A stretch of 64,000 nt of DNA. Origin: an uncultured Poribacteria bacterium. GTDB taxonomy: Bacteria; Poribacteria; WGA-4E; WGA-3G. Location of the stretch: assembly GCA_951828385.1 (NCBI GenBank), contig OX639973.1, positions 3,649,200-3,713,199 on the forward strand, given 5' to 3'. The notes under the pieces were generated by a model. The model was not told the DNA's origin. It was given only the letters and a program-made list of their open reading frames with translations, and searched no databases. The translations under genes were made by a program, and so were the position numbers. Below, one piece after another: positions 1-64,000 of this stretch. Every line of letters starts with the position of its first letter. The stretch's first letter is position 1.

Positions 1-2
1 TG

Positions 3-104
3 GCAACTTTGGCGCGAGAGAATGGGAATCAATCAAAAACGGCGAAGTCTCTGGGGATAGATCGGCGTACCTTGCACAACAAACTACGCGACTACAACAT
101 GTAA
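3..104 (+). CDS. Sigma-54-dependent response regulator, C-terminal end (partial)
   Basis: Only the last 33 codons lie in the window. They read as a Fis-type helix-turn-helix with the pattern GNxSxTAxxLGIxRRTLHxKL, the DNA-binding tail of NtrC-family activators that open sigma-54 promoters. The stop is TAA at 102-104. The gene enters from the left edge, so the AAA+ and receiver domains cannot be checked. About 200 bases downstream lies a sigma-54 promoter with phased palindromes, which this protein may control (inference). An orphan activator without receiver domain is equally possible. Confidence 0.8.
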   Translation, partial: ATLARENGNQSKTAKSLGIDRRTLHNKLRDYNM

Positions 105-202
105 GAAACTTGGTATTGCACGACACTGCCGACGCGGGGTTGTAATAGACTTGAGATCCGCACTCGGCAGCGCGGATAGCAGTGTTCTTCTTGGCATGCC
201 AT

Positions 203-261
203 TGGGTATATTTTACCCAGTTCTGTGGAAAAATGTTCCCACCTGTGAAAAATATTCCCAG
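203..261 (+). promoter_or_regulatory. Three phased near-palindromes, likely activator binding sites
   Basis: Three imperfect dyads lie in a row: 203-219 (TGGGTATATTTTACCCA), 225-242 (GTGGAAAAATGTTCCCAC) and 243-261 (CTGTGAAAAATATTCCCAG). Their centres are about 22 and 19 bases apart, near two helical turns. They end roughly 40 bases before the -24 element at 303. The position and phasing are what is expected of upstream activator sites of a sigma-54 enhancer-binding protein. The binding protein is inferred, not shown. Confidence 0.6.
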
Positions 262-302
262 TTGAAAAACGGCGAGATCTTGTCACAGTGTGGTTTCTCA
301 CA

Positions 303-319
303 TTGGCATGATACTTGCT
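303..319 (+). promoter_or_regulatory. Sigma-54 (-24/-12) promoter
   Basis: The sequence TTGGCATGATACTTGCT matches the RpoN consensus TTGGCAcgNNNNTTGCW, with the GG (305-306) and GC (317-318) separated by exactly 10 bases. Transcription would start near 330, giving a leader of about 90 bases before the gene at 420. It is on the correct strand and lies between an NtrC-type regulator tail and two exported proteins. Confidence 0.72.
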
Positions 320-419
320 ACTATGTTAGGTGAGTGCCTTACAGAGATAGATGGTTTTCAGGTGTTGTCTGAAAGGTATCCATCAATCCCTGTAATGAAT
401 ACTCACAAGGAGGTTTTGT

Positions 420-1190
420 ATGTTCCGTGGCTTACTGTCAAGCAGATTGATCCAAGTTGGACTCGTTTTCTTTGTTGTGGTTGTCAGTGGGAGCCTGCTG
501 TATAGTTGGCAAACCCGCCGCGCCACTATTGCTGAGTTCACACGGGCAGATGTAGTTCCGCACGAGACGCGTTCCGAACAAGACACCGTTGATACAAGCA
601 CGGTGAACTTTGAGCAAACGGGAACACCACTTGAAACGGATGACTCACAGATGGCTGACGACACGGATGTGTCACCGATAGATGAGACTTCCGAAATGCT
701 CGATATGGCGGATGCTTTTTTACCTGATGATTTCGTATCAGAGGAAGCCCCCGCCGAAGATGCGCCTGTTTCGCCTTATGGATTCGGACCGTATCCTGAA
801 GTGCCTGCGGATTTCTTCGGCATCCCTATTTGGCAAAAAGGGCTTTCGGACATTCCCGTTGACGTTGGTAAAAATGTAGAACTCACTGATAGAGTTCTCA
901 TTAAATTATGGCAACAAGGGGATAAGAACATCATTGGCGGCTTTCTTCAGAATGGAAAAGTTTACCCGAATTATCCAGAGACTGTCTATGTTAGAGAACG
1001 CATAGAAGAATCTGATGATGGATTGGTAACAACAAACCTTAGCCACATTACAGGTCCGCCCGGTACCAATATTTATCATGAAGACATCTGGCGAGGTAAC
1101 ACACCACCGCATGTCACTGTCATCCCGATGGATGACAGTCAGGGGTTCTACCCCTATTCATTTCTTAATTTAGGAGAATTTTCACAATGA
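420..1190 (+). CDS. Membrane-anchored acidic protein, unknown function
   Basis: A 256-residue protein not assigned to a family. Residues 10-30 form one hydrophobic segment (GLVFFVVVVSGSLLYSW core) after a short basic N-terminus, so it is probably anchored in the membrane with the rest outside. Residues 40-110 are very acidic and low in complexity; from about residue 118 there is a proline- and glycine-rich stretch (YGFGPYPEVPADF) followed by a compact region of about 120 residues. The start has a strong AAGGAGG at 407-413. It overlaps the next gene by four bases (ATGA), so translation is probably coupled. It is the first gene after the sigma-54 promoter. Confidence 0.72.
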   Translation: MFRGLLSSRLIQVGLVFFVVVVSGSLLYSWQTRRATIAEFTRADVVPHETRSEQDTVDTSTVNFEQTGTPLETDDSQMADDTDVSPIDETSEMLDMADAFLPDDFVSEEAPAEDAPVSPYGFGPYPEVPADFFGIPIWQKGLSDIPVDVGKNVELTDRVLIKLWQQGDKNIIGGFLQNGKVYPNYPETVYVRERIEESDDGLVTTNLSHITGPPGTNIYHEDIWRGNTPPHVTVIPMDDSQGFYPYSFLNLGEFSQ

Positions 1191-1621
1191 AAATGTTTTG
1201 TTTTTTGTCTTTAGTGCTTTTTGCACTTGCTATATCCGTCGTTCCCACCAAATCCTCTGATAGCATGACTGACGTTACCGCTTATGCTTATAGCAGCGAG
1301 TGGACAGAGTATATATTTGATCCGAGGTGGCCAGGTGACTTATGGTACACGATAACATATCAGGAAGCTGTTGGGGGTGTTTATGCATCTCATTTTATAC
1401 ATGGTTCATACTATGCCAACGCAAATGTGTCAGGCACACCGCTTAGTATACCACGCACCTTTTATGGGGCTGGGGTAGATACCGCCGCGAAGGTTAAAGT
1501 CAAGCATCTCTATAAGACAAGTTCCGAATGCGGCGGAACTGGTAGTGCAAAGGCATCTATCACTGGTGCCAGTTCAGGTGGGACAGACAGTGATGATGAT
1601 AGTTGTTTTGATTACTTCTAA
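1187..1621 (+). CDS. Small secreted protein, unknown function
   Basis: 144 residues with a clear signal peptide (MKMFCFLSLVLFALAISVV, cleavage probably around residue 22-24). The mature part is rich in Tyr, Ser, Gly and Thr and holds two Cys residues (in SSECGG and DDSCFDYF) that could form a disulfide. The C-terminus is a run of Asp residues. No family recognised. The start overlaps the stop of the preceding gene (ATGA), and GGAGAA lies upstream, so the two are one transcription unit behind the sigma-54 promoter. A structural or surface role is a guess. Confidence 0.65.
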   Translation: MKMFCFLSLVLFALAISVVPTKSSDSMTDVTAYAYSSEWTEYIFDPRWPGDLWYTITYQEAVGGVYASHFIHGSYYANANVSGTPLSIPRTFYGAGVDTAAKVKVKHLYKTSSECGGTGSAKASITGASSGGTDSDDDSCFDYF

Positions 1622-1648
1622 CACTACGCTCGGTAGAATTTAAGTGAC

Positions 1649-1677
1649 AAAGCGGGTAGTGTGGAACCGCCCGCTTT
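1649..1677 (+). terminator. Hairpin terminator after the secreted pair
   Basis: AAAGCGGG (1649-1656) pairs with CCCGCTTT (1670-1677) across a 13-base loop, 27 bases after the stop of the upstream gene. The following T-run is short, so it may be a weak terminator. Confidence 0.5.
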
Positions 1678-1696
1678 AAACAAAAGAAAATGAAAG

Positions 1697-1813
1697 ATGT
1701 CAAAACTCTCCATGACCGAAGTCGTCGCCGTGATATCTGTCTCCGAATCCACGCTCCACCGAGACCTAAAAAGTGGTAAGGTATCATCGCTACACACGCA
1801 ACGCAACTCCTAA
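1697..1813 (+). pseudogene. Fragment of a helix-turn-helix DNA-binding protein
   Basis: A 38-codon frame begins MSKLSMTEVVAVISVSES and continues TLHRDLKSGKVSS before stopping. This resembles the N-terminal recognition helix of small plasmid- or phage-type regulators (pattern of a V-x-V-S-x-S-T-L-x-R-x-L-K-S-G-K motif). Nothing recognisable follows, so it looks like the 5' end of a lost gene. It sits in an 898-base stretch (1622-2519) that otherwise contains only a transposase scrap and the promoter of the next gene. Confidence 0.4.
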
Positions 1814-2133
1814 CCTTGTGAGTACACGGACAGACTTATGTGGTCGTGTTACGCTCGGCTTGTCGGACCGAAACGCCCCGAAAGTTAACTCTGACAAGGT
1901 TTTGCTTGACTGGCGACTTCAAATCAGTTATCCTTCCGAACGTTTTTCCTTTTATACTGGCACGGGTTTCTCTTGCCTGCGGTATCGGTGCTATATTGCT
2001 CTTTTCGCTGTTGGTGCCACAGACGCGACAGCAACCCCCATCATAAAATATAATAAAATCACCTTCTCGTTTGAAACCGCAAAATATTCGCTACTCCGCA
2101 GGAATCTCTTGATCCTTGCAGACATCTGAGTTC

Positions 2134-2316
2134 TACCGGACTGACAATAACTTCTTCCGCCTTCCTGGGCTGCCCGCCTGCGCCCAAAGAACGGTATCGC
2201 TTGTCCAAAAGAAAAGGAAGACTATACTCCGAGGCACTTCCAACGCCTTCGCATAGTGAAAACCGCCATTATCAATCACAATAACATTTGATCCTTCCGA
2301 AAACTTCTCCAAAAAA
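2134..2316 (-). pseudogene. Remnant of an IS630/Tc1-type transposase
   Basis: Read on the minus strand, this frame contains SNVIVIDNGGFHYAKALEVP, which resembles the second catalytic Asp region of IS630-family DDE transposases (V-x-D-N-x-x-F-H-x-x-K). The expected PPYSPxLNPxE motif after it is absent and the frame runs into unrelated sequence, so this is a decayed scrap. An intact IS630-family element is present elsewhere in the window (49257-50404) but is not closely similar here. Confidence 0.4.
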
Positions 2317-2422
2317 TGATTTCAGATTTGAAAACTGATAATTCAGAAATCCCTTGCACAGCATCCATGTCCCGAAAACAAAGGCAACGCGCGAAGCGAT
2401 AAGATTTCGAGAAATATTTTCT

Positions 2423-2451
2423 TGACATTTTTGTTATACCGTGTTAAGATG
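2423..2451 (+). promoter_or_regulatory. Sigma-70-type promoter of the EF-G-like gene
   Basis: TTGACA at 2423-2428 and TAAGAT at 2446-2451 with a 17-base spacer. It lies about 70 bases upstream of the EF-G-like start codon at 2520. The AAGGAG ribosome site is at 2500-2505. Confidence 0.6.
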
Positions 2452-2519
2452 TAATTTTAACGGCATAGCTCGCTCTATTCCGTAGTGGTTTAACAGTAAA
2501 AGGAGAATATTTTGGACGT

Positions 2520-4592
2520 ATGAAACAATACAGAACCGATGAGATCCGGAACATTGCAATTATTGCGCATTCAGGAGCAGGCAAAACATCACTTGTTGAA
2601 GCGATGCTTTATAACGGTGGTGCAATTGAGCGTATGGGGGCTGTCGATAGTGGAACTTCTGCAGCTGACTATGCCGCTGACGAGATAGAACGCAAAACCA
2701 CTCTCAATTGTTCAGTCTGTATCGCAGAATGGGAAGGACACAAACTAAATCTGATTGATACCCCCGGCGCAGAGGATTTTTACGGGGACCTCTATAGCGT
2801 ACTCCGAATTGTCGACGCGGTTATCGTTGTCGTCGATGCGACAACCGGTGTCGAAGGGGGTACCGAAAAGGTATGGGAGGTCGCGGATACATATCAACTC
2901 CCGCGTCTCATCTTTATCAATAAGATGGACAAAGAAAACGCCAGTTTTGAAAACGCGATCGCCAGCATTGAAGATATTTTAGAGACCCGAGCTGTCCCTA
3001 TCCAATTTCCGATTGGGAAAGAAGATAATTTCGCGGGTGTCGTTGATGTCATACAGATGGCAGCGTATCTACAACCCGATGGCAACAAGCGCGCCGCGAA
3101 AGCAGAAATTCCTGGAGAATTGGAATCTCAGGCTGAAGAGACCCGCGAAGCACTCGTTGAAGTCGCAGCAGAAAGCGATGACGCACTGATCGAGAAGTTT
3201 TTTGAAGGCGAACTCACTGACGAAGAAATTCAGAACGGCTTACAACTCGGCATTTCTGAGAACCAGTTTGCTCCCGTCCTCTGCGGTGCGGCATTGAACA
3301 ATACCGGCGTGCAACAATTGATGGATATACTCGTGAACGGATGCCCGTCTCCCGCAGATGTTGGTGCAGTAAAAAGTGCTGAGAACGAAGAGGAAACCCG
3401 CGAACCCTCATCAGATGCCCCAATGTCCGCAGTTATTTTCAAAACCATTGCCGACCCGTTTGCCGGACAACTGAGTTTCTTCCGCGTTTACTCGGGTGCC
3501 CTACAAGCCGATACCCAAGTTAGCAATTCGACGCGAGGGCAGATTGAACGCCTCGGCAAAACAACATTCATGAACGGTAAGGAAGCAATTAGTACACCAC
3601 AGGTAGAAGCAGGAGACATCGGCGCGCTTACCAAACTTGCTGCGACACATACCGGCGATACGCTCTGTGACAGAGATGCTCCGATTCAACTTGCGGGTAT
3701 TGACTTCCCGAACTCGGTGCTCTCTTACGCGATCCGCCCGACGCGTGAAGGTGACGACGAAAAGTTGATGACAGCGCTCACGCGCATGTCCGAAGAGGAT
3801 CCGGTATTTAGGATTGAACGGAACGAAGTTACCAAACAACTTCTCGTATCGGGGCTCGGGGACCAGCACATCACTGTCAATCGCGAGCGGATGGCAGATA
3901 AATTCGGCGTAGAGACGGCTGTCGAGCCGCCGAAGGTGCCATACCGTGAGACGATTCGCCGACGCGTCCAATCCGTTCAAGGTAGACACAAGAAACAATC
4001 CGGCGGCAGAGGGCAGTTCGGGGATGTCACAATTAATATGGCACCTCTGGCACGGGGTGAAGGGTTCGAGTTTGTTAACAATATCGTCGGTGGTGCGATC
4101 CCGCGCAACTATATTCCGGCTGTCGAAAAGGGCATCCGTGAGAGAATGGGCAGAGGCTTACTTGCGGGTTTCCCGCTCGTCGATATTCAAATCGATCTCT
4201 TTGACGGCAAATACCACCCTGTCGATTCTTCAGATATGGCGTTCCAGATCGCCGGTTCCATGGCGTTTGCCACCGCCGTTGAACAAGCCGATCCGGGATT
4301 GCTTGAACCGATTATGAACGTTACAATCACGGTACCGGAACAGTTTATGGGTAACATTATTGGGGACCTGAACGGACGGCGTGGACAAGTGATGGGTGTC
4401 GAACAAATGGGGAAAAAGCAGGCAATTCAGGCAAACGTCCCGCTTGCAGAGATGCTCCGGTATTCGATTGATCTCAAGTCAATGACGAGTGCCCGCGGCA
4501 CCTTCACGATGGAATTCTCGCACTACGAAATCGCACCCGACGATGTTGCGCAGAAGGTCATCGCTGCCTCAAAAACGGAAGACGAAGAGTAG
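2520..4592 (+). CDS. Elongation factor G-like GTPase (EF-G paralogue)
   Basis: A 690-residue translational GTPase. G1 is AHSGAGKTS at residues 16-24 rather than the AHVDAGKTT of standard EF-G; G3 is DTPGAEDF near 80 and G4 is NKMD near 134. The C-terminal half carries the EF-G domain IV/V features (GRGQFGDV, GGAIPRNYIPAVEKGI, LNGRRGQVMG). The altered G1 fits the EF-G-like group found beside canonical EF-G in many genomes, whose exact step in translation or recycling is not settled. It is monocistronic, with its own promoter (2423-2451) and a strong terminator at 4611. The ATG at 2520 is used because the in-frame sequence upstream is closed; spacing to AGGAG is long (about 14 bases). Confidence 0.92.
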   Translation: MKQYRTDEIRNIAIIAHSGAGKTSLVEAMLYNGGAIERMGAVDSGTSAADYAADEIERKTTLNCSVCIAEWEGHKLNLIDTPGAEDFYGDLYSVLRIVDAVIVVVDATTGVEGGTEKVWEVADTYQLPRLIFINKMDKENASFENAIASIEDILETRAVPIQFPIGKEDNFAGVVDVIQMAAYLQPDGNKRAAKAEIPGELESQAEETREALVEVAAESDDALIEKFFEGELTDEEIQNGLQLGISENQFAPVLCGAALNNTGVQQLMDILVNGCPSPADVGAVKSAENEEETREPSSDAPMSAVIFKTIADPFAGQLSFFRVYSGALQADTQVSNSTRGQIERLGKTTFMNGKEAISTPQVEAGDIGALTKLAATHTGDTLCDRDAPIQLAGIDFPNSVLSYAIRPTREGDDEKLMTALTRMSEEDPVFRIERNEVTKQLLVSGLGDQHITVNRERMADKFGVETAVEPPKVPYRETIRRRVQSVQGRHKKQSGGRGQFGDVTINMAPLARGEGFEFVNNIVGGAIPRNYIPAVEKGIRERMGRGLLAGFPLVDIQIDLFDGKYHPVDSSDMAFQIAGSMAFATAVEQADPGLLEPIMNVTITVPEQFMGNIIGDLNGRRGQVMGVEQMGKKQAIQANVPLAEMLRYSIDLKSMTSARGTFTMEFSHYEIAPDDVAQKVIAASKTEDEE

Positions 4593-4610
4593 ATTATATT
4601 AAAACCCATT

Positions 4611-4642
4611 GCTGGCGAGGTTTCAAACCTCGCCAGCTTTTT
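4611..4642 (+). terminator. Intrinsic terminator after the EF-G-like gene
   Basis: GCTGGCGAGGTTT (4611-4623) is perfectly complementary to 4625-4637 and is followed by five T residues. It may also serve the convergent gene ending at 4662. Diverged copies of the GAGGTT..AACCTCGCCAGC motif recur at about 14412-14434 and 18778-18802. Confidence 0.85.
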
Positions 4643-4661
4643 GAATAAGGTCAAATGTTTT

Positions 4662-5048
4662 CTAAAACGGGGATGTTTCGCTTTCAAGATCAAGACATTC
4701 ACCAGGTATTGGAAGCATGTCCTCAGAAATTTGATTTGATTGCGTAAAATCTATCTGGTGTGAAGCATGTTTGTCGTAAGGAATCCTTACTTGAATTGCA
4801 TAAGGATTTTCAGAATAGGCGAATGCATCGTGGAGGTCAATTTTGCCAGATCGGACAAGATTGAGCCGTTTAGTAGAGACTGCAACACAGAGCCAAGTTA
4901 CGTATTTATCGTTTTCATCGGCAGCTACAACAAGGTAAAGATGACCTGCAGCGTTTTTACAAGAATAAAGAACAGGTTGATCATAGTATTCGTATACTTC
5001 TACAATCTCAAGTTCGCCTAACTCTGGAATATTGAGTATATTAACCAT
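4662..5048 (-). CDS. Small protein resembling the DUF6575 family
   Basis: 128 residues, soluble, starting MVNILNIPELGELEIVEVYE and containing LYSCKNAAGHLYLVVAADE, a pattern I associate with DUF6575-type proteins of unknown function (recognition from memory, moderate certainty). It lies 34 bases downstream of the broken gene at 5083-5481 on the same strand, so the two were probably one operon. It ends 20 bases from the terminator of the convergent EF-G-like gene. A two-gene arrangement of this kind could be a toxin-antitoxin pair, but nothing in the sequence proves it. Confidence 0.7.
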   Translation of the reverse strand: MVNILNIPELGELEIVEVYEYYDQPVLYSCKNAAGHLYLVVAADENDKYVTWLCVAVSTKRLNLVRSGKIDLHDAFAYSENPYAIQVRIPYDKHASHQIDFTQSNQISEDMLPIPGECLDLESETSPF

Positions 5049-5082
5049 CTTATATGTCTTTTCAGAATTGCTCTCTGCTGAT

Positions 5083-5481
5083 TTACTCGTTTATAACCTT
5101 AAAAACAAGCCAAGGTTCTGAGCCAATGGGTATCCACCAAGTATGGTGAGATTTCTCTTTTCCCGCTGTTCGTTGAATCAGACCAAGCGTTGGATTGAGT
5201 TCGCCTTCAGCAGTTTTTCTATCTTTAAGTTGCCTGATTCTTTTCTTGAGCCGTTCAATATCTTACGGGTCCGTGTAGACAGAGACCCCACTGTTTTTGA
5301 TAGTCGGTTCTGGAAATCTGCCCGGGAATTCTTCCCAAGTAGATAAGAAATCTTTTGCTTGTGGTGGATTATGTCGGACAAGTCTATAAACTGTCCCTGA
5401 AGCCGGTTCAGCTTCCTTAGGTGGACAATTTTCTGGATAATAGTCTGGCCACTGCAACTCGGTAGTCCTTTCATTTTGCAC
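5083..5481 (-). pseudogene. Small protein gene interrupted by one in-frame TAA
   Basis: The frame starts MQNERTTELQWPDYYPENCP, reaches VSVYTDP, then meets a TAA at 5265-5263 (minus strand), and continues in the same frame as DIERLKKRIRQLKDRK to HHTWWIPIGSEPW and a second stop at 5085-5083. Both halves look like parts of one 132-codon protein, so a single substitution (CAA or GAA to TAA) is the simplest explanation. The function is unknown. Its partner is the DUF6575-like gene 34 bases downstream. Sequencing error or stop-codon readthrough are alternatives. Confidence 0.65.
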
Positions 5482-5560
5482 GCTATTGATTATCGAGTGT
5501 AAACTCCTGCATTTTTAAGGAAACGGGCAGATGACGACATCCACCCGTCGTTAAAATCCC

Positions 5561-6979
5561 CTAACTATCCAAATGGAAGATCGCCATCTTCAATTCGGTC
5601 ATCTCTTCTATGGCGTACTTCGGTCCCTCTTTGCCCATACCGCTCTCTTTGACACCGCCGTACGGCATCAGATCCGCACGCCACTGTGTGCCCCAGTTCA
5701 CCATCAGATTACCAGATTCGACCTCACGGACAAACTTCATTGCCCAATCAACGTTCTGTGTAAAAATAGCGGCACTCAACCCGTAATTCGTATCGTTGGC
5801 GAGGGCAATTGCCTCGTCAATGTCATTGACACGCGTCACACCAACAGCCGGTCCGAACACCTCGTCACAAGAGATTTTCATCTCTGGCTTGACATTGGCA
5901 AGGATAGCGGGTGTCACAAACTGATCCTGCTTCTCGCCACCGGTGAGGAGTTCCGCACCGTCCGAAACAGCTTCCTGAATCCATTCGGCGACACGGGTGG
6001 CATCACCTTCACGAATCATCGGTCCCATCCGTGTGCCCTCTGCAAGTGGGTCGCCGGTCCCGATTTGAGCGACCTCTGCTTGGAACGCATCTAAGAAATC
6101 GCCATAGATTTTCTCGTGTGCGATGACGCGCTGCGTTGAGATACAGACCTGTCCTGCATTAGAATAACCAGACGCTGCCGCCGCACGTGCGACCTTCTCT
6201 GGGTCGGCATCAGGCATAACGATGAGCGGTGAATTTGAGCCGAGTTCCATCGTGACGCGTTTCAATCCTGCGACTTTACAAATATGTTCGCCGACATCAC
6301 GGCTGCCGGTAAAGGTAATCTTTCGGACACGCCGGTCTGCACAGAGCGTGTCACCGATTTCGCCACCGGGGCCTGTTACACACTGAATCGCTTCAGGCGG
6401 CGTACCTGCCTCCAAAAAGAGTTCGACGAGTTTCAGTGCCGAGAGCGGTGTGTCCGTCGCGGGCTTGATGATAATTGCGTTGCCACCAGCGATCGCGGGA
6501 CCTGCTTTGTGACAGACAAGGTGCAGTGGAAAGTTGAACGGACTAATACCAACAACAATCCCGCACGGTACACGCACTGTAAAACCGAGTTTGTTCTTGA
6601 CACCGGGCGCGCCTTCAAGTGGAATCGTCTCACCGGTTAACCGTTTCGCTTCCTCTGCAGAGAGTGCGATAATTTCAGAGGCGCGTGTAGCTTCAACCGT
6701 TGCCTCAGCTAAGATTTTTCCTTCCTCGCGGGTGATCACTTCGGCAAGTTCGCCTGCGCGTTCGACCATCAAATCCGCCACCTTCCGCAGAATTTCATAG
6801 CGTTCATAGCCGGTCAGTCCTGCCATGATCTTTGCGCCGCGTTCTGCGGTCTGAATAGCGGTTTCAACGTCGCTCGCATCCCCTCTCGGAACGGTATCAA
6901 CAACTGAACCGTCAAAAGGACTCAGTACGTCAATCTTGTCGGATTTGTCAATCCATTCTCCACCTACGTGCATTTGCAT
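5561..6979 (-). CDS. NAD(P)-dependent aldehyde dehydrogenase
   Basis: A 472-residue member of the aldehyde dehydrogenase superfamily. It carries the oxyanion Asn in SPFNFPLHL, the cofactor-binding Lys in IIKPATDTP, the general-base Glu in MELGSNSP (about residue 244) and the nucleophilic Cys in GQVCISTQR (about 277). The sequence is closest in feel to the lactaldehyde / glyceraldehyde-3-phosphate (non-phosphorylating) type, but the substrate cannot be fixed by eye. It is the last gene of a minus-strand run after a LamG protein and an enolase-superfamily enzyme (28-base gap), which points to oxidation of an aldehyde from sugar-acid breakdown. Confidence 0.92.
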   Translation of the reverse strand: MQMHVGGEWIDKSDKIDVLSPFDGSVVDTVPRGDASDVETAIQTAERGAKIMAGLTGYERYEILRKVADLMVERAGELAEVITREEGKILAEATVEATRASEIIALSAEEAKRLTGETIPLEGAPGVKNKLGFTVRVPCGIVVGISPFNFPLHLVCHKAGPAIAGGNAIIIKPATDTPLSALKLVELFLEAGTPPEAIQCVTGPGGEIGDTLCADRRVRKITFTGSRDVGEHICKVAGLKRVTMELGSNSPLIVMPDADPEKVARAAAASGYSNAGQVCISTQRVIAHEKIYGDFLDAFQAEVAQIGTGDPLAEGTRMGPMIREGDATRVAEWIQEAVSDGAELLTGGEKQDQFVTPAILANVKPEMKISCDEVFGPAVGVTRVNDIDEAIALANDTNYGLSAAIFTQNVDWAMKFVREVESGNLMVNWGTQWRADLMPYGGVKESGMGKEGPKYAIEEMTELKMAIFHLDS

Positions 6980-7007
6980 AATACATTTTTCTCCATTTCT
7001 GATTACT

Positions 7008-7808
7008 TTACCTTGTTGTTTTTAACAGTGCCCAAGTTGTCGTCGCTTTTCCAGCGGCATCAACAGCAGCATAAACGGCTAAGCCGTTATCCATAACACC
7101 GTTGAGTTCGTCTTCAGAGAGTGCTTCAGTGAAGAACCCGACTTCGTCAAAAAGTCCCGTTGCTGCGACGTTGCCAGGCCGCGCGCCAATCCAGATCGGC
7201 GATTTACTTGTATCCAGCGTCCCACCGCTCGGTTCCTCACCATCCAATTTTCCATCAACGAACATCTGAACGTTCTTGCCGTCATAGATTTTAGCGATGT
7301 GATGCCACTTACCATCAGCAATGATCGTTTTACCGTCAATACGCCCGACGTTTCCCTTGACGTGCCACATAAACACCGGATAGTCGTCAGTGTGAATCCA
7401 TATATCAAGATGGCGCACATCTTCTGGTTCGGGCCAGACATCTCCGTTCCGCCAGACAACATATTGCCACGAAGCGTTTTCCAACTTCACCCATGCGACA
7501 AACGAGTAAGGATCAGAATTGAAAACGTCGTCGTGATCGACACGGACATAGCTATCACCTTTACCTGCGAATTTCAATGCGCCGCCGAACTTGCCGTCTT
7601 TTACCCAATCAAGGCTCCCCTTGATTTCACCGTCGTGTCCGCCGACGATATCTTTGACGACCTTTCCACCGTTATCCTCAAAGAGCCAAGCACTCGCTAA
7701 ACCGAGTTTCGCAGCGTGTGCATTAAAACCGAACGCCATCATGAGGATTACTAAACTCAAAATGACTATGAAAGTCTGCGTTTGACAAACAGAAATTACT
7801 TTTTTCAT
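7008..7808 (-). CDS. Secreted LamG-domain protein with C-terminal TTW-LK signature
   Basis: 266 residues from the ATG at 7808, chosen over an upstream in-frame ATG (7850) because AAGGAG lies just before it. Signal peptide about residues 1-33 (FIVILSLVILMMAFGFNAHA). The rest is one concanavalin-like LamG/jelly-roll domain (SAWLFEDNGGKVVKDIVGG, YSFVAWVKLE, KWHHIAKIYDGKNVQMFVDG, LFDEVGFFTEALSEDEL), expected to bind glycans. It ends AAVDAAGKATTTWALLKTTR, a tail shared with two other secreted proteins here (27171-27785 and 63103-63861). It starts 10 bases after the enolase-superfamily gene and is probably co-transcribed with it. Confidence 0.88.
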   Translation of the reverse strand: MKKVISVCQTQTFIVILSLVILMMAFGFNAHAAKLGLASAWLFEDNGGKVVKDIVGGHDGEIKGSLDWVKDGKFGGALKFAGKGDSYVRVDHDDVFNSDPYSFVAWVKLENASWQYVVWRNGDVWPEPEDVRHLDIWIHTDDYPVFMWHVKGNVGRIDGKTIIADGKWHHIAKIYDGKNVQMFVDGKLDGEEPSGGTLDTSKSPIWIGARPGNVAATGLFDEVGFFTEALSEDELNGVMDNGLAVYAAVDAAGKATTTWALLKTTR

Positions 7809-7818
7809 ATTATTCTCC

Positions 7819-8823
7819 TTAGACGCGGCAATTGTCAAGTGCGTCTTCATTCAACTCAACCCCTAATCCGGGTTTATCTGGAACAGTCGCGTATCCATCA
7901 ACAAGCGGGATCGTTGATGGCGTGACGAGATCAAAAGCACGCAAGGCATTAAGCGTCATTGATGGCATCGTAGCATTCGGCATCACCGCGGCAAGATGCA
8001 TGACATAGGCGGTTGTGATACCGAGCCCGACAATCTGTATCCAGACGGGGAGATGTGCAGCGTTTGAGATAGTCGCTTCGCGTTTGGCATTTGCAGCGCG
8101 TGAGTCCGGATAGGCAATAATAAACGAGTCGTTCATCTTTGCTCGCACCGCTTCAATCGGATCCGGGTTCCCGAAGTGAATTGTTATCGGCATATCCGTG
8201 TGGCGTTTAATCTCCTGATAACCTTCAATATCCGCTTGTGGGATCGGCGTTTCAAACGATTCTATATTGTAATCTTGAAGGTGGCGCGCAACCTCAAGGG
8301 TGCGTTCCGGAGTTTCAAACGAGTCATTTGCATCAACGCGAAGCTGGTAATCATCCGGTACAACAGAGGCGATCGCCTCAACCTGTTCAAGGACTTCAAA
8401 CCATGGACGTGCTTTGATCTTGTGGAGCCGATAGCCGAGCGCGTAAGCGTGTTTCGCTTCTGCCGCCCACTCTTCTGGTGTCATGTCAATAGACCAATAA
8501 CCGAAAGACGTTTTATCGTGAACCTTTTCCCCTAAAAGTTGATGCACTGGAACACCGAGGGCTTTGCCCATGATATCGTAAAAAGCTTGCTGAAGCGGTG
8601 TCGGTGCCCAACCGTTCATAAACTCAAAAGGATTCCTACCGATATAACGTTGAACGACTTCATCCGACTGATGCGATCCATCGCCAATCCCGACAAGTCC
8701 GACATCAGTATGGACTTTGTAGACGTAGTCAATCTGGTAAAGATTACGGCGCGTCATCAGTTCGTAGATGCCTTCATGATACGGCACTCTCACTTTGATG
8801 ACATCGATATGCGTAATTTTCAT
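7819..8823 (-). CDS. Enolase-superfamily enzyme (mandelate racemase/muconate lactonizing type), divergent
   Basis: 334 residues. The barrel Lys pair is visible in LHKIKARPW (about residues 131-133), the first metal ligand in RVDAND (about 163) and the second in ESFETPI (about 187). Where the third acidic ligand is expected the sequence reads MPITIHFGNPDP with no GE or DE, so the site may be altered. Members act on sugar acids or related carboxylates by abstracting the alpha proton. It is first in a run with the LamG protein and the aldehyde dehydrogenase. The substrate is unknown. Confidence 0.85.
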   Translation of the reverse strand: MKITHIDVIKVRVPYHEGIYELMTRRNLYQIDYVYKVHTDVGLVGIGDGSHQSDEVVQRYIGRNPFEFMNGWAPTPLQQAFYDIMGKALGVPVHQLLGEKVHDKTSFGYWSIDMTPEEWAAEAKHAYALGYRLHKIKARPWFEVLEQVEAIASVVPDDYQLRVDANDSFETPERTLEVARHLQDYNIESFETPIPQADIEGYQEIKRHTDMPITIHFGNPDPIEAVRAKMNDSFIIAYPDSRAANAKREATISNAAHLPVWIQIVGLGITTAYVMHLAAVMPNATMPSMTLNALRAFDLVTPSTIPLVDGYATVPDKPGLGVELNEDALDNCRV

Positions 8824-8840
8824 AAGTACCCCCGCGGAAG

Positions 8841-8949
8841 AGTTATCAGTTATCAGTTGTCAGTTAAAGAAGGAGATATGATTCAGTCAATTTTCTTTCT
8901 TAACTGACGACCGAAAGATTAAAAAAAATCGTACTGAAAACTGATAATT
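8841..8949. repeat. MITE-like inverted repeat built from AGTTATC heptamers
   Basis: Begins with 3.5 copies of a seven-base unit (AGTTATC, AGTTATC, AGTTGTC, AGTT; 8841-8864). GTCAGTTAA (8859-8867) pairs with TTAACTGAC (8900-8908), and the outer AGTTATCAGTT pairs with AACTGATAATT near 8939-8949. It occupies most of the gap between two minus-strand genes. Related heptamer tracts occur at 18752-18774, 34217-34230 and 60989-61080. Confidence 0.6.
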
Positions 8950-8967
8950 AATTACCACTCTCCAGAG

Positions 8968-9420
8968 TTATTCATCGCGTCGGATCCAACTGACGACATC
9001 CTCAGCCTCACCTGTGCCGCCTTCAACACCATCACTCCCGAACGAGATGAGATCATATCCGTACCGGTCATGTATGCCGGGACGGATATAGATATAAGGG
9101 TTGCCCCACGGATCTTCTGTAATTGGAATCTGGATGTAAGGTACCAGCCAGTTTATAGGGATCGGCGGTGCCTCAGGTTTCTCCCAAAGTGCCTTCAAGC
9201 CTTGTTCGGTTGACGGATAATCGCCGTTATCTTTGGCGTATCTATCAAGAGCGATTCCGAGCGTTTCGATGTCCGCGTCGGCTTGTGCTTGTAGTGCACG
9301 TCCTGCTTGTCCGAGCAACCGGGGTGCGAAAAGCACAGCGGCAATAATCCCAAGGACGACAACGACAACTAAAATTTGTATTGATGTTAATCCTGCTTGT
9401 CTATAATCAATTGGTTTCAC
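8968..9420 (-). CDS. Type II secretion pseudopilin, GspG-like
   Basis: 150 residues starting at a GTG (9420) preceded by GGAGGA; this gives a 10-residue leader, as usual for prepilins. The cleavage region reads RQAG/LTSIQILVVVVVLGI, so the fifth mature residue is Gln instead of the near-invariant Glu. The C-terminal part is typical of major pseudopilins: YPSTEQGLKALW, DPWGNPY, SFGSDGVEGGTGEAEDVVSW (calcium-binding loop). GspG polymerises into the periplasmic pseudopilus. No other T2SS gene is adjacent, so it is an orphan. The Glu to Gln change may affect N-methylation or assembly (inference). Confidence 0.88.
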   Translation of the reverse strand: MKPIDYRQAGLTSIQILVVVVVLGIIAAVLFAPRLLGQAGRALQAQADADIETLGIALDRYAKDNGDYPSTEQGLKALWEKPEAPPIPINWLVPYIQIPITEDPWGNPYIYIRPGIHDRYGYDLISFGSDGVEGGTGEAEDVVSWIRRDE

Positions 9421-9563
9421 ACATTTTCCTCCACAATCCACGTATGCACACCTAAAAGATGAAGTCAAAAACTCTTGTAGCTGCCGATAACTGAAGATCA
9501 ACAACCAACAATTGTTTTTTTAGTTTATCACATTTCCGAAGTTGTGTCAATATTAAAAATCGC

Positions 9564-9592
9564 TTGACATGCCTCACCACGCGCCCTATAAT
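9564..9592 (+). promoter_or_regulatory. Consensus sigma-70 promoter
   Basis: A perfect TTGACA (9564-9569) and a perfect TATAAT (9587-9592) with a 17-base spacer. It is about 50 bases upstream of the ATG at 9645, and its position rules out the longer open frame that begins inside it. Confidence 0.85.
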
Positions 9593-9644
9593 AATCTACT
9601 ACAAATCACAGGGAAAGAATATAAAACAAGTGGAGGAATCTGGG

Positions 9645-10853
9645 ATGGCGAAAACGGTATGCATTGTTGGGACAATGGACACGAAAGGCATAGAATTCGC
9701 ATTCATCAAAACGCAGATAGAATCAACTGGAGTCTCAACGTGCGTAATCAATACAGGAATATTAGGAGACTCGCAATTAACACCGGACATTTCTGCGGAT
9801 GAAGTCGCACAAGCAGGCGGTTCATCGTTACAGGCGTTGCGGGACGAAGGCGACCGAGGCAATAGCGTCACCATCATGGCGGAAGGTGCCGCTGCACTTG
9901 TTGCTGAAAAACAGGCTGCAGGCGAGATTGACGGGATCATCTCACTCGGTGGCTCCGCAGGGACGACTATCGGCACGACAGCGATGCAGGCAGTCCCAGT
10001 GGGTGTTCCGAAAATTATGGTATCCACATTAGCATCGGGTGATACCAGTCCTTATGTACAATCAAAAGATATTTGTATGATGTACTCCGTCGTAGACATC
10101 GCTGGCATTAACCGTTTGTCCCGACAGATTCTCGCCAACGCCGCCGGTGCAATCGTCGGGATGGTGAACGCGGAAGCCCCTGCAGCTGCAGGCGACAAGC
10201 CGTTAATCGCAGCGACGATGTTCGGTGTAACGACCCCGTGCGTCACAAAGGCGAGAGAAATCCTTGAAGCCGCTGGCTATGAAGTGCTTGTGTTTCACGC
10301 AACTGGCACCGGTGGGCAAGCGATGGAGGACCTCGTCAAAGGTGGTTTCCTTGCTGGCGTGTTAGATGCAACGACGACTGAACTCGCTGATGAATTGGTA
10401 GGCGGAATTCTAAGTGCTGGTCCTGACCGGTTGGAAGCCGCAGGTCAATCCGGACTGCCACAAGTTGTCGCGCCCGGCGCATTGGATATGGTGAATTTCG
10501 GTCCACCGGACACTGTGCCAGAGAAATTTAGCGACAGGCTGTTCTATCAGCACAATCCAACAGTAACATTGATGCGAACAACCGCCGAAGAGACCGCTGA
10601 ACTCGGACGTATCATGGCACGCAAACTCAGCCAAGCACAGGGACCCACCACGGTTATCATTCCGACACAAGGTATATCGGCAATTGATAAGACAGGGCAA
10701 CCCTTTGATTCGCCCGAAGCAAGAGCTGCATGGATCGACAATTTGAAAGCACACATCGGCGACAATGTTGCAATTATCGAGATGGACGCTCACATTAACG
10801 ACGACGAATTCGCGACAACACTTGCAGAAACGCTATTGGAGAGTATAAAGTAA
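9645..10853 (+). CDS. Tm-1-like ATP-binding domain protein (UPF0261)
   Basis: 402 residues from ATG 9645 (GGAGG just upstream). The N-terminus AKTVCIVGTMDTKGIE is the hallmark of the UPF0261/Tm-1-like family, named after the plant Tm-1 resistance protein; the family has a nucleotide-binding N-terminal half and a TIM-barrel-like C-terminal half. GGSAGTTIGTTAMQ and QGISAIDKTGQPF are further family motifs. The bacterial role is not established. It is followed 11 bases later by a PhyH oxygenase, a pairing that suggests small-molecule catabolism (inference). Driven by the consensus promoter at 9564. Confidence 0.9.
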   Translation: MAKTVCIVGTMDTKGIEFAFIKTQIESTGVSTCVINTGILGDSQLTPDISADEVAQAGGSSLQALRDEGDRGNSVTIMAEGAAALVAEKQAAGEIDGIISLGGSAGTTIGTTAMQAVPVGVPKIMVSTLASGDTSPYVQSKDICMMYSVVDIAGINRLSRQILANAAGAIVGMVNAEAPAAAGDKPLIAATMFGVTTPCVTKAREILEAAGYEVLVFHATGTGGQAMEDLVKGGFLAGVLDATTTELADELVGGILSAGPDRLEAAGQSGLPQVVAPGALDMVNFGPPDTVPEKFSDRLFYQHNPTVTLMRTTAEETAELGRIMARKLSQAQGPTTVIIPTQGISAIDKTGQPFDSPEARAAWIDNLKAHIGDNVAIIEMDAHINDDEFATTLAETLLESIK

Positions 10854-10864
10854 AGAGGCAACAG

Positions 10865-11770
10865 ATGACGAAAACCTATAAAACACTTACAGAATCAGAT
10901 GTTAACCATTTTATTCAGAAGGGACATATCATTCTAAAGGAGTGCTTTCCACGCGAATTAGCAGAAGAGTGGCGAGCGTTCGCCTTTAAACGGCTCGGTT
11001 ATGATCCTGATGACCCAGGGACGTGGGAGCAACCGCGTATCCATCTGCCTTCAATGAATCGCGTGCCAATTCAGGAAATCGCGCCGAGGGCATGGGATGC
11101 CATCTGTGATCTACTCGGCGGTGAAGACAGGATTATCAGTCCTGGGGGAAACAATTCAAAGCCCGGTTGGGGCGACGGCTTTATTATCAACTTTGCGTTA
11201 GGCGCGGACACACCTTGGCAACCGCCTTCTCCAGAGGTGAGCGGTTGGCATAAGGATGGCGATTTCTTCCGGCACTTCCTCGACAGCCCAGAACAGGGAT
11301 TGCTCACGATCGTCGTCTGGTCGGATATCTACCCACAGAGTGGCGGGACGTTTGTAGCGTGCGATTCTGTCCAGCACGTTGCACAGTGGTTATATGAACA
11401 CCCAGAAGGGTTGTTACCGAGCAGCGGTTTCGGAAAACTCATTGGCAAATGCAAAGACTTTGTAGAAATTACCGGAAAAGCCGGAGATGTTGTATTGCTG
11501 CATCCTTTCATTTTGCATGCTGCCTCACAAAATCCTTCCGGCCGCGCTCGTTTTATTACGAATCCACCTGTCGGCCTCGCGGAGCCGATGAATTTCAATC
11601 GTGAGAACCCGGACGATTTCTCGCCGGTCGAATTAGCGGTATTAGACGGATTGGGGAAAGACCGTTTGGACTTTAAGCCGACAGCACCTCGGGAACATTT
11701 AGTGCCAGAGCGCGTCCAGCGTCAAAAGAAGATGCTGGAGGAACAAAAGAAAAGGCTTACGTCGGGATAG
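10865..11770 (+). CDS. Phytanoyl-CoA dioxygenase (PhyH) family oxygenase
   Basis: 301 residues, an Fe(II)/2-oxoglutarate-dependent oxygenase. The metal-binding HxD is GWHKDGDFF (about residue 128), the distal His is in LLHPFILHAAS (about 217), and the 2-oxoglutarate Arg is likely in GRARFITNPP. The N-terminus has the family opening (VNHFIQKGHIILKECFP). The substrate is unknown; bacterial members hydroxylate diverse small molecules. Co-transcribed with the Tm-1-like gene (11-base gap) and followed by a hairpin at 11783. Confidence 0.9.
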   Translation: MTKTYKTLTESDVNHFIQKGHIILKECFPRELAEEWRAFAFKRLGYDPDDPGTWEQPRIHLPSMNRVPIQEIAPRAWDAICDLLGGEDRIISPGGNNSKPGWGDGFIINFALGADTPWQPPSPEVSGWHKDGDFFRHFLDSPEQGLLTIVVWSDIYPQSGGTFVACDSVQHVAQWLYEHPEGLLPSSGFGKLIGKCKDFVEITGKAGDVVLLHPFILHAASQNPSGRARFITNPPVGLAEPMNFNRENPDDFSPVELAVLDGLGKDRLDFKPTAPREHLVPERVQRQKKMLEEQKKRLTSG

Positions 11771-11782
11771 GTCTTTCACAAA

Positions 11783-11834
11783 AAAGGCGATTGCGCGTCA
11801 ACCGGAGTGTTGGTAGACCTTGGCAATCGCCTTT
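11783..11834. terminator. Long-loop hairpin between convergent genes
   Basis: AAAGGCGATTGC (11783-11794) is perfectly complementary to GCAATCGCCTTT (11823-11834), with a 28-base loop. It follows the PhyH stop (11770) and precedes the end of the convergent gene (11864), so it may act on both strands. A similar GCGGTTGCTC/GAGCAATCGC hairpin is at 14256-14295. Confidence 0.6.
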
Positions 11835-11863
11835 ATGCGTGTTTTGGCGTTGTTCCCAAAATG

Positions 11864-12163
11864 TTATACCCCTCCCGAAACTGTCCGTTCAATCAATCCA
11901 AACTGTTGACATGCTTGTTTGAGTTTGATTTCGATTTGGTTTACGAGCTGGGTGACGCGCCCTGGACTGAGATGTAATGCCTCAGCAACGTCACAGTTCC
12001 GCATGTCCTGACGAATGAAGACGAAAACTTGTTGTTCACGCGGTGTCAATTCGTTTAGGAGTTGTGGAAGCGCGCGTTCAAAGTTGGCGACGGAGATGTC
12101 CCAGATGAGGGCATCGACGAAGGATTCGGTTGTAGGATCGAGGACGTTTGGCATGAACGCCAT
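11864..12163 (-). CDS. Small sigma-70 region 4-like HTH protein
   Basis: 99 residues. Residues 36-90 (LLNELTPREQQVFVFIRQDM then CDVAEALHLSPGRVTQL) read as a sigma-70 region 4 or LuxR-type helix-turn-helix. No region 2 is present. The frame stays open upstream of the ATG without a good start, so it could be the 3' remnant of a longer sigma-like gene or a true small regulator. No Shine-Dalgarno sequence was evident. Confidence 0.6.
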   Translation of the reverse strand: MAFMPNVLDPTTESFVDALIWDISVANFERALPQLLNELTPREQQVFVFIRQDMRNCDVAEALHLSPGRVTQLVNQIEIKLKQACQQFGLIERTVSGGV

Positions 12164-12229
12164 ATCGGTGTCGGCTTCGGTATAGGTTGAAGTCTTTAAA
12201 AAGAATGAAAAATTGTTATAAACTATTGA

Positions 12230-13270
12230 CTACTTTTCGACTTTTATCTCCGCCCACTGCTTAACCTGTTTTCCTTCAAGAGAGATGGAGAGCGCACCAG
12301 ACACCCAGTGCGGGTCAAACTCTTTATGAGGTGTGTCTGTGATTTGTGTAATCTTCCCGCTGGGATTATGATACCTATAGATATCATAATTTCGGACGTT
12401 TGTGAGATTTTTCAGTCCGTTTTCCTCAGCGGCGAAAAGGATCTCGGTGCCATTGTTCCCCCAGTGTGCGGAGTGGATACGCCAATCTTTTGGGATATTG
12501 AGTTGCTTCGGGTTTCTGCCGTGCTTGTCAACGATAATCAGGTGATTGGCGAGTCTCACAACGCGTGCAGGTTCAAACCTGAGATGCGCTTCATAATACA
12601 TGACATGTTGTCCGTTGGGTGCCCAACAAGGGGTGTATTTTGATATGACGACATCGCCATCAAGATGGGGTTGTGGTCCTTTGAGGAAAGGACGGGTTTG
12701 CTTGCCGTTTACATCTGTGATGTAGATGTGTCGTCCACCACCTGTGATGATCTGCTCGTGGAGGATATGTTGTCCATCGGGTGACCAGTTTGGAATGGAT
12801 GAATAGGCTTCACCTGGCTCATTTTTTGTGAGTTGTCTGATCGTCCGACTGGCGATCTCCATGATATGGATCTCTCTGTTTCCACTTCTGCTGCTCGAAA
12901 AGGCGATGTGTCGTCCGTCAGGTGACCAGGTGGCACTTCCATCGTTTTTCGGGTGAAAGGTGAGGCGGCGTTCATTGCTGCCATCTACGTCCATGATGAA
13001 GATATAAAGTTGTTGTACACCTCCCCCCATATCTCGCCTAAAAAGGATGTGTTTGCCATCTGGTGACCAGCGCGGGCTTACGTCCCAAAGCGCTGAATTT
13101 GTGAGTTGTCGGACGCGACTGCCATCATCGTTCATGACGTAAATATCACCTTGTGCGTTGTTGCCATCAAAGCGAAAAACGATAGCTGCTTGTGTGATAC
13201 CTGCGGTTGACAGTATTGAGATCAATAAAAAAAATGTGCTAATCATCCAGCGTGTCTGCATTAACATCAT
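12230..13270 (-). CDS. Exported TolB-like beta-propeller protein (PD40/WD40-like)
   Basis: 346 residues with a signal peptide (about residues 1-28, ending ITQAA). Six or so repeats of the PD40 type follow, each with the W-S-P-D-G-x-x-I-x-F core (SPRWSPDGKHILFRRD, SATWSPDGRHIAFSSS, IPNWSPDGQHILHEQ and so on) and the xxIYVMNxDGSxxRQLT strand seen in TolB. Such propellers usually scaffold protein contacts in the periplasm. It stands alone without tol or pal neighbours. AGGAG lies before the ATGATG start. A hairpin separates it from the broken gene upstream. Confidence 0.87.
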   Translation of the reverse strand: MMLMQTRWMISTFFLLISILSTAGITQAAIVFRFDGNNAQGDIYVMNDDGSRVRQLTNSALWDVSPRWSPDGKHILFRRDMGGGVQQLYIFIMDVDGSNERRLTFHPKNDGSATWSPDGRHIAFSSSRSGNREIHIMEIASRTIRQLTKNEPGEAYSSIPNWSPDGQHILHEQIITGGGRHIYITDVNGKQTRPFLKGPQPHLDGDVVISKYTPCWAPNGQHVMYYEAHLRFEPARVVRLANHLIIVDKHGRNPKQLNIPKDWRIHSAHWGNNGTEILFAAEENGLKNLTNVRNYDIYRYHNPSGKITQITDTPHKEFDPHWVSGALSISLEGKQVKQWAEIKVEK

Positions 13271-13289
13271 GATTTAACTCCTAAGGTAT

Positions 13290-13318
13290 CCGACAGGGAC
13301 ACACGGTGCCCCTGTCGG
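13290..13318. terminator. Hairpin between the broken gene and the propeller gene
   Basis: CCGACAGGGACAC (13290-13302) pairs with GTGCCCCTGTCGG (13306-13318) with one mismatch and a 3-base loop. There is no T-run on the minus strand, so it could be a repeat or an attenuator rather than a terminator. Confidence 0.4.
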
Positions 13319-13338
13319 GTGAATGAATGGACGCGTCG

Positions 13339-13858
13339 CTAAAAAATCTCAAACTCCGAGCTTTCGTCTGCTTGAACGTTCAGGCTACCGCCCAGTCTGG
13401 AAGCCCTGATAGCGGTGTATGCCTCAATGATATACTCACCTTTGGGCTGTCCGGCACGCACAGCTTACGCCCTGTGAGCCACTTTGGGTTTTATACCCAG
13501 GATTTGCTTCAACAGTGCTCTGTTCGTCAGTGGTGCTTCTGTCAACATTCCTTGTATCAGTGATTTTACCATTTCGGTCTCTGGCACGAATCTCTTGAAC
13601 AACGTGCTGGAACTCGTAATCGTAGGAGATATCGTCACCAGTATAGTTGAAGATTTCAAGCGAGTGGCAGCTTGAAGTCTTTTGGTTATCAGGGTTGTAA
13701 CTTAGAGAGTTAACTTCAACATTTCCCCAGAGACCTGACAAATTCCCGGTACCGCCATCACCATTTGATGCCCCAAGACAATTCTAGGAAACAATCGTAA
13801 AAACACTGACTGTCAATAAACTGGCGATGATCGTTAGTAGTTTCAATGCGGTTCTCAT
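13339..13858 (-). pseudogene. Secreted-protein gene with a stop in the signal peptide and a 3' frameshift
   Basis: A start at 13858 with GGAGAAA upstream gives MRTALKLLTIIASLLTVSVF, a good signal peptide, but TAG follows after TIVS and the frame then continues as NCLGASNGDGGTGNLSGLW and about 90 more residues. Near 13440 the frame is lost; a shift of one base restores PKGEYIIEAYTAIRASRLGG and a stop at 13341-13339. Two independent lesions indicate a dead gene for an exported protein of about 170 residues. Its family is not recognised. Confidence 0.65.
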
Positions 13859-14255
13859 TTTACTTTCTCCTTTTTCCGGCTCCGTTAAGGGGAGCAGGAT
13901 GTTATGAACGGATAAAAATCAAATTCATCAAGTCTCTCCGTTGAGACTTACTTAATCTGTTATTATATGTATATACCTGAAAAGGAAAAAGTTTAGGGTA
14001 CTTATGCATTTTTTTGTAATTTTTTTTACACGGTGCGCTTAAAGAGCAAGTTTTTTGTCGGGATTCAGCATCATAAGAGAAAAAATGAGAATGGTTTATG
14101 ACAATACGCAAATTGTATGCCATTCACGATTCCGCAGAAAATTGGCAAATTTCGACGCGTTCCTGATGTAATTTGTGCCGCATTGTTCATTTATTGAACA
14201 TTTTGTGGTAACTTTTACAACGACCAAGACACCAAAAAACGGGAAAAATAAAAAA

Positions 14256-14295
14256 GCGGTTGCTCATCAGCTATATTACTGAGTCGAGCAATCGC
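14256..14295. terminator. Hairpin GCGGTTGCTC/GAGCAATCGC
   Basis: Arms 14256-14265 and 14286-14295 pair with one G-T, around a 20-base loop. Preceded by an A-rich run. It resembles the hairpin at 11783-11834 in its GATTGC/GCAATC core and may be another copy of the same element. Confidence 0.4.
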
Positions 14296-14572
14296 CCCTG
14301 CTTATGGAGTGCAATACGACGATTAGCGATTGGTAAGGGAATTTTGTGACGGCTCGGCGTGTGCTACGTCCAACACACTGGCAATCGATAATTCACTGGT
14401 TCCGAAAACTGACGAGGTTACAAACCTTGCCAGCAAATTAGATAGTAAGTCGCCCGGGTGTAGTTAGGAATGCAGATCGCAAATGTAAGCATTCTCACTA
14501 CGAAGCAAAATTTGGGTTCCGCGTGTGGGAAACCAAATTTGGGTGAGTACACCGCGATGCACATCGCATCTG

Positions 14573-14680
14573 GGGTGTTTTTGCTTGGGTATTTCTGCGT
14601 ATTGCTGGGGGTGTTTTTGCTTGCGGTTTTTGATAGGGTATTTCTGCGTATTGCTTGGGTATTTCTGCGGATTTCTTCAA
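14573..14680. repeat. Imperfect tandem repeat, unit GGGTATTTCTGCGTATTGCT
   Basis: Two nearly complete 20-base copies at about 14587-14606 and 14636-14655 and a partial third at 14657-14671, interleaved with GTGTTTTTGCTTG units. On the minus strand the pattern yields an artificial Asn/Thr/Lys-rich frame. It lies just before the 3' end of the PhyH gene at 14725. Confidence 0.6.
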
Positions 14681-14724
14681 GTACGCCGCAAAAACCGCGC
14701 CTACCGGATTGGGGTGCGGCGACT

Positions 14725-15933
14725 TTATTCAAACTGGGTCCGGCTTTGATTGCACGCTTTGCCTTTGCCCCGAATTACATCGGGCTGCTGCCATGTATCA
14801 ACGGTACGACAGATAGCATCGCTTTTACCGAGACGTTGTTGCAGCTCGGCTTTCGTAAACCAGTCGTAGCCGTTATTTGCAAGGGCATCAAGGTTGAGGT
14901 TTTCATCCGAGAACCCGTAAACTCGGCTGATACCATCTTCCCCCTCAATATCTTCAATGTAGGACATCCAAGGCACTTCCAAATCGAGTTGTGTTTTGGC
15001 GAGCTCTTGCATCGAACCGATTCGTGCGCCAACATCCCAACCGACGAGTTTCTCCTCTTCCCAACCTTCACCACCTGGCAACTCCCAACGTGCTGTTTCA
15101 GGATCGCGGTGCAGCAAGAATTTCGATTCTTGTGTTGATGTCCCCTCAATGAGCAGGCGCGTCGTCGTAATCGGTTTGTCAAAACAGACGGGTATAAGAC
15201 GTTTGGCATCGTCGCTTAAGGCATTCCAAGCGGCGGGGTTGTAAGGGTAATATCCCACTGCGGGCGGTGCGTTCACCGCGCAGTATTTATTGAAAATACC
15301 GCATCGGTCTTCAGTCGTGGTTCCCGCAGGTGCTTTGTGCCAGACATGCTCGTTCACCACAAGTAAGTCGCCTGCCTTGAGTTCGGGATCGATGAAGGGT
15401 GCCAACTGTTCGGCATCGGGACGGGTGAGGTCCAAGATATGTGCATCTGGGTCGATTATGTGTGTTAGTTTATGGGACTTAGGCGACACGAGGAAGGGAC
15501 CATAATCCGCGTCGAAATCGGTCAGTGGAATAATCGCAAACACCCAATTCATTGATGAACCGACAGGTCGCCAGCGTTTATAGTCACAATGCGCACCGGC
15601 ACCCTTATCGCCGGGTGTCCGTAGATACGCGACATAAGCAGTGAGATACGCGGGTTGACCGAGTACAGATTCCACAGCACCAATAACCGTCGGGTGTTCA
15701 GCAATAGCAGTCAATCCGGGTTCAGCGAGCCGGTTGCCGCTGACTGTATATTTCGCCGGTTGCGGATACTTAAGGGTTGATGGATACGCATCGCGTATCA
15801 CTTCTTGTTGGACAACGCGCCGAAGTTCATCTGCTTCCTTAACGGATAAAGCATTGCGCACGATTAGATAGCCGTTCTCATGGTAGTCGGCGATCTGCTG
15901 TTTGGTGAGAGACGGTGTTATCATTGTAGTCAT
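14725..15933 (-). CDS. Phytanoyl-CoA dioxygenase (PhyH) family oxygenase, long form
   Basis: 402 residues, about 100 longer than the other PhyH protein in the window. The N-terminal opening (KQQIADYHENGYLIVRNALS) is typical. The metal-binding pair is GAHCDYKRW (about residue 114), the distal His is in HVWHKAPAG (about 198) and the 2-oxoglutarate Arg in DRCGIF (about 207). The C-terminal 130 residues are not part of the core fold and are unassigned; the last residues reach to the tandem repeat region. GAAGGAGC precedes the ATG. Substrate unknown. Confidence 0.88.
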   Translation of the reverse strand: MTTMITPSLTKQQIADYHENGYLIVRNALSVKEADELRRVVQQEVIRDAYPSTLKYPQPAKYTVSGNRLAEPGLTAIAEHPTVIGAVESVLGQPAYLTAYVAYLRTPGDKGAGAHCDYKRWRPVGSSMNWVFAIIPLTDFDADYGPFLVSPKSHKLTHIIDPDAHILDLTRPDAEQLAPFIDPELKAGDLLVVNEHVWHKAPAGTTTEDRCGIFNKYCAVNAPPAVGYYPYNPAAWNALSDDAKRLIPVCFDKPITTTRLLIEGTSTQESKFLLHRDPETARWELPGGEGWEEEKLVGWDVGARIGSMQELAKTQLDLEVPWMSYIEDIEGEDGISRVYGFSDENLNLDALANNGYDWFTKAELQQRLGKSDAICRTVDTWQQPDVIRGKGKACNQSRTQFE

Positions 15934-15998
15934 AACGGGAGCTCCTTCTCATTGAAGTTTCTACTACAGGTTAGCAGTTCAGTTTGACGAGCGATACG

Positions 15999-18089
15999 TT
16001 ACTTTACCTTAATGACAACAAGCGTTATATCGTCCGCCTGTGGTTCTCCATCCGCCCATGCTACGCTCGCTTTAAAGAGATGGTCGATAATCGCTTTCGG
16101 CGGCTGATCCGCGACCTCTTCAAACAGTTCTTTCGTCTTTGGATAGTCTAACATTTCGTTTTCAGGGTTCAACATCTCCGGTAACCCATCACTCATAAGC
16201 AAAACAGTATCACCGATCTGGAGATCAAAGGGTGCTTCTTGTCGCTCAGCTCCAATAAATCCACCCAACGGCATCCCTTCAAGGAGTATCTCCTCAACAA
16301 GGTTTTCCTCAGCTCGATAGATGAGTGCCGGTGGCATGCCTGCGGCTGCAAGCGTCAGTTTGTTGCCGTTGAGTGTAGCGAGCGTCATCGCCATGTAAAG
16401 TCGTTTGAGATTCATGCCTTTAATGCCCTGCGAGATCCGTTCAAGCGTCTCCAAGTTCCCTGTCCCGGATGGTGAAGTTTTGAAAAGACTTTTAACAGCA
16501 GAAACGACAAGTCCGGCATTCATGCCGTGTCCTGTAGCATCTCCAACTGCAATCGTGAGCTGATTGTCCTCCGTAAGATTATAGTCATAATAGTCGCCAC
16601 CGACCTCTGTCGCAGGGCGCATCTCAAAGGCGACATCAAGGTTCGGAAGTTGCGGTGCGGCTTGCGGCAGCATCGACATCTGGAGTTCACGCGCTTCTTC
16701 CAACTCCTCTGTTTTTCGGATGTTCTCAACTTCCAAAAGCTGACGCTCAAGCGCCTCCGTTTCGAGTTTTCGGTGAGTCCGTGAGAAATCGCGAGCAAGA
16801 TAAACCGACATTGAGAAAAGCGGGGCAAGGGTGATAGCGAGTGCACTAAATTGCCAGTTTATATTTTCAAATCTTGTATATGAGATGAAAAAAGCGAACA
16901 TGATAGGAAGGATAATAGGCATGAGCGAACCAAGCCCGAAGATCCACGCGCCATCCTTCTTCTTGAAAATAGCGACAATGATCACCCGTGCCATTTCTAA
17001 AAAGGTGAGATTCGCAAACAGAAAGCAGCAGACAATGGCTAACCCGAGATTGAACGACGACGCAAAGGGACTAACGCCGGGGACCTCAACAGTTGAGTGC
17101 AATTCACCTTTACCGAAGAGCGGAAAGCCTGCCCTGAGGCTAAACAGTCCAAAGCAGAGGATCAGAACCCATCCAGCAAGAAAGAACCAAAGCTGTTTAG
17201 GCAGCTTCGGATAAAAGAGCGTGTAGAGAAATAGCATGCCCGACAAAAACATCAGCACATAAACACACACAAGCAGGCGCATGAGATACAAAGTCTGGGT
17301 CACACCTGTTGCTACAAGGAAAAATTGGAAGATCAGAAAAACAAAAGCCCCTATACTTCCTGTTGAAAGCGCGAAATAAAGATTTTCCCGTGCACGTGGA
17401 TAAAAGAAAAATAGCAACAGATGCTGCAGCATCATGAAAATCGGAATCGCTGTGCATACCATCTGAAAAGTAGTACCGCTGCGAACGGTGTTGACACGGC
17501 TTTTAATGCCCGAATTCAAGGGACCGATCCCAAACGCGAATCCCAGCACGGGTGTCAACTGATGGGAAGAAAAGTTGGAATACCGAACTGCGATGACATG
17601 ATCGGTCTTGCCGGAGAACGAAATCACCTGTGGATCTCGTTCCCAGTAGGGCTCCTCCTCTTCTTTCCGCGTTCCTACTTTGCCGAATTTATAAATCAAT
17701 TCACCATCAAGATAGATTTCAGATGCCCCGGCGTGATACATCACTTGAAGTGCCAACGGCGTATGCCAGAGCCGTTCATCAGGGACGGAGAGGTGAAGCC
17801 TGAACCAACCAATGCCCTCCCAACCACTCCACGGTATTTCATTTAGAGACAACTCTGTACCCGTAGATACCCACCAAGTATCGTCAAAAGTGGGATTTGC
17901 CCATTCAGGGTTATCACCCGGACGATACTTCCAAGTTCCAAGCATAGCTCCATGTTCATTTATATCATCTAACGTCAGGACGCGTATGCCAGTAACCGGC
18001 ACAGGTTCACTCTCTTGCGCGGATGCTTGGCAGATGAATCCGAACCCCGTTAAAATGAGATAGGATATTAGAATTAATCTATGTTTCAT
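15999..18089 (-). CDS. Membrane SpoIIE-type Ser/Thr phosphatase with 7TMR-DISM sensor
   Basis: 696 residues from the ATG at 18089, which overlaps the stop of the preceding gene (AATGA). Order: signal sequence (ILISYLILTGFGFICQASA), an exported galactose-binding-like jelly roll (about 35-175), seven hydrophobic segments (about 195-435), a charged coiled coil (ETEALERQLLEVENIRKTEE), and a PP2C/SpoIIE phosphatase (RPATEVGGDYYDY, VGDATGHGMNAGLVVS, VLLMSDGLPEM) to the end. The metal-binding Asp residues are in place. Such proteins sense an external ligand and dephosphorylate anti-sigma antagonists or similar partners; no partner gene is adjacent. Confidence 0.9.
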   Translation of the reverse strand: MKHRLILISYLILTGFGFICQASAQESEPVPVTGIRVLTLDDINEHGAMLGTWKYRPGDNPEWANPTFDDTWWVSTGTELSLNEIPWSGWEGIGWFRLHLSVPDERLWHTPLALQVMYHAGASEIYLDGELIYKFGKVGTRKEEEEPYWERDPQVISFSGKTDHVIAVRYSNFSSHQLTPVLGFAFGIGPLNSGIKSRVNTVRSGTTFQMVCTAIPIFMMLQHLLLFFFYPRARENLYFALSTGSIGAFVFLIFQFFLVATGVTQTLYLMRLLVCVYVLMFLSGMLFLYTLFYPKLPKQLWFFLAGWVLILCFGLFSLRAGFPLFGKGELHSTVEVPGVSPFASSFNLGLAIVCCFLFANLTFLEMARVIIVAIFKKKDGAWIFGLGSLMPIILPIMFAFFISYTRFENINWQFSALAITLAPLFSMSVYLARDFSRTHRKLETEALERQLLEVENIRKTEELEEARELQMSMLPQAAPQLPNLDVAFEMRPATEVGGDYYDYNLTEDNQLTIAVGDATGHGMNAGLVVSAVKSLFKTSPSGTGNLETLERISQGIKGMNLKRLYMAMTLATLNGNKLTLAAAGMPPALIYRAEENLVEEILLEGMPLGGFIGAERQEAPFDLQIGDTVLLMSDGLPEMLNPENEMLDYPKTKELFEEVADQPPKAIIDHLFKASVAWADGEPQADDITLVVIKVK

Positions 18090-18646
18090 TTTAAAAAACC
18101 ATAAGTTCTTAAGATCGGGTGTTTTATAACGGATGCGACTTCCGTCCAAGCTTCTTGGCTATGCTCACGCGAAAGGTCTGGCGTGAATCCGAAATCGAGA
18201 TAGACTTTGACAGCTGCAATGCGTCCGGTTGACGTGCCGAGAAAACAACGTTCGTGGGACTGCTTCAGACGCGCCATCGCGATAGACATCATCGGCTTGG
18301 AAAGTCCACGTCCTTGATAGTCGGGGTGAACCGCCACCCAATGGATCTGTCCCCAAGTTTTGCCATCCATATCGGGTTGCCACCACGCCGTGATTGTGCC
18401 GATCTCCTCGCCAGTGTCCGTGGTAAGGAAAAAACTCCGATCCTCCATCGCTAAAAAATCTTGTTTGAATTCACGGACAAATAGCTCGTCGTCAATATCG
18501 ATGTAGGGTTCCGCCGCTTTCTGAATCCGCGTCCAGATATGCCCCTCATCCGGACGGTAATTGCGGATGGCAAACCCTTCCGGGATAGGGAATTGTGGGA
18601 TATTTTCCATATTTTCACGGATCATCCTGACACTGTAGTTTTTCAT
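18086..18646 (-). CDS. GNAT-family N-acetyltransferase
   Basis: 186 residues. The acetyl-CoA-binding motif is WVAVHPDYQGRGLSKPMM, preceded by a typical beta strand (IGTITAWWQPD). Substrate unknown. Its stop overlaps the start of the SpoIIE-type phosphatase, so the two are translationally coupled. It is the promoter-proximal gene of the pair. Confidence 0.85.
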   Translation of the reverse strand: MKNYSVRMIRENMENIPQFPIPEGFAIRNYRPDEGHIWTRIQKAAEPYIDIDDELFVREFKQDFLAMEDRSFFLTTDTGEEIGTITAWWQPDMDGKTWGQIHWVAVHPDYQGRGLSKPMMSIAMARLKQSHERCFLGTSTGRIAAVKVYLDFGFTPDLSREHSQEAWTEVASVIKHPILRTYGFLK

Positions 18647-18751
18647 GAGTGGATGTGGGTTCGCGGAAGATTATATTTTAAAACCTATTTCTCGTGTCAG
18701 TTAATATAACAAACTTTGTATAGGCGTGGCAAGGATATTTTGATGGCTTTC

Positions 18752-18774
18752 AGTTTTCAGTTGTCAGTTGTTAG
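18752..18774. repeat. Heptamer tract (AGTTTTC/AGTTGTC)
   Basis: About three copies of the AGTTNTC unit (AGTTTTC AGTTGTC AGTTGTT), directly followed by a decayed GACGAGGTTGGAAGTCTCGCCAGC hairpin (18778-18802). It lies between divergent genes. Confidence 0.5.
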
Positions 18775-18830
18775 TAGACGAGGTTGGAAGTCTCGCCAGC
18801 GAAGGGCTGGATAGTTGGAACAGAATTGAG

Positions 18831-18860
18831 TTGCTTCTTTATGAGACCGTGTGATATTAT
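18831..18860 (+). promoter_or_regulatory. Probable promoter of the DUF488-RecQ operon
   Basis: TTGCTT (18831-18836), an 18-base spacer and TATTAT (18855-18860). The expected start of transcription (about 18867) falls almost on the ATG at 18869, and no Shine-Dalgarno sequence is seen, so the first gene may have a leaderless message. Confidence 0.45.
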
Positions 18861-18868
18861 TATGTACC

Positions 18869-19423
18869 ATGGAAAAACCAACAGCCCGCATTCCAATTTA
18901 CACGATTGGCTATGGAAGTCGATCGATAGCAGAACTCATTGAAGTGCTACACCAGCATAAGATCGCCTACCTTATTGATGTCCGCTCGGCACCCTATTCG
19001 CGTTATAAACCGGAATTTTCTAAAACTTCACTCGCGAATGAACTGGAACGGCACAGTATTCGCTACGTATTCATGGGAGATTCACTTGGTGGCAGACCCC
19101 ATGACGAAACGTGTTACGTTAATGGGAAAGTTGACTACGAAAAAGTCAAAGCCACGGAATTCTACCAGCGCGGAATTGAACGCCTGCATACCGCTTTCAC
19201 GCAGCAACAAAACGTTGTTCTAATGTGTAGTGAGGGAAAACCAGAGGAATGCCACCGCTGCAAATTAATTGGTGCGACGCTCACAACCCAGAATATTCCG
19301 GTCATTCATATCGACGAAAACGGCAAGCAAATGACACAGGAGCAAATTATTGATCGCCTGACAGGAGGGCAATTGTCGATGTTTGGCGAGGATACATTTC
19401 ACTCTCGGAAAAAATACCCCTAA
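18869..19423 (+). CDS. DUF488 family protein (first of two)
   Basis: 184 residues. Family signatures: YTIGYGSRSIAELIEVLHQH, DVRSAPYSRYKPEFSK, GDSLGGRP and the Cys motif LMCSEGKPEECHRCKLI. DUF488 proteins are found widely and often next to DNA-repair or nucleic-acid genes; their biochemical activity is not established. The ATG at 18869 is preferred to the one at 18851 because it directly follows the likely -10 box and matches family starts. It is the first gene of a three-gene operon, 11 bases before the second DUF488 gene. Confidence 0.88.
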   Translation: MEKPTARIPIYTIGYGSRSIAELIEVLHQHKIAYLIDVRSAPYSRYKPEFSKTSLANELERHSIRYVFMGDSLGGRPHDETCYVNGKVDYEKVKATEFYQRGIERLHTAFTQQQNVVLMCSEGKPEECHRCKLIGATLTTQNIPVIHIDENGKQMTQEQIIDRLTGGQLSMFGEDTFHSRKKYP

Positions 19424-19434
19424 CTTGATCCATT

Positions 19435-19926
19435 ATGAAGAAAATCAAAATTGTCACCATCGGTGTATACGGCTTTGACGAAACCGGCTTTTTCGACGCT
19501 TTACGCCAAGCAGGAGTTGATACATTCTGCGATATTCGTAACCGACGCGGTGTACGTGGCGCGACCTACGCATTCGCCAATAGCAAGCGATTGCAAGCGC
19601 GTCTTGCAGAACTTGGTATCCGATACATCTATCGTAAAGACCTTGGACCGACGAAAGCCGTTCGAGAAAAACAGGCAGCCGCGGATAAAGCCATGAAAAC
19701 AGCTAAACGCAAACGCACTGAACTTGGGGAAGCGTTCATTGAAGCCTACCATACTGAATGCCTCGCCGGGTTTGAACCGAAAAGCCTATTAGATGAATTG
19801 AAATCGGATGCGAGAGTTGTAGCACTTTTTTGTGTAGAAACGGCACCAGAGGCGTGCCACCGTTCCTTGGTAGCGGATAAACTGGCGAAAACATTCAATT
19901 TGGAGGTTGAAGACATTTTACCGTGA
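19435..19926 (+). CDS. DUF488 family protein (second, different subtype)
   Basis: 163 residues. Contains TIGVYGFDETGFFDALRQAG, DIRNRRGVRG and the Cys motif LFCVETAPEACHRSLVAD, but lacks the GDSLGG element of its neighbour and has a basic helical insert (AADKAMKTAKRKRTELGEAF). It is therefore a distinct subtype rather than a recent duplicate. Its TGA stop overlaps the GTG start of the RecQ-like gene (GTGA), indicating coupled translation. Function unknown. Confidence 0.87.
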   Translation: MKKIKIVTIGVYGFDETGFFDALRQAGVDTFCDIRNRRGVRGATYAFANSKRLQARLAELGIRYIYRKDLGPTKAVREKQAAADKAMKTAKRKRTELGEAFIEAYHTECLAGFEPKSLLDELKSDARVVALFCVETAPEACHRSLVADKLAKTFNLEVEDILP

Positions 19927-22706
19927 GAGTCTTAATTGTTGCGAAAACCCGAATGGGCGCGGGCGCATGCATTGGCGCGATTACAGAGACAGGCGAAAGC
20001 GTGCGGCTCGTTCCGTATAACGCTGACCCACATGACGGCGCGAACAATGAATATAACGTTGGCGATATTTGGGAAATAACTGCCGAACCCATCCCAGAAA
20101 CTGCACTTATTCCACCGCACAACGAAAACATTATCGTTCGTGAAAAGCACCGTCTCCACGTAACAAAAGATACAAAAAGTTTAGTAAGTGCTATTGAACT
20201 TTTGATGCCGCCGAAAACAGGACATCCGCGTGAACTCTATGAAGGTTTATTGAAAAGTACAAGTAGTGGTTCGCTCTACATCGCTGTGCAGGGTGATATC
20301 CCCTCTTACAGCACTATGTTTTGGAGGCCAGATCAACCGCTTACCCGTGATACAGAAGGAAGGCGAATACGATACCGCTACCCCACCGAAAATGGCGGAT
20401 GCACGCTCACCTTTGTCGGTTTTCAAGAACCGCTTGAGACAATTCCAGCAGGCACGCTCCTGCGTGTGTCCCTGGCACATCGGTGGAGACCAAAAGATCA
20501 GCCCGACGCTGAAGAACGACACTATGTACAGATATCTGGCTGGTTTTCTGAAGAAATAGAACAAGCGCAATCAGAACGTCCGAGAGATCAAGAACAGCCC
20601 TCACTGCCAATTCCGACGCAAACCCCGTTAGATATTCTCACAAACGTTTTCGGACATGAACAGTTTCGTCCATTTCAAGAAACCATCATCAACCACATCC
20701 TAAAAGGGCAGGATGCGTTGATTGTTCTACCCACAGGTGGTGGAAAATCACTCTGTTATCAATTGCCTGCCCTCATGTTTGAGGGCGTAACCGTTGTTGT
20801 TTCACCCCTAATTTCACTCATGCAGGATCAGGTGATGCAACTACAAAATCGTGGTATCCGTGCCGCGTTTCTCAACCATACTGTTGGAAATAAAGAATAC
20901 GTCGCTACGATGCAACAGGTCAGACAGGGTGAAATCAAGCTGCTTTACCTTGCGCCTGAAACGCTCGTTCGCCCCGAAATACTTGTTATGCTTGATGATT
21001 CGGATGTCGCCTGTCTTGCGATTGATGAAGCACACTGCATTTCAGAATGGGGACACGACTTTCGGCAGGAATATCGACAGCTGGTTTCTATTCGCGAGCG
21101 ATTCCAAAACGCTGTTTGCGTCGCCCTAACAGCTACTGCGACCCCACGGGTCCAAAATGACATCAAAAAATTACTCAAATTTGACGAGGGAAACGAGTTT
21201 ATAGGCAGCTTTGATCGAGACAATCTATTCATCGCTGTTGAACCGAAAGTTGAATCGCTGGAACAGACACTCGCGTTTCTTAATAGGCACCGCGGTGAAG
21301 CTGGCATTATCTATTGTCAAACCAAGAAGCAGGTTGAATCGCTCTGTCGTAATTTAATCGCCAGACGCATCTCCGTACATCCTTATCACGCAGATCTCGA
21401 TAACGCAACGCGGCAGCAAAATCAAGAAGCATTTATTAAAGGCGACATCCAAGTGATCATCGCCACAATTGCGTTCGGTATGGGAATCGATAAGGCGGAC
21501 GTGCGTTTTGTTCTACATGCCGGTTTGCCAAAGGAGCCTGAATCTTATTATCAGGAGATCGGACGTAGTGGTCGCGACGGACTCCCAGCAGAGTGTCTCT
21601 TGCTATTCAGTTATGGTGATGTTGACACCATCAATCATTTCATTGATCAAGGTGCAGAATCCGAAAAACACGGACGACAAGAACGATCACAAACACTCGT
21701 TTCATGGGCAACGTCAATAGCGTGTCGTCGAAAAGTATTGTTAGCTTATTTTGGGGAAGAATACGATCAGGAAAATTGTGGGATGTGTGACAACTGCCGT
21801 AAATCAGAAATAGAGCGAGTTGACCTGACGGTACCCGCACAAAAATTTCTCTCGTGTGTCGTCCGAACAGAAGAACTATTCGGGGAAGCGTATATCATTG
21901 ATATATTACGGGAGTCAAAGCGGAAAAAGATTCTTGACAACAGACACAATGAACTCTCCACGTATGGCATCGGTATGGAATACAGCAAGACGCAGTGGAG
22001 ATATTTGGCTCATCAATTCCTCCAACAAGAATTATTAGCACGAGATACTCAACACGGCAGCCTCCGTGTGACTCAGAGCGGATGGAGAGTCCTGAATGGA
22101 GGTGATCAGTTTTGGGGGTTTTCGGTAGAATCGGTACACCACCTCACATCTGAAGTGCTGACTGAATACGATCTTGAACTCTTCAAATTACTTCAGACTG
22201 AACGAGACAGCATCGCTGACGCGGAAGGTGTACACCCTAATGCGGTTTTTCACGATAAAGCACTGCGAGCGATGGCGACCTATTTTCCGACATCCGAGGA
22301 ACCGTTCAGAGTAATGCCAAGTGTGGGACCCGCAAAAACCGAAAAATACGGTGATGTCTTTTTGCCAATCATCCGTGACTATCGCAAGGAACATGGAACG
22401 AAGCCGGTAGCGCGCTCGACTGAAGCATTGAATACTGATCCAGCAACCTCCGCAGAACCGAACGCACACGCTCTGGAACTTTTCGATCAACTTCGCGATA
22501 AACGCAAAACTGTGGCAGATAAAGAAGAGGTAAGGGCATTCCGTATTTTTTCTGACAAGATCTTAAAAGAAATGGTCACCCATTTCCCCCGAACACGAGA
22601 AGCTTTTAGACAAATTCATGGCATTGGTCCCGCGAAAACCGAAAAATACGCCGATGATTTCTTACCGATCATCTGTGCCTACTGCGAAGAACATGGTATT
22701 GACTGA
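19923..22706 (+). CDS. RecQ-type DNA helicase with N-terminal dual-OB-like domain and two HRDC domains
   Basis: 927 residues from a GTG overlapping the previous stop. Residues 1-210 (MRVLIVAKTRMGAGACIGAI, WRPDQPL, HYVQISGW) match a domain otherwise seen as a stand-alone protein beside DUF488 genes, which I take to be a dual-OB domain. The helicase follows: motif 0 FGHEQFRPFQE, Walker A LPTGGGKS (about 271), DEAH box (about 366), TATATPRV, GRSGRDGLP, and the RecQ zinc Cys residues (CRRK..CGMCDNC, about 600-625). Then a winged-helix region and two HRDC repeats, each ending GPAKTEKYxDxFLPII (about 745-825 and 845-925). A 3'-5' helicase role in repair or defence is expected; the fused module suggests a dedicated substrate. 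Confidence 0.92.
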   Translation: MRVLIVAKTRMGAGACIGAITETGESVRLVPYNADPHDGANNEYNVGDIWEITAEPIPETALIPPHNENIIVREKHRLHVTKDTKSLVSAIELLMPPKTGHPRELYEGLLKSTSSGSLYIAVQGDIPSYSTMFWRPDQPLTRDTEGRRIRYRYPTENGGCTLTFVGFQEPLETIPAGTLLRVSLAHRWRPKDQPDAEERHYVQISGWFSEEIEQAQSERPRDQEQPSLPIPTQTPLDILTNVFGHEQFRPFQETIINHILKGQDALIVLPTGGGKSLCYQLPALMFEGVTVVVSPLISLMQDQVMQLQNRGIRAAFLNHTVGNKEYVATMQQVRQGEIKLLYLAPETLVRPEILVMLDDSDVACLAIDEAHCISEWGHDFRQEYRQLVSIRERFQNAVCVALTATATPRVQNDIKKLLKFDEGNEFIGSFDRDNLFIAVEPKVESLEQTLAFLNRHRGEAGIIYCQTKKQVESLCRNLIARRISVHPYHADLDNATRQQNQEAFIKGDIQVIIATIAFGMGIDKADVRFVLHAGLPKEPESYYQEIGRSGRDGLPAECLLLFSYGDVDTINHFIDQGAESEKHGRQERSQTLVSWATSIACRRKVLLAYFGEEYDQENCGMCDNCRKSEIERVDLTVPAQKFLSCVVRTEELFGEAYIIDILRESKRKKILDNRHNELSTYGIGMEYSKTQWRYLAHQFLQQELLARDTQHGSLRVTQSGWRVLNGGDQFWGFSVESVHHLTSEVLTEYDLELFKLLQTERDSIADAEGVHPNAVFHDKALRAMATYFPTSEEPFRVMPSVGPAKTEKYGDVFLPIIRDYRKEHGTKPVARSTEALNTDPATSAEPNAHALELFDQLRDKRKTVADKEEVRAFRIFSDKILKEMVTHFPRTREAFRQIHGIGPAKTEKYADDFLPIICAYCEEHGID

Positions 22707-22712
22707 AGACTT

Positions 22713-24356
22713 TTACTGCATCCCAGAAGCACTTTGCACCTTTGAAGGCAGCTCTTGCATTACAGGAATGACGTAACTCCGAATCGTCAAACCGTCTATC
22801 GTTTCCGTTTCTACGCGTGGCTCCGGCTTTTCTCGATGGTGAAAAACAATGTAGTACCCTCCCGTCACGCCTTCAGCCCTGAGATACGCAACAAGCTGCT
22901 TTTTACCGGCTTGATAGCGACTGTCGCCTCTCCAAATTTTTGTTTCGATGATGTACTTCTGCTGGTTATGGGTGATAATGATATCCATGCTACCGCGTCC
23001 GGTTTGTACTTCAATGTGCATGAAACCACCGATGAGTTTCACAAACTGGTCAAGATATGCAAGCAAAAGATGCCTGCCAACTGATTCTTGTGGTGTATCA
23101 GGGACTTGCAGAATTTTGAACCCTGCGCGGGCAATAAAATCTCGGAAATTATCAAGCAATGCCTCCATATCAATCTGACCGGTGGGTATGAGGTAATCCC
23201 AAAAACTTTCACGAGACTCCTCATGTAAGTACTCATCTTCCAAACCGTTCACGACTGGCTTGAATGCTTGTAAGATGCAATACAGATAAATAGGATTAAC
23301 TATCTCACACATCCCGTCAGCACCTCTGGCAATAACACCATACATGGCAAGTTCACTGATAATTTCACTACGTAGGTTGAAATTGACCCCTTCATCTCGT
23401 GCCATAATTCGCATAAGAACACTTTCAAATCGGCGGTCTCTTCGGATATTAGTAAGCAGGTGTGTGAGATTGACGTTATCTTTCTCAAGGAGTTGGGAGT
23501 GTGCTTTTGAAAAGTGTGGCATAGTAATCGGTTCACTTTTCGGAATATCCAACTCTTCGGTAAGAATCTGTGCGAATCGGTTGACAAGCACAGGTTGCCC
23601 GGCAGTCTGTTTATGGATAGCTGCTATAACCTCTGGGACAAAAGCTTGTCCAACTTCGTCCGTATATTGCCCAAGCAGCTCGTGTACTTGTTCGTGGGTA
23701 AAGTTGGGCAAATGGAACTCGTCTTGGATATTGAAGGGGGAAATAGATCGGTCATAGTTGAGTTGCGCAATACTTTTGACACCGATGATGCCAACGCTGT
23801 GAGGACATCGCGGCTTGCCAGAAATATAGATATGACGGAGCGTATGCAGAAAATCACTCAGTGCAACCTGCGGGATACCATCAAATTCATCAATGACGAA
23901 GACAACCTGCTGCCCATCATATTCAGCGTCCAGAAAACGTGCAAACTGTTTAAAAAATCTCATCATCGAAAGATGATCGGTTAAGGTTGTCCCTCCCAAA
24001 AATTCGCGTAAAGCCTCAGAGGGGACACATCCACGTCGTTGGAAAACGGCTTCTATATCTTCGCGCATCTGTTCATAGAGATGACCATAGAAAGTAACTA
24101 AGTCAAGGTTTTTATAAACATCAAAGTTTAGTTGAATCGGAAAATAGCCTATAGTCTGCCCAACTGACGCTGAATCCGCTACCAATGCTGTTAAGGCATC
24201 TTGAAAGAAAGTCGTTTTGCCCGTTTGGCGGGGTGCGAAGAGCACAACATAGCGTCCCTCGTCAACGCGTTTGATGTAATCGGCGATCTCATCAGAACGT
24301 GAAACAACGTAGTGCTCTTGCGCATTGACGGGACCTTGTGTCCAAAAACGTCTCAT
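22713..24356 (-). CDS. AAA ATPase fused to a PD-(D/E)XK nuclease domain
   Basis: 547 residues. The N-terminal ATPase has Walker A APRQTGKTT (about residue 42) and Walker B VVFVIDEFDG (about 148), in the style of AAA-like/ATPase_2 proteins. After a winged-helix-like middle, the C-terminus carries a restriction-type nuclease core: MHIEVQTGRGSMDIIITHN then YIIETKIW (Asp and E-x-K, about 462-476). Related proteins are frequent in mobile and host-conflict contexts, function mostly unknown. It faces the RecQ gene with a 6-base gap, so it may belong to the same defence or repair locus (inference). GGAGG precedes the start. Confidence 0.85.
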   Translation of the reverse strand: MRRFWTQGPVNAQEHYVVSRSDEIADYIKRVDEGRYVVLFAPRQTGKTTFFQDALTALVADSASVGQTIGYFPIQLNFDVYKNLDLVTFYGHLYEQMREDIEAVFQRRGCVPSEALREFLGGTTLTDHLSMMRFFKQFARFLDAEYDGQQVVFVIDEFDGIPQVALSDFLHTLRHIYISGKPRCPHSVGIIGVKSIAQLNYDRSISPFNIQDEFHLPNFTHEQVHELLGQYTDEVGQAFVPEVIAAIHKQTAGQPVLVNRFAQILTEELDIPKSEPITMPHFSKAHSQLLEKDNVNLTHLLTNIRRDRRFESVLMRIMARDEGVNFNLRSEIISELAMYGVIARGADGMCEIVNPIYLYCILQAFKPVVNGLEDEYLHEESRESFWDYLIPTGQIDMEALLDNFRDFIARAGFKILQVPDTPQESVGRHLLLAYLDQFVKLIGGFMHIEVQTGRGSMDIIITHNQQKYIIETKIWRGDSRYQAGKKQLVAYLRAEGVTGGYYIVFHHREKPEPRVETETIDGLTIRSYVIPVMQELPSKVQSASGMQ

Positions 24357-24466
24357 TTCCGCCTCCTCTCCGCGAAGTGTATCAACAAAATATTGTATTA
24401 TATCCGGCTGACAAAATCAACAGGGAATTCAGTTTCAGTATCCAATAACCAACAACTGTAACCTGC

Positions 24467-25387
24467 TTATATATCCCCAATTTTCTCTAACAGGTGCGCG
24501 ACAATATCCGGTGTCGAGTTTCGATCCACCCACTCAATACGGGTATCCTTACGAAACCACGTTAACTGCCGTTTCGCGAAGCGACGGGTGTTCCGTTTCA
24601 ACTGTTCAACCGCTTCCAGATACGTACATTCTCCATCCAAATACACGATCAATTCTTTGTAACCAAAACTTCGGAGCGCGACGCTATCACGCGCATAACC
24701 CGCTGCTAACAGAGATTCCACTTCGGCAATCAATCCGTTCGCAAGCATTACGTCCACGCGTCGTTCAATACGACGGTAGAGCAGAGCACGTGGCATTGTC
24801 AAACAGAAGGCGGTAAACGGATATCGCTGGTTCTCTTGATGCCATTGCTGCTGGTGTTCGGACATAGGAGTTCCTGTCAATTCATAGACCTCCAAGGCAC
24901 GGATAACCCGGACGAGATTGTTCGGGTGAATCCGTTCCGCAGACGCAGGATCACAGGCACGGAGCTGCTCGTGGAGGACATCGACCCCGTGTTGTGCTGC
25001 TTCCTGCTCAAGTCTCTCTCGAAGTGCAGTATCAGCATCGGGTCCCTCAAACAAACCATCAACAACTGCTCGAAAGTAGAGACCGGCACCGCCAACAAGC
25101 AGCACCTGTTTGCCTCTACTTTGGATGTCGGCGATCGCTGTGTCCGCAAGGGATTGATAGTCTGCAACGGAGAAGGGTTGGGAAACGTCCACACAGTCTA
25201 TCAGATGATGCGGTGTCGTCTGCCGTTCTTCAGGAGTCGGTTTGGCAGTGCCGATGTTCATCTGTTTATAGATTTGTCGGGAATCGACAGAGACAATTTC
25301 GGCATTGAGATGCTGTGCTAATTGAATGGCTATCTCTGTTTTACCGACTGCTGTGGGACCGAAGAGGCAGAGAAGTCTTGAGGTCAT
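24467..25387 (-). CDS. miaA: tRNA dimethylallyltransferase
   Basis: 306 residues, the usual MiaA length. It has the P-loop FGPTAVGKTEIA, the catalytic Asp/Ser/Arg element VSVDSRQIYKQMNIGTAKP, HHLIDCVD and the C-terminal RRFAKRQLTWFRKD. It transfers a dimethylallyl group to A37 of tRNAs reading U-starting codons. It is the third gene of a run after mnmA and a small membrane protein (18-base gap). Confidence 0.95.
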   Translation of the reverse strand: MTSRLLCLFGPTAVGKTEIAIQLAQHLNAEIVSVDSRQIYKQMNIGTAKPTPEERQTTPHHLIDCVDVSQPFSVADYQSLADTAIADIQSRGKQVLLVGGAGLYFRAVVDGLFEGPDADTALRERLEQEAAQHGVDVLHEQLRACDPASAERIHPNNLVRVIRALEVYELTGTPMSEHQQQWHQENQRYPFTAFCLTMPRALLYRRIERRVDVMLANGLIAEVESLLAAGYARDSVALRSFGYKELIVYLDGECTYLEAVEQLKRNTRRFAKRQLTWFRKDTRIEWVDRNSTPDIVAHLLEKIGDI

Positions 25388-25405
25388 TTATTGAATGTTA
25401 TCGTT

Positions 25406-25924
25406 TTAATCCTGACATCCGGATTCAGCCAATCCGGGAAACCACCTTGTAAAGAGTGCCACCGCTTTGGGGTCCTGTCGATGCGGGGCAAACAGGTATT
25501 TGCCTCTGCTTCTCTCTGAATAAGAGAGTGCATAGATACCAAAGGCATTGTAACCAACAGCAACAACGCCAAATGCATTTCCACCAATAGCTATAACGCC
25601 GACCGCATTTCCACCAATAGCAACAATTCCACAGGCGTTCATGCCGAAAGCAAACACACCAATTACATTTATACCAACGACGATAATGCCGAAGAGAAGT
25701 ATGCCCATAGCGAATACGCCATAACTGATCGTTCTACCATCAATCATCGCGCCTGTGTCCATAAACAGAGAGACGAGCCACTGTGAGAACCCCCAATTGG
25801 GTATGATAATACAGACAGTAATGATAGTTACGAGAGAGATTAAAATTGCGTAAATGATGCTCCATCTTACCAGATATGGTTTGAACACTTTTTTGAAGTT
25901 TTCGGGTGTAAATGTAGTTTGCAT
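25406..25924 (-). CDS. Membrane protein with ten-residue Gly/Ala repeats
   Basis: 172 residues, no family assigned. One or two hydrophobic segments (IIYAILISLVTIITVCIIIP, TISYGVFAMGILLFGIIVVG) are followed by five tandem repeats of ten residues with the pattern hydrophobic-G-V-x-A-h-G-x-N (VIGVFAFGMN, ACGIVAIGGN, AVGVIAIGGN, AFGVVAVGYN, AFGIYALSYS; about residues 78-127). Such regular spacing suggests stacked beta turns or packed short hydrophobic strands. It lies between mnmA and miaA with gaps of about 20 bases, so it is co-transcribed with two tRNA-modification genes. Confidence 0.72.
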   Translation of the reverse strand: MQTTFTPENFKKVFKPYLVRWSIIYAILISLVTIITVCIIIPNWGFSQWLVSLFMDTGAMIDGRTISYGVFAMGILLFGIIVVGINVIGVFAFGMNACGIVAIGGNAVGVIAIGGNAFGVVAVGYNAFGIYALSYSERSRGKYLFAPHRQDPKAVALFTRWFPGLAESGCQD

Positions 25925-25945
25925 TTTGGGAATCCGTATACGGGG

Positions 25946-27046
25946 TTACTGTTCCATAGTCGTATCGCGAGGGTCCACAATCCAACCACCGCCGAGGACA
26001 TATTCACCATCGTAAAAGACTGTGGCTTGTCCGGGCGTAATTGCGCGGCGCGGTTCGTCAAATTTCACAACTGCTTCCGTGTCGCTGATCGGAGTGATGG
26101 TCGCGGGACCGCCATCGTCGCGGGAGCGGATTTTGACGTGCGCACGGATCGGTTCCGTCATTTTCTCAATGGCGATGAGGTTGATGCGCTCAACGTGCAT
26201 CGTATCCTCAAGAAGGGCATCCGATTCGCCAACAACAACGGTCTTCTCTGCTGCATTGAGCTGCGTCACATAGAGCGGTTTGCCGACAGCAATGCCTAAT
26301 CCGCGCCGCTGTCCAACGGTATAAAACGGCACACCGTCATGTTTACCGAGGATATTGCCTTCACCATCCACAATATCACCGCCCTCAATTTTCTCAGGGA
26401 CTCTATCTTGGAGGAAACGTCTATAGTTGGTATCAGCGACGAAGCAGAGTTCTTGGCTCTCAATCTTTTCGGCGGTGCGCAATTTGTATTTTCGTGCAAG
26501 GTCTCGAACTTCAACTTTCGTGTGTTCACCAAGAGGCATTATTGCACATCGCAATTGTTCCTGTGTCAGCGCGGCGAGAAAGTAGGATTGATCTTTACTA
26601 ACATCAAGTGCTTTGCGTAAGAGATAGCGTCCCGTTTCTGGATCTTGCTCAACGCGAGCATAATGTCCAGTCGCAATGGCATCGCACTCTAATGTTTTAG
26701 CAAGGTCAAGCAGTCTACCAAACTTGAGTTCTCGGTTACATACCATACAAGGGCTCGGTGTTTTCCCAACGAGGTATTCTTCCACAAAGTAGTCGATAAT
26801 CTGTTCGCGGAAAGCATCTTCATAATTCACGCCGTAGAAAGGGATGCCGAGTTGCGTAGCGACGCGGCGTGCATCCTCAATGCCTTCAAGTGAACAGCAA
26901 TTCGGACGCTCCGGGTCTACTTCAATCGTATCAGGCGCGCCGAGGCGCATGGTGATGCCGGTGACATCATAGCCTGCGTCAATCATCATAGCAGCAGTGA
27001 CAGAACTATCCACGCCACCGCTCATTGCGACGAGAATTTTTTTCAT
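25946..27046 (-). CDS. mnmA: tRNA-specific 2-thiouridylase
   Basis: 366 residues from the ATG at 27046 (a GTG three codons upstream is less likely). It has the PP-loop KKILVAMSGGVDSS, the catalytic Cys residues in SPCMVCNREL and ELCFVAD, and the C-terminal barrel (GQATVFYDGEYVLGGGWI). It adds sulfur to U34 of Lys, Glu and Gln tRNAs. It heads the run mnmA, repeat protein, miaA. A decayed copy of its first 17 codons is found at 27991-28040. Confidence 0.95.
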   Translation of the reverse strand: MKKILVAMSGGVDSSVTAAMMIDAGYDVTGITMRLGAPDTIEVDPERPNCCSLEGIEDARRVATQLGIPFYGVNYEDAFREQIIDYFVEEYLVGKTPSPCMVCNRELKFGRLLDLAKTLECDAIATGHYARVEQDPETGRYLLRKALDVSKDQSYFLAALTQEQLRCAIMPLGEHTKVEVRDLARKYKLRTAEKIESQELCFVADTNYRRFLQDRVPEKIEGGDIVDGEGNILGKHDGVPFYTVGQRRGLGIAVGKPLYVTQLNAAEKTVVVGESDALLEDTMHVERINLIAIEKMTEPIRAHVKIRSRDDGGPATITPISDTEAVVKFDEPRRAITPGQATVFYDGEYVLGGGWIVDPRDTTMEQ

Positions 27047-27170
27047 TGCCTTCACCCGGTCAAGTTAGAAACTTGGCAAAGTAGGAAACTTCGCCAACGA
27101 ATATAAGAAACCCAAACTTTGGCGCGCTTAGTGTGTTTGGCACTAAAGCAGTGGTTGAAAGTCATCTTTT

Positions 27171-27785
27171 TTAGCGATCGCCCTTTAATTTACTCCATGT
27201 CGTCGTGAGCTTGTCCGTTGCCTCCACAGCAGCCGCTCCGGCACCACGCGTCAAGAATACCCAGTACATGGGAGCCAAGTTTGCAGGTGGATCGTTGTTC
27301 CCACTCAGAGATATATCCCCTGCAGGAAACGCCTTGTTCCAAAGGACAAAAATATCCGTATCCTCTTCATTGGTTTGGACGAAATAATCAGGCTGCTCTG
27401 TCCATCCTTCACCATCTGAGGCCCATTTTGGGGGATTCCCCCATCTTTTGTCAGTCGCTAACCAAACGACTACAGGCACTTTAACGCTAAATGTGATAAA
27501 ATCAACACCCTTAGAGCCTTCATCGTCCATTGCTGTCATGATAAACGTTGCGCCTTCAAACTCTTTTGACATATCCTTGACGAAATAATCCCTGTCAATA
27601 AGATAAACGCTGCCTACCTCAAGCCCCTCCTCGCCCACAACGTAATCGCCGACAACACTCCTCGATTCGAGATCAATGACCTCTATATCCTCAACGATTA
27701 TATCCTGTGCCAGAACATTAGGAAGATAAAAAGATGCCAAGATAAAACAAGGCAAAATTAAAAACGCAAATCTTTTGATATACAC
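27171..27785 (-). CDS. Secreted protein with C-terminal TTW-LK signature
   Basis: 204 residues, signal peptide about 1-26 (ILPCFILASFYLPNVLAQD). The mature part looks like a beta sandwich: VYLIDRDYFVKDMSKEFEGA, then TFSVKVPVVVWLATDKRWG and PDYFVQTNEEDTDIFVLWNK. No family named with confidence. The end, AAVEATDKLTTTWSKLKGDR, matches the ends of two LamG proteins of this window (7008-7808 and 63103-63861). AAGGAG precedes the start. It stands alone downstream of a repeat-rich region. Confidence 0.78.
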   Translation of the reverse strand: MYIKRFAFLILPCFILASFYLPNVLAQDIIVEDIEVIDLESRSVVGDYVVGEEGLEVGSVYLIDRDYFVKDMSKEFEGATFIMTAMDDEGSKGVDFITFSVKVPVVVWLATDKRWGNPPKWASDGEGWTEQPDYFVQTNEEDTDIFVLWNKAFPAGDISLSGNNDPPANLAPMYWVFLTRGAGAAAVEATDKLTTTWSKLKGDR

Positions 27786-27838
27786 GATATATCTCTCCTT
27801 TTTCTTTTTATACCATGTCTAAAAGTTTATACTGCATT

Positions 27839-27916
27839 AACCGCACCTTTTACCCAAACCTCGGTAGGTGCGGTTTCCTAACCGGGGTCCCCACCCGTTA
27901 CTGGGAAGGGGCACCG
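27839..27916. repeat. Two adjacent intergenic hairpins
   Basis: AACCGCACCT (27839-27848) pairs perfectly with AGGTGCGGTT (27866-27875). Immediately after, CCGGGGTCCCC (27882-27892) pairs with GGGGCACCGG (about 27907-27916) with one mismatch. They have the look of dispersed REP-type elements and lie upstream of the secreted protein gene. Confidence 0.5.
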
Positions 27917-27990
27917 GGCATAACTAAAAACAGTAGATTCTTTTAAGAGGAATCATCAATTGGAATTGGTATTATATACCGCTCGCTGCA

Positions 27991-28040
27991 AGCAGTGACA
28001 GAGCCGTCTACGCCTCTGCTCATCGCACCGAGATTTTTTT
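27991..28040 (-). pseudogene. Decayed duplicate of an mnmA-type PP-loop
   Basis: The minus strand reads KNLGAMSRGVDGSVTA, against KKILVAMSGGVDSSVTA at the start of mnmA. About 39 of 50 bases agree with 26993-27042, and the flanks do not match. It is a short scrap of the mnmA start region, or of another PP-loop gene, about 1 kb from mnmA. Confidence 0.5.
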
Positions 28041-28096
28041 TGGGGAGCTACCCGACTTAGCAAACACAATCTACAAAATAGGGCCATCAATTGCAC

Positions 28097-28203
28097 TTAT
28101 AGTAGAGCCCGTAATTATTTGCACACATAGGGGAACCGTAGGGGTTGGGTTACCCAACCCCTACGAGCGACAAGTGTAAACTTATTTTCGGATTTTACTA
28201 TAA
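28097..28203. mobile_element. 107-base MITE-like palindromic element
   Basis: The whole element folds on itself. The centre is a perfect 14-base arm pair (28137-28150 and 28152-28165; CGTAGGGGTTGGGT). The outer arms begin TTATAGTAgAgcCCG and end with the complement of TTATAGTAaAatCCG. The ends read TATAGTA...TACTATA, so a TA target as used by IS630/Tc1 transposases is possible. It has no coding capacity. An IS630-family transposase is present at 49257-50404. Confidence 0.6.
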
Positions 28204-28297
28204 TATTATACCACATAAAAGCGGAGTCTTCAGGGAAAAATCGTCCCCGTACATAGCTGCCACTTCTATGAAACTGAAATAGTCCTATGGTCAACTA

Positions 28298-28317
28298 CCC
28301 AAGCCTAAAGAGTTGGG
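28298..28317 (-). ncRNA. Right-end hairpin, putative 3' part of the TnpB guide RNA (omega RNA)
   Basis: CCCAA (28298-28302) pairs with TTGGG (28313-28317) and the loop contains the tnpB stop. In IS605-type elements the guide RNA starts within the 3' end of tnpB, runs through the right-end hairpin and continues into flanking DNA, which supplies the guide; here the guide would be about 28270-28289 on the minus strand. The RNA itself is inferred from this known architecture. Confidence 0.4.
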
Positions 28318-29597
28318 CTTGTCATCGCGTCAAACAACAAAAGTTGTGTTGCGTTCTGCAAGCCTTTGTCTCCTGCTTCGTTCTTGTTTCTCGCTTCATA
28401 GAGGGTAGTAACCCACCGCTCTCCACGAAGGGCAGCTGCTGCCCTAAGAAGTATATTTATCGCAGCGTTGTGGTCTCGGTCTAAAACCGTGCCACAAAAC
28501 TGACAGCTAAAAGTTCGGATCGCCAGCGAAAGTTTCTTTGCCGACTTCTGACCACAGCAAGAACATGTTTGCGAGGTATGCTTGGGGTCAACTTGATGGA
28601 AGTGCAGACCGTCTCTTTCGGCTATATCCGCACACCACGTAAAGAAGGTTGCCCAAGACGCATCGCTGATACTCTTGCTGAGGTGTTGGTTCTTTACCAT
28701 GTTCGAGGTATTTAGATTTTCGGCGACTAACACATTATTTTTCTCATGATGGTAGAGTTTGTAAACTATTTTACCGATAAAGTCTTTGCGTCTGTTGACT
28801 GTTCGCTCGTGGTGTAAAGCAAGTTTGTGCTGTTGTTTCTTTCTACGGTGGCTACCTTTTTTCTTACGAGACAGGTCTTTAGAGTGTTTCCGGGTCAGAC
28901 CTTCTGCTTGGCGATACCAGCGCGGGTTGTCCTCTTTTTCACCATCAGAAGTTGTGAGATAGTGCGTTGTGCCGACATCAACAGCAATCGCATCAGTCGG
29001 TTCAACTTTCGGTGTATCGGGCAGTTCACAGGAGATATGAGCATACCAGCCACTCGCTTTTTTTACCAGCGACACTTCTTTCGGATCGCCTTGTAACGGG
29101 CGGTGCATGTATATCTTGACTTCACCTAAACCCGGCACTTTGAGTCGGTCGTGTTTCCAGGCTGTTTCACGGATAGGAGTCTGGCGAACTTTTATGACCT
29201 TTCTGTCTGTGTCTTTCGTCTTTCGCTGAACAACTTTCGGGTATTTGCGAAGTTTCCACGACATAGACCTAATCCGTTTACGGTGTCTTGGATACCCCTT
29301 TTTCGCAGCACCTTCTTCGCACCGTTTATAGAAACCGTCATAAGCTTTGTCCGTGCGTTCCAAAATACACACTTGCATATCTTGGGGCACTTCACGGAAG
29401 TCGGCATATTTTTTACGCGCAACCGTCAACTTCTGTTGTTGGGCGTAGCAAGACACTTTTTCACCTGCCGTCTCCCACGCAACCTTGCGGTCATGGCGTG
29501 CGGAATTCTGAAGTTCACAAAGGTTGTCTAACCACTTTAATAATGTCGTTTCCTGTGTTTGCGTAGGATACACAGGGTATCTAAAGGTTAAATTCAT
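28305..29597 (-). CDS. tnpB: TnpB RNA-guided nuclease (IS605 OrfB family)
   Basis: 430 residues and apparently intact. The split RuvC site is complete: Asp in AIAVDVGTTH (about 205), Glu in VLVAENLN (about 292) and Asp in DRDHNAAINILL (about 375). The zinc ribbon has CSCCG and CQFCG (about 345-370). The N-terminal part (PVYPTQTQETTLLKWLDNLC) is typical. TnpB proteins are the ancestors of Cas12 and cut DNA guided by an RNA from the element end. The gene lies alone between a sugar-acid enolase-type gene and intergenic repeats. The first 28 residues follow the family alignment from the ATG at 29597. Confidence 0.93.
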   Translation of the reverse strand: MNLTFRYPVYPTQTQETTLLKWLDNLCELQNSARHDRKVAWETAGEKVSCYAQQQKLTVARKKYADFREVPQDMQVCILERTDKAYDGFYKRCEEGAAKKGYPRHRKRIRSMSWKLRKYPKVVQRKTKDTDRKVIKVRQTPIRETAWKHDRLKVPGLGEVKIYMHRPLQGDPKEVSLVKKASGWYAHISCELPDTPKVEPTDAIAVDVGTTHYLTTSDGEKEDNPRWYRQAEGLTRKHSKDLSRKKKGSHRRKKQQHKLALHHERTVNRRKDFIGKIVYKLYHHEKNNVLVAENLNTSNMVKNQHLSKSISDASWATFFTWCADIAERDGLHFHQVDPKHTSQTCSCCGQKSAKKLSLAIRTFSCQFCGTVLDRDHNAAINILLRAAAALRGERWVTTLYEARNKNEAGDKGLQNATQLLLFDAMTSPTL

Positions 29598-29607
29598 GGT
29601 ATATCAG

Positions 29608-29690
29608 GTATCAGGCATTTATCCCCTACAACGTCGGAGGCAAGCACGTAGCCGAGAGACTACGCGTTGTAGGCTGGTTTCCAACCTGAT
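29608..29690 (-). other. Nested hairpin in the tnpB leader
   Basis: Three nested stems: TATCAGG (about 29608) with CCTGATA (about 29685), CCTACAACG (29625-29633) with CGTTGTAGG (29665-29673), and CGTAG (29647-29651) with CTACG (29660-29664). It lies between the tnpB promoter and the ATG, so it could be part of the left end recognised by TnpA or a translational control structure. Confidence 0.5.
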
Positions 29691-29696
29691 ACTATA

Positions 29697-29724
29697 ATTA
29701 TACTAACTCTTTCGTAACTGTCAA
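29697..29724 (-). promoter_or_regulatory. tnpB promoter within a palindrome
   Basis: On the minus strand TTGACA (29724-29719) and TATAAT (29702-29697) with a 16-base spacer. The -35 box is half of a perfect dyad, TGTCAAG-6-CTTGACA, at 29719-29738, which could be an operator. Confidence 0.6.
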
Positions 29725-29749
29725 GTTTTTTCTTGACACAAGGGATTAG

Positions 29750-29794
29750 CGGGCTTTCCTCCCACAGCTAAAGCAGTGGGAAACCTCACGCCCG
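29750..29794. other. Left-end hairpin of the tnpB element
   Basis: Inner arms CCCAC (29761-29765) and GTGGG (29776-29780) enclose a CTAAAG-containing loop, and outer arms CGGGC (29750-29754) and GCCCG (29790-29794) close it. The loop is the same as in the right-end hairpin at 28298-28317, supporting a paired-end role. Confidence 0.45.
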
Positions 29795-29889
29795 AATGCC
29801 CATGAAAGCATAGATAACCGATGAAAGACAGGGGTAAGGGATCCGGTGCCGTTACAAACCCACACCTACTGAGGAGAGTGGATAAAGAC

Positions 29890-31056
29890 TTAGGAGATCT
29901 GCCAATCCTCTTTTCCAGCGTAGCGGGCATCGTAAACGTCTTGATTGAGTTCCAAACCAAGTCCAGGCGTATCCGGCACTGTGAACATGCCATCGGTGAA
30001 ACCGTAGCCGGAAGTATCAATGACATCGCTGGTGAGGGTTGCGACTTCGCCGTAGAGGAAATGCGGGATCGTCTTTGCGAATTGGAGGCTGAGAAAGAAA
30101 CCGAGCAGCGAACCCCAGTTATGTGGTGCACATTGGACACCGTGCGCAGCTGCCATATCCGCAAGCCGTCGCCAACCGGTAACACCTAAACCTTTCATAT
30201 CGTGCTGGATAACATCAATTACACCCGCTTCAAAGAAGGGGTCGTAGAATTCAAGCGGTTCGCGGGTGCGGGTCTCGCCATCAGCAATCAATGTTTTTAG
30301 CCCTTTTTCTTGGATAAAGGCTTTCAGGTTGCGATACAATTCAACATCTTCTTCAAACATCTCCTCTATCCAAAAGACATCGCAAGTGCTGGTTTCATTG
30401 AGAAAGGTAATAACTTCGTCATAAGTATATGCGTTATTTGCATCAACGAGGATATTGAAACCTTCCCCCGCTGTGCTACGTGCGAGTTGGACGAGTTCAA
30501 TATCGCGTTGTAAACCCGCTGAACGTTCCATGAGATGATTACCGCGTCCAATTTTCATCTTACATGCAGTAAACCCATTAGCGAGGCTGCTCTTGACATC
30601 GTCTTCAATCCGTTTGAGACCTTCTGCCTTCGTCTCATAGAGGAGGTCGTTGAAGTAGATAGTGCTATCGTAAGCAGGCAATCCATTTGAAGAAACATCG
30701 CTGCCAATGAGTTGATAGGCAGGTTTACCGAGGATTTTGCCAACAGTATCCCATAGCGCATTTTCAAGCCCACGAAATTCTTCAACAACGCCATCTTCAG
30801 GATTTAATAGGTCAAATGGGTTTCGATTGAGTACAGCTTCGGCATCTCCAGCGGACGTTGTCTGCCAACTGCCAGCCCCCCATCCGAGCGTCCCATCGTT
30901 GGTATAGATGCGAACAATGCGTTCACGCCATTTCCCATTCGGATCCGGCTGTTTTATCTCTTTCGCGCCAGAGTTGCAACCGATTGCGGGTTGGTCAATC
31001 TCGACTGTAACCTGCTCAATTTTGGTAATCTTGATGTCAGTGGGATAATTCTGCAT
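29890..31056 (-). CDS. Enolase-superfamily sugar acid dehydratase/racemase-like enzyme
   Basis: 388 residues from ATG 31056; GGAGGG about 13 bases before it decides against the GTG six codons upstream. The active site is complete: KxK in ACKMKIGRG, metal ligands in LVDANNAY, FWIEEMFEED and ADGETRT, and the base His in CAPHNWGS. This set fits the mandelate racemase or glucarate/galactonate dehydratase groups. It contrasts with the divergent enzyme at 7819-8823. No sugar transporter is adjacent. The tnpB element is inserted just downstream of its stop. Confidence 0.9.
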   Translation of the reverse strand: MQNYPTDIKITKIEQVTVEIDQPAIGCNSGAKEIKQPDPNGKWRERIVRIYTNDGTLGWGAGSWQTTSAGDAEAVLNRNPFDLLNPEDGVVEEFRGLENALWDTVGKILGKPAYQLIGSDVSSNGLPAYDSTIYFNDLLYETKAEGLKRIEDDVKSSLANGFTACKMKIGRGNHLMERSAGLQRDIELVQLARSTAGEGFNILVDANNAYTYDEVITFLNETSTCDVFWIEEMFEEDVELYRNLKAFIQEKGLKTLIADGETRTREPLEFYDPFFEAGVIDVIQHDMKGLGVTGWRRLADMAAAHGVQCAPHNWGSLLGFFLSLQFAKTIPHFLYGEVATLTSDVIDTSGYGFTDGMFTVPDTPGLGLELNQDVYDARYAGKEDWQIS

Positions 31057-31165
31057 AACCGTTTCACCCTCCACCGTTCAGTCAGGGAATTTTAGTATTT
31101 GACTGGACACAATCACTGACCAGCGTTAGACACTTCAGCACTCACCAATTTTACGCCTCAGTTAC

Positions 31166-32353
31166 CTACTCAAGTACAAGGAGCAGCTGATTGAGTTCGT
31201 CTTTCACCATATCGTTGGTTTCCTTCTCCTCGTAGAAAAGATAAATCTTATGAGGTAGATTGTCGTACTGATCGGCTTCTTTAACCTGCTGAATCAGAGC
31301 GGGTTTCTTAAGAAGTTGCACGATGCGGAGCCTATCTTCGTGGTTGATGACTTTGGGGTCTGCCAATAATTCGATCAAACGGGCAGCTAATCCGTCAGCG
31401 AGGCTATTTTCGACATAGTGGTTCAAAGTATCCATAGCGGCTTGCTTCGTCTCGGGCTCCGAGCCATTGGTCAGAATTGCGACGAGATTATCAACAGCAC
31501 TTGCATCAGGATACATCCGCAGTGCTATAGCAATGTCCCTACGTACGGCATCATCAGAATCTTCAAGTGCAGTAATCATCTTAGTTGTAGGGTGTTCTTT
31601 GAGGAACATCATAGATTTCGCGGCAGCGCGTCGGACAACCACGTTACTATCAGTCAAACCCTCGACGATTTTTCCTTCAGAGCCTTCGTCACCGAGCAGA
31701 TAGAGTGCGGTGTTAATTTCCATCTTCAACCCTTCATCAGTGGTTGAATTTTGGAGTGTTTTTAATTTCGCACTGGCAGACGCGTCCCCGATATCTCCTA
31801 CGATACGGACCAGCTGAATCTTCACGGCAGATGGTGTGTTGCTATCGCCGGCTGCCTCCAAGATGTCGTTAAGGCCTGGGCTGCCGATTTCTTGCAAGAT
31901 ATGAATGAAGTCGCCGTGGACATGGCGATACCGGTTTTTAACAAGGTCCTCCAAAACGAAAGGTACGGCTGGTGCGCCTTTATCAACAAGGATTTGCATG
32001 GCATCCTTCTGTATCCTGTGCCGTTCATCGAGGATTTGCAGGATTTTCTTCATCTCAAATTCACCCAATTCGCCAATGCGTCGGTCACGCTCAGTTTGGT
32101 ACCTGGCATCCACTTTGTGGACCTTCGCAGCACCCGATGAAAGTGCGTTACTGTATGCAATGACCAAGAGGGCACGAGGTTCAACCTTATTTTGCTCCTC
32201 CTGTTCCGCGCGTTCAAGGTGCCCAACGGCTTCGAGCGTGAGCCCTGCGTTTAGCAATTTACTCCTGCCGACTTCAAGTTGGGTGATGACCTGTTCCTGA
32301 CAACCGATGCTCACAATCCCTATAAGCAGTAATATCATCAAAGTTTTCTTCAT
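31166..32353 (-). CDS. HEAT-repeat putative lipoprotein (paralogue 1)
   Basis: 395 residues from the ATG at 32353, which follows GGAGGAAAAG; the longer frame has no ribosome site. Signal peptide MKKTLMILLLIGIVSIGC with a lipobox-like SIGC. Residues 30-100 are a helical region with EAVGHLERAEQEEQNKVEPR; from about 120 on there are HEAT-type repeats (DALKTL, AVRRAAAKSM, DDAVRRDIAIALRMY). Probably an outer- or inner-membrane scaffold protein. Similar along its whole length to the next gene upstream (32834-34039), from which it is separated by 480 bases. Confidence 0.82.
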   Translation of the reverse strand: MKKTLMILLLIGIVSIGCQEQVITQLEVGRSKLLNAGLTLEAVGHLERAEQEEQNKVEPRALLVIAYSNALSSGAAKVHKVDARYQTERDRRIGELGEFEMKKILQILDERHRIQKDAMQILVDKGAPAVPFVLEDLVKNRYRHVHGDFIHILQEIGSPGLNDILEAAGDSNTPSAVKIQLVRIVGDIGDASASAKLKTLQNSTTDEGLKMEINTALYLLGDEGSEGKIVEGLTDSNVVVRRAAAKSMMFLKEHPTTKMITALEDSDDAVRRDIAIALRMYPDASAVDNLVAILTNGSEPETKQAAMDTLNHYVENSLADGLAARLIELLADPKVINHEDRLRIVQLLKKPALIQQVKEADQYDNLPHKIYLFYEEKETNDMVKDELNQLLLVLE

Positions 32354-32833
32354 GTTCCGTTTTTCTTTTCCTCCTGGAATCTCAATTAGACTCACCCGTC
32401 CGTGATGCGTATCGCGTCCATACGTCAAGAAGATCATGAAAGGCGCGTATCATTTAAATGCACAACCTGTAAGCAGATAAAAAGAACCAACCTAACACTA
32501 TTTCGTTTGGCTCGGTTCCATCAAATTATAGGACGCAGCTTATAGGTTCTCCGTATCGCGTCTATTTTTCCACATCTACCGAATAGTGGTTACAGATCGG
32601 GATAAGTACTGATGTGAAAAACATTTTAAAATAAATACACTTTTATGTCAACAATTTAAGGCGCAACTCGCAAAGCGGTTCAATTTTCCTATCGGCGTAC
32701 TATTTATCCTGCCGTCAAAGCCAATTTCTCAATACCGAATTGTGATTTCTCTATAACATGCACAGAAAATGGAAGCTGAACATCTCTCTCTGGAAAATAT
32801 CATCATACCACAAGACGAATTTTAGATTTTAGA
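32354..32833. other. 480-base gene-free region between the HEAT paralogues
   Basis: No gene, RNA or strong hairpin recognised. AT-rich in the middle. It presumably holds the promoter of the 31166-32353 gene and the end of the 32834-34039 transcript. Confidence 0.5.
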
Positions 32834-34039
32834 TCACTGAACTTCATTCAGGAGTTGTGCAAGTGGAACTTTGACGAGGTCCTCTTGCTCCTTCTTGTCG
32901 TGGTACTCATGAAGTTTGGAGCCAAGATCTTCGATCGTTTTTAATGCTTTAATCTGTTTTTTAAATGGCTCTCTCCGCAGCAACTGCACAAGATAATAAC
33001 GGTTGTCTGGATCGCTAACCGTTCCGCCAATGAGTAGCATAGTAGCGTCTTTTGCCAAGCCTCTGGCGAGTTTGTTCTGTCCATAAACGTCAAGGGTCTC
33101 AATCGCTGCCTGCTTCGGGTCTTTGCTCAATTCACCCGTGAGGATATTCATCAGTTCGTCAACAGCAGTCGCATCTTTGTGGACCGCGAGTGCCTCTACA
33201 AGCGATGTGACAACTTCTGAATCCTCGTCTTTGAGTCCCGCGATGAGCGTTTTTGGCGAGATCCCTTCGATATTTACCATTGCTTTCGCGGCGGCACGAC
33301 GCACCGCGTCCTCACTATGACTGATACCAGCGATGATCTCTTTCTTATACGATGCCTCTCCAAGCTGATAGAGTGTTGTGTTAATCTGCATCGCGAGTCC
33401 GGGGTCTATAGCCGCTTCGGTTTGAACGGATTTCAATGCATCTACGGCTTTCGCGTCGCCGATTTCAGCCAATACTTGAACCAATTTACCTTTGAGAGCG
33501 GGTGACGTAGTTCCATCCGTAAGTCTCGCTAAAATGAGATCCAATTCATCAGGTCCCATATCAACCAACATCTGTGTAAAATCGGCGTGAAGCAACGGAT
33601 ACCTTCCCTTAGCAAGACTGTCGAGAATTAAGACTGCTGCCTCATGTCCCTTATCCACGAGTGCTTGTAAACCTGCTTTTCGTACTTGTCCTGCTGAAGG
33701 TTGACTGAGTACTTGTAGGATGTGTTTCATCTCAGCCTCTGTAAGTGCTTCAATCCGCTGACTCCGTTGGTTTTTGAACTTGGCTTCAGCACCGCCCCTA
33801 TTGGCATCTCCAGTGGAAAGTCCATAAGAATAAGCGACAAGAAGCAGTGCGCGAGGTTCGAGTTTATTGACCTCCTCCTCTTCTGCTTTTTCAAGATGTC
33901 CCACGGCTTCCAAAGCGTTTCCGCTGTGAATTAATTTGCCCTTACCTACAGATAAGTTGCTCGGTCCCTTCTGTTTCGTTTCACATCCAAAACTCGCGAG
34001 CAACAGGACAACGAGTGGAATGATTACAACCTTTTTCAT
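32834..34039 (-). CDS. HEAT-repeat putative lipoprotein (paralogue 2)
   Basis: 401 residues. Signal peptide MKKVVIIPLVVLLLASFGC with a lipobox-like SFGC. It shares with paralogue 1 the segment SGNALEAVGHLEKAEEEEVN, the block EMKHILQVLS..QALVDKGHEA, and HEAT repeats such as DAVRRAAAKAMVN and EVVTSLVEALAVHKDATAVDEL. The two are an old tandem duplication. Function unknown; HEAT arrays usually bind proteins. AGGAGG lies before the start. Confidence 0.82.
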   Translation of the reverse strand: MKKVVIIPLVVLLLASFGCETKQKGPSNLSVGKGKLIHSGNALEAVGHLEKAEEEEVNKLEPRALLLVAYSYGLSTGDANRGGAEAKFKNQRSQRIEALTEAEMKHILQVLSQPSAGQVRKAGLQALVDKGHEAAVLILDSLAKGRYPLLHADFTQMLVDMGPDELDLILARLTDGTTSPALKGKLVQVLAEIGDAKAVDALKSVQTEAAIDPGLAMQINTTLYQLGEASYKKEIIAGISHSEDAVRRAAAKAMVNIEGISPKTLIAGLKDEDSEVVTSLVEALAVHKDATAVDELMNILTGELSKDPKQAAIETLDVYGQNKLARGLAKDATMLLIGGTVSDPDNRYYLVQLLRREPFKKQIKALKTIEDLGSKLHEYHDKKEQEDLVKVPLAQLLNEVQ

Positions 34040-34245
34040 TGTGATCTATTTCCTCCTGACTTTATTAGTACAGATCCCCTGAATATGAGTGTGTGCTTTG
34101 TCATACACATTGTAACTGCGCGCTATGGTATATCGTGGCTTCAAAAATATTCCACTATAACAATACCACAAAATTGTAAAAAAGTCAAGTGTAGATTTTG
34201 ATTCTGCAGAGACTTCAGTTATCAGTTGCTAATTAATTGAAGGGG

Positions 34246-34274
34246 TTGACACGCGTGTTGGTTTTGATTATACT
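34246..34274 (+). promoter_or_regulatory. Sigma-70 promoter of the M14 peptidase gene
   Basis: TTGACA (34246-34251), a 17-base spacer and TATACT (34269-34274). About 50 bases before the ATG at 34325. A short AGTTATC heptamer tract lies just upstream (34217-34230). Confidence 0.75.
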
Positions 34275-34324
34275 AAAGCTTGAAAAGACTTCAATACCTC
34301 GCGCCTATAGGAAGGAAATTTCTC

Positions 34325-37027
34325 ATGATTTTTTTTCGCTCTCTTTGCGTCAATTCTGTATCACTATTTCGCCAACGAAAAGCAGACTTTCAGGTAATCA
34401 GAACGCCAAAGCTATGCGGTATACTCGGTGTGTTGATCGTCTGCACGGCTTTGCTACAAGGACCAACGTCCGCGCAGCTTATGGCACCAGAAGAAATGCT
34501 CGGATTTCAGGTGGGTTCGGATTATCAAGTAGCCGGTTGGAAAACGGTTTCCGATTATATGCGGCATGTCGCAGCAAACTCAGATCGAGTTTTCGTAGAA
34601 GCACTCGGAAAAACAACCGAAGATAATGACCTCCTGATGCTGCTGATTTCTGCACCGGAGAACTTGGAGAATCTGGCACGTTATCAGCAAATCCAGAGCG
34701 AGTTAGCCCTCCCCACCAAACGTAGCGAAGAACTGGATTCCCTCGTGCAAGAAGGTAAAGCCGTCGTGCTGATTAATTGCAATCTTCATTCCACAGAGAT
34801 CGCCTCCTCACAGATGTCAATGGAGCTGGCACATCAATTCGCGACAGCCGAAACACCGCAAATCAAAGAGATTCTCGAAAATGTGATAATCCTGCTCATC
34901 CCTTCCGCAAACCCGGACGGGTTAAACATCGTAGTGGATTGGTACAACCGCACCGTCGGTACCCCTCACGAGGGGTCAGAAATCCCGTGGTTGTATCATA
35001 AATATACAGGACACGATAACAATCGCGACTGGTTTATGTTGACACAGATAGAGACGCAGCTGCTAACGCGAGTGCTTTATGAGGAATGGTTCCCAGAGGT
35101 CGTTTACGATGTACATGAGATGAGTTACCGAGGGCCTCGGTTTGTGATTCCGCCATATTTTGAGCCGGTCAATCCGAATATCCCTCCGCTTTTACAGCGG
35201 ACACTTTCGCTCATTGGCGCGCAACTCGCCTTCGACTTGACAAGCGACGGGTTTACAGGCGTGCTTTCAAGTGCCGTCTACGACACATGGTGGCACGGTG
35301 GATTTCGGACGGTACCGTATCGTCATAACATGGTCGGTATCTTGACGGAAGCGGCGCGCGTGGAAATCGCAACGCCAATTTTCCAACCGCATCACACCTT
35401 AAAAGGCTATCGGCGCGGGCTTGATCAATACGCACTTCGCACTAATTTCCCTGAACCGTGGCCCGGAGGGTGGTGGCGATTACGTAATATCGTAGATTAT
35501 GAGAAGGCAGCGGCACTCTCAATTCTTGATTTTGTCGCTAAGCATCGGGTAACACTGAAAACGAACTTTTACAAGATGGGGCTTGATGCGATAGCAAAAG
35601 GAAAAAACGAACCGCCTCGCGCGTTTCTTATACCGACTGAACAACGCGACATCCACACAACGCTCAAGATGCTGGACATTCTGAAACGCGGCGGCGTACA
35701 GGTTCATCAGGCGAACGCGCCTTTTACCGCTGATGGTGTAGAATACCCTACAAACACTTACGTTGTTTTAATGTCTCAACCGTTTCGGGCACATGCGAAG
35801 GACCTGCTTGAGGTACAACGCTACCCAGAACGCCGTCCATCCCCCGAATCACCGCCCGAACGTCCCTACGACATCGCAGGTTGGACACTGCCGTTACAGA
35901 TGGGGGTGCGGACGATCGCGGTTGTGCAGCCGTTTGAGGCGGATTTAAGGCAGCTGCCGATGCTGCCAGCGGTGCAAAGTTCACTGGATGGTGCCACTGA
36001 ACCGACGAGCTACCTGTTCGAGAACCGAACAAACGTTGAAGCGATCCTCCTCAATCGTCTGTTTAACGCGGGACTGACGGATAACAGTCCGCAATATAAT
36101 CTTTACTGGGCGCGACGGGATGTAGAACTCGCCGGTAAAACATTACCTCGCGGGACTATCCTGATAAAGACGATGGAACCGCCACTACAGCAGCTCAGAG
36201 AGATAGCAGCACTCGCTTCGGAATACGGTATCCACATCCACACCGATGCCTCTCTTGATGAAGATACAATCAGCCGGACCTTCACAAGACTGCAAGCACC
36301 GCGCCTCGGTCTCTATAAACCGTGGACAGCAAACATGGACGAAGGGTGGACGCGCTGGGTCTTGGACACACACGATTTCAATTATAACAGCCTCACGAAT
36401 GCCGAAATCCGAGCGGGGGATTTAGCAACGCGGTACGATGCTATCATTTTGCCGGATTTGGGGGCTTCCGGTATCCTCAACGGACATGCGGCAGGAAAAT
36501 TACCACCAGAATATACCGGTGGCATCGGTACTGAAGGGTTAGCGAATTTGCGAACGTTCGTGGAGGACGGCGGGACGCTTATCTGTTTGAATCGTGCAAC
36601 GGAACTGCCTTTGAAATACTTTGGACTTGGTGAAAATGGTATCGTCAATGTCGTAGAAAAAAATAATCAACCCAATCAAGACGCGTTTTTCTGTCCCGGC
36701 TCATTGCTGCGCGTTCGGATAGACACAAGGCACCCGATCGGACATGGATTAGACCCGGAGATGGCAATCTTTTTTAAGTCAGGACCCGTTTTTGATGGTG
36801 AGCGCGGCGGTGTGAAGGTTATAGCGACATACCCGGAGTTTAATCCTTTGATGAGTGGTTGGCTTGAGGGTGAAAAACGGATTCGGCAGAAAGCAGCACT
36901 CTTGGAAGCACAACTTGGGGATGGCCGCGTGATTCTTTTCGGATTTAAACCGCAGCACCGAGGTCAGTCTTATGGAACCTTTAAGCTGCTCTTCAATGCG
37001 ATTTATTATAGTGCAGAAGATAGGTAG
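34325..37027 (+). CDS. Large secreted M14-type zinc carboxypeptidase
   Basis: 900 residues from the ATG at 34325, preceded by GGAAGGAAA. Signal peptide with a long basic start (hydrophobic core GILGVLIVCTALLQG, ending SAQ). The zinc site is NLHSTEIASSQ (HxxE, about residue 150) with the downstream DVHEMSYRGP His; NRDWFMLTQIE lies between. The catalytic Glu was not fixed by eye. After the peptidase domain (to about 430) is a long C-terminal region of unassigned beta-rich sequence, including a GATase-like stretch (LIVPDLGA-type, about 700-880). Probably digests peptides outside the cytoplasm. Confidence 0.85.
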   Translation: MIFFRSLCVNSVSLFRQRKADFQVIRTPKLCGILGVLIVCTALLQGPTSAQLMAPEEMLGFQVGSDYQVAGWKTVSDYMRHVAANSDRVFVEALGKTTEDNDLLMLLISAPENLENLARYQQIQSELALPTKRSEELDSLVQEGKAVVLINCNLHSTEIASSQMSMELAHQFATAETPQIKEILENVIILLIPSANPDGLNIVVDWYNRTVGTPHEGSEIPWLYHKYTGHDNNRDWFMLTQIETQLLTRVLYEEWFPEVVYDVHEMSYRGPRFVIPPYFEPVNPNIPPLLQRTLSLIGAQLAFDLTSDGFTGVLSSAVYDTWWHGGFRTVPYRHNMVGILTEAARVEIATPIFQPHHTLKGYRRGLDQYALRTNFPEPWPGGWWRLRNIVDYEKAAALSILDFVAKHRVTLKTNFYKMGLDAIAKGKNEPPRAFLIPTEQRDIHTTLKMLDILKRGGVQVHQANAPFTADGVEYPTNTYVVLMSQPFRAHAKDLLEVQRYPERRPSPESPPERPYDIAGWTLPLQMGVRTIAVVQPFEADLRQLPMLPAVQSSLDGATEPTSYLFENRTNVEAILLNRLFNAGLTDNSPQYNLYWARRDVELAGKTLPRGTILIKTMEPPLQQLREIAALASEYGIHIHTDASLDEDTISRTFTRLQAPRLGLYKPWTANMDEGWTRWVLDTHDFNYNSLTNAEIRAGDLATRYDAIILPDLGASGILNGHAAGKLPPEYTGGIGTEGLANLRTFVEDGGTLICLNRATELPLKYFGLGENGIVNVVEKNNQPNQDAFFCPGSLLRVRIDTRHPIGHGLDPEMAIFFKSGPVFDGERGGVKVIATYPEFNPLMSGWLEGEKRIRQKAALLEAQLGDGRVILFGFKPQHRGQSYGTFKLLFNAIYYSAEDR

Positions 37028-37149
37028 GTCTGTGCCTCGGTAAACTCTGATACTTGAGCGGTTTCAGTGAATTTTTCGCTTGCCAAAGCAATATCAAATG
37101 GACTAAAATTGTTTGATACAGAAACCGATGATAAAATAAGGAAGACAAA

Positions 37150-37740
37150 ATGGCAGAAACACAACAGAACCAACCAAAACCCAAATTGCCATCAGCGCAA
37201 CACACACTCTTAACAGCCGAAGACCTATGGAAACAACCTGATGATGGGTATCGGTATGAATTGGTGAAAGGGGTCATACGTAGAATGCCACCCGCTGGAT
37301 TTGAACACGGGATCCGATCGGCTAAAATTGGAGGCCGTCTTAACGAACATGTTGAAAAACATAAATTAGGCTATGTGTGTGGTGCCGAAACAGGATTTAA
37401 GATTGCCCAAAATCCAGATACTGTGCGTGCACCAGATGCTGCGTTTGTTCGCCAAGCCACAATTGATGAACGCGGTATTTCAAAGGGCTATTGGGAAAGC
37501 GCACCCGATCTTGCGGTTGAAGTTATCTCTCCAGGCGATACCTACACTGAAGTCGCAGAAAAGGTAGATGAATGGTTAAATGCGGGGTGTGCGATGGTCT
37601 GGGTTGTGAATCCGCGTCGAGAAACTGTAGAAGTGTACCGGTCTCCTGAAGACATCACCATTCTGCATGGAGACGACATCCTTGATGGCAGCGACGTTAT
37701 TGATGGGTTTCAGTGCAGGATTGGTGATCTATTCATCTAA
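37150..37740 (+). CDS. Uma2 family (DUF820) putative endonuclease
   Basis: 196 residues. Contains the family start TAEDLWKQPDDGYRYELVKGVI, the PD-(D/E)XK-like acidic residues in RAPDAAFV and PDLAVEVISPGDTYTEV, and NAGCAMVWVVNPRRETVEVY. These proteins are abundant in cyanobacteria and some other bacteria; a nuclease fold is predicted but activity and role are unknown. AAGGAAG precedes the start. Monocistronic. Confidence 0.88.
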   Translation: MAETQQNQPKPKLPSAQHTLLTAEDLWKQPDDGYRYELVKGVIRRMPPAGFEHGIRSAKIGGRLNEHVEKHKLGYVCGAETGFKIAQNPDTVRAPDAAFVRQATIDERGISKGYWESAPDLAVEVISPGDTYTEVAEKVDEWLNAGCAMVWVVNPRRETVEVYRSPEDITILHGDDILDGSDVIDGFQCRIGDLFI

Positions 37741-37850
37741 GCAGCATTAATCACACGATGGCGAAGGTTGTTACTTTCTGAATCTCGGTTCTGCAGTCGC
37801 TGCAACAGGAAATGTTGTATCAAGACATACAATTGAAAGGTAGGTATCTT

Positions 37851-39923
37851 ATGTTCACGACCACGGACAAGACACTCGTCAGCTGGTTCTGCTTTGATGA
37901 GGAAACCCCAAAGCACTGCAGCGTGATTACCGTACAGGCGGCCGAGAAGTATGACGCACTTGCTTTTGGACAGGACGCTCCGGGTAAGTGGTCCACCACC
38001 AGCGATGATAACACTCGCACGCAAACCGCCGAACAACTCGTGCAGAATCCGGCCCAGGAAATTGTCCCCGGACAGTTCATGATGATGGCAGCCGTTTACA
38101 AGGACAACTCCGTCACCATTTACCGCGATGCGGAAGTGTACGCCAACTATACCATCAAAGAACCGTTTGACTTTCTGAACAGCCCCTATCTACAACTCAT
38201 CATTGGCTCAGTCAATCTAAATCCGAACTACGCCACATCATTCAAGGGAAAAGTCAAGGATGTGCGGATTTATGCACAGGCTTTGACGCAAGATCAGATT
38301 AAAGAGTTGAGACCGAACACACCTTCGGCAATTCAACCCTTTAGCTGGTATGATTTCTCGAAAGATGGTTGGTGGGAAGATCGTGCTGGAAAATTTCCTG
38401 AGTTTAGAAACATGGCGGCGATAAAACAGAACGATGAAGACCCGTATATTGTTTTCGATCGAGACGACAGACACATGTTTACCTTGGACAACGCAGCTGT
38501 CCGTATCGCTCGTGATTTTCGGCAACGGCTGATGCACGATCCGAGTCGCCCGACATATCACTTGGTTAATTCCGAAGGTGATAACGAAAGGAACTATTCG
38601 ACCGACCCCAATTTCATGATCTACTGGAAAGGTCAATATCATTTCGGTTACATGTGCAAAGGCGATGAGCACGCTTTTGGGCACTTCACGAGTACCGACC
38701 TTGTTCATTGGCGACGGCGTGGGGACTGTGCTTTGGGTAGCGGTGGTTGTGGTACGGGTGGCACGATTATCACTAAAGATGGCAAGAAAGTTATCTTTGT
38801 CGGCATATTTGGTGGTCGTCCGACCTACGTCGAGGCTTCGGATGAGCATCTGGAGGACTGGTCTAAACCGATTGAGATTGAGGTGCCGCAAGAGGCACGG
38901 GATGCCGATTATTGGGTATTCTGGGATCCGACAGCCTGGGTTGAGGGAGATTACTATTACATATTTTCCGGTGATCACCCCATGGAGGATACCCGACCGG
39001 GGTTGGGGATTTGGTATAAAAGGTCGACACTGATGCGCTCCAAAGACTTTAAGAAGTGGGAATTTCTCGGTGAATTTATGACGAAAGAGCTGCCCGGACT
39101 TGAACAACACGATCATTCCTGCACCGATTTCTTCAAACTCGGCAACAAGCACATGATGCTACTTATCAGCCATAGCTGGGGGGCGCGGTATTATCTCGGT
39201 GAATGGAAGGATAACAAGTTCACACCGGAGTTTCATACCAAGATGAGTTGGAGCAACAATTACCGCGGCATACCTATCTATTGGGCACCGAAAACCTTCC
39301 TTACACCAGACGGACGCAGAGTCGTCATTACCAATATACAGGTTAACCTCGGCAACACACTATGGAGCTGCGCATTCTCATTGCCGTGGGAGTTGAGTCT
39401 GCCTGATGATGGAGTTGTGCGTATTAAACCGGTTCGTGAACTTGAGTGTCTGCGCTACAACGAAACAGTTGAGAACAACATTACGGTCAAAAACGGCGAG
39501 GACTATAGGTTGAAGGAAATCTCAGGTGATACGGTTGAATTGAATGTCACAATCAAGCCTACCGAAGCGAAAGACTATGGTGTAAAAGTGTTCTGTGACA
39601 AAGACAACCAGAATGGGATGGAGATCTTCTATTCAGCCGACGAGAAGACGATTTCGGTGGGTGATGGCAACGAAGAGCCCAAACCTTATGGGAGTTCCCA
39701 ACCTTATGGCGTTGCACCGTTCGAGTTGAAAGTCGGAGAAGATTTGAATTTACGGATATTCATCGACAGGGCACTCGTGGAAGTCTTCATCAATGAACGT
39801 CAGGCAGTCGTACAAAGTCAACTGCATAAGCCGGAAGATGTTGGCATATGCCTTTACAGCATCGGTGGAGACCTCAAGGCAGACGTAACGGGTTGGAAGA
39901 TGGCGGCGGCGAACCAATGGTAA
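37851..39923 (+). CDS. GH32-like glycoside hydrolase with N-terminal LamG-like domain
   Basis: 690 residues from ATG 37851 (GGTAGG upstream). Residues 1-145 form a LamG-like sandwich. The five-bladed propeller follows: the nucleophile motif reads STDPNFMIYWKGQYHFGY (Asp about 251), the transition-state Asp is in WDPTAW (about 359). Where GH32 has the acid/base Glu in the ECP motif, the sequence is HDHSCTDFF, so the Glu is absent. The C-terminal beta sandwich is typical (LRIFIDRALVEVFINERQ). No signal peptide. It would act on fructans or related glycosides if active, but the missing Glu leaves the activity open. Confidence 0.85.
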   Translation: MFTTTDKTLVSWFCFDEETPKHCSVITVQAAEKYDALAFGQDAPGKWSTTSDDNTRTQTAEQLVQNPAQEIVPGQFMMMAAVYKDNSVTIYRDAEVYANYTIKEPFDFLNSPYLQLIIGSVNLNPNYATSFKGKVKDVRIYAQALTQDQIKELRPNTPSAIQPFSWYDFSKDGWWEDRAGKFPEFRNMAAIKQNDEDPYIVFDRDDRHMFTLDNAAVRIARDFRQRLMHDPSRPTYHLVNSEGDNERNYSTDPNFMIYWKGQYHFGYMCKGDEHAFGHFTSTDLVHWRRRGDCALGSGGCGTGGTIITKDGKKVIFVGIFGGRPTYVEASDEHLEDWSKPIEIEVPQEARDADYWVFWDPTAWVEGDYYYIFSGDHPMEDTRPGLGIWYKRSTLMRSKDFKKWEFLGEFMTKELPGLEQHDHSCTDFFKLGNKHMMLLISHSWGARYYLGEWKDNKFTPEFHTKMSWSNNYRGIPIYWAPKTFLTPDGRRVVITNIQVNLGNTLWSCAFSLPWELSLPDDGVVRIKPVRELECLRYNETVENNITVKNGEDYRLKEISGDTVELNVTIKPTEAKDYGVKVFCDKDNQNGMEIFYSADEKTISVGDGNEEPKPYGSSQPYGVAPFELKVGEDLNLRIFIDRALVEVFINERQAVVQSQLHKPEDVGICLYSIGGDLKADVTGWKMAAANQW

Positions 39924-40317
39924 GAAAGATGCGGGGTATCCACCGAACTTAACTGAAGGTAGCACACCAGTATGCTGGCGTTGTTCCTTCGGCACACCTA
40001 TATCCGTGTCTACGACTTCTGTACCTCTCCAAAAAACTTGCGAGAACGCTCTAAAACACCCTACAGAGACATTCCCTGAGTACTATTAACACTCCCTCCC
40101 AGCAATGGGCATTTTATCCTCCACATTCACAAAACAAATCCTAAAAAATCAGGCTTCTTCGTTTTTTCCCGCCATGATGCAAGCTTTCCGCCCAAAATTT
40201 CGTCTTTAATAATAAAGGGTGTGAACTGTAAGCGAACCATCTGTGTTAATTTAGGAAAACACGGTATTTGATTAAGTCTTTTGGCAAACGCGATCCAATC
40301 TGTTAGGAGGAAGTTTC
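39924..40317. other. 394-base gene-free region
   Basis: Nothing recognised with confidence. It should contain the end of the GH32-like transcript and the promoter of the sigma factor gene; the latter has a strong AGGAGG at 40305-40310 but no clear -35/-10 pair. Confidence 0.5.
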
Positions 40318-42036
40318 GTGGAAAGAGAAAACGATGTTAAGCTGATTCACAAAATTTTATCGGGCGACGACGCTGCGTTTGGCATCTTGGTCGAAAAGTA
40401 CCAAAAGAGTGTTCACGCCCTTGTATGGCGGAAGATCGGCGATTATCACTATGCTGAAGACATTATGCAAGATGCCTTCCTTCAAGCATACAAAAAACTT
40501 TCGACACTTAAAGATCCGAATCAATTTGCCGGGTGGCTCTATGTCATCGCCAATCGGCTTTGTATCGATTGGATGCGGAAGCAGAAGTGGATGCAAGAGC
40601 GAAAGTTTGTGATGCAATCCTTGGAGGCTACACGTCCGGAAGAAATTGAGCGGTCTTCTTACACACATCATGTATCGGAACAATCGAGAACAGAGAGTAC
40701 CGAGCATTCTCATGCACTTGTGAAAAAACTATTGGAAAAGCTGCCGGAGAGCGAACGCACCGTCGTGATGCTCTATTATCTCGACGAAATGACCACGAAA
40801 GAGATCGGCAAATTCTTGGGGGTGTCGGTAAACACAATTGCGAGTCGACTCCACCGAGCGCGAAAGCGTCTACAGGTAGATCAAGAACTCTTGGTTCAAG
40901 AAGTCCTTGATTCAGAAAATCTGAAGGAGAACATTATGAGTCAGTTGGAAAGCATTCGCGGCAAGTTTGATTCATTCATAGCACAGGCAAAATCCGACCC
41001 AACATCAGGCGAGGATATTCTTAAGGAAGCACACACCCAAGTTGAAGATGCGCTTAAGGGTGAAATCACACCCGACTTGGTACATCTCGCGGATGAGATA
41101 TATGAGTATATAGGCAAAGTCGGAATGGAAAAAAGCGTCTCTCTGCACCGCAGGTATCTCAACGTCGCTTCAGACACTAAGGAGCGTTTCTGGTCGCACC
41201 GGCAATTAAGTGGGAACCTTGCCAGGCTTCGGCGGAACACGGAAGCCGTTGAGGAACAGGTTCGACTTTATCGTTGGACGTGCGAGCATTTGTCAGATGC
41301 AGATGTGTTGGAGACTGTTAATAGTTTAAGTCATATTGGATGTTGGGAAGCAGAAGGGCGTGTTGATGAGTGGCTTCAACTTTATGAGGAAGCCTCTGAA
41401 CGCTTAGAGAACCCTGAATTGAGCCGCTACGCACGTTGCGATTTCCTGCAAATCGGATCAGAAATCTTACGCGCCTATGGTCGGTTAGATGAGACGCTTC
41501 TTGGCATGGAAAAGTTGGAACGTGCTAACGGTGAACCCGATTGGGAGCATTATTTCCGGTTCTGGTTGGCTGTGAGAACGAATCGACTTCTGGTGTATAG
41601 TAAACAGGAAGATTGGGATCATTTCGATCAGGCGCTTACGGAAGCACGCGCGTTTATCGAAGAAGAGATAGAAAAACGGAACGCCGGACAGTCTGTGAAT
41701 CTCAGCAACCTTACATGGGCTGCTCACGATGTTGGATGTTGCCTGTTGTGGTCCAAGAAGTATAGCGAAGCGAGACATTTCCTACAAATCGCTGCTGATT
41801 TGAGCCGCTACGACGCTTGTACCCACTTCTTTCTCGCAGTCAGTATTTGGGCTTCTGAGAAGGACAGAGAAAAGACTTTACATCATTTAAAGGCGACTCA
41901 GGACTATGTGCTAAACCCGAATCGGGATATGTACTACTCGAATTTCCTTGAGACCCCTGAATTTTCGGATGTAAAAGATGATAAAGAGTTCCTAAAGGCT
42001 CTCGGACAGAAGTTAGAAAGCAATGAAACTTCGTGA
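40318..42036 (+). CDS. ECF sigma factor with long C-terminal helical-repeat extension
   Basis: 572 residues starting at GTG (AGGAGG 8 bases upstream). Region 2 is residues 18-90 (LVEKYQKSVHALVWRKIGDY, DAFLQAYKKL, FAGWLYVIANRLCIDWMRKQ) and region 4 is about 135-185 (LPESERTVVMLYYLDEMTTK, VNTIASRLHRARKRLQ). The remaining 380 residues look like a tetratricopeptide-like helical array (SGNLARLRRNTEAVEEQVRL, RFWLAVRTNRLLVYSKQEDW). Extended ECF factors of this kind are thought to carry their own sensory or regulatory part. No anti-sigma gene is adjacent. The 3' end overlaps an FtsX fragment by 14 bases. Confidence 0.9.
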   Translation: MERENDVKLIHKILSGDDAAFGILVEKYQKSVHALVWRKIGDYHYAEDIMQDAFLQAYKKLSTLKDPNQFAGWLYVIANRLCIDWMRKQKWMQERKFVMQSLEATRPEEIERSSYTHHVSEQSRTESTEHSHALVKKLLEKLPESERTVVMLYYLDEMTTKEIGKFLGVSVNTIASRLHRARKRLQVDQELLVQEVLDSENLKENIMSQLESIRGKFDSFIAQAKSDPTSGEDILKEAHTQVEDALKGEITPDLVHLADEIYEYIGKVGMEKSVSLHRRYLNVASDTKERFWSHRQLSGNLARLRRNTEAVEEQVRLYRWTCEHLSDADVLETVNSLSHIGCWEAEGRVDEWLQLYEEASERLENPELSRYARCDFLQIGSEILRAYGRLDETLLGMEKLERANGEPDWEHYFRFWLAVRTNRLLVYSKQEDWDHFDQALTEARAFIEEEIEKRNAGQSVNLSNLTWAAHDVGCCLLWSKKYSEARHFLQIAADLSRYDACTHFFLAVSIWASEKDREKTLHHLKATQDYVLNPNRDMYYSNFLETPEFSDVKDDKEFLKALGQKLESNETS

Positions 42037-42439
42037 TGCGATCATCGCGGGTGTAAAGCCGCTGTTGTTCGTCAGCGGTATCGGTATCATGAATATCTGT
42101 CTCGTCTCTGTCGGTGAAAAGACGCGAGAAATAGGTTTACGGAAATCGGTGGGTGCGAAACGGATCAACATCTTCTATCAGTTCTTGACAGAATCGATCT
42201 GCCTCTGTTTGTGTGGTGGGGTGCTCGGCATCGTAGGTGGTTGGGCGGCAGCACACGGGATGGCATGGCTCGCGGTCCGGATTGTGTTGGTTGTAGATGC
42301 ATGGCCCGTCGTATTATCCTTACAGTGGATATTGATTTCTGTTATTTTTTCGATTGTCATGGGCGTGGGGTTCGGTGTCTATCCAGCAATTCGGGCAGCG
42401 CAACTTTCACCTATTGATGCACTCCGGACAGAGAATTAA
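42023..42439 (+). pseudogene. C-terminal FtsX/MacB-type permease fragment
   Basis: 138 codons that match only the last third of MacB/FtsX permeases: SGIGIMNICLVSVGEKTREI, GLRKSVGAKRINIFYQFLTE, then two membrane segments and the end AIRAAQLSPIDALRTEN. The ATPase, first membrane segment and periplasmic domain are gone. The frame begins inside the end of the sigma factor gene. It is probably a remnant left by a deletion; expression as a small membrane protein cannot be excluded. Confidence 0.65.
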
Positions 42440-42477
42440 GACTAACAAGCGTATAAAAATTATAGGCTCACTATAAT

Positions 42478-44328
42478 ATGAAACAACAGAATGAACCTGA
42501 TATCCAACTTGAACAGTGGAATCCTCCCGTAAAAGAATGGGGTCCAGTATACAAAGCGATTTTCCGCGCCTTCGGCATGATATGGAAAGCAGGAAAAGTT
42601 GAGACATGCGTCCTTTTTTTCTTAATGCTCATCCAAGGTTTGTTACCGGTCTTCATCCTTTACTTAAGCAAAGATGCTATTAATATGGTCATCGCTATCG
42701 CTGATACGAACGATCAGAGTTTCGGGGACGCGGCTCCACTTTTGATTGCATTAGCACTCGCCACAGTCGTCATGCAAATAATGGAGCCGATTTTCCTTCT
42801 GGTGAAAAGCGTCCTTGGCGATAAGATGCGTCGGTATGTGGCACTCCTCGTCATGGAAACCGCCAATCAACATCCGGGCATTGCACACTTTGAAGATCCA
42901 AAACTGCATGACCAACTCCAACGGGTTCGGCGTGTTGAAGGAAGTAGTGCCGACTTAGTTATCTACGCTTTTCAGGCAGGAAGTGACTTTTGGGCACTGA
43001 TTTCCGTAGCCATCTTTCTGTCCTTGTTTCATCCACTGGCACCGCCCCTTCTAATGTTTTGCGCGTTACCCTACGCCTTAGCACACTATAAATACGCAAA
43101 CCTCTTTGGAATCGCGCTTCAATTTCAAGCACCCGAAGCCCGAAAACTCGATTATTTCAGAAATCAGTTTCTCTCTCACGATACCGCCAAAGATGTGCGT
43201 ATTTTTGGGCTACACGATTTCTTTTTCGGAAAGTATCGGCGCATCTTTACTCGGATTCTCAGCGTACTCTGGTCGGTCCGAAAGCATGAGTTCCGTACGC
43301 TTTCACTCTATGCCTTATTCGGCGGTGCTGCTGTGTGTGCCGTTTATGTCACCCTCTTTCAACAGACGATCCGCGGCGAGTTAAGTGTTGGTGAACTCAC
43401 TGCCTACGCGGGTGCTGTCCTTGTCATCTGGACGAGCATGAGCACCTCCCTCTTCAACTTTGCCTTTATGCACCGCACTGGGGGCTTTTTAACCCATCTT
43501 TATGACTTTCTGAAAAGAAAGCCGGTCATTAAAATGGTCCCCAAAGAATTCGCCAAACCGGCACCCTATCCCTTTCAAAAAGGCATCGCCTTTAGAAACG
43601 TCTCCTTCACTTACCCTAACACAGACCGAAAAATTTTGGACAGGATATCCTTGAACATTTATCCTGGGGAAACCGTCGCCATTGTTGGAAAAAATGGTGC
43701 AGGCAAAACAACCTTAGTGAAATTAATCACACGAATGTATGATCCGAGTGACGGAGACATTCATCTCGATAATGTTCCTATCCATCACTATGATCTGGAC
43801 GATCTACGCTCGCAAATGAGCGTCGTTGATCAAGGATTTCTCAAATACCAACTCAGTGCACAGGAAAATATCGGACTCGGCAATATTGACCGGCTTTCTG
43901 AATTAGACCACATCAAAGCAGCGGCTGAAAAAGCAGGTGCCGATTTTATTAACCAACTTCCAAACGGATATGAAACCGTCCTCTCGCGTCAGTTTGAAGA
44001 CGGTACAGAACTCTCAGGTGGACAATGGCAAAAAATCGCGCTCGCTCGCGCCCTCACCCGGGATGCACAACTCCTCATCTTAGATGAACCCACCGCAGCC
44101 CTTGATGTCCGTAGTGAGCACGATATCTATGCCCGATTTCAGGAATTAACAAAAGAGAAAACAACCGTCCTGATTTCTCATCGCATGTCAACCGTTCGTA
44201 TGGCAGAACGAATCCTTGTCCTTGATGACGGAAAAGTGATTGAAGAAGGGACTCATGAGAAATTGATGAAGGACAACGGGTTATATGCCCGACTCTACAC
44301 CCTCCAAGCGGAACATTACAATGTTTAA
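42478..44328 (+). CDS. ABC exporter half-transporter (subunit 1)
   Basis: 616 residues: membrane domain to about 340 with six hydrophobic segments, then an ATPase with Walker A VGKNGAGKTT (about 403), signature LSGGQWQKIALARAL, Walker B LLILDEPTAALD and the H-loop SHRMST. All catalytic elements are present. The next gene encodes a similar half-transporter and overlaps by 8 bases, so they should form a heterodimer. No Shine-Dalgarno is evident before the ATG; TATAAT occurs directly before it. The substrate is unknown; a peptide, lipid or drug is possible. Confidence 0.9.
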   Translation: MKQQNEPDIQLEQWNPPVKEWGPVYKAIFRAFGMIWKAGKVETCVLFFLMLIQGLLPVFILYLSKDAINMVIAIADTNDQSFGDAAPLLIALALATVVMQIMEPIFLLVKSVLGDKMRRYVALLVMETANQHPGIAHFEDPKLHDQLQRVRRVEGSSADLVIYAFQAGSDFWALISVAIFLSLFHPLAPPLLMFCALPYALAHYKYANLFGIALQFQAPEARKLDYFRNQFLSHDTAKDVRIFGLHDFFFGKYRRIFTRILSVLWSVRKHEFRTLSLYALFGGAAVCAVYVTLFQQTIRGELSVGELTAYAGAVLVIWTSMSTSLFNFAFMHRTGGFLTHLYDFLKRKPVIKMVPKEFAKPAPYPFQKGIAFRNVSFTYPNTDRKILDRISLNIYPGETVAIVGKNGAGKTTLVKLITRMYDPSDGDIHLDNVPIHHYDLDDLRSQMSVVDQGFLKYQLSAQENIGLGNIDRLSELDHIKAAAEKAGADFINQLPNGYETVLSRQFEDGTELSGGQWQKIALARALTRDAQLLILDEPTAALDVRSEHDIYARFQELTKEKTTVLISHRMSTVRMAERILVLDDGKVIEEGTHEKLMKDNGLYARLYTLQAEHYNV

Positions 44329-46135
44329 AAAACTACTTTCTTGGAAAACACTGGTCGTCGATACTGTGAAAATGAGTCTGAAGGTACTTGCGTTCGCCTG
44401 GCAGACTTCAGCCAAACGCACCTCTCTACTTTTGCTGTTTCTTGTTATTTCCAGCAGTCTTCCGGCGACTTCTGCGTTGCTGCTCAATCACCTCGTCAAC
44501 GATGTCGTAGCGATCGTAAAGACCGGAACCCCACTGGAGATGACAACTATCCTTCTCGGCATTGGCTGTATCCTCTGTAACATCCTCCCCTTCATTATGA
44601 ATCCAGCATCAGATGTCATTCGCTCTACGCTTTCAGACCTGCTCATTGCCGACATAGACGAGCAGGTCATGAAAAAGGCATCGCAACTCACCGGACTGGC
44701 ATACTTTGATGAAAGCGAATTTTACGATCAACTCCGATTCCTCAGAGAAAACTCGACCCTCCCTGAGGGCACACTCTGGCTGCTGTCATCCACGATTAGC
44801 AATGGTATCACGCTCATCTCCCTCTTAAGTTTGACGATAACCATCAGCCCCTTCATCCCAATAGCGATGGTTCTTGTTGCTTTACCCCACCTCTTCGCAG
44901 AATATCGCCATCACCAATACGCCTTCGACACCCGTTGGGAGCAGCTGCCAGAATCCCGCCAATTGGGATACTTCCACGGACTCCTTTTTAATATTGCGTC
45001 CGTAAAAGAGATAAAACTCTTCAACCTGGGTGTCTACTTTACCAACCGGTATCGCGAACTTTTCGACACACTTTTCAAACGGTTCCTGTCTGTGAGAATT
45101 TCACACACTAAAATCACCTTGCTTTTTACACTCTTACACGGCATCGGACTCACGTTCCTCTACATCTACGTCGTTCTGATTGCGTTTCAAGGAAAGATTA
45201 CCGTCGGGCAGGTAGCAATGTATTTTTCCATTGTAAATGGCTTACAAGCGACGTTCTGGCAGCTAACCGTGAAAATTGGGGATCTAACCGGTTCCACAAT
45301 AGAGTTTCATACATTATCGTCCTTCTTTGAGTTGGCACCTACTGTGAAAACCGCCGAGTCACCCCAGGAATTTTCTCAGATTAACCGAGCGATTGAATTC
45401 AGGAATGTCTCTTTCCGGTATCCGGGCCGCGAGAACACTGTGTTCAACAACGTTTCCTTCTCAGCAAACGCCGGAGAGACGCTTGCCATCGTTGGCGAAA
45501 ATGGTGCTGGCAAAACGACGCTTATAAAACTCCTCTGCCGTTTTTATGACCCAACAGAGGGACAGATATTCATTGACGATCTCCCCTTACATCAGTATCG
45601 CCTTGAGAGTTTACGCCAGAAAATTGCCCCGGTCTTTCAGGATTTTTCACACTTTTTCCTGACCGCGGGGGAAAATATCGGTATCGGGAATGTAGAGCAG
45701 GTCAACAACGAAGCAGCGGTAATTCAAGCAGCAGCGCAAGGTCAAGCAGATATCGTCGTCTCACAACTGTCCGACGGCTACGAGACCTTACTCGGGCGGC
45801 ACTTTGACGGCGGCACCGATTTATCAGGTGGGGAGTGGCAGAAAATCGCCATCTCGCGTGCCTTTATGAGAGACGCAAAAATCTTAATCCTGGATGAGCC
45901 GACAGCTGCCCTTGATGCGGAATCCGAATACGCCCTCTTTCAACGCTTCAAAATGCTCACGCGGGGTGTGACAACGTTGCTAATCTCCCACCGCTTCTCG
46001 ACAGTCCGCATGGCAGACAGGATTCTTGTCATTGATGAAGGGAAAATTCTTGAGGAAGGCACCCATGAACAACTGATGAACAAAGGCGGTAGATATGCAA
46101 CACTCTATCGAATGCAGTCAGAAAAATATCAGTAA
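44321..46135 (+). CDS. ABC exporter half-transporter (subunit 2)
   Basis: 604 residues from ATG 44321, overlapping the previous gene by 8 bases; an upstream ATG inside that gene is less likely. Membrane domain with six segments, Walker A VGENGAGKTT (about 391), signature LSGGEWQKIAISRAF, Walker B ILILDEPTAALD and the H-loop SHRFST. It is about as similar to subunit 1 in the ATPase as typical heterodimer partners. Followed 26 bases later by the CBM9/DUF5916 gene, possibly in the same transcript. Confidence 0.9.
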   Translation: MFKKLLSWKTLVVDTVKMSLKVLAFAWQTSAKRTSLLLLFLVISSSLPATSALLLNHLVNDVVAIVKTGTPLEMTTILLGIGCILCNILPFIMNPASDVIRSTLSDLLIADIDEQVMKKASQLTGLAYFDESEFYDQLRFLRENSTLPEGTLWLLSSTISNGITLISLLSLTITISPFIPIAMVLVALPHLFAEYRHHQYAFDTRWEQLPESRQLGYFHGLLFNIASVKEIKLFNLGVYFTNRYRELFDTLFKRFLSVRISHTKITLLFTLLHGIGLTFLYIYVVLIAFQGKITVGQVAMYFSIVNGLQATFWQLTVKIGDLTGSTIEFHTLSSFFELAPTVKTAESPQEFSQINRAIEFRNVSFRYPGRENTVFNNVSFSANAGETLAIVGENGAGKTTLIKLLCRFYDPTEGQIFIDDLPLHQYRLESLRQKIAPVFQDFSHFFLTAGENIGIGNVEQVNNEAAVIQAAAQGQADIVVSQLSDGYETLLGRHFDGGTDLSGGEWQKIAISRAFMRDAKILILDEPTAALDAESEYALFQRFKMLTRGVTTLLISHRFSTVRMADRILVIDEGKILEEGTHEQLMNKGGRYATLYRMQSEKYQ

Positions 46136-46160
46136 AAAATCTACAGATGGAGGCCCCTAA

Positions 46161-48176
46161 TTGACAATGAAACCACAGAAAACTTATGCAATAGCAACGT
46201 TCCTCACAGTAGCGTTTATGCTAATAACAAGTTTAAAAACCACAGCCTCAGAAAATACACAAACCGTTCAGAAAGAACTCACCGCAGTCAAAACCGAACA
46301 ACCGCCTACTATTGATGGTATCCTCAACGATGTATGTTGGCAAGACGCACCGAGGACCGTCGGTTTCACCGATCAACGCACCGAAAAACCAGCAAAGAAT
46401 CAATCTATCGGCAGGATCATCTACACCGACCAAGCCATCTACATCGGGCTATATCTCTACGATGATATGCCTAACAAAATCGTCGCCCGTCAAACCAAAG
46501 ATCAGACGCGAATCACCGGAGAAGATTGGGTCTCCTTCAGTCTTGATCCGTTTCACACACACCAATTTTCTGATAGAAATTTCTTTATTGTCAACCCACT
46601 TGGAACGAAATATGCGCATCTCGCTACTGGACGCGCCGAAAAAAGCGAATGGATCGGACTCTGGAAAACTGGGGCGCAAGTTGTAGAAGACGGTTGGGTT
46701 GTAGAGATGGAAATCCCGTGGCAGATGCTTGATTATCCTGACACAACAGAACCGATTCGGATGGGTATCAACCTTGACAGATTTCAACAGCGGACCGGAG
46801 AACGTTCATGGTGGTGCGATCTTGGCGTTCAAGAATTCCGAGAAAACGATGGACACTGGATTGACGTACTACCACCACCGCGAAAACGTGAACTTAAGTT
46901 GTTACCCTATCTGATTGGCGGCATCAGTGAAACGGAAAGTTCTGTAGGAGCGACCTCCGAATCGCGAAGGAAATATACTGCCCGCGCAGGAGCAGACCTA
47001 CGCTATGAAGTAACACCACAACTGCGCTTCATCGGCACTGCTAACCCTGATTTTGATAACCTCGAACAAGCCGTTGAAGGCATCGATTTTTCTTACGGCG
47101 AACGCTACGTAGAGGACCGGCGACCTTTCTTTTCCGAAGGTGGGAACGTCTATAATCTCGGCAACCTTTTTCATTCGCGGCGGATCATGGATATGGACGG
47201 GGGGCTTAAACTCTTTGGGAAAATTGGGAAAAATACCTCCGTCGGCACCTTAGGCACCTATCATCGCAACAATCAGAACTTCATTCTACGCGCCTCACAA
47301 TCGCTAACAGCGACATCCAACATTAGCACTGCGTTTCTTTCGCATCATCACCGTGACAGTGAAGCAAACAACGTAGTCCATCTTTCGGGAGATGTACGAC
47401 ATGGTAAGTTTTCAGCCGCATCAACGCTTACGCAAAGTTGGGCGGGCAAATCAGATGGAAGAACAGGAGATGTTAATTTAAGCTACGATGGACCGCTTTT
47501 TCAATCGTTATTTGCTATGTTTTTTTCGGATCCAGATTTTGTTAATAATCTCGGTTATCATCCGTTCACCGGCAACCGAGGTGGTGCTTTACAAGGAATT
47601 ATTAAAAATGAATGGCGCGAGGGATTCATCCGTAGTCTTTTCGTTGGGGCGAATGTAATAGCTTCAAACACTTACGAAGGTGAGGTATTTCAGCAAGACT
47701 TCTCTGTCTTTTCAGATTTCTTGACACATAGTGACTACGGACTTTCTGTTGGCTGGTATGGTGGACGATTCCAAGAATTCACTGATAGTGTCTTTAACAT
47801 CAGATTAAAAGCACGTGCGTCTGATCGGTTCAATAATGTCAGTGTTGGCTATAACTGGGGTGAACAAGCGGGTCAGCCGATTCATCGTATCAGTGGGAAC
47901 CTGAATTTGCGTGCTTACGGTTTCACTGCCGGATTAACCTCTCAAATCCAGTGGCATTTTGAGAGACGCTATCAACAGATTCTCATCTTCGCTTACGATT
48001 TTAGTCCAGCTTTAAGCCTCGGCAGTCGTTTAATCTGGCAAATAGAAGGTGTTAATATCTACTTCGCACTGCGCCGTTCAGGGTATGCTGGCACTGATTT
48101 TTTTATCATCCTCGGCGACCCGAATGCCTCAGAATTTAAACGGCGTTTGGTAGCGAAGGTCCTGCGAGCATTTTAA
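46161..48176 (+). CDS. Exported CBM9-like / DUF5916 surface protein
   Basis: 671 residues from a TTG at 46161, whose spacing (7 bases) from GGAGG at 46149-46153 is better than that of the ATG at 46167. Signal peptide about 1-30. Residues 45-230 are a CBM9/DOMON-like carbohydrate-binding domain (PPTIDGILNDVCWQDAPR, AIYIGLYLYDD, WQMLDYP). The C-terminal 400 residues match DUF5916 with many alternating strands, likely an outer-membrane beta barrel (FFSEGGNVYNL, HFERRYQQILIFAY). Probably binds or imports glycan fragments at the surface. Terminator hairpin at 48217. Confidence 0.87.
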   Translation: MTMKPQKTYAIATFLTVAFMLITSLKTTASENTQTVQKELTAVKTEQPPTIDGILNDVCWQDAPRTVGFTDQRTEKPAKNQSIGRIIYTDQAIYIGLYLYDDMPNKIVARQTKDQTRITGEDWVSFSLDPFHTHQFSDRNFFIVNPLGTKYAHLATGRAEKSEWIGLWKTGAQVVEDGWVVEMEIPWQMLDYPDTTEPIRMGINLDRFQQRTGERSWWCDLGVQEFRENDGHWIDVLPPPRKRELKLLPYLIGGISETESSVGATSESRRKYTARAGADLRYEVTPQLRFIGTANPDFDNLEQAVEGIDFSYGERYVEDRRPFFSEGGNVYNLGNLFHSRRIMDMDGGLKLFGKIGKNTSVGTLGTYHRNNQNFILRASQSLTATSNISTAFLSHHHRDSEANNVVHLSGDVRHGKFSAASTLTQSWAGKSDGRTGDVNLSYDGPLFQSLFAMFFSDPDFVNNLGYHPFTGNRGGALQGIIKNEWREGFIRSLFVGANVIASNTYEGEVFQQDFSVFSDFLTHSDYGLSVGWYGGRFQEFTDSVFNIRLKARASDRFNNVSVGYNWGEQAGQPIHRISGNLNLRAYGFTAGLTSQIQWHFERRYQQILIFAYDFSPALSLGSRLIWQIEGVNIYFALRRSGYAGTDFFIILGDPNASEFKRRLVAKVLRAF

Positions 48177-48194
48177 AATGTTCCTTCAAAGCGT

Positions 48195-48425
48195 TCACGT
48201 TGTTCTCGAACTTGGTATAGCCCACAGATTCCGTCGGGGCGATTCTGTTGGGCTATTCCTTAATGTTGGCGTATCCGCTGCAAATACGTTTGGAATCAGG
48301 GCAAGAATACCAGCACAGACGAGAAACAAATATCTGTAGAGGAGTACTGGGCTTGGGGGATCGATGCTAACGAGAGAGGAAAATGAATTTACAAGTTTCT
48401 TTGTTATGAGAGATTGCTTTTGCAT
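48195..48425 (-). CDS. Possible small exported protein or gene fragment
   Basis: 76-codon frame with a signal-peptide-like stretch (RYLFLVCAGILALIPNVFA then AD) beginning about residue 30. The end overlaps the terminator hairpin of the convergent gene and no ribosome site is visible. It may be the 5' scrap of a lost secreted-protein gene. Low confidence. Confidence 0.25.
   Translation of the reverse strand: MQKQSLITKKLVNSFSSLVSIDPPSPVLLYRYLFLVCAGILALIPNVFAADTPTLRNSPTESPRRNLWAIPSSRTT
48217..48256 (+). terminator. Hairpin after the CBM9/DUF5916 gene
   Basis: ATAGCCCACAGA (48217-48228) pairs with TCTGTTGGGCTAT (48244-48256) with one bulge, about 40 bases after the stop codon. The T-run is poor. 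Confidence 0.5.
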
Positions 48426-48451
48426 AAAGATTTATTTTTATTTCTTTCACA

Positions 48452-49015
48452 CTAACGCGGTAAGCGTCCTGTTTCGTTGCCTTGTTTGTCCCATGTCGTA
48501 ACTTCACCATTTTTACCATTTATTTTGACGCGGCTGTCCCCCACCCTGTTGTATAATTGCAACAGACCGCCACCAAAATCAAATTCATCGTCAACGACAT
48601 CATAGCTGCGAACCCCAAAGAGTTTTGTACCCGCGTCGTTACACAGTAAAAGATGACCGCCACCATGTGAGGCACTCCAAATCCAGATGGTCCTTTCACC
48701 TGCTTCGTTGAACATTGACAGCGTGCTGCCATCACCACTGCTGCTAACCCAGAAGACCTGTTCCCCCTCTTTGTTATACAGAACTATTCCTGCACCACCT
48801 GTACGGAAGGCTTCCAGACGGGCGACGGTTACATCATCGGGACTGACGACTCTGAGTTTCCTACAGACGATTTCATTAACCACCTGTTTTTCGGTGTCTT
48901 GTGCGGATGCGGTTTGTAGGTTGGTACCTCCTGCCCCAAGTGTAGCAAGGAAATAGCCTGCTAATGTAAACACACAACCGAGTCCCATATATGCTAATTT
49001 CTGTTTGAAATACAT
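48452..49015 (-). CDS. Membrane-anchored or secreted protein, unknown function
   Basis: 187 residues from ATG 49015 (GGGG upstream); the longer frame begins in unrelated sequence. N-terminal hydrophobic segment (LGCVFTLAGYFLATLGAGG) with a possible cleavage after ASA. The rest is a run of short strands with Gly turns, in which the pattern G-x-x-x-h-x-x-x-x-G-E-x-x-h-W recurs (LYNKEGEQVFWVSSSGDG, MFNEAGERTIWIWSASHG, LLCNDAGTKLFGVRSYD). This suggests a small beta-repeat domain. No family recognised. Confidence 0.7.
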   Translation of the reverse strand: MYFKQKLAYMGLGCVFTLAGYFLATLGAGGTNLQTASAQDTEKQVVNEIVCRKLRVVSPDDVTVARLEAFRTGGAGIVLYNKEGEQVFWVSSSGDGSTLSMFNEAGERTIWIWSASHGGGHLLLCNDAGTKLFGVRSYDVVDDEFDFGGGLLQLYNRVGDSRVKINGKNGEVTTWDKQGNETGRLPR

Positions 49016-49256
49016 ATTTATCCCCTTCTTGTAGTTGTAGGAGGGCTTTGTTAGCCCGATTTCAAGCATTTGTAATGCGCGAATTTTCATCTCCCGCACG
49101 CTTTCAAGGCTGTCGCTGAATAGAGTTATTCATAATTTCAAATCTGTGCTATTAGCATTGACAATATCATCTTTTACCTTGAACAGCCTTAGAAAGTTCA
49201 CTAATCCTATTTAAAACGAAGTACCAAGCAATATTAAATATAGATTTCACATTTTT

Positions 49257-49889
49257 CTAAGTTGAGTTGGTGGGTTCATGAATTCCCATCAGAGACCGGA
49301 ATCTCGGAAAAGGTAATCTGTCAAGCCAACCGATGACAGCTTCACAAAGTTCGGTGAAACTCTCGAAGAAATAACTCCTGTTAATTTGATCGCGCATCAG
49401 ATGCCACAAGCGTTCGATCAGGTTCAGATGCGGAGAATAAGTCGGCATCGGCACCAAACGCAATCGGTCTTTGTGGTCGGTCAGGAAATCGTCTAACTTT
49501 GCTGTCGTATGACTTGAAGCATTGTCGCGGACGATAAACAGCAACTCATCAGGAAACATGTCCATGAGATTTTGCCAATGTGTTTTCATCTGAAGATGTG
49601 TTTTGTTAGCATAGATCTCATACAAGCCATCTCCTGAGGGATATTCTAAGGAACCCATAAGATATTTCCGCTGGTTTTTACCCGGGGTGTTGACTTTATA
49701 CTCACTGCCTTGCTCTCGATAGACGCGTCCAGTCTTCGGGCACCAGGATACATTGGCTTCATCAAAGAAAAATAGGCGAGCCTCCTTTTGACTTTCTTCG
49801 GGTGGAGGTAGTCCTAAACGCTGAAGTTGGGTATCTGGGACAAGCAACTGAGTCGCCTCACTCGTCAATTGTCCCGTTTTCGCAAACAC
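49257..49889 (-). CDS. IS630-family transposase, DDE domain (orfB)
   Basis: 210 residues with the catalytic triad: Asp in FFDEANVSW, Asp in IVRDNASSHTT, and Glu in TYSPHLNLIERLWHLMR. It overlaps the end of orfA by 25 bases in the -1 frame. It begins inside orfA without its own good ribosome site, so a frameshifted fusion product is likely. Confidence 0.85.
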   Translation of the reverse strand: MFAKTGQLTSEATQLLVPDTQLQRLGLPPPEESQKEARLFFFDEANVSWCPKTGRVYREQGSEYKVNTPGKNQRKYLMGSLEYPSGDGLYEIYANKTHLQMKTHWQNLMDMFPDELLFIVRDNASSHTTAKLDDFLTDHKDRLRLVPMPTYSPHLNLIERLWHLMRDQINRSYFFESFTELCEAVIGWLDRLPFPRFRSLMGIHEPTNST

Positions 49890-50404
49890 GACAACTCCGT
49901 GAGTTGCTCTCGTTTGGCTTGATATTCGGGATCCGGGCTGCCCACACGGAGTTTGCTTCGACCCGTTCGATAACCGGTCCGCCGTAAAGCGAAATAGATC
50001 GCAGGCGGTGAGACGGAAATCTCGTGATATGCCTTCAGATAAGCACTAATGAGGTCAAGCGTCCATTGCCGAGAATCCGTCTGGAGTTTTTCGTATTGAT
50101 TCGGGGTTTGCTCAAGGAGCCGGTCCCAGTCGGATTTGCTAAAGTGCGTGATTTTACCACGACGTCCCGGTGGGCTCTTAGGCATCAATGCCTCTAAACC
50201 CGAGGTATTGTACTTATGAATATAGCTGCGAACGCTATCATCGGAAAGAGTAAACATCTTTGCGAGTTTCTGCACCGACATCCGCTCGGTGGCAGAGAGT
50301 TTGATGATCAGTAAGCGTCGATACCATTGCGGTTTCGTCGCTTCAGAAAGGGCAGCATCAAGCTTCTGAAGTGCCGGCGCATCGCTAATTTCTGCGTATA
50401 TCAT
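49865..50404 (-). CDS. IS630-family transposase, HTH domain (orfA)
   Basis: 179 residues with two helix-turn-helix modules (ERMSVQKLAKMFTLSDDSVR, SPPAIYFALRRTGYR) as in IS630/Tc1-type transposases. It runs into TGA just after the overlap with orfB. The overlap contains CGA AAA CGG, where a -1 slip on A-AAA-C would join the two frames into a full transposase of about 380 residues. Confidence 0.83.
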   Translation of the reverse strand: MIYAEISDAPALQKLDAALSEATKPQWYRRLLIIKLSATERMSVQKLAKMFTLSDDSVRSYIHKYNTSGLEALMPKSPPGRRGKITHFSKSDWDRLLEQTPNQYEKLQTDSRQWTLDLISAYLKAYHEISVSPPAIYFALRRTGYRTGRSKLRVGSPDPEYQAKREQLTELSCLRKRDN

Positions 50405-50478
50405 CGCGGGAGACGCTCCTGGCGAAGTAGATTTACACAGAGTATAACTTAAATCTATCTAAATTGGTAATTTATTAT

Positions 50479-50946
50479 TTAATATTGCTTAATTGTTACA
50501 ATATATAATATCAACAAACTAAATGGGATTGTAATAATAAAAGACACGATACCTATCAAAACTGCGGTTCTGATAACATCCGATTCTATTTTATATTTCT
50601 TAAGGCTTTGTTCAATGGTATTAAGGTCATTGGAATATTCCGTTGTCTCAACTTTGACCCTAGCCATGGCAATTTCTCTGTTGTAGTTTGACAAATAACC
50701 AGTCGAACGGGAGTAGCTCTGTCTATAACGATTTTTTCCAATGTTATCAATGTCATTCCATGTGAGAGAACCTTCCCTTAGTGTATTGAACAAATCTGCT
50801 ACATGTTTTTCTACCCGTATAATTTCTTCTTCAGTATTTGCTGTATCAATTTGGTCTGAATAATACATACCTGCAATTATCGTTGATAACAAAATACCTA
50901 TGACGCTTGATATTATACACCGTGCCTTAGTATAAAATTTTGCCAT
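50479..50946 (-). CDS. Two-segment membrane protein, AT-rich island
   Basis: 155 residues, not recognised. A hydrophobic segment near each end (CIISSVIGILLSTIIAGMYY and AVLIGIVSFIITIPFSLLIL) encloses about 85 residues of polar, helical sequence (EEEIIRVEKHVADLFNTLRE, TIEQSLKKYKIES), as in sensor or chemotaxis-like loops. The codon use is markedly AT-rich compared with the flanks. Followed by the IS630 element; 26 bases after the next gene upstream. Confidence 0.6.
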   Translation of the reverse strand: MAKFYTKARCIISSVIGILLSTIIAGMYYSDQIDTANTEEEIIRVEKHVADLFNTLREGSLTWNDIDNIGKNRYRQSYSRSTGYLSNYNREIAMARVKVETTEYSNDLNTIEQSLKKYKIESDVIRTAVLIGIVSFIITIPFSLLILYIVTIKQY

Positions 50947-50972
50947 AACAGAACCTGTTTACCTACAAAGAC

Positions 50973-51350
50973 TTATATGTTATCAGGTATTATATCCCTA
51001 ATCATATCCTTGTACAGGTCTAAGATATTTTCTTGACAATAAGCAGTTACCAGTCTATAAACACTCTCATACGGCAAATCAGGAAAATTTAACTTTAAGT
51101 TTTCCGATAAAGCAATAGTGAGGACAATATCTTGAAATTTGTCTTTTTCGTTCAACTCATTAGCGAAATTCAGAAGATATTCCGCAATACACTTGGATCC
51201 AATATGTTCCCTTACAACTTCATAGTATAATTCTTCGTTTTTCAAGTTTGGGATATTATTACGAATTTTATAAAAACACCGTAATTGATTTTCAGCAATG
51301 GCTTTAACTTCATTGATAGATAAAATACGAGGTGGAAATTGATTCTTCAT
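50973..51350 (-). CDS. Small helical protein, AT-rich island
   Basis: 125 residues, soluble and probably all-helical (INEVKAIAENQLRCFYKIRN, EYLLNFANELNEKDKFQDIV). No family recognised. AAGGAG lies just before the ATG. Shares the AT-rich composition of its neighbour at 50479-50946 and probably its transcript (26-base gap). Confidence 0.6.
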   Translation of the reverse strand: MKNQFPPRILSINEVKAIAENQLRCFYKIRNNIPNLKNEELYYEVVREHIGSKCIAEYLLNFANELNEKDKFQDIVLTIALSENLKLNFPDLPYESVYRLVTAYCQENILDLYKDMIRDIIPDNI

Positions 51351-51408
51351 CTTGAACTCCTTTCTAAAAAGTGCGCGAGTTTTACGTCTCCGCGCGGGAA
51401 TACATATT

Positions 51409-52067
51409 CAGCGTTTTCATTCAATATGCAGATATTGGTTTTCTTTTACTAAAAACACAACTTGATTTGCAAAATCTTCACGACCCATCAAGTCAGAAAT
51501 TTTAACGGCTATTTGGTTAGCACGTTTTTCATGATCAATACTGTTGACAAATTCCAAAATATCTTTGCGAACTTCTTCTGCTGCAATATCAAGTGCTTTG
51601 TTAGCACCAAACGCTTGGACCATTTCTAACAATTCGGAATCCGATTTGTCCCCAAGCTCAGTATCACACTCATCCATAAAGCGCGCTGCTACCCGCCACG
51701 CAAGTGGTGAGAAAGCTGCCTCTATTTTCTCCTTACGGATTCTCTCTTTTCTTTCTCTCCAGAGTCTTTCCGCCATCATAATCCCAGACATTACAAATCC
51801 TCCCGTTTCTATGAAAAGTGTTGATAATAGTAGAAAGAGCGGAATTAAAGCACTTACGTTGAGCAAAGTGGATTGTAACGATTTCTTTTCGTCTATCCAT
51901 AGCCAATACGGGACAATCATTACTGCCACAATCCATATTGCTACAGGCATCCACTTCTTTATGATTTCCCTCGCGTTCCTACTATCTTCTTTAGTCATTT
52001 ACTTAGGTGTTCATTTCTAACGGTTACAACTCAGTGGTGCATCCCACCAGCGTTTTCACTCAGTATG
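51409..52067. repeat. 20-base direct repeats flanking the 193-residue gene
   Basis: CAGCGTTTTCATTCAATATG at 51409-51428 and CAGCGTTTTCACTCAGTATG at 52048-52067 differ at two positions and stand 639 bases apart, bracketing the gene at 51417-51998. They could mark an insertion, a duplication or a recombination site. Confidence 0.55.
51417..51998 (-). CDS. Two-segment membrane protein with cytoplasmic C-terminal domain
   Basis: 193 residues. Two hydrophobic segments (MPVAIWIVAVMIVPYWLW, VSALIPLFLLLSTLFIETGG) form a hairpin near the N-terminus; the remaining 125 residues are charged and helical (RLWRERKERIRKEKIEAAFS, SDSELLEMVQAFGANKALDI). No family recognised. It is the first of the three island genes in transcription order. 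A 20-base repeat overlaps its 3' end and a second copy lies upstream of its start. Confidence 0.6.
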   Translation of the reverse strand: MTKEDSRNAREIIKKWMPVAIWIVAVMIVPYWLWIDEKKSLQSTLLNVSALIPLFLLLSTLFIETGGFVMSGIMMAERLWRERKERIRKEKIEAAFSPLAWRVAARFMDECDTELGDKSDSELLEMVQAFGANKALDIAAEEVRKDILEFVNSIDHEKRANQIAVKISDLMGREDFANQVVFLVKENQYLHIE

Positions 52068-52239
52068 TGTAGCGTCCAGAGCACATGCTTACAATCTCAC
52101 AGGCAACAAGTTGCTTGTGATGAAGCCCCTGAGAGGTATTTTAACATTCCTAACATACTCTGTCAAGAGAACCTAACATATTTTGTCAAGCAAAAAAGAA
52201 AAACCCACCTACTGCTATGTCACATCTAAACTGATAGAG

Positions 52240-52301
52240 GGTTCGTAGTGGCGCAATGAATTGCGCTTTAGGACGTGCGATGAATCGCACTACTACGAAC
52301 C
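52240..52301. repeat. Compound palindrome
   Basis: GGTTCGTAGT (52240-52249) pairs with ACTACGAACC (52292-52301). Inside are two smaller hairpins, GCGCAAT/ATTGCGC and GTGCGAT/ATCGCAC, giving a cross-like fold. It lies in the 400-base gap (51999-52397) between the AT-rich island and the sigma-54 activator, and looks like a dispersed intergenic element. Confidence 0.6.
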
Positions 52302-52397
52302 GGGTTTACCTTTCATTTGAATGTTGACAGACTACTACATTCCTCCACTGAAGTGAGGATTTTGGGTGGGAAGGTTTGATAAGCGTTCTCGTCAACG

Positions 52398-53819
52398 TTA
52401 TTCCTGATTAAAACTATCACCCGAATTGCTATTGGCTTCCTGCCTGTAAGCGTCTAACTTTCGGTGTAAGGTTCGCACGCCGATGTCGAGAATCTTTGCC
52501 GCCTCTGTTTTATTACCATCGGCTTCCGCGAGCGTCTTTTGGATCGCTGCCCGTTCAATTTCCGCCATCGTCATACCGACTCTACCGATAACCGCTTCCG
52601 CATCAAGCACAGGTAGATAACCGTCCGGCTGTTCTACTGGTGCAGCAATCGGTAAAACGCCTTCTTGCGCTCGATGCTCAAGCGTTTTGGCGATCGTTGA
52701 AAGGATTTCCAACGCTTTTTTCAGGACATCTGCAGCGTCATCTGTGTCACTAATTTGCATCCAACTGGTATCCTCATCTGGGATTAGGAACGGTACTTCA
52801 TTATTGGCTGTGGCGGCTGGCTCCAGTAGACGGATCGCTGAGAGAATAAGTCCGAGAATCGTCTTGTAAATGGCTATATTTCCCGTTGCGATTGCACCAG
52901 CAGGGATATCAACAACCTGCAAAGCTCCACTTGATTCACCAAGCAGGTCTGTCTCGGTGGTGGTTGCGTCAACGATCTGTGTCGGTGCAAGCTGCATGCC
53001 AGCGGTTTCCACAGGCACTAAGGAAACCTGTTGAGATTCAGGGTCCACCGGGAAATCTTTCAGTTGCAGTTCTTCGGTGGTGGCTGAGATAATAGCCGTT
53101 TCTATTGCATTTCTGAGTTCACGCACGTTGCCATACCAATCAGCATTCTGGAGATAATTGAGTGCATCCGATGTTATACCGGTAATGGGTTTACCGTGTT
53201 CTGCGCTTAATTCTGGGATGAACGCGGAGACGAAAAGTGGGATGTCCTCACGACGGTCGCGGAGTGGTGGGATCTGGATGCGAAAGAGATTGAGGCGATA
53301 GTAGAGATCCTGTCTAAACTTTTTCTGCCGGACCGATGTCGCAAGATTGACATTTGTGGCAGCGATAATTCGGACATTGACTTTAATATTTCTTTCGCCG
53401 CCGAGTCGGGTAAATTCTTGTGTCTCTAAGACACGCAAAAATTTTACTTGCACCTCAGGCGACATTTCCGCGACCTCATCAAGAAACAGCGTTCCCCCAT
53501 CCGCCTGTTCAAACACACCGCGTCTTTGATTCGTTGCACCCGTGAAGGCACCTTTTTCATGCCCAAAGAGTTCACTTTGCAGGAGGTCTTGGTAAAATGC
53601 ACCGCAGTTGACTGCTTTGAAGGGTCTATTTTTACGGGGGCTACCTTCGTGAATAGCCTGCGCGATGACATCTTTGCCGACACCTGTTTCACCTGTAATG
53701 AGGACAGTCGCATGCGTCGGCGCGACCTGTCCGACTTGACGCAAAACAACCTGCATCGGTGCAGATTCACCGATAATACGTCGTGAATTATCGCTGATAA
53801 CAGGTGTTGGGAAATTCAT
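52398..53819 (-). CDS. Sigma-54 interaction-domain transcriptional activator without receiver
   Basis: 473 residues. The AAA+ domain starts almost at the N-terminus: Walker A GETGVGKDV (about residue 41), the sigma-54-contacting GAFTGA loop (about 95), Walker B GGTLFLDEVAEM, and the arginine-finger region RDRREDIPLF. Residues 260-410 are a long unassigned linker. The C-terminal Fis-type HTH is GNKTEAAKILDIGVRTLHRK. Since there is no receiver or GAF domain, its control is unknown. It is the fourth gene of a minus-strand series after secD, secF and an unknown gene, with gaps of 39, 15 and 21 bases. Confidence 0.92.
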   Translation of the reverse strand: MNFPTPVISDNSRRIIGESAPMQVVLRQVGQVAPTHATVLITGETGVGKDVIAQAIHEGSPRKNRPFKAVNCGAFYQDLLQSELFGHEKGAFTGATNQRRGVFEQADGGTLFLDEVAEMSPEVQVKFLRVLETQEFTRLGGERNIKVNVRIIAATNVNLATSVRQKKFRQDLYYRLNLFRIQIPPLRDRREDIPLFVSAFIPELSAEHGKPITGITSDALNYLQNADWYGNVRELRNAIETAIISATTEELQLKDFPVDPESQQVSLVPVETAGMQLAPTQIVDATTTETDLLGESSGALQVVDIPAGAIATGNIAIYKTILGLILSAIRLLEPAATANNEVPFLIPDEDTSWMQISDTDDAADVLKKALEILSTIAKTLEHRAQEGVLPIAAPVEQPDGYLPVLDAEAVIGRVGMTMAEIERAAIQKTLAEADGNKTEAAKILDIGVRTLHRKLDAYRQEANSNSGDSFNQE

Positions 53820-53840
53820 TTCTTCACCACACAGAAAGTA

Positions 53841-54599
53841 CTATTTTTGTCCAGATTCGGGTCTACGTGCGATTTCGATTAGTTTTTGAGGGTCTTGTTT
53901 GACTTGCTCAAAGACTTGGAAACCGTCACGACATGCAGCTTCGCACAATCTCCTCAACACAACCCCTTTTAAAGCCCAATTTGTGGTGCGAAGGCTTTTC
54001 TGCAAATCGCTACCAGTTTCGACAACATGGAGGTTCGGTAAGTTCTCATTAACGACGTACTTGTGACTTTTCGCCAGCAAGAAAATTAGCGTTGTCGCCC
54101 GTTCCACCTCAAAAACGCGCTGCAATGATTGAATATCATCTGGTCTCAATAGCGAAAAGACGAGATCGTAACCGTCAATCAAATCTGCGGTCCGTTCAGG
54201 AACACCGCTCTCATCGTATTCTAAAACCTCAAGTTCGTGAAGTGGGGCGGTATCAAAAGGGACGATAATGTCTTTCTCGTTAACCGGACTCTTTTTCCCA
54301 TCAACACGGCAAAAATACCACGGGAAATAGAGATCAAGGGTCGTCTCACCATATTGGTCATGTTCCCGAATCTGTTTTAACCCTGCCCGTAATTGCGTAT
54401 TCATGGGACCCGAAAACATTTCTCCAGCGGGTGCGCTGTAGTCCCTGTCTTCACTATACCAACCCTCCGCATTGTAACCACAAAGTTCCTTTATTCGCGC
54501 CTGAAGACGTTCAGGTGGTGTACAATCCTCACCTCGGAGAGGATTATCGGGTTTCTGCTTTTGCCCAGTCGTGTAAGGCGTTAAAATCAATATTTTCAT
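53841..54599 (-). CDS. Unknown protein, possibly YaaA/DUF6884-like
   Basis: 252 residues. The start MKILILTPYTTGQKQKPDNP and the segment SAPAGEMFSGPMNTQLRAGL recall proteins of the YaaA/DUF6884 type, which open with a strand and a P-A-x-x-h-Y-x-G/S-P motif; IIVPFDTAP may correspond to their PYD motif. The C-terminal half is unassigned. This is a tentative recognition. It lies between secF and the sigma-54 activator in a probable operon. Confidence 0.6.
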   Translation of the reverse strand: MKILILTPYTTGQKQKPDNPLRGEDCTPPERLQARIKELCGYNAEGWYSEDRDYSAPAGEMFSGPMNTQLRAGLKQIREHDQYGETTLDLYFPWYFCRVDGKKSPVNEKDIIVPFDTAPLHELEVLEYDESGVPERTADLIDGYDLVFSLLRPDDIQSLQRVFEVERATTLIFLLAKSHKYVVNENLPNLHVVETGSDLQKSLRTTNWALKGVVLRRLCEAACRDGFQVFEQVKQDPQKLIEIARRPESGQK

Positions 54600-54614
54600 A
54601 TAAATGGCTGATGG

Positions 54615-55778
54615 CTATGACGCGGGTTGCTGTCCCCGATTCCAGAGATACAAGATTGGACTTGCGATGAAGACCGAGGAGTACGTGCCTATCAGTACGC
54701 CAACAATAAGTGCTAAGGCGAAGGTGTTAATTTCCTCACCGGAACTGGTGAGGACAAAGATAACCAAAACAACAAAAAGCGTTGTCAAAGATGTGATGAC
54801 AGTCCGACTCAGCGATTGGTTGATACTTCGGTTAATGACCGTAATATAGTCTGTTCCGCGTAAGGATTGCGAGTTTTCTCGAATCCGGTCAAACACGACA
54901 ATTGTATCGTTGAGCGAATATCCGACAATTGTGAGGAACGCCGCTACAGTCGGCAAGTTAATCTCTTTTGATAAAATAGCGAAGATGCCCAAGGTAATCA
55001 GTACATCGTGAACGAGCGCAGCAATCGCACCGATGGCAAAACGGAACTCAAACCGCCAAGAGATATAACCCAACAAAATGATGATAGACCAGAGCACAGA
55101 CCAGAGCGCAGCCCATTTGAGGTCGCGCCCGACGCTTGGTAAGACTTCAGAGACGTTGACACCCCCAACGAGTGCTTGCCAACCCTCACCACCTTCAAGA
55201 AGCACATCTGTGAGGATTCTACCGACACTCGCTTGGATTTGGACAGTGGCATTTTCACTCAAGTCAATTCCGATTGGGTTCGCGAAGGTTAGGTTAATTG
55301 CGTCGCCTTCGGCACTGTCCGTCCGTGCGATAATCTCATTGCGCTGTTGCGAAGTGCCGTCAATAAGTTGGACGGTATCGCCTTCTGCTAATAGATGTGC
55401 TTTTTCAGCGGTCTTACTCACCTGAAGACTGGTAGCGGTTGCATCCCCCGGATCCGCCATAATTGGGATATTAATGAGTTGTTGCTGAAATTCGGGACGA
55501 TGCCCCAGAGAGATCGAGGCTTGGTTCTTTCCCTCGTCAATCTGAATCTTTGCGCGGTCATAGCCCAATTCGTTTAATTTCGTTTCCAATTCGGCTTCGG
55601 TTACCACCCGATTGAATTCAGCCCGGATTTTAACACCCCCGCGAAAGTCAATCCCGAAGTTCGGTCCCTGATGGATTCCGAGGAAAACCAAGCCGATACC
55701 AATGATCACGGCTGAAAAAATAAAGCCGGTGCGGTGTTTGCTGATAAAATCAAAATTTGTATTTCTAAGTAGTTCCAA
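54615..55778 (-). CDS. secF: Protein translocase subunit SecF
   Basis: 387 residues. Starts with the SecF element FDFISKHRTGFIFSAVIIGIG and GIDFRGGVKI, ends with the conserved membrane region (VALLHDVL-like VHDVLITLGIFA, GYSLNDTIVVFDRIREN, RSINQSLSRTVITSLTTLFV). Six membrane segments. Somewhat longer than usual because of a periplasmic part of about 130 residues. With SecD it uses the proton gradient to assist export after SecA. It follows secD by 39 bases. Confidence 0.95.
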   Translation of the reverse strand: MELLRNTNFDFISKHRTGFIFSAVIIGIGLVFLGIHQGPNFGIDFRGGVKIRAEFNRVVTEAELETKLNELGYDRAKIQIDEGKNQASISLGHRPEFQQQLINIPIMADPGDATATSLQVSKTAEKAHLLAEGDTVQLIDGTSQQRNEIIARTDSAEGDAINLTFANPIGIDLSENATVQIQASVGRILTDVLLEGGEGWQALVGGVNVSEVLPSVGRDLKWAALWSVLWSIIILLGYISWRFEFRFAIGAIAALVHDVLITLGIFAILSKEINLPTVAAFLTIVGYSLNDTIVVFDRIRENSQSLRGTDYITVINRSINQSLSRTVITSLTTLFVVLVIFVLTSSGEEINTFALALIVGVLIGTYSSVFIASPILYLWNRGQQPAS

Positions 55779-55817
55779 TTTTCTTGCCTCGCTGTGAGAG
55801 TTACGCTTTTGCTTTTG

Positions 55818-57764
55818 TTAAATGCTAAGTTTCTGCACGTCTCGGTTCCCGATTGTTAATCCATAAATCTCGCGTGTAACAACGATGGCTGTGAACATAC
55901 TCGCGAGGATACCGATACCGAGCGTTATCGCGAACCCTTTAATCGGACCTGTCCCAAAATGATAGAGGACAAGTGCGGTAAAGAATGTGGTAAGGTTGGC
56001 ATCTAAAATTGTTATAAATGCGCGCTGATAGCCGCTTGTGATAGCCGCCCAAACGGCTTTGCCGGTCCGTAATTCCTCGCGAATACGCTCAAAGATGAGG
56101 ACATTCGCATCGACAGCCATTCCGATTGTGAGGACAAGTCCAGCAATACCGGGAAGCGTCAATGCCGCACCAAAACCTGCCAAAGCACCGAGAAGAATCA
56201 GCATATTAAAAACGAGCGCGACAATAGCGATTAACCCGGAGAGACGATAATAGATTATCATGAAAACTAAAACAAATCCTAAGCCAAAGAGTACAGCGCG
56301 TATACCGTTATCAATAGATTCTTGCCCGAGGGTGGGCCCGACGGTACGTTCTTCTGCGATTTGGACTCCGACAGGAAACGCGCCTGCCTTCAAGATATTG
56401 GAAAGGTAGCTTGCCTCTTCATAAGTGAAACTGCCTTGAATAACAGCGTTTCCGATGATCTGGTCTTGGATGACGGGGGCAGATTGAACTTTCCCATCAA
56501 GGAGAATCGCCAGATGTTCGCCGATATGGTCGCCTGTGACTTGCGCGAACTTACGCCTGCCGGCACCGTCGAAACTCAACGAGACGACAATGTCAAAAGT
56601 GGTTCTGCCTGTGGTCGGAAACGCATCGGTAATCCGATCTCCGGTTAGAAGGACAGGACTTTCCAAAACATACCAGCTGCCGGTCTCGCGATGCTCGCGA
56701 ATCTCACTATCCTCTGGGATATTATCCGGTGGCGGCGTATCGGCAGTGCCGCTCCAGAAATTTCCGCCAGCAGGCGATTTCCGGACGAGTTTAAATTCAA
56801 GTCTACCCATCTCTCTAACGATTTGTAGCGGTTTTGAAGAGTCTTCGGCACCCGGAAGCTCGACGATGATCCGTGGGTGATTTGCCTCGCGTCGGATAGA
56901 GGGTTCAGAAACGCCAAAAGCATCCACGCGATTTCGTAAGACGATAAGGACCTGTTCAATCGCCTGATCACTATATTTTTCAATTCCGCTTTGGCTGAGT
57001 CTCAACTGATATATGGATTGTGTTTCTGTTTCGTTATTGACCTGTGCATCGTCAAAGAATTCGATTTCGTTAAGAAGCCGTTGCGCTTTTTCTAAGTATT
57101 GTGCTTTTTGATCCGCATCGGATCGGAGTCGAGACGGGATACCGATAAATACATCGAGCGCGTCTTGTCCCTCTACCTGTTTAACTTCACGGCACAAAAC
57201 TTCGTCTGCGCGGAGCTGCTCAGGGATAGAGTGGGCATGTTGGCGGAAAAGTTCAGTTTTGGAGGTTTCTAAATCTACTTCAAGTACAAGATGGACACCG
57301 CCTTTGAGATCTAAGCCTAACTTCAATCGGGTATCGGGTATGATCCGTCTGACAAATCCTGGAAGGCTCCCGTATAGGTGCAAATTGTTGAGTGTCGCGC
57401 GTGGGGCCTGACGCGCTTTCTCTGAAATGAGCCGAACATAAAATTCGCGTGCTTCAGTGGTATCGAATTCATAATCGGAGGTCTCCTCAAGTTCTTGTTT
57501 CCGTAAATGAACTCGGAAGACATCCTTTAATTCACTGGTTGCATCCTGGAAACTAATTCCTTCGGGGTATTCAACCTCTGCGAGGCTCACCTTAAAATTT
57601 TTATCTTCAGTGACTTCAAAAGACGGAAGCTTTTCCTGCATCCAAAGCGGTAAATTCCCGTATAGCGGATTGTAGAAGCTATCCGGGGTCGGGATAAGGT
57701 ATAACACAGCGAACAGTAGTACCCCGACGATTAAAACTATTTTCCAGATATTGAATCTGTACAT
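55818..57764 (-). CDS. secD: Protein translocase subunit SecD
   Basis: 648 residues. Features: N-terminal membrane anchor, KLGLDLKGGVHLVLEVD (about residue 145), the P1 region with DAFGVSEPSIRREANHPRII, VELPGAE, and the C-terminal membrane block (ASYLSNILKAGAFPVGVQIA, GMAVDANVLIFERIREEL, ITLGIGILASMFTAIVVTRE). The motif with the functionally important Asp and Arg residues is intact. No yajC gene is visible upstream; the leader of 348 bases holds a hairpin at 57916. Confidence 0.95.
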   Translation of the reverse strand: MYRFNIWKIVLIVGVLLFAVLYLIPTPDSFYNPLYGNLPLWMQEKLPSFEVTEDKNFKVSLAEVEYPEGISFQDATSELKDVFRVHLRKQELEETSDYEFDTTEAREFYVRLISEKARQAPRATLNNLHLYGSLPGFVRRIIPDTRLKLGLDLKGGVHLVLEVDLETSKTELFRQHAHSIPEQLRADEVLCREVKQVEGQDALDVFIGIPSRLRSDADQKAQYLEKAQRLLNEIEFFDDAQVNNETETQSIYQLRLSQSGIEKYSDQAIEQVLIVLRNRVDAFGVSEPSIRREANHPRIIVELPGAEDSSKPLQIVREMGRLEFKLVRKSPAGGNFWSGTADTPPPDNIPEDSEIREHRETGSWYVLESPVLLTGDRITDAFPTTGRTTFDIVVSLSFDGAGRRKFAQVTGDHIGEHLAILLDGKVQSAPVIQDQIIGNAVIQGSFTYEEASYLSNILKAGAFPVGVQIAEERTVGPTLGQESIDNGIRAVLFGLGFVLVFMIIYYRLSGLIAIVALVFNMLILLGALAGFGAALTLPGIAGLVLTIGMAVDANVLIFERIREELRTGKAVWAAITSGYQRAFITILDANLTTFFTALVLYHFGTGPIKGFAITLGIGILASMFTAIVVTREIYGLTIGNRDVQKLSI

Positions 57765-57915
57765 CCAAGTTACTGTTCTTAAAAACCTATGTTTTTCTCA
57801 AGAAATCCATAGAATCCTTAAAGGGTCCTTAATCCCCTGTTACGACACCCGTCAGTGTCTTCGCCTGCCTACACCCAACGCAACCTGCTACGTGGCAGAA
57901 GATATAAGCGACTTG

Positions 57916-57940
57916 CTTGCACCAAGGTTCGCGGTGCAAG
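57916..57940. other. Hairpin in the 348-base secD upstream region
   Basis: CTTGCACC (57916-57923) pairs with GGTGCAAG (57933-57940). A second small dyad, GACAC/GTGTC, lies about 57844-57860. The region 57765-58112 between secD and the tRNA has no gene; these structures may be in the secD leader or be intergenic repeats. Confidence 0.4.
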
Positions 57941-58112
57941 GACGAACCGTCAAAGCACGAGCGACATTTTTGATAAATATACTACATAAAAACAGATTTG
58001 TCAGGTTTTATCCATATTTATCAAGTTTTAGAACTATTTAGGAACTACTCCTAAGACATTTTTTAATAGTCGTCAGTACAATTTTTTTCTCCGAAAAATC
58101 TTTCATTCCAGA

Positions 58113-58185
58113 CGCGCCTGGGAGGAATCGAACCCCCGACACGAGGCTTAGGAAGCCACTGCTCTGTCCCCTGAGCTACAGGCGC
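58113..58185 (-). tRNA. tRNA-Arg (CCT anticodon)
   Basis: Folds as a complete 73-base cloverleaf on the minus strand: acceptor GCGCCTG with CAGGCGC, D arm GCTC/GAGC, anticodon loop TTCCTAA (CCT, reads AGG), T arm GGGGG/CCTCC with TTCGATT. The anticodon stem has one T-T mismatch. No CCA is encoded, so the tail must be added. It lies 8 bases downstream of apt. Confidence 0.95.
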
Positions 58186-58193
58186 AAGCGTCC

Positions 58194-58709
58194 TTAGTAT
58201 TTAATAAGGGAAAAAATATCGTAGTTCGGAATTTTTTCCCTGCCGTTAAGCTCTAACAATTCAATTAAGACCGCAATACCAACGATGTGTCCTTCCAGTT
58301 TTTCAATAAGTTCAACTGACGCAGCAAGTGTCCCACCGGTCGCTAAAAGATCATCACACAAGAGGACTCTACTGTCTTTGGGAAACGCATCTTGATGCAT
58401 TTCGATCACATCATGACCGTATTCAAGATGGTATGTAACCTCGTGCGCCTCATAAGGCAACTTACCCTTTTTCCGGATAGGGACAAAAGCAGCACCGATC
58501 CGATAAGCGAGCACCGTTGAGAAAATGAAACCGCGTGCTTCGGGGCCCGCGACGACATCAATGGCTTCATATTTATAATGGCGCGCGAACTCATCAATTA
58601 CCCGATGAAAGGCTGTTGGATTTCCTAAAAGTGGTGTGATATCTTTAAATAAAATCCCCGGTTTCGGAAAATCTGGCACTTCTCGAACAAATCGCGAAAA
58701 ATCTTGCAT
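58194..58709 (-). CDS. apt: Adenine phosphoribosyltransferase
   Basis: 171 residues, normal length. Contains the family start VREVPDFPKPGILFKDITPL, the adenine-site region AGPEARGFIF and the PRPP loop VLLCDDLLATGGT. It makes AMP from adenine and PRPP. It follows the dehydrogenase at 58719 by 9 bases and is followed by tRNA-Arg. Confidence 0.95.
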   Translation of the reverse strand: MQDFSRFVREVPDFPKPGILFKDITPLLGNPTAFHRVIDEFARHYKYEAIDVVAGPEARGFIFSTVLAYRIGAAFVPIRKKGKLPYEAHEVTYHLEYGHDVIEMHQDAFPKDSRVLLCDDLLATGGTLAASVELIEKLEGHIVGIAVLIELLELNGREKIPNYDIFSLIKY

Positions 58710-58718
58710 TATATCCTT

Positions 58719-59777
58719 TTATCCTCCTGTACCCGCCTGATGTGGGTGTATCATAATCTTCATTCCTTTTCGGGATTCCATTGCCTCAAACGCCTTGTCA
58801 ATCTCAACGAGCGGAAAGTGGTGTGTAATGAGCGGTTTCACACGCACTAAACCTTTTTCAAGGAGACGGACTGCCAATTCATGGTGACGTGGCACACACC
58901 CGTGTGAACCTGTAACGAAACACTCTTTATAGTGGATAATATTTGAGAGAACACTCATAGGACGCATCGTCTTTGGCAACCCGCCAAACAGGTTGACATA
59001 CCCGCGGTGTGCCACCATTTCAATCGCCTGTTCGTGTGCCTCAACCGAACCGCACGTTGTAACGACGATATCAGGTCCCTCGCCACCTGTTTCTTCCTTA
59101 CATCTCTCAATGACATCTTCCTCTTCAGAAGCTATATAGGCATCTGCCTCGTAGAACTTTGCAATCTCCATTCGGAGCTTGCTCCGTTGTACACCAATGA
59201 CTTGCGTAGCACCCATAATCCGCGCGAGGTCAATCATCATACATCCGATCGGTCCAAGACCGATAATAACGACGGTTTTACCGAGAGACATATTGACGAG
59301 CTCAAGCCCGTTAATGGCACAAGCGAGCGGTTCCGCGAGGGCAGCCTCATCAAAACTGAGCGTCGCATCGAATGGGGTCACCGGTCCTTCTTCCAAAACG
59401 AGGCGCGGAAGTTTCATATATTGCGCAAAAGCACCGGGGATTTGGTAACCGATGGCGTAGTTAATGTGACAGTTGTTTCCGAGACCATCTCGGCACCAAC
59501 GGCACTGTCCACACGGAACATCAGCACCGATTGACACGCGATCCCCTTCTTTAACGCGCGTCACGTTTTTGCCAGTCTTAACGATGACACCAGAATTTTC
59601 ATGTCCAATAATGGTGGGGGGTTTAACTCTTGGGTTACCGTGATGGAGTATGCGGACATCAGAACCACATATACTAACAGCCTCAATCCGCATCAAAGCG
59701 GCATCGTCATCGATTTCAGGTTCGGGTACTTCTTTCACACTTAAGTTGTCAAGACTTTCAAGTATAGCCGCTTTCAT
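58719..59777 (-). CDS. Zinc-dependent medium-chain alcohol/polyol dehydrogenase
   Basis: 352 residues. Catalytic zinc ligands in SICGSDVRI and GHENSG; structural zinc Cys residues in CGQCRWCRDGLGNNC; nucleotide-binding GLGPIGC. Similar to sorbitol, threonine and L-iditol type dehydrogenases. The substrate is not determined. Probably co-transcribed with apt (9 bases). A second member of the family lies at 59934-60980. Confidence 0.92.
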   Translation of the reverse strand: MKAAILESLDNLSVKEVPEPEIDDDAALMRIEAVSICGSDVRILHHGNPRVKPPTIIGHENSGVIVKTGKNVTRVKEGDRVSIGADVPCGQCRWCRDGLGNNCHINYAIGYQIPGAFAQYMKLPRLVLEEGPVTPFDATLSFDEAALAEPLACAINGLELVNMSLGKTVVIIGLGPIGCMMIDLARIMGATQVIGVQRSKLRMEIAKFYEADAYIASEEEDVIERCKEETGGEGPDIVVTTCGSVEAHEQAIEMVAHRGYVNLFGGLPKTMRPMSVLSNIIHYKECFVTGSHGCVPRHHELAVRLLEKGLVRVKPLITHHFPLVEIDKAFEAMESRKGMKIMIHPHQAGTGG

Positions 59778-59933
59778 ATTTTTAACTTTCCTTGCGGTTA
59801 AGGCAAATGGGTTTGGACTTTGAAGTTCTTCGGCGTATATCTGAAGAAATGCCCAAGCAAAAACCCTTCGATTTCATTACAGGCTACGGGTTTTGGTTAT
59901 AGAGGAATAGAGTTGCGGTTTTTTAATTTTTCC

Positions 59934-60980
59934 TTATGGATGAATTAAGACTTTTGCGTAAAATTCACTTTTGTCTCGCATCCTATGTAACATGTCAGCA
60001 CTGTCAACTAACGGAACTTTGTGCGTTATTAGGGGCATGAGTGTTAACATGCCAGAAGCCATTGCTTGAAGAACAGTCCGCCAGTCATCATCGTTCCCCG
60101 CCGCGCTGTAATCGGAATTCCAAGTTCCGAAGACAGACACCTCACGCCGCATTAACTGCGATATAAGCACTGCAGGAAGCGTTACATCTGCAGCAGGGTT
60201 ACCGAGTAAAACGACACTACCGCCACGTCCAACACACTCAAGGGAGTTGCGATAGGTAGCAGGCACACCGGCAGCCTCAATACAAACGTGTGCACCCTTT
60301 CCATCCGTATGTGCGTTCACAACTTCAACCGGCTCTTCAGTCGTGGTGTTAAACACTTTATCAAAGCCGAGTTGTTTCGCGAGTTCAAGTTTCTCCGCAA
60401 CAATATCAAAAAGCAACACTGTTGTCGCGCCCATGATTCTTGCCCACTGCGCCGTCATTAATCCGATGGGGCCTGCCCCGAAGATAGCGACTGCCTTTCC
60501 AGCAAGCGATGTATGCACACGGCGAACTGCGTGAAGTGCGACTGCAGCAGGTTCTGTCATCGCTGCCTCTTCTAAAGTCACACCCGGTGGAACAGCGATC
60601 AAATTCTCTTTCGGGGCAACGATATACTCAGCAAATGCACCGTCGCTGCGTGAACCGAGATAATCATAGTCATGACATTGAACATATTTTCCGTGTTCAC
60701 ACGCTGCACAGGTACCACACCAAAGCAGGGGGAACACAACGACAGGATCACCCGGAGCAAAATCGTCAACACCGGGACCGCATGCGTCAACGATACCAGC
60801 GAATTCGTGTCCACAAACCGTTGGGAAACTATAAGTCCCTTTGACGAAAATTCTCGGAATATCAGAGCCGCAGACACCACAGAACCCAATGCGGACGCGG
60901 AAATTACCTTCAGCGAGAGGCGGTACCGGAATCTGCTCTAACCGTAAATCTCCAACGCCATGAAGTACCAGTGCTTCCAT
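59934..60980 (-). CDS. Zinc-dependent medium-chain dehydrogenase, second copy
   Basis: 348 residues. Catalytic zinc ligands in CGVCGSDIPR and CGHEFAG; structural Cys in CGTCAACEHGKYVQC; Rossmann motif GAGPIGLMT. Of the galactitol-1-phosphate/sorbitol dehydrogenase kind. It differs clearly from the neighbour at 58719 and is not a recent duplicate. A heptamer repeat lies just upstream of its start, so its promoter may include that element. Confidence 0.92.
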   Translation of the reverse strand: MEALVLHGVGDLRLEQIPVPPLAEGNFRVRIGFCGVCGSDIPRIFVKGTYSFPTVCGHEFAGIVDACGPGVDDFAPGDPVVVFPLLWCGTCAACEHGKYVQCHDYDYLGSRSDGAFAEYIVAPKENLIAVPPGVTLEEAAMTEPAAVALHAVRRVHTSLAGKAVAIFGAGPIGLMTAQWARIMGATTVLLFDIVAEKLELAKQLGFDKVFNTTTEEPVEVVNAHTDGKGAHVCIEAAGVPATYRNSLECVGRGGSVVLLGNPAADVTLPAVLISQLMRREVSVFGTWNSDYSAAGNDDDWRTVLQAMASGMLTLMPLITHKVPLVDSADMLHRMRDKSEFYAKVLIHP

Positions 60981-60988
60981 ATTTTAAT

Positions 60989-61080
60989 AGTTGTCAGTTA
61001 TCAGTCGTCAGTTATCAGTTAAAGAGAGGTTTTGATGCGTCAACGTCCTCTTTTAAACATCATCCGACAACTGGTAACTA
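60989..61080. repeat. Heptamer-based inverted repeat invading the 3' end of rpe
   Basis: Four and a half AGTTNTC-type units (AGTTGTC AGTTATC AGTCGTC AGTTATC AGTT, 60989-61020), then AAAGAGAGG pairing with CCTCTTTT, then GACAACTGGTAACT, the inverted heptamers (about 61066-61079). The last part encodes the end of rpe. Confidence 0.6.
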
Positions 61081-61796
61081 TCGTTTTTTCTCTTTGAGAG
61101 TCCGAGGGCAATAGCCTGTTGCATTTGTTGGACGTTCTCAGCGCGTGAACCGGATTTTTGGAAAACGCTACTCGTGCCACCGACCAAAATATCAGCACCT
61201 GCGGATACCATTTTAGGAATATTTTCAAAACTCACATTGCCATCAACTTCAATCGGTAAATCAACAGCGCGCGCATCCAAAAAAGTGCGACATTCCGCGA
61301 TTTTTCGGAGCGTCGCCGGGACTACTTTCTGCCCCGCAAAACCCGGATTTACCGTCATAATCAGCACAAAATCGAGTCGGTCAAGGACATAATCCAATGC
61401 GGAGAGCGGTGTTGCTGGATTCAGTGCTGTGCCAGCTTTGATGCCGTACGCTTGAATGAGAGATAACGTCCTATCCAGATGCGTTGCCGATTCAACATGA
61501 ACGGCTATCTGTTGAACGCCAATCTCCGCGACTGCATCCACAAAGAAATCGTTATTTTCCACCATGAGGTGAATGTCAAAAGCGCAGTCTGTTTTCGGGC
61601 GTAATTTTTCAATGAGGGCAAGTCCTATCGGCATATTCGGGACGAAATGTGCGTCCATTAAGTCGAAATGGAGCATATTAATCCCCGCAGCCTCTAATTC
61701 CCGAACATCGGTTTCCAAGTTGCATAAATCCGCGCACATCACCGATGGCGCAATGTGGATGTGTGGCTCTGAAGATGCCGTATTTGGCGTAGACAA
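61053..61796 (-). CDS. rpe: Ribulose-phosphate 3-epimerase
   Basis: 247 residues, about 20 longer than usual. Typical motifs: HIAPSVMCADLCNLETDVRE, MLHFDLMDAHFVPN (metal His/Asp), IHLMVENND, MTVNPGFAGQK, IEVDGNVSFENI and ADILVGGTSSVF. It interconverts ribulose 5-phosphate and xylulose 5-phosphate. The extra C-terminal residues (DSYQLSDDV) are encoded by an intergenic-type heptamer repeat. Confidence 0.94.
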   Translation of the reverse strand: MSTPNTASSEPHIHIAPSVMCADLCNLETDVRELEAAGINMLHFDLMDAHFVPNMPIGLALIEKLRPKTDCAFDIHLMVENNDFFVDAVAEIGVQQIAVHVESATHLDRTLSLIQAYGIKAGTALNPATPLSALDYVLDRLDFVLIMTVNPGFAGQKVVPATLRKIAECRTFLDARAVDLPIEVDGNVSFENIPKMVSAGADILVGGTSSVFQKSGSRAENVQQMQQAIALGLSKRKNDSYQLSDDV

Positions 61797-61899
61797 AATA
61801 GTACTTCCGTAATGTCAAGATTCCCGTGCTTATTCTAAAATTAAACCTTTAATAGTATAGCATAAAATCATGAATTTGTCAAATTTTGGCATGCGCAAG

Positions 61900-62937
61900 T
61901 CAGGCACGCGACAACACCTCACGAAGTTGCGAATCGAGGTCTGTGGGAGGATCAAAAGGGATGTCAATCGATTTGTGAGAGATCGCACTTTCATAGATGC
62001 CCAAAATCGCATTGAACTGGTGTAGTGCAAGTTTAAGATTCGTTTCGACAGGACAAGTATCGTCTTCAATCCAGTCAAACATCGCTTCCGTCAGACGTGC
62101 TTGTGCGAGGTCGTTGTTTTCACGCCATTCATCAGGAGTCGTTTGATGGTTTTCTATTTTTTCTTTCGAAAAGATTTTCCATCCACCGAATTCTTCAAAG
62201 CGTATATGACCGCTTGCGCCATAAGCAGCAACACGACAGTGTTTGTAGATGGCATCGTCGTCCATGATGCGTGGAGCGGTAAAACCGGTGTTCCAGAAGC
62301 CGTAAACACCGTTTTCAAAAAGCACCTGGCATGATGACGCATCCGGGGCTGGATAGGTGCTGTCAAGTGACGCAATACCGCTGACAGTGCCGAAGACTCG
62401 GACAATCGGAGAATCGTTATTCAGAGACATCGCCCAATCAATGATATGTGTCCCTTGGGCAGAGAGGTTCATACCACACGAGAAATCTAAAAACTGAATT
62501 TTTCCTAATTTACCACTTTGCACTACCTCCCGACAACTGATAAGCCCGGGGTGCCAGCGGTACTGTTTTCCAACGCCAAATTTTGTAGCCGTTCGCGCTT
62601 CCAATTCGCACAGCAAACGCCAATCTTCAACACCACAGGCGATCGGCTTTTCAACGAGGCACGCCGGCACACCCAGTTCTGATACCATTGGCATGAGTTC
62701 ACGCCACTGATCCGGCATGGTAATAAGATGAACAAGATCGGGTTTCTCTGTTCGGAGCATCTCCTCAGCATTTGCATAGCCGGTAACCCCGAAAGTCTCA
62801 GCAAATTTTTCGCGGCGGGCGGTATCTGACCGGTTCGCACACGCGACTAACTCGCCCCGCGATATGAGTTGATAAGCATTTGCGTGACCGTAGGCTCTAC
62901 TGCCACAGCCGATGATCGCACTCCGATATTTTGACAT
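61900..62937 (-). CDS. Gfo/Idh/MocA family oxidoreductase
   Basis: 345 residues from ATG 62937. N-terminal Rossmann fold with IIGCGSRAYGHANAYQ and the family motif VEKPIACG (about residue 95). The C-terminal domain has GVGKQYRWHPG and the sugar-binding region around GTHIIDWAMSLN. These enzymes oxidise or reduce sugars and inositols with NAD(P). The substrate is unknown. It lies in a cluster with rpe and two polyol-type dehydrogenases. Confidence 0.9.
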   Translation of the reverse strand: MSKYRSAIIGCGSRAYGHANAYQLISRGELVACANRSDTARREKFAETFGVTGYANAEEMLRTEKPDLVHLITMPDQWRELMPMVSELGVPACLVEKPIACGVEDWRLLCELEARTATKFGVGKQYRWHPGLISCREVVQSGKLGKIQFLDFSCGMNLSAQGTHIIDWAMSLNNDSPIVRVFGTVSGIASLDSTYPAPDASSCQVLFENGVYGFWNTGFTAPRIMDDDAIYKHCRVAAYGASGHIRFEEFGGWKIFSKEKIENHQTTPDEWRENNDLAQARLTEAMFDWIEDDTCPVETNLKLALHQFNAILGIYESAISHKSIDIPFDPPTDLDSQLREVLSRA

Positions 62938-63102
62938 TTTTTTAATTATGGGCTCCTGGGCTGCCTTCCACATCTAAAGTATACACCATTTTACTTTAAG
63001 GTGCAGGAGAGGTCAAGAGAAAAAATATGTGCAACTTTGGGGCAAATCTGTTAAAATAAAACAGAGCAACGAATAAACAATACTGCAAGGAGGTCAACGG
63101 AT

Positions 63103-63861
63103 ATGATAAGGCTAACTGTTTTAATGCTCCTATTGAGCATTTTTGCTTATTTTGGAATTGTCAGTGCCAGTGCTGACGCGGTAGGAGTCTGGCTGTTTGA
63201 TGAAGGTGCCGGCAAAATCGTTAAAGATGTATCAGGTAACGGACATCATGGCGAAATCGTTGGCGAGGTCGCATGGGCTGATGGAAAATTTGAGAACGCT
63301 CTCGAATTTGACGGGGGTCATGTCCTCGTGCCGCATGCGGATGTCATGAACCTCAGACAGTGGACAATGACCGCATGGATAAAAGTCCCTAAGATCGTCG
63401 ATCCATATCAAATTATTCTTGGTAAAGAGGCGTGGCCGGATCGAAACTATACAATGTGGATTCGTCCTGGCGTGATGACTTTCGGGTTCACGCTCCCCGG
63501 CGGCGCGCAAGACCTACAAGTGGGCAGTAAAGAGGTCACGGATAATCAATGGCACTTTGTCGCCGGTGTGTATGACGAGAAGAACCTGATCCCTTATGTT
63601 GACGGTGAACAATTTAATCCACGGGGTGCTGCTGGTAAACCTGCTACGAACAATGCACCATTCATAATAGGGGCACAGGGACCCGATGGGAAAAATGGAC
63701 CGTTGAGGGGCATCATTGACGAGGTTGCCGTCTACAATACGGCATTAGATGAAGATGAGATCGCTGAAGTCATGGAAGGGCTCTCAAAGCAATTTCAAGC
63801 GGTGGAAGCAGCAGAGAAGTTAGCGGTAACATGGGGACATCTTAAAGAGAGCGGCAAGTAA
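63103..63861 (+). CDS. Secreted LamG-domain protein with C-terminal TTW-LK-type signature
   Basis: 252 residues. Signal peptide about 1-25 (TVLMLLLSIFAYFGIVSASA). One LamG/concanavalin-like domain: VGVWLFDEGAGKIVKDVSGN, WTMTAWIKVPK, NQWHFVAGVYDEKNLIPYVD, GIIDEVAVYNTALDEDEI. Ends FQAVEAAEKLAVTWGHLKES plus GK, like the tails of the proteins at 7008-7808 and 27171-27785. AAGGAGGT stands before the ATG. Expected to bind extracellular glycans. No catalytic domain. Confidence 0.9.
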   Translation: MIRLTVLMLLLSIFAYFGIVSASADAVGVWLFDEGAGKIVKDVSGNGHHGEIVGEVAWADGKFENALEFDGGHVLVPHADVMNLRQWTMTAWIKVPKIVDPYQIILGKEAWPDRNYTMWIRPGVMTFGFTLPGGAQDLQVGSKEVTDNQWHFVAGVYDEKNLIPYVDGEQFNPRGAAGKPATNNAPFIIGAQGPDGKNGPLRGIIDEVAVYNTALDEDEIAEVMEGLSKQFQAVEAAEKLAVTWGHLKESGK

Positions 63862-63892
63862 TACAGTGGCGTTTCAAAATTTATGTAAACAT

Positions 63893-63979
63893 AAAGTCCC
63901 AATTTCTCGTTTCTTGTCAAGATTCCGAATCGCGGTTGATACACCGCGCCGACAAAATGCGAGTTAATTGGGACATTTT
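63893..63979 (+). terminator. Nested long hairpin at the right edge
   Basis: GTCCCAATT (63896-63904) pairs with AATTGGGAC (63966-63974), CTCG with CGAG inside it, then TTGTC with GACAA, then CGCGG with CCGCG. Five T residues follow. It could terminate the LamG gene, but its size (about 80 bases) and nesting also fit a MITE-type element. Confidence 0.5.
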
Positions 63980-64000
63980 TAGTAGATTGGACAATTCATA

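Follow-up and report, generated by a model that had tools for sequence, protein, structure and literature searches.

Our analysis describes an operon from an uncultured, sponge-associated member of the Poribacteria, in which two proteins of the DUF488 family (D1 and D2) are encoded together with a RecQ helicase that carries a dual OB domain (DuOB) at its N-terminus (R). DUF488 is a widespread enzyme family whose reaction is without assignment. Judged by profile matches, the operon is a diverged, RecQ-fused sister variant of PDC-M45, a catalogued defence candidate; the feature that appears to be new here is a conserved QxxLF motif in the tail of D1, of the type predicted to bind the beta sliding clamp, with a parallel motif in the sister candidate PDC-M19B. 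Also new here are the likeness of the DuOB model to HIN-200 domains, the other defence genes found at the chromosomal site where D2-R is missing, and the swapping of R alleles between lineages. We propose that this variant acts as a clamp-recruited, DNA-end-processing anti-phage system, a reading on which we are evenly divided, and we regard a defence role of some kind, taking all defence-type readings together, as more probable than not.

The operon lies on the forward strand of the window, the stretch of 64,000 nucleotides that was analysed, in a genome that consists of a single 6.66-Mb contig. D1 (18869..19423; best start the ATG at 18869, stop at 19423) is a PDC-M45B-like DUF488 protein with a predicted rhodanese-phosphatase fold (PF04343, 6.6e-22; AF2 pLDDT 89). 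Reading of the open frames places the second DUF488 protein, D2 (19435..19926; PF04343, 3.5e-15; DUF488-N3a, 27.2 bits), 11 bases downstream, and D2 overlaps R (19923..22706; 927 aa, GTG start at 19923) by the four bases GTGA. According to Pfam, R is composed of DuOB, DEAD/Helicase_C, RecQ_Zn_bind, RQC and two HRDC domains, in that order: DuOB spans 19923..20543 (PF22557, 4e-27, residues 1-207; AF2 pLDDT 92), the helicase core and Zn-binding region 20631..21974 (TIGR00614, 512.9 bits), the RQC domain 21810..22106 (PF09382, 3.5e-29), and the HRDC domains 22160..22673 (PF00570 in two stretches, the second at about 22473-22673). The original prediction of three tightly packed genes, of a C-x-E-x-x-P-E-x-CHR motif in each of two DUF488 proteins, and of a RecQ that is extended at its N-terminus by a domain of about 210 residues and bears two HRDC domains agrees with these results in each part; the motifs are the active-site loops CSEGKPEECHR of D1 and CVETAPEACHR of D2.

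R shares the complete RecQ architecture of helicase, Zn, RQC and HRDC regions and scores above the RecQ equivalog cut-off (TIGR01389, 726 bits against 640), whereas its DuOB N-terminus, its operonic DUF488 pair and the exchange of its alleles set it apart from RecQ helicases. The equivalog score favours the main rival to our proposal, a module for replication-linked repair, in which DuOB-RecQ would be the full-length RecQ of the lineage and a clamp-recruited DUF488 pair would clean blocked DNA ends where forks have stalled, with no specific anti-phage role. We take this possibility seriously and consider it unlikely on balance; the occurrence of another RecQ-family helicase in the genome speaks against it. 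That second gene (G000:C1:5068175-5069326; L054, L108) lies in a 609-aa frame and matches TIGR00614 with 362.7 bits. The operon is not a Dpd system, because the PADLOC matches of R to DpdF are those of a generic RecQ and the score against the NCBIfam DpdF equivalog, 196.6, falls below the cut-off of 550.

The best 17 PDB matches (E <= 1e-3) of the DuOB model in Foldseek are all HIN-200 proteins (MNDA, p202, p204, p205 and IFI16; E 6.7e-5 to 1e-3), followed by Teb1, BRCA2 and POT1. The TM-scores against HIN-200 are low (0.3-0.4), a likeness at the level of the fold, and in VIA-align the first OB fold is as near to AspRS, RPA and SSB as to HIN-200 (Z about 7). A sequence search against solved structures gave no convincing match to DuOB. 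The models support a tandem-OB domain of nucleic-acid-binding type, in keeping with the predicted role of the N-terminal domain as a substrate reader, and homology with HIN-200 is not claimed: DuOB has tandem OB folds in common with AIM2, IFI16 and MNDA, and differs from them in being bacterial, in being fused to RecQ and, in the search of solved structures, in giving no sequence match to them. As a named Pfam family only, DuOB is not a known accessory domain with a settled function. We count the HIN-like model in favour of the anti-phage reading, and the restriction of the match to the fold level against it.

DuOB is present, in one copy each, in 47 of 85 Poribacteria genomes, and D1 and D2 lie just upstream of it in all 47, that is, in the window and in each of the 46 further loci inspected. 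The D1-D2-R arrangement is thus far beyond chance, and that the unit exists and is conserved is well established. Two of these loci depart in detail: L107 has a separate RecQ gene next to a much diverged D2 and DuOB, and L104 has DuOB and RecQ split over two frames. The order D1-D2-DuOB also occurs in 19 of 21 loci outside the Poribacteria, in the Rhodothermota, Acidobacteriota, Planctomycetota, Verrucomicrobiota, Chloroflexota, Latescibacterota, Cyanobacteriota, Alphaproteobacteria and a deltaproteobacterium, with at least ten phyla in all showing this order, so that conservation beyond this genome, on which the prediction depended, was found. In the remaining two loci (L139 and L146) no DUF488 pair adjoins DuOB-RecQ. 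RecQ is fused to DuOB in 14 of the 21 loci, and DuOB stands alone in 7. Since 19 of these loci have the core and the RecQ fusion is found in only 14, the core of the system is D1-D2-DuOB, and RecQ is an optional attached motor. The constant gene order counts for the anti-phage reading. The single copy per genome would suit a repair module, against which stand the core without RecQ in 7 of 21 outside loci and the lack of the operon in 38 of the 85 phylum genomes, near-complete ones of the same genus among them.

PDC-M45, a PADLOC candidate, combines the same three component families in one operon (M45A, dual OB; M45B and M45C, DUF488). D1 matches PDC-M45B with 1.8e-54 and D2 matches PDC-M45C weakly, with 1.3e-11 against 4.7e-73 for canonical members; the N-terminal 226 aa of R match no PADLOC model, those of M45A included, up to an E of 1. 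Pfam DuOB matches this region of R as well as canonical M45A. The operon is therefore called a variant rather than a member of PDC-M45, for want of an M45A match, though the Pfam family is common to both. Unlike canonical PDC-M45, which has the order M45A(DuOB)-M45B-M45C on Agrobacterium, Rhodovastum and Allochromatium plasmids, the window has D1-D2-DuOB, with a DuOB that has diverged beyond the reach of the M45A models and is fused to RecQ. The literature searched yielded nothing relevant linking DUF488 with RecQ or DuOB, and no report of a phage-protection test of PDC-M45. The kind of system is thus already catalogued, through PDC-M45 and DuOB, and it is the RecQ-fused variant that is distinct here.

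A second PADLOC candidate, PDC-M19, comprises a DUF488 protein, fused to a SocA/Panacea-like domain, and a dual-OB-like protein, and so has in common with the operon a DUF488 domain and an OB-type partner (profile match over the first 56 columns, E 2.5e-5). It fills the same chromosomal site in relatives and also bears QxxLF. It differs in having one DUF488 domain and no helicase, and in carrying the clamp-type motif in its OB protein, whereas the motif of the window lies in the DUF488 protein D1. PDC-M19 was seen at L179, L180, L183 and L184 and at the plasmid loci L211-L214, with DUF488 fused or separate, next to the dual-OB-like protein. The antitoxin-type domain of PDC-M19A, a weak match of 18 bits below the cut-off, could hint at an abortive or toxin-antitoxin module, in which the DUF488 proteins would be toxic modifiers of nucleotides or nucleic-acid ends, restrained by R until infection; the AbiE-like genes recognized by eye next to the unpaired DuOB-RecQ of L139 and L146 point the same way. 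We think such a module improbable: D1 is kept alone in many genomes, which argues against free toxicity, and D1 and D2 are co-conserved precisely with R and not with an antitoxin.

Most genomes of the genus have the operon at one site, in the order SpoIIE-GNAT-[D1 D2 R]-AAA-miaA-mnmA. This fixed position next to miaA-mnmA would fit a repair module, yet where D2 and R are missing the site is reused by other defence systems: a CBASS cyclase with a 4TM effector (L172; L177 and L183 have similar genes), type I methylase and specificity genes (L173, L180), a REase-TIR protein with a short pAgo (SPARTA-like) and HsdS (L170), FokI with D12 methylases (L181, L178), or PDC-M19 (L179, L180, L183). The AAA gene stands alone at the site after D1 in L182, and in L192, a locus of the same genus without D1; L167 retains a decayed remnant of D2. 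At least 19 of 40 cargo ORFs at the site match defence models at 1e-20; a control set of 14 random 10-kb stretches with 105 ORFs gave scattered single matches, among 25 of the 46 families listed, and generic families (methylases, TnpB-like Cas12f) add matches to cargo and control alike. The stretch between GNAT/D1 and AAA-miaA (L167-L183, L187, L192, L198) is a defence hotspot with alternative cargo, and the sharing of the site with CBASS, short pAgo, FokI, type I restriction-modification and PDC-M19 counts for the anti-phage reading. A TnpB-like ORF was also recognized from sequence in the window itself, at 28305-29597 on the minus strand.

The AAA gene of this site (22713..24356, minus strand), which converges on R, had been predicted to encode an AAA ATPase fused to a PD-(D/E)XK nuclease and to belong to the set. 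Its 547-aa product (24356-22713) is a genuine AAA_35/AAA_16 protein; the putative nuclease tail gives sub-threshold matches only (NERD 17.8 bits, PDDEXK_9 15.8 bits), with D..ExK residues visible. About 20 dispersed AAA_35 paralogs, 59-69% identical, occur in the genome (L034-L052 and window 22713-24356). Several are shortened or have stop codons, and the family is possibly mobile or domesticated. In a tree read without the own-genome paralogs L036, L037, L043 and L045, which form an artefactual long clade, probably through translation of minus-strand loci on the wrong strand, the AAA genes of the miaA site group together with support 100, those of six genomes lacking D2-R among them. Since the site clade persists without the operon and the protein is one of some 20 paralogs, it belongs to the chromosomal site and was ruled out as a fourth component of the operon.

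Copies on mobile DNA extend the defence setting. The Rhodothermus copy, on a plasmid, adjoins cas1-cas2 and Csm6, and the Allochromatium plasmid copy lies between Cas1/Csx16 and Csm6 (the Cas1/Csm6-adjacent homologues are L109 and L209); the Agrobacterium plasmid copy (L207) adjoins CBASS genes and an integrase. A direct search for DuOB in phage records and viral contigs gave no match; a search based on D1 found D1-D2-DuOB in the viral contigs L229 and L230. Plasmid and viral carriage next to CRISPR and CBASS counts for the anti-phage reading and against a repair module. It would also accommodate a module for mobile-DNA maintenance, anti-restriction or competition between elements, later fixed in the Poribacteria, which we regard as very improbable given its long-term chromosomal residence there and its alternation at the same site with bona fide defence genes. 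Between repair and defence, the alternatives raised by the original prediction, the site cargo and these plasmid copies point to defence. Its reading of the set as a whole stands as to the enzymes, the DNA-binding-type domain and the defence setting, and falls as to the AAA-nuclease; a related candidate, PDC-M45, is already listed by PADLOC.

Pairwise identities at 27 loci of the miaA site were compared with those of miaA. D1 and D2 track miaA (r 0.76 and 0.82), DuOB does so less (0.48) and RecQ hardly (0.30). A diverged RecQ allele is monophyletic in the RecQ tree (100); to map it onto the miaA tree takes five changes, of which starred branches force at least three, and five are likewise needed on the trees of D1 and D2. 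R has thus been swapped among lineages without a change of site, and D1 and D2 have descended with the species. Vertical inheritance of D1 and D2 at a fixed site is what a housekeeping module might show, and weighs for repair and against the anti-phage reading; the swapping of R weighs the other way. Swapping suits a part that meets a changing opponent, and recombination alone is no proof of defence.

A Q-x-x-[LMI]-F motif is present in the tail of D1, beyond the DUF488 domain, in 56 of 56 homologues. It reads QLSMF in the window (19370..19384, plus strand) and QLDLF, QLSLF, QPSLF and the like elsewhere; in some homologues position 4 is M or I. A stricter form occurs in 51 of the 56 and in 1.4% of shuffled tails; none of 56 D2 and none of 58 R proteins has a QxxLF-type motif. 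The consensus for binding the beta clamp is QL[S/D]LF, in its general form QxxLF, and such motifs are typical of repair proteins (PMC12309361), which a repair module would share. Stand-alone copies of D1 mostly retain QxxLF, and in L169 and L172 the protein ends almost directly after it. The motif is found in the viral-contig operons (QGALF in L229, QYSMF in L230), in a viral contig in which D1 and D2 are naturally fused (L235:5971-7104, with QLHLF between the two DUF488 domains), and in all nine copies of the PDC-M19B OB protein looked at. We infer that D1 docks on DnaN through this tail; the residues may instead have a structural role in D1. The motif in D1, in PDC-M19B and in the L235 fusion counts for the anti-phage reading, and its absence from the D1 proteins of canonical PDC-M45 (L207-L209), like the frequent occurrence of D1 without D2 and R, counts against it. 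Because that class has no conserved QxxLF, clamp docking is not essential to all relatives.

In alignments of 57 sequences each, 18 of them from outside the Poribacteria, D1 conserves C117, E119, P122, C125-H126-R127 and D34-V-R36 (residue 1 being the proline encoded at 18878; ATG-based numbers are higher by 3), and D2 conserves C133, E135 and C141-H142-R143. D2 has conserved basic residues of its own (R35, R37, R38, R41, R77, K91, R92 and R94), of which R35, R37, R38, R41, R77 and R94 are invariant. As C, E and CHR are invariant in both proteins across phyla, the pair is very likely enzymatic, as had been suggested, and by the same residues neither protein appears to be a dead copy. The match to PF04343 and the conserved cysteine loop place both in the DUF488/rhodanese-phosphatase superfamily. 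The neighbours of the D1 model are consistent with this: tetrapyrrole/diphthine methylases and PTP/dual-specificity phosphatases in Foldseek (E 2e-3 and above), and Z 8-9.5 in VIA (KAP, for instance, with Z 8.9 and 3.8 A over 132 residues). No convincing sequence match of D1 or D2 to solved structures was found. Burroughs, Nicastro and Aravind reportedly placed DUF488 in 2023 in a RapZ-C-DUF488-DUF4326 clade, for part of which DNA-end-processing conflict systems were predicted. The operon would share with that clade a cysteine-dependent sugar/phosphate chemistry; the evidence from clamp motif, hotspot and allele swapping comes from the present analysis. Its sister family DUF4326 has been suggested to act on terminal phosphates that are joined to ribose (PMC9503650). 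A D1-type DUF488 fused to a NERD nuclease and a UvrD-like helicase, with loss of the tail motif (L176:8215-10638, 807 aa), offers independent support for D1 acting on DNA alongside a helicase. We count this fusion, the invariant catalytic residues and the phosphatase-like fold of the D1 model for the anti-phage reading.

These data suggest a model for the anti-phage operon. The QxxLF tail would anchor D1 to the beta sliding clamp and so bring the complex to replicating DNA, that of a phage included; the HIN-like tandem OB domain of R would bind the DNA, and the RecQ motor of R would open forks, gaps or ends. D1 and D2 could then act in a cysteine-dependent manner on the exposed DNA end, by removal or transfer of the terminal phosphate or by attack on the end sugar, and this would block replication or repair of the invader. 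As a specific mechanism, clamp docking with DNA-end chemistry is a supported hypothesis.

For the DUF488 family, the conserved motif of clamp-docking type provides a predicted place of action, and two mutable cysteine sites together with the Q and F of the motif make its function directly testable. More tentatively, we can picture a clamp-guided immune machine, in which a DUF488 enzyme rides the clamp to phage forks, the HIN-like DuOB/RecQ protein acts as the reader and opens the DNA, and the two cysteine enzymes cap or strip DNA ends by a hitherto unknown defence chemistry, with PDC-M19 as an independent clamp-docked version. If true, this would extend the known modes of bacterial immunity by DNA-end chemistry and by recruitment to the sliding clamp, and would provide a bacterial reader with the fold of the AIM2 and IFI16 DNA sensors.
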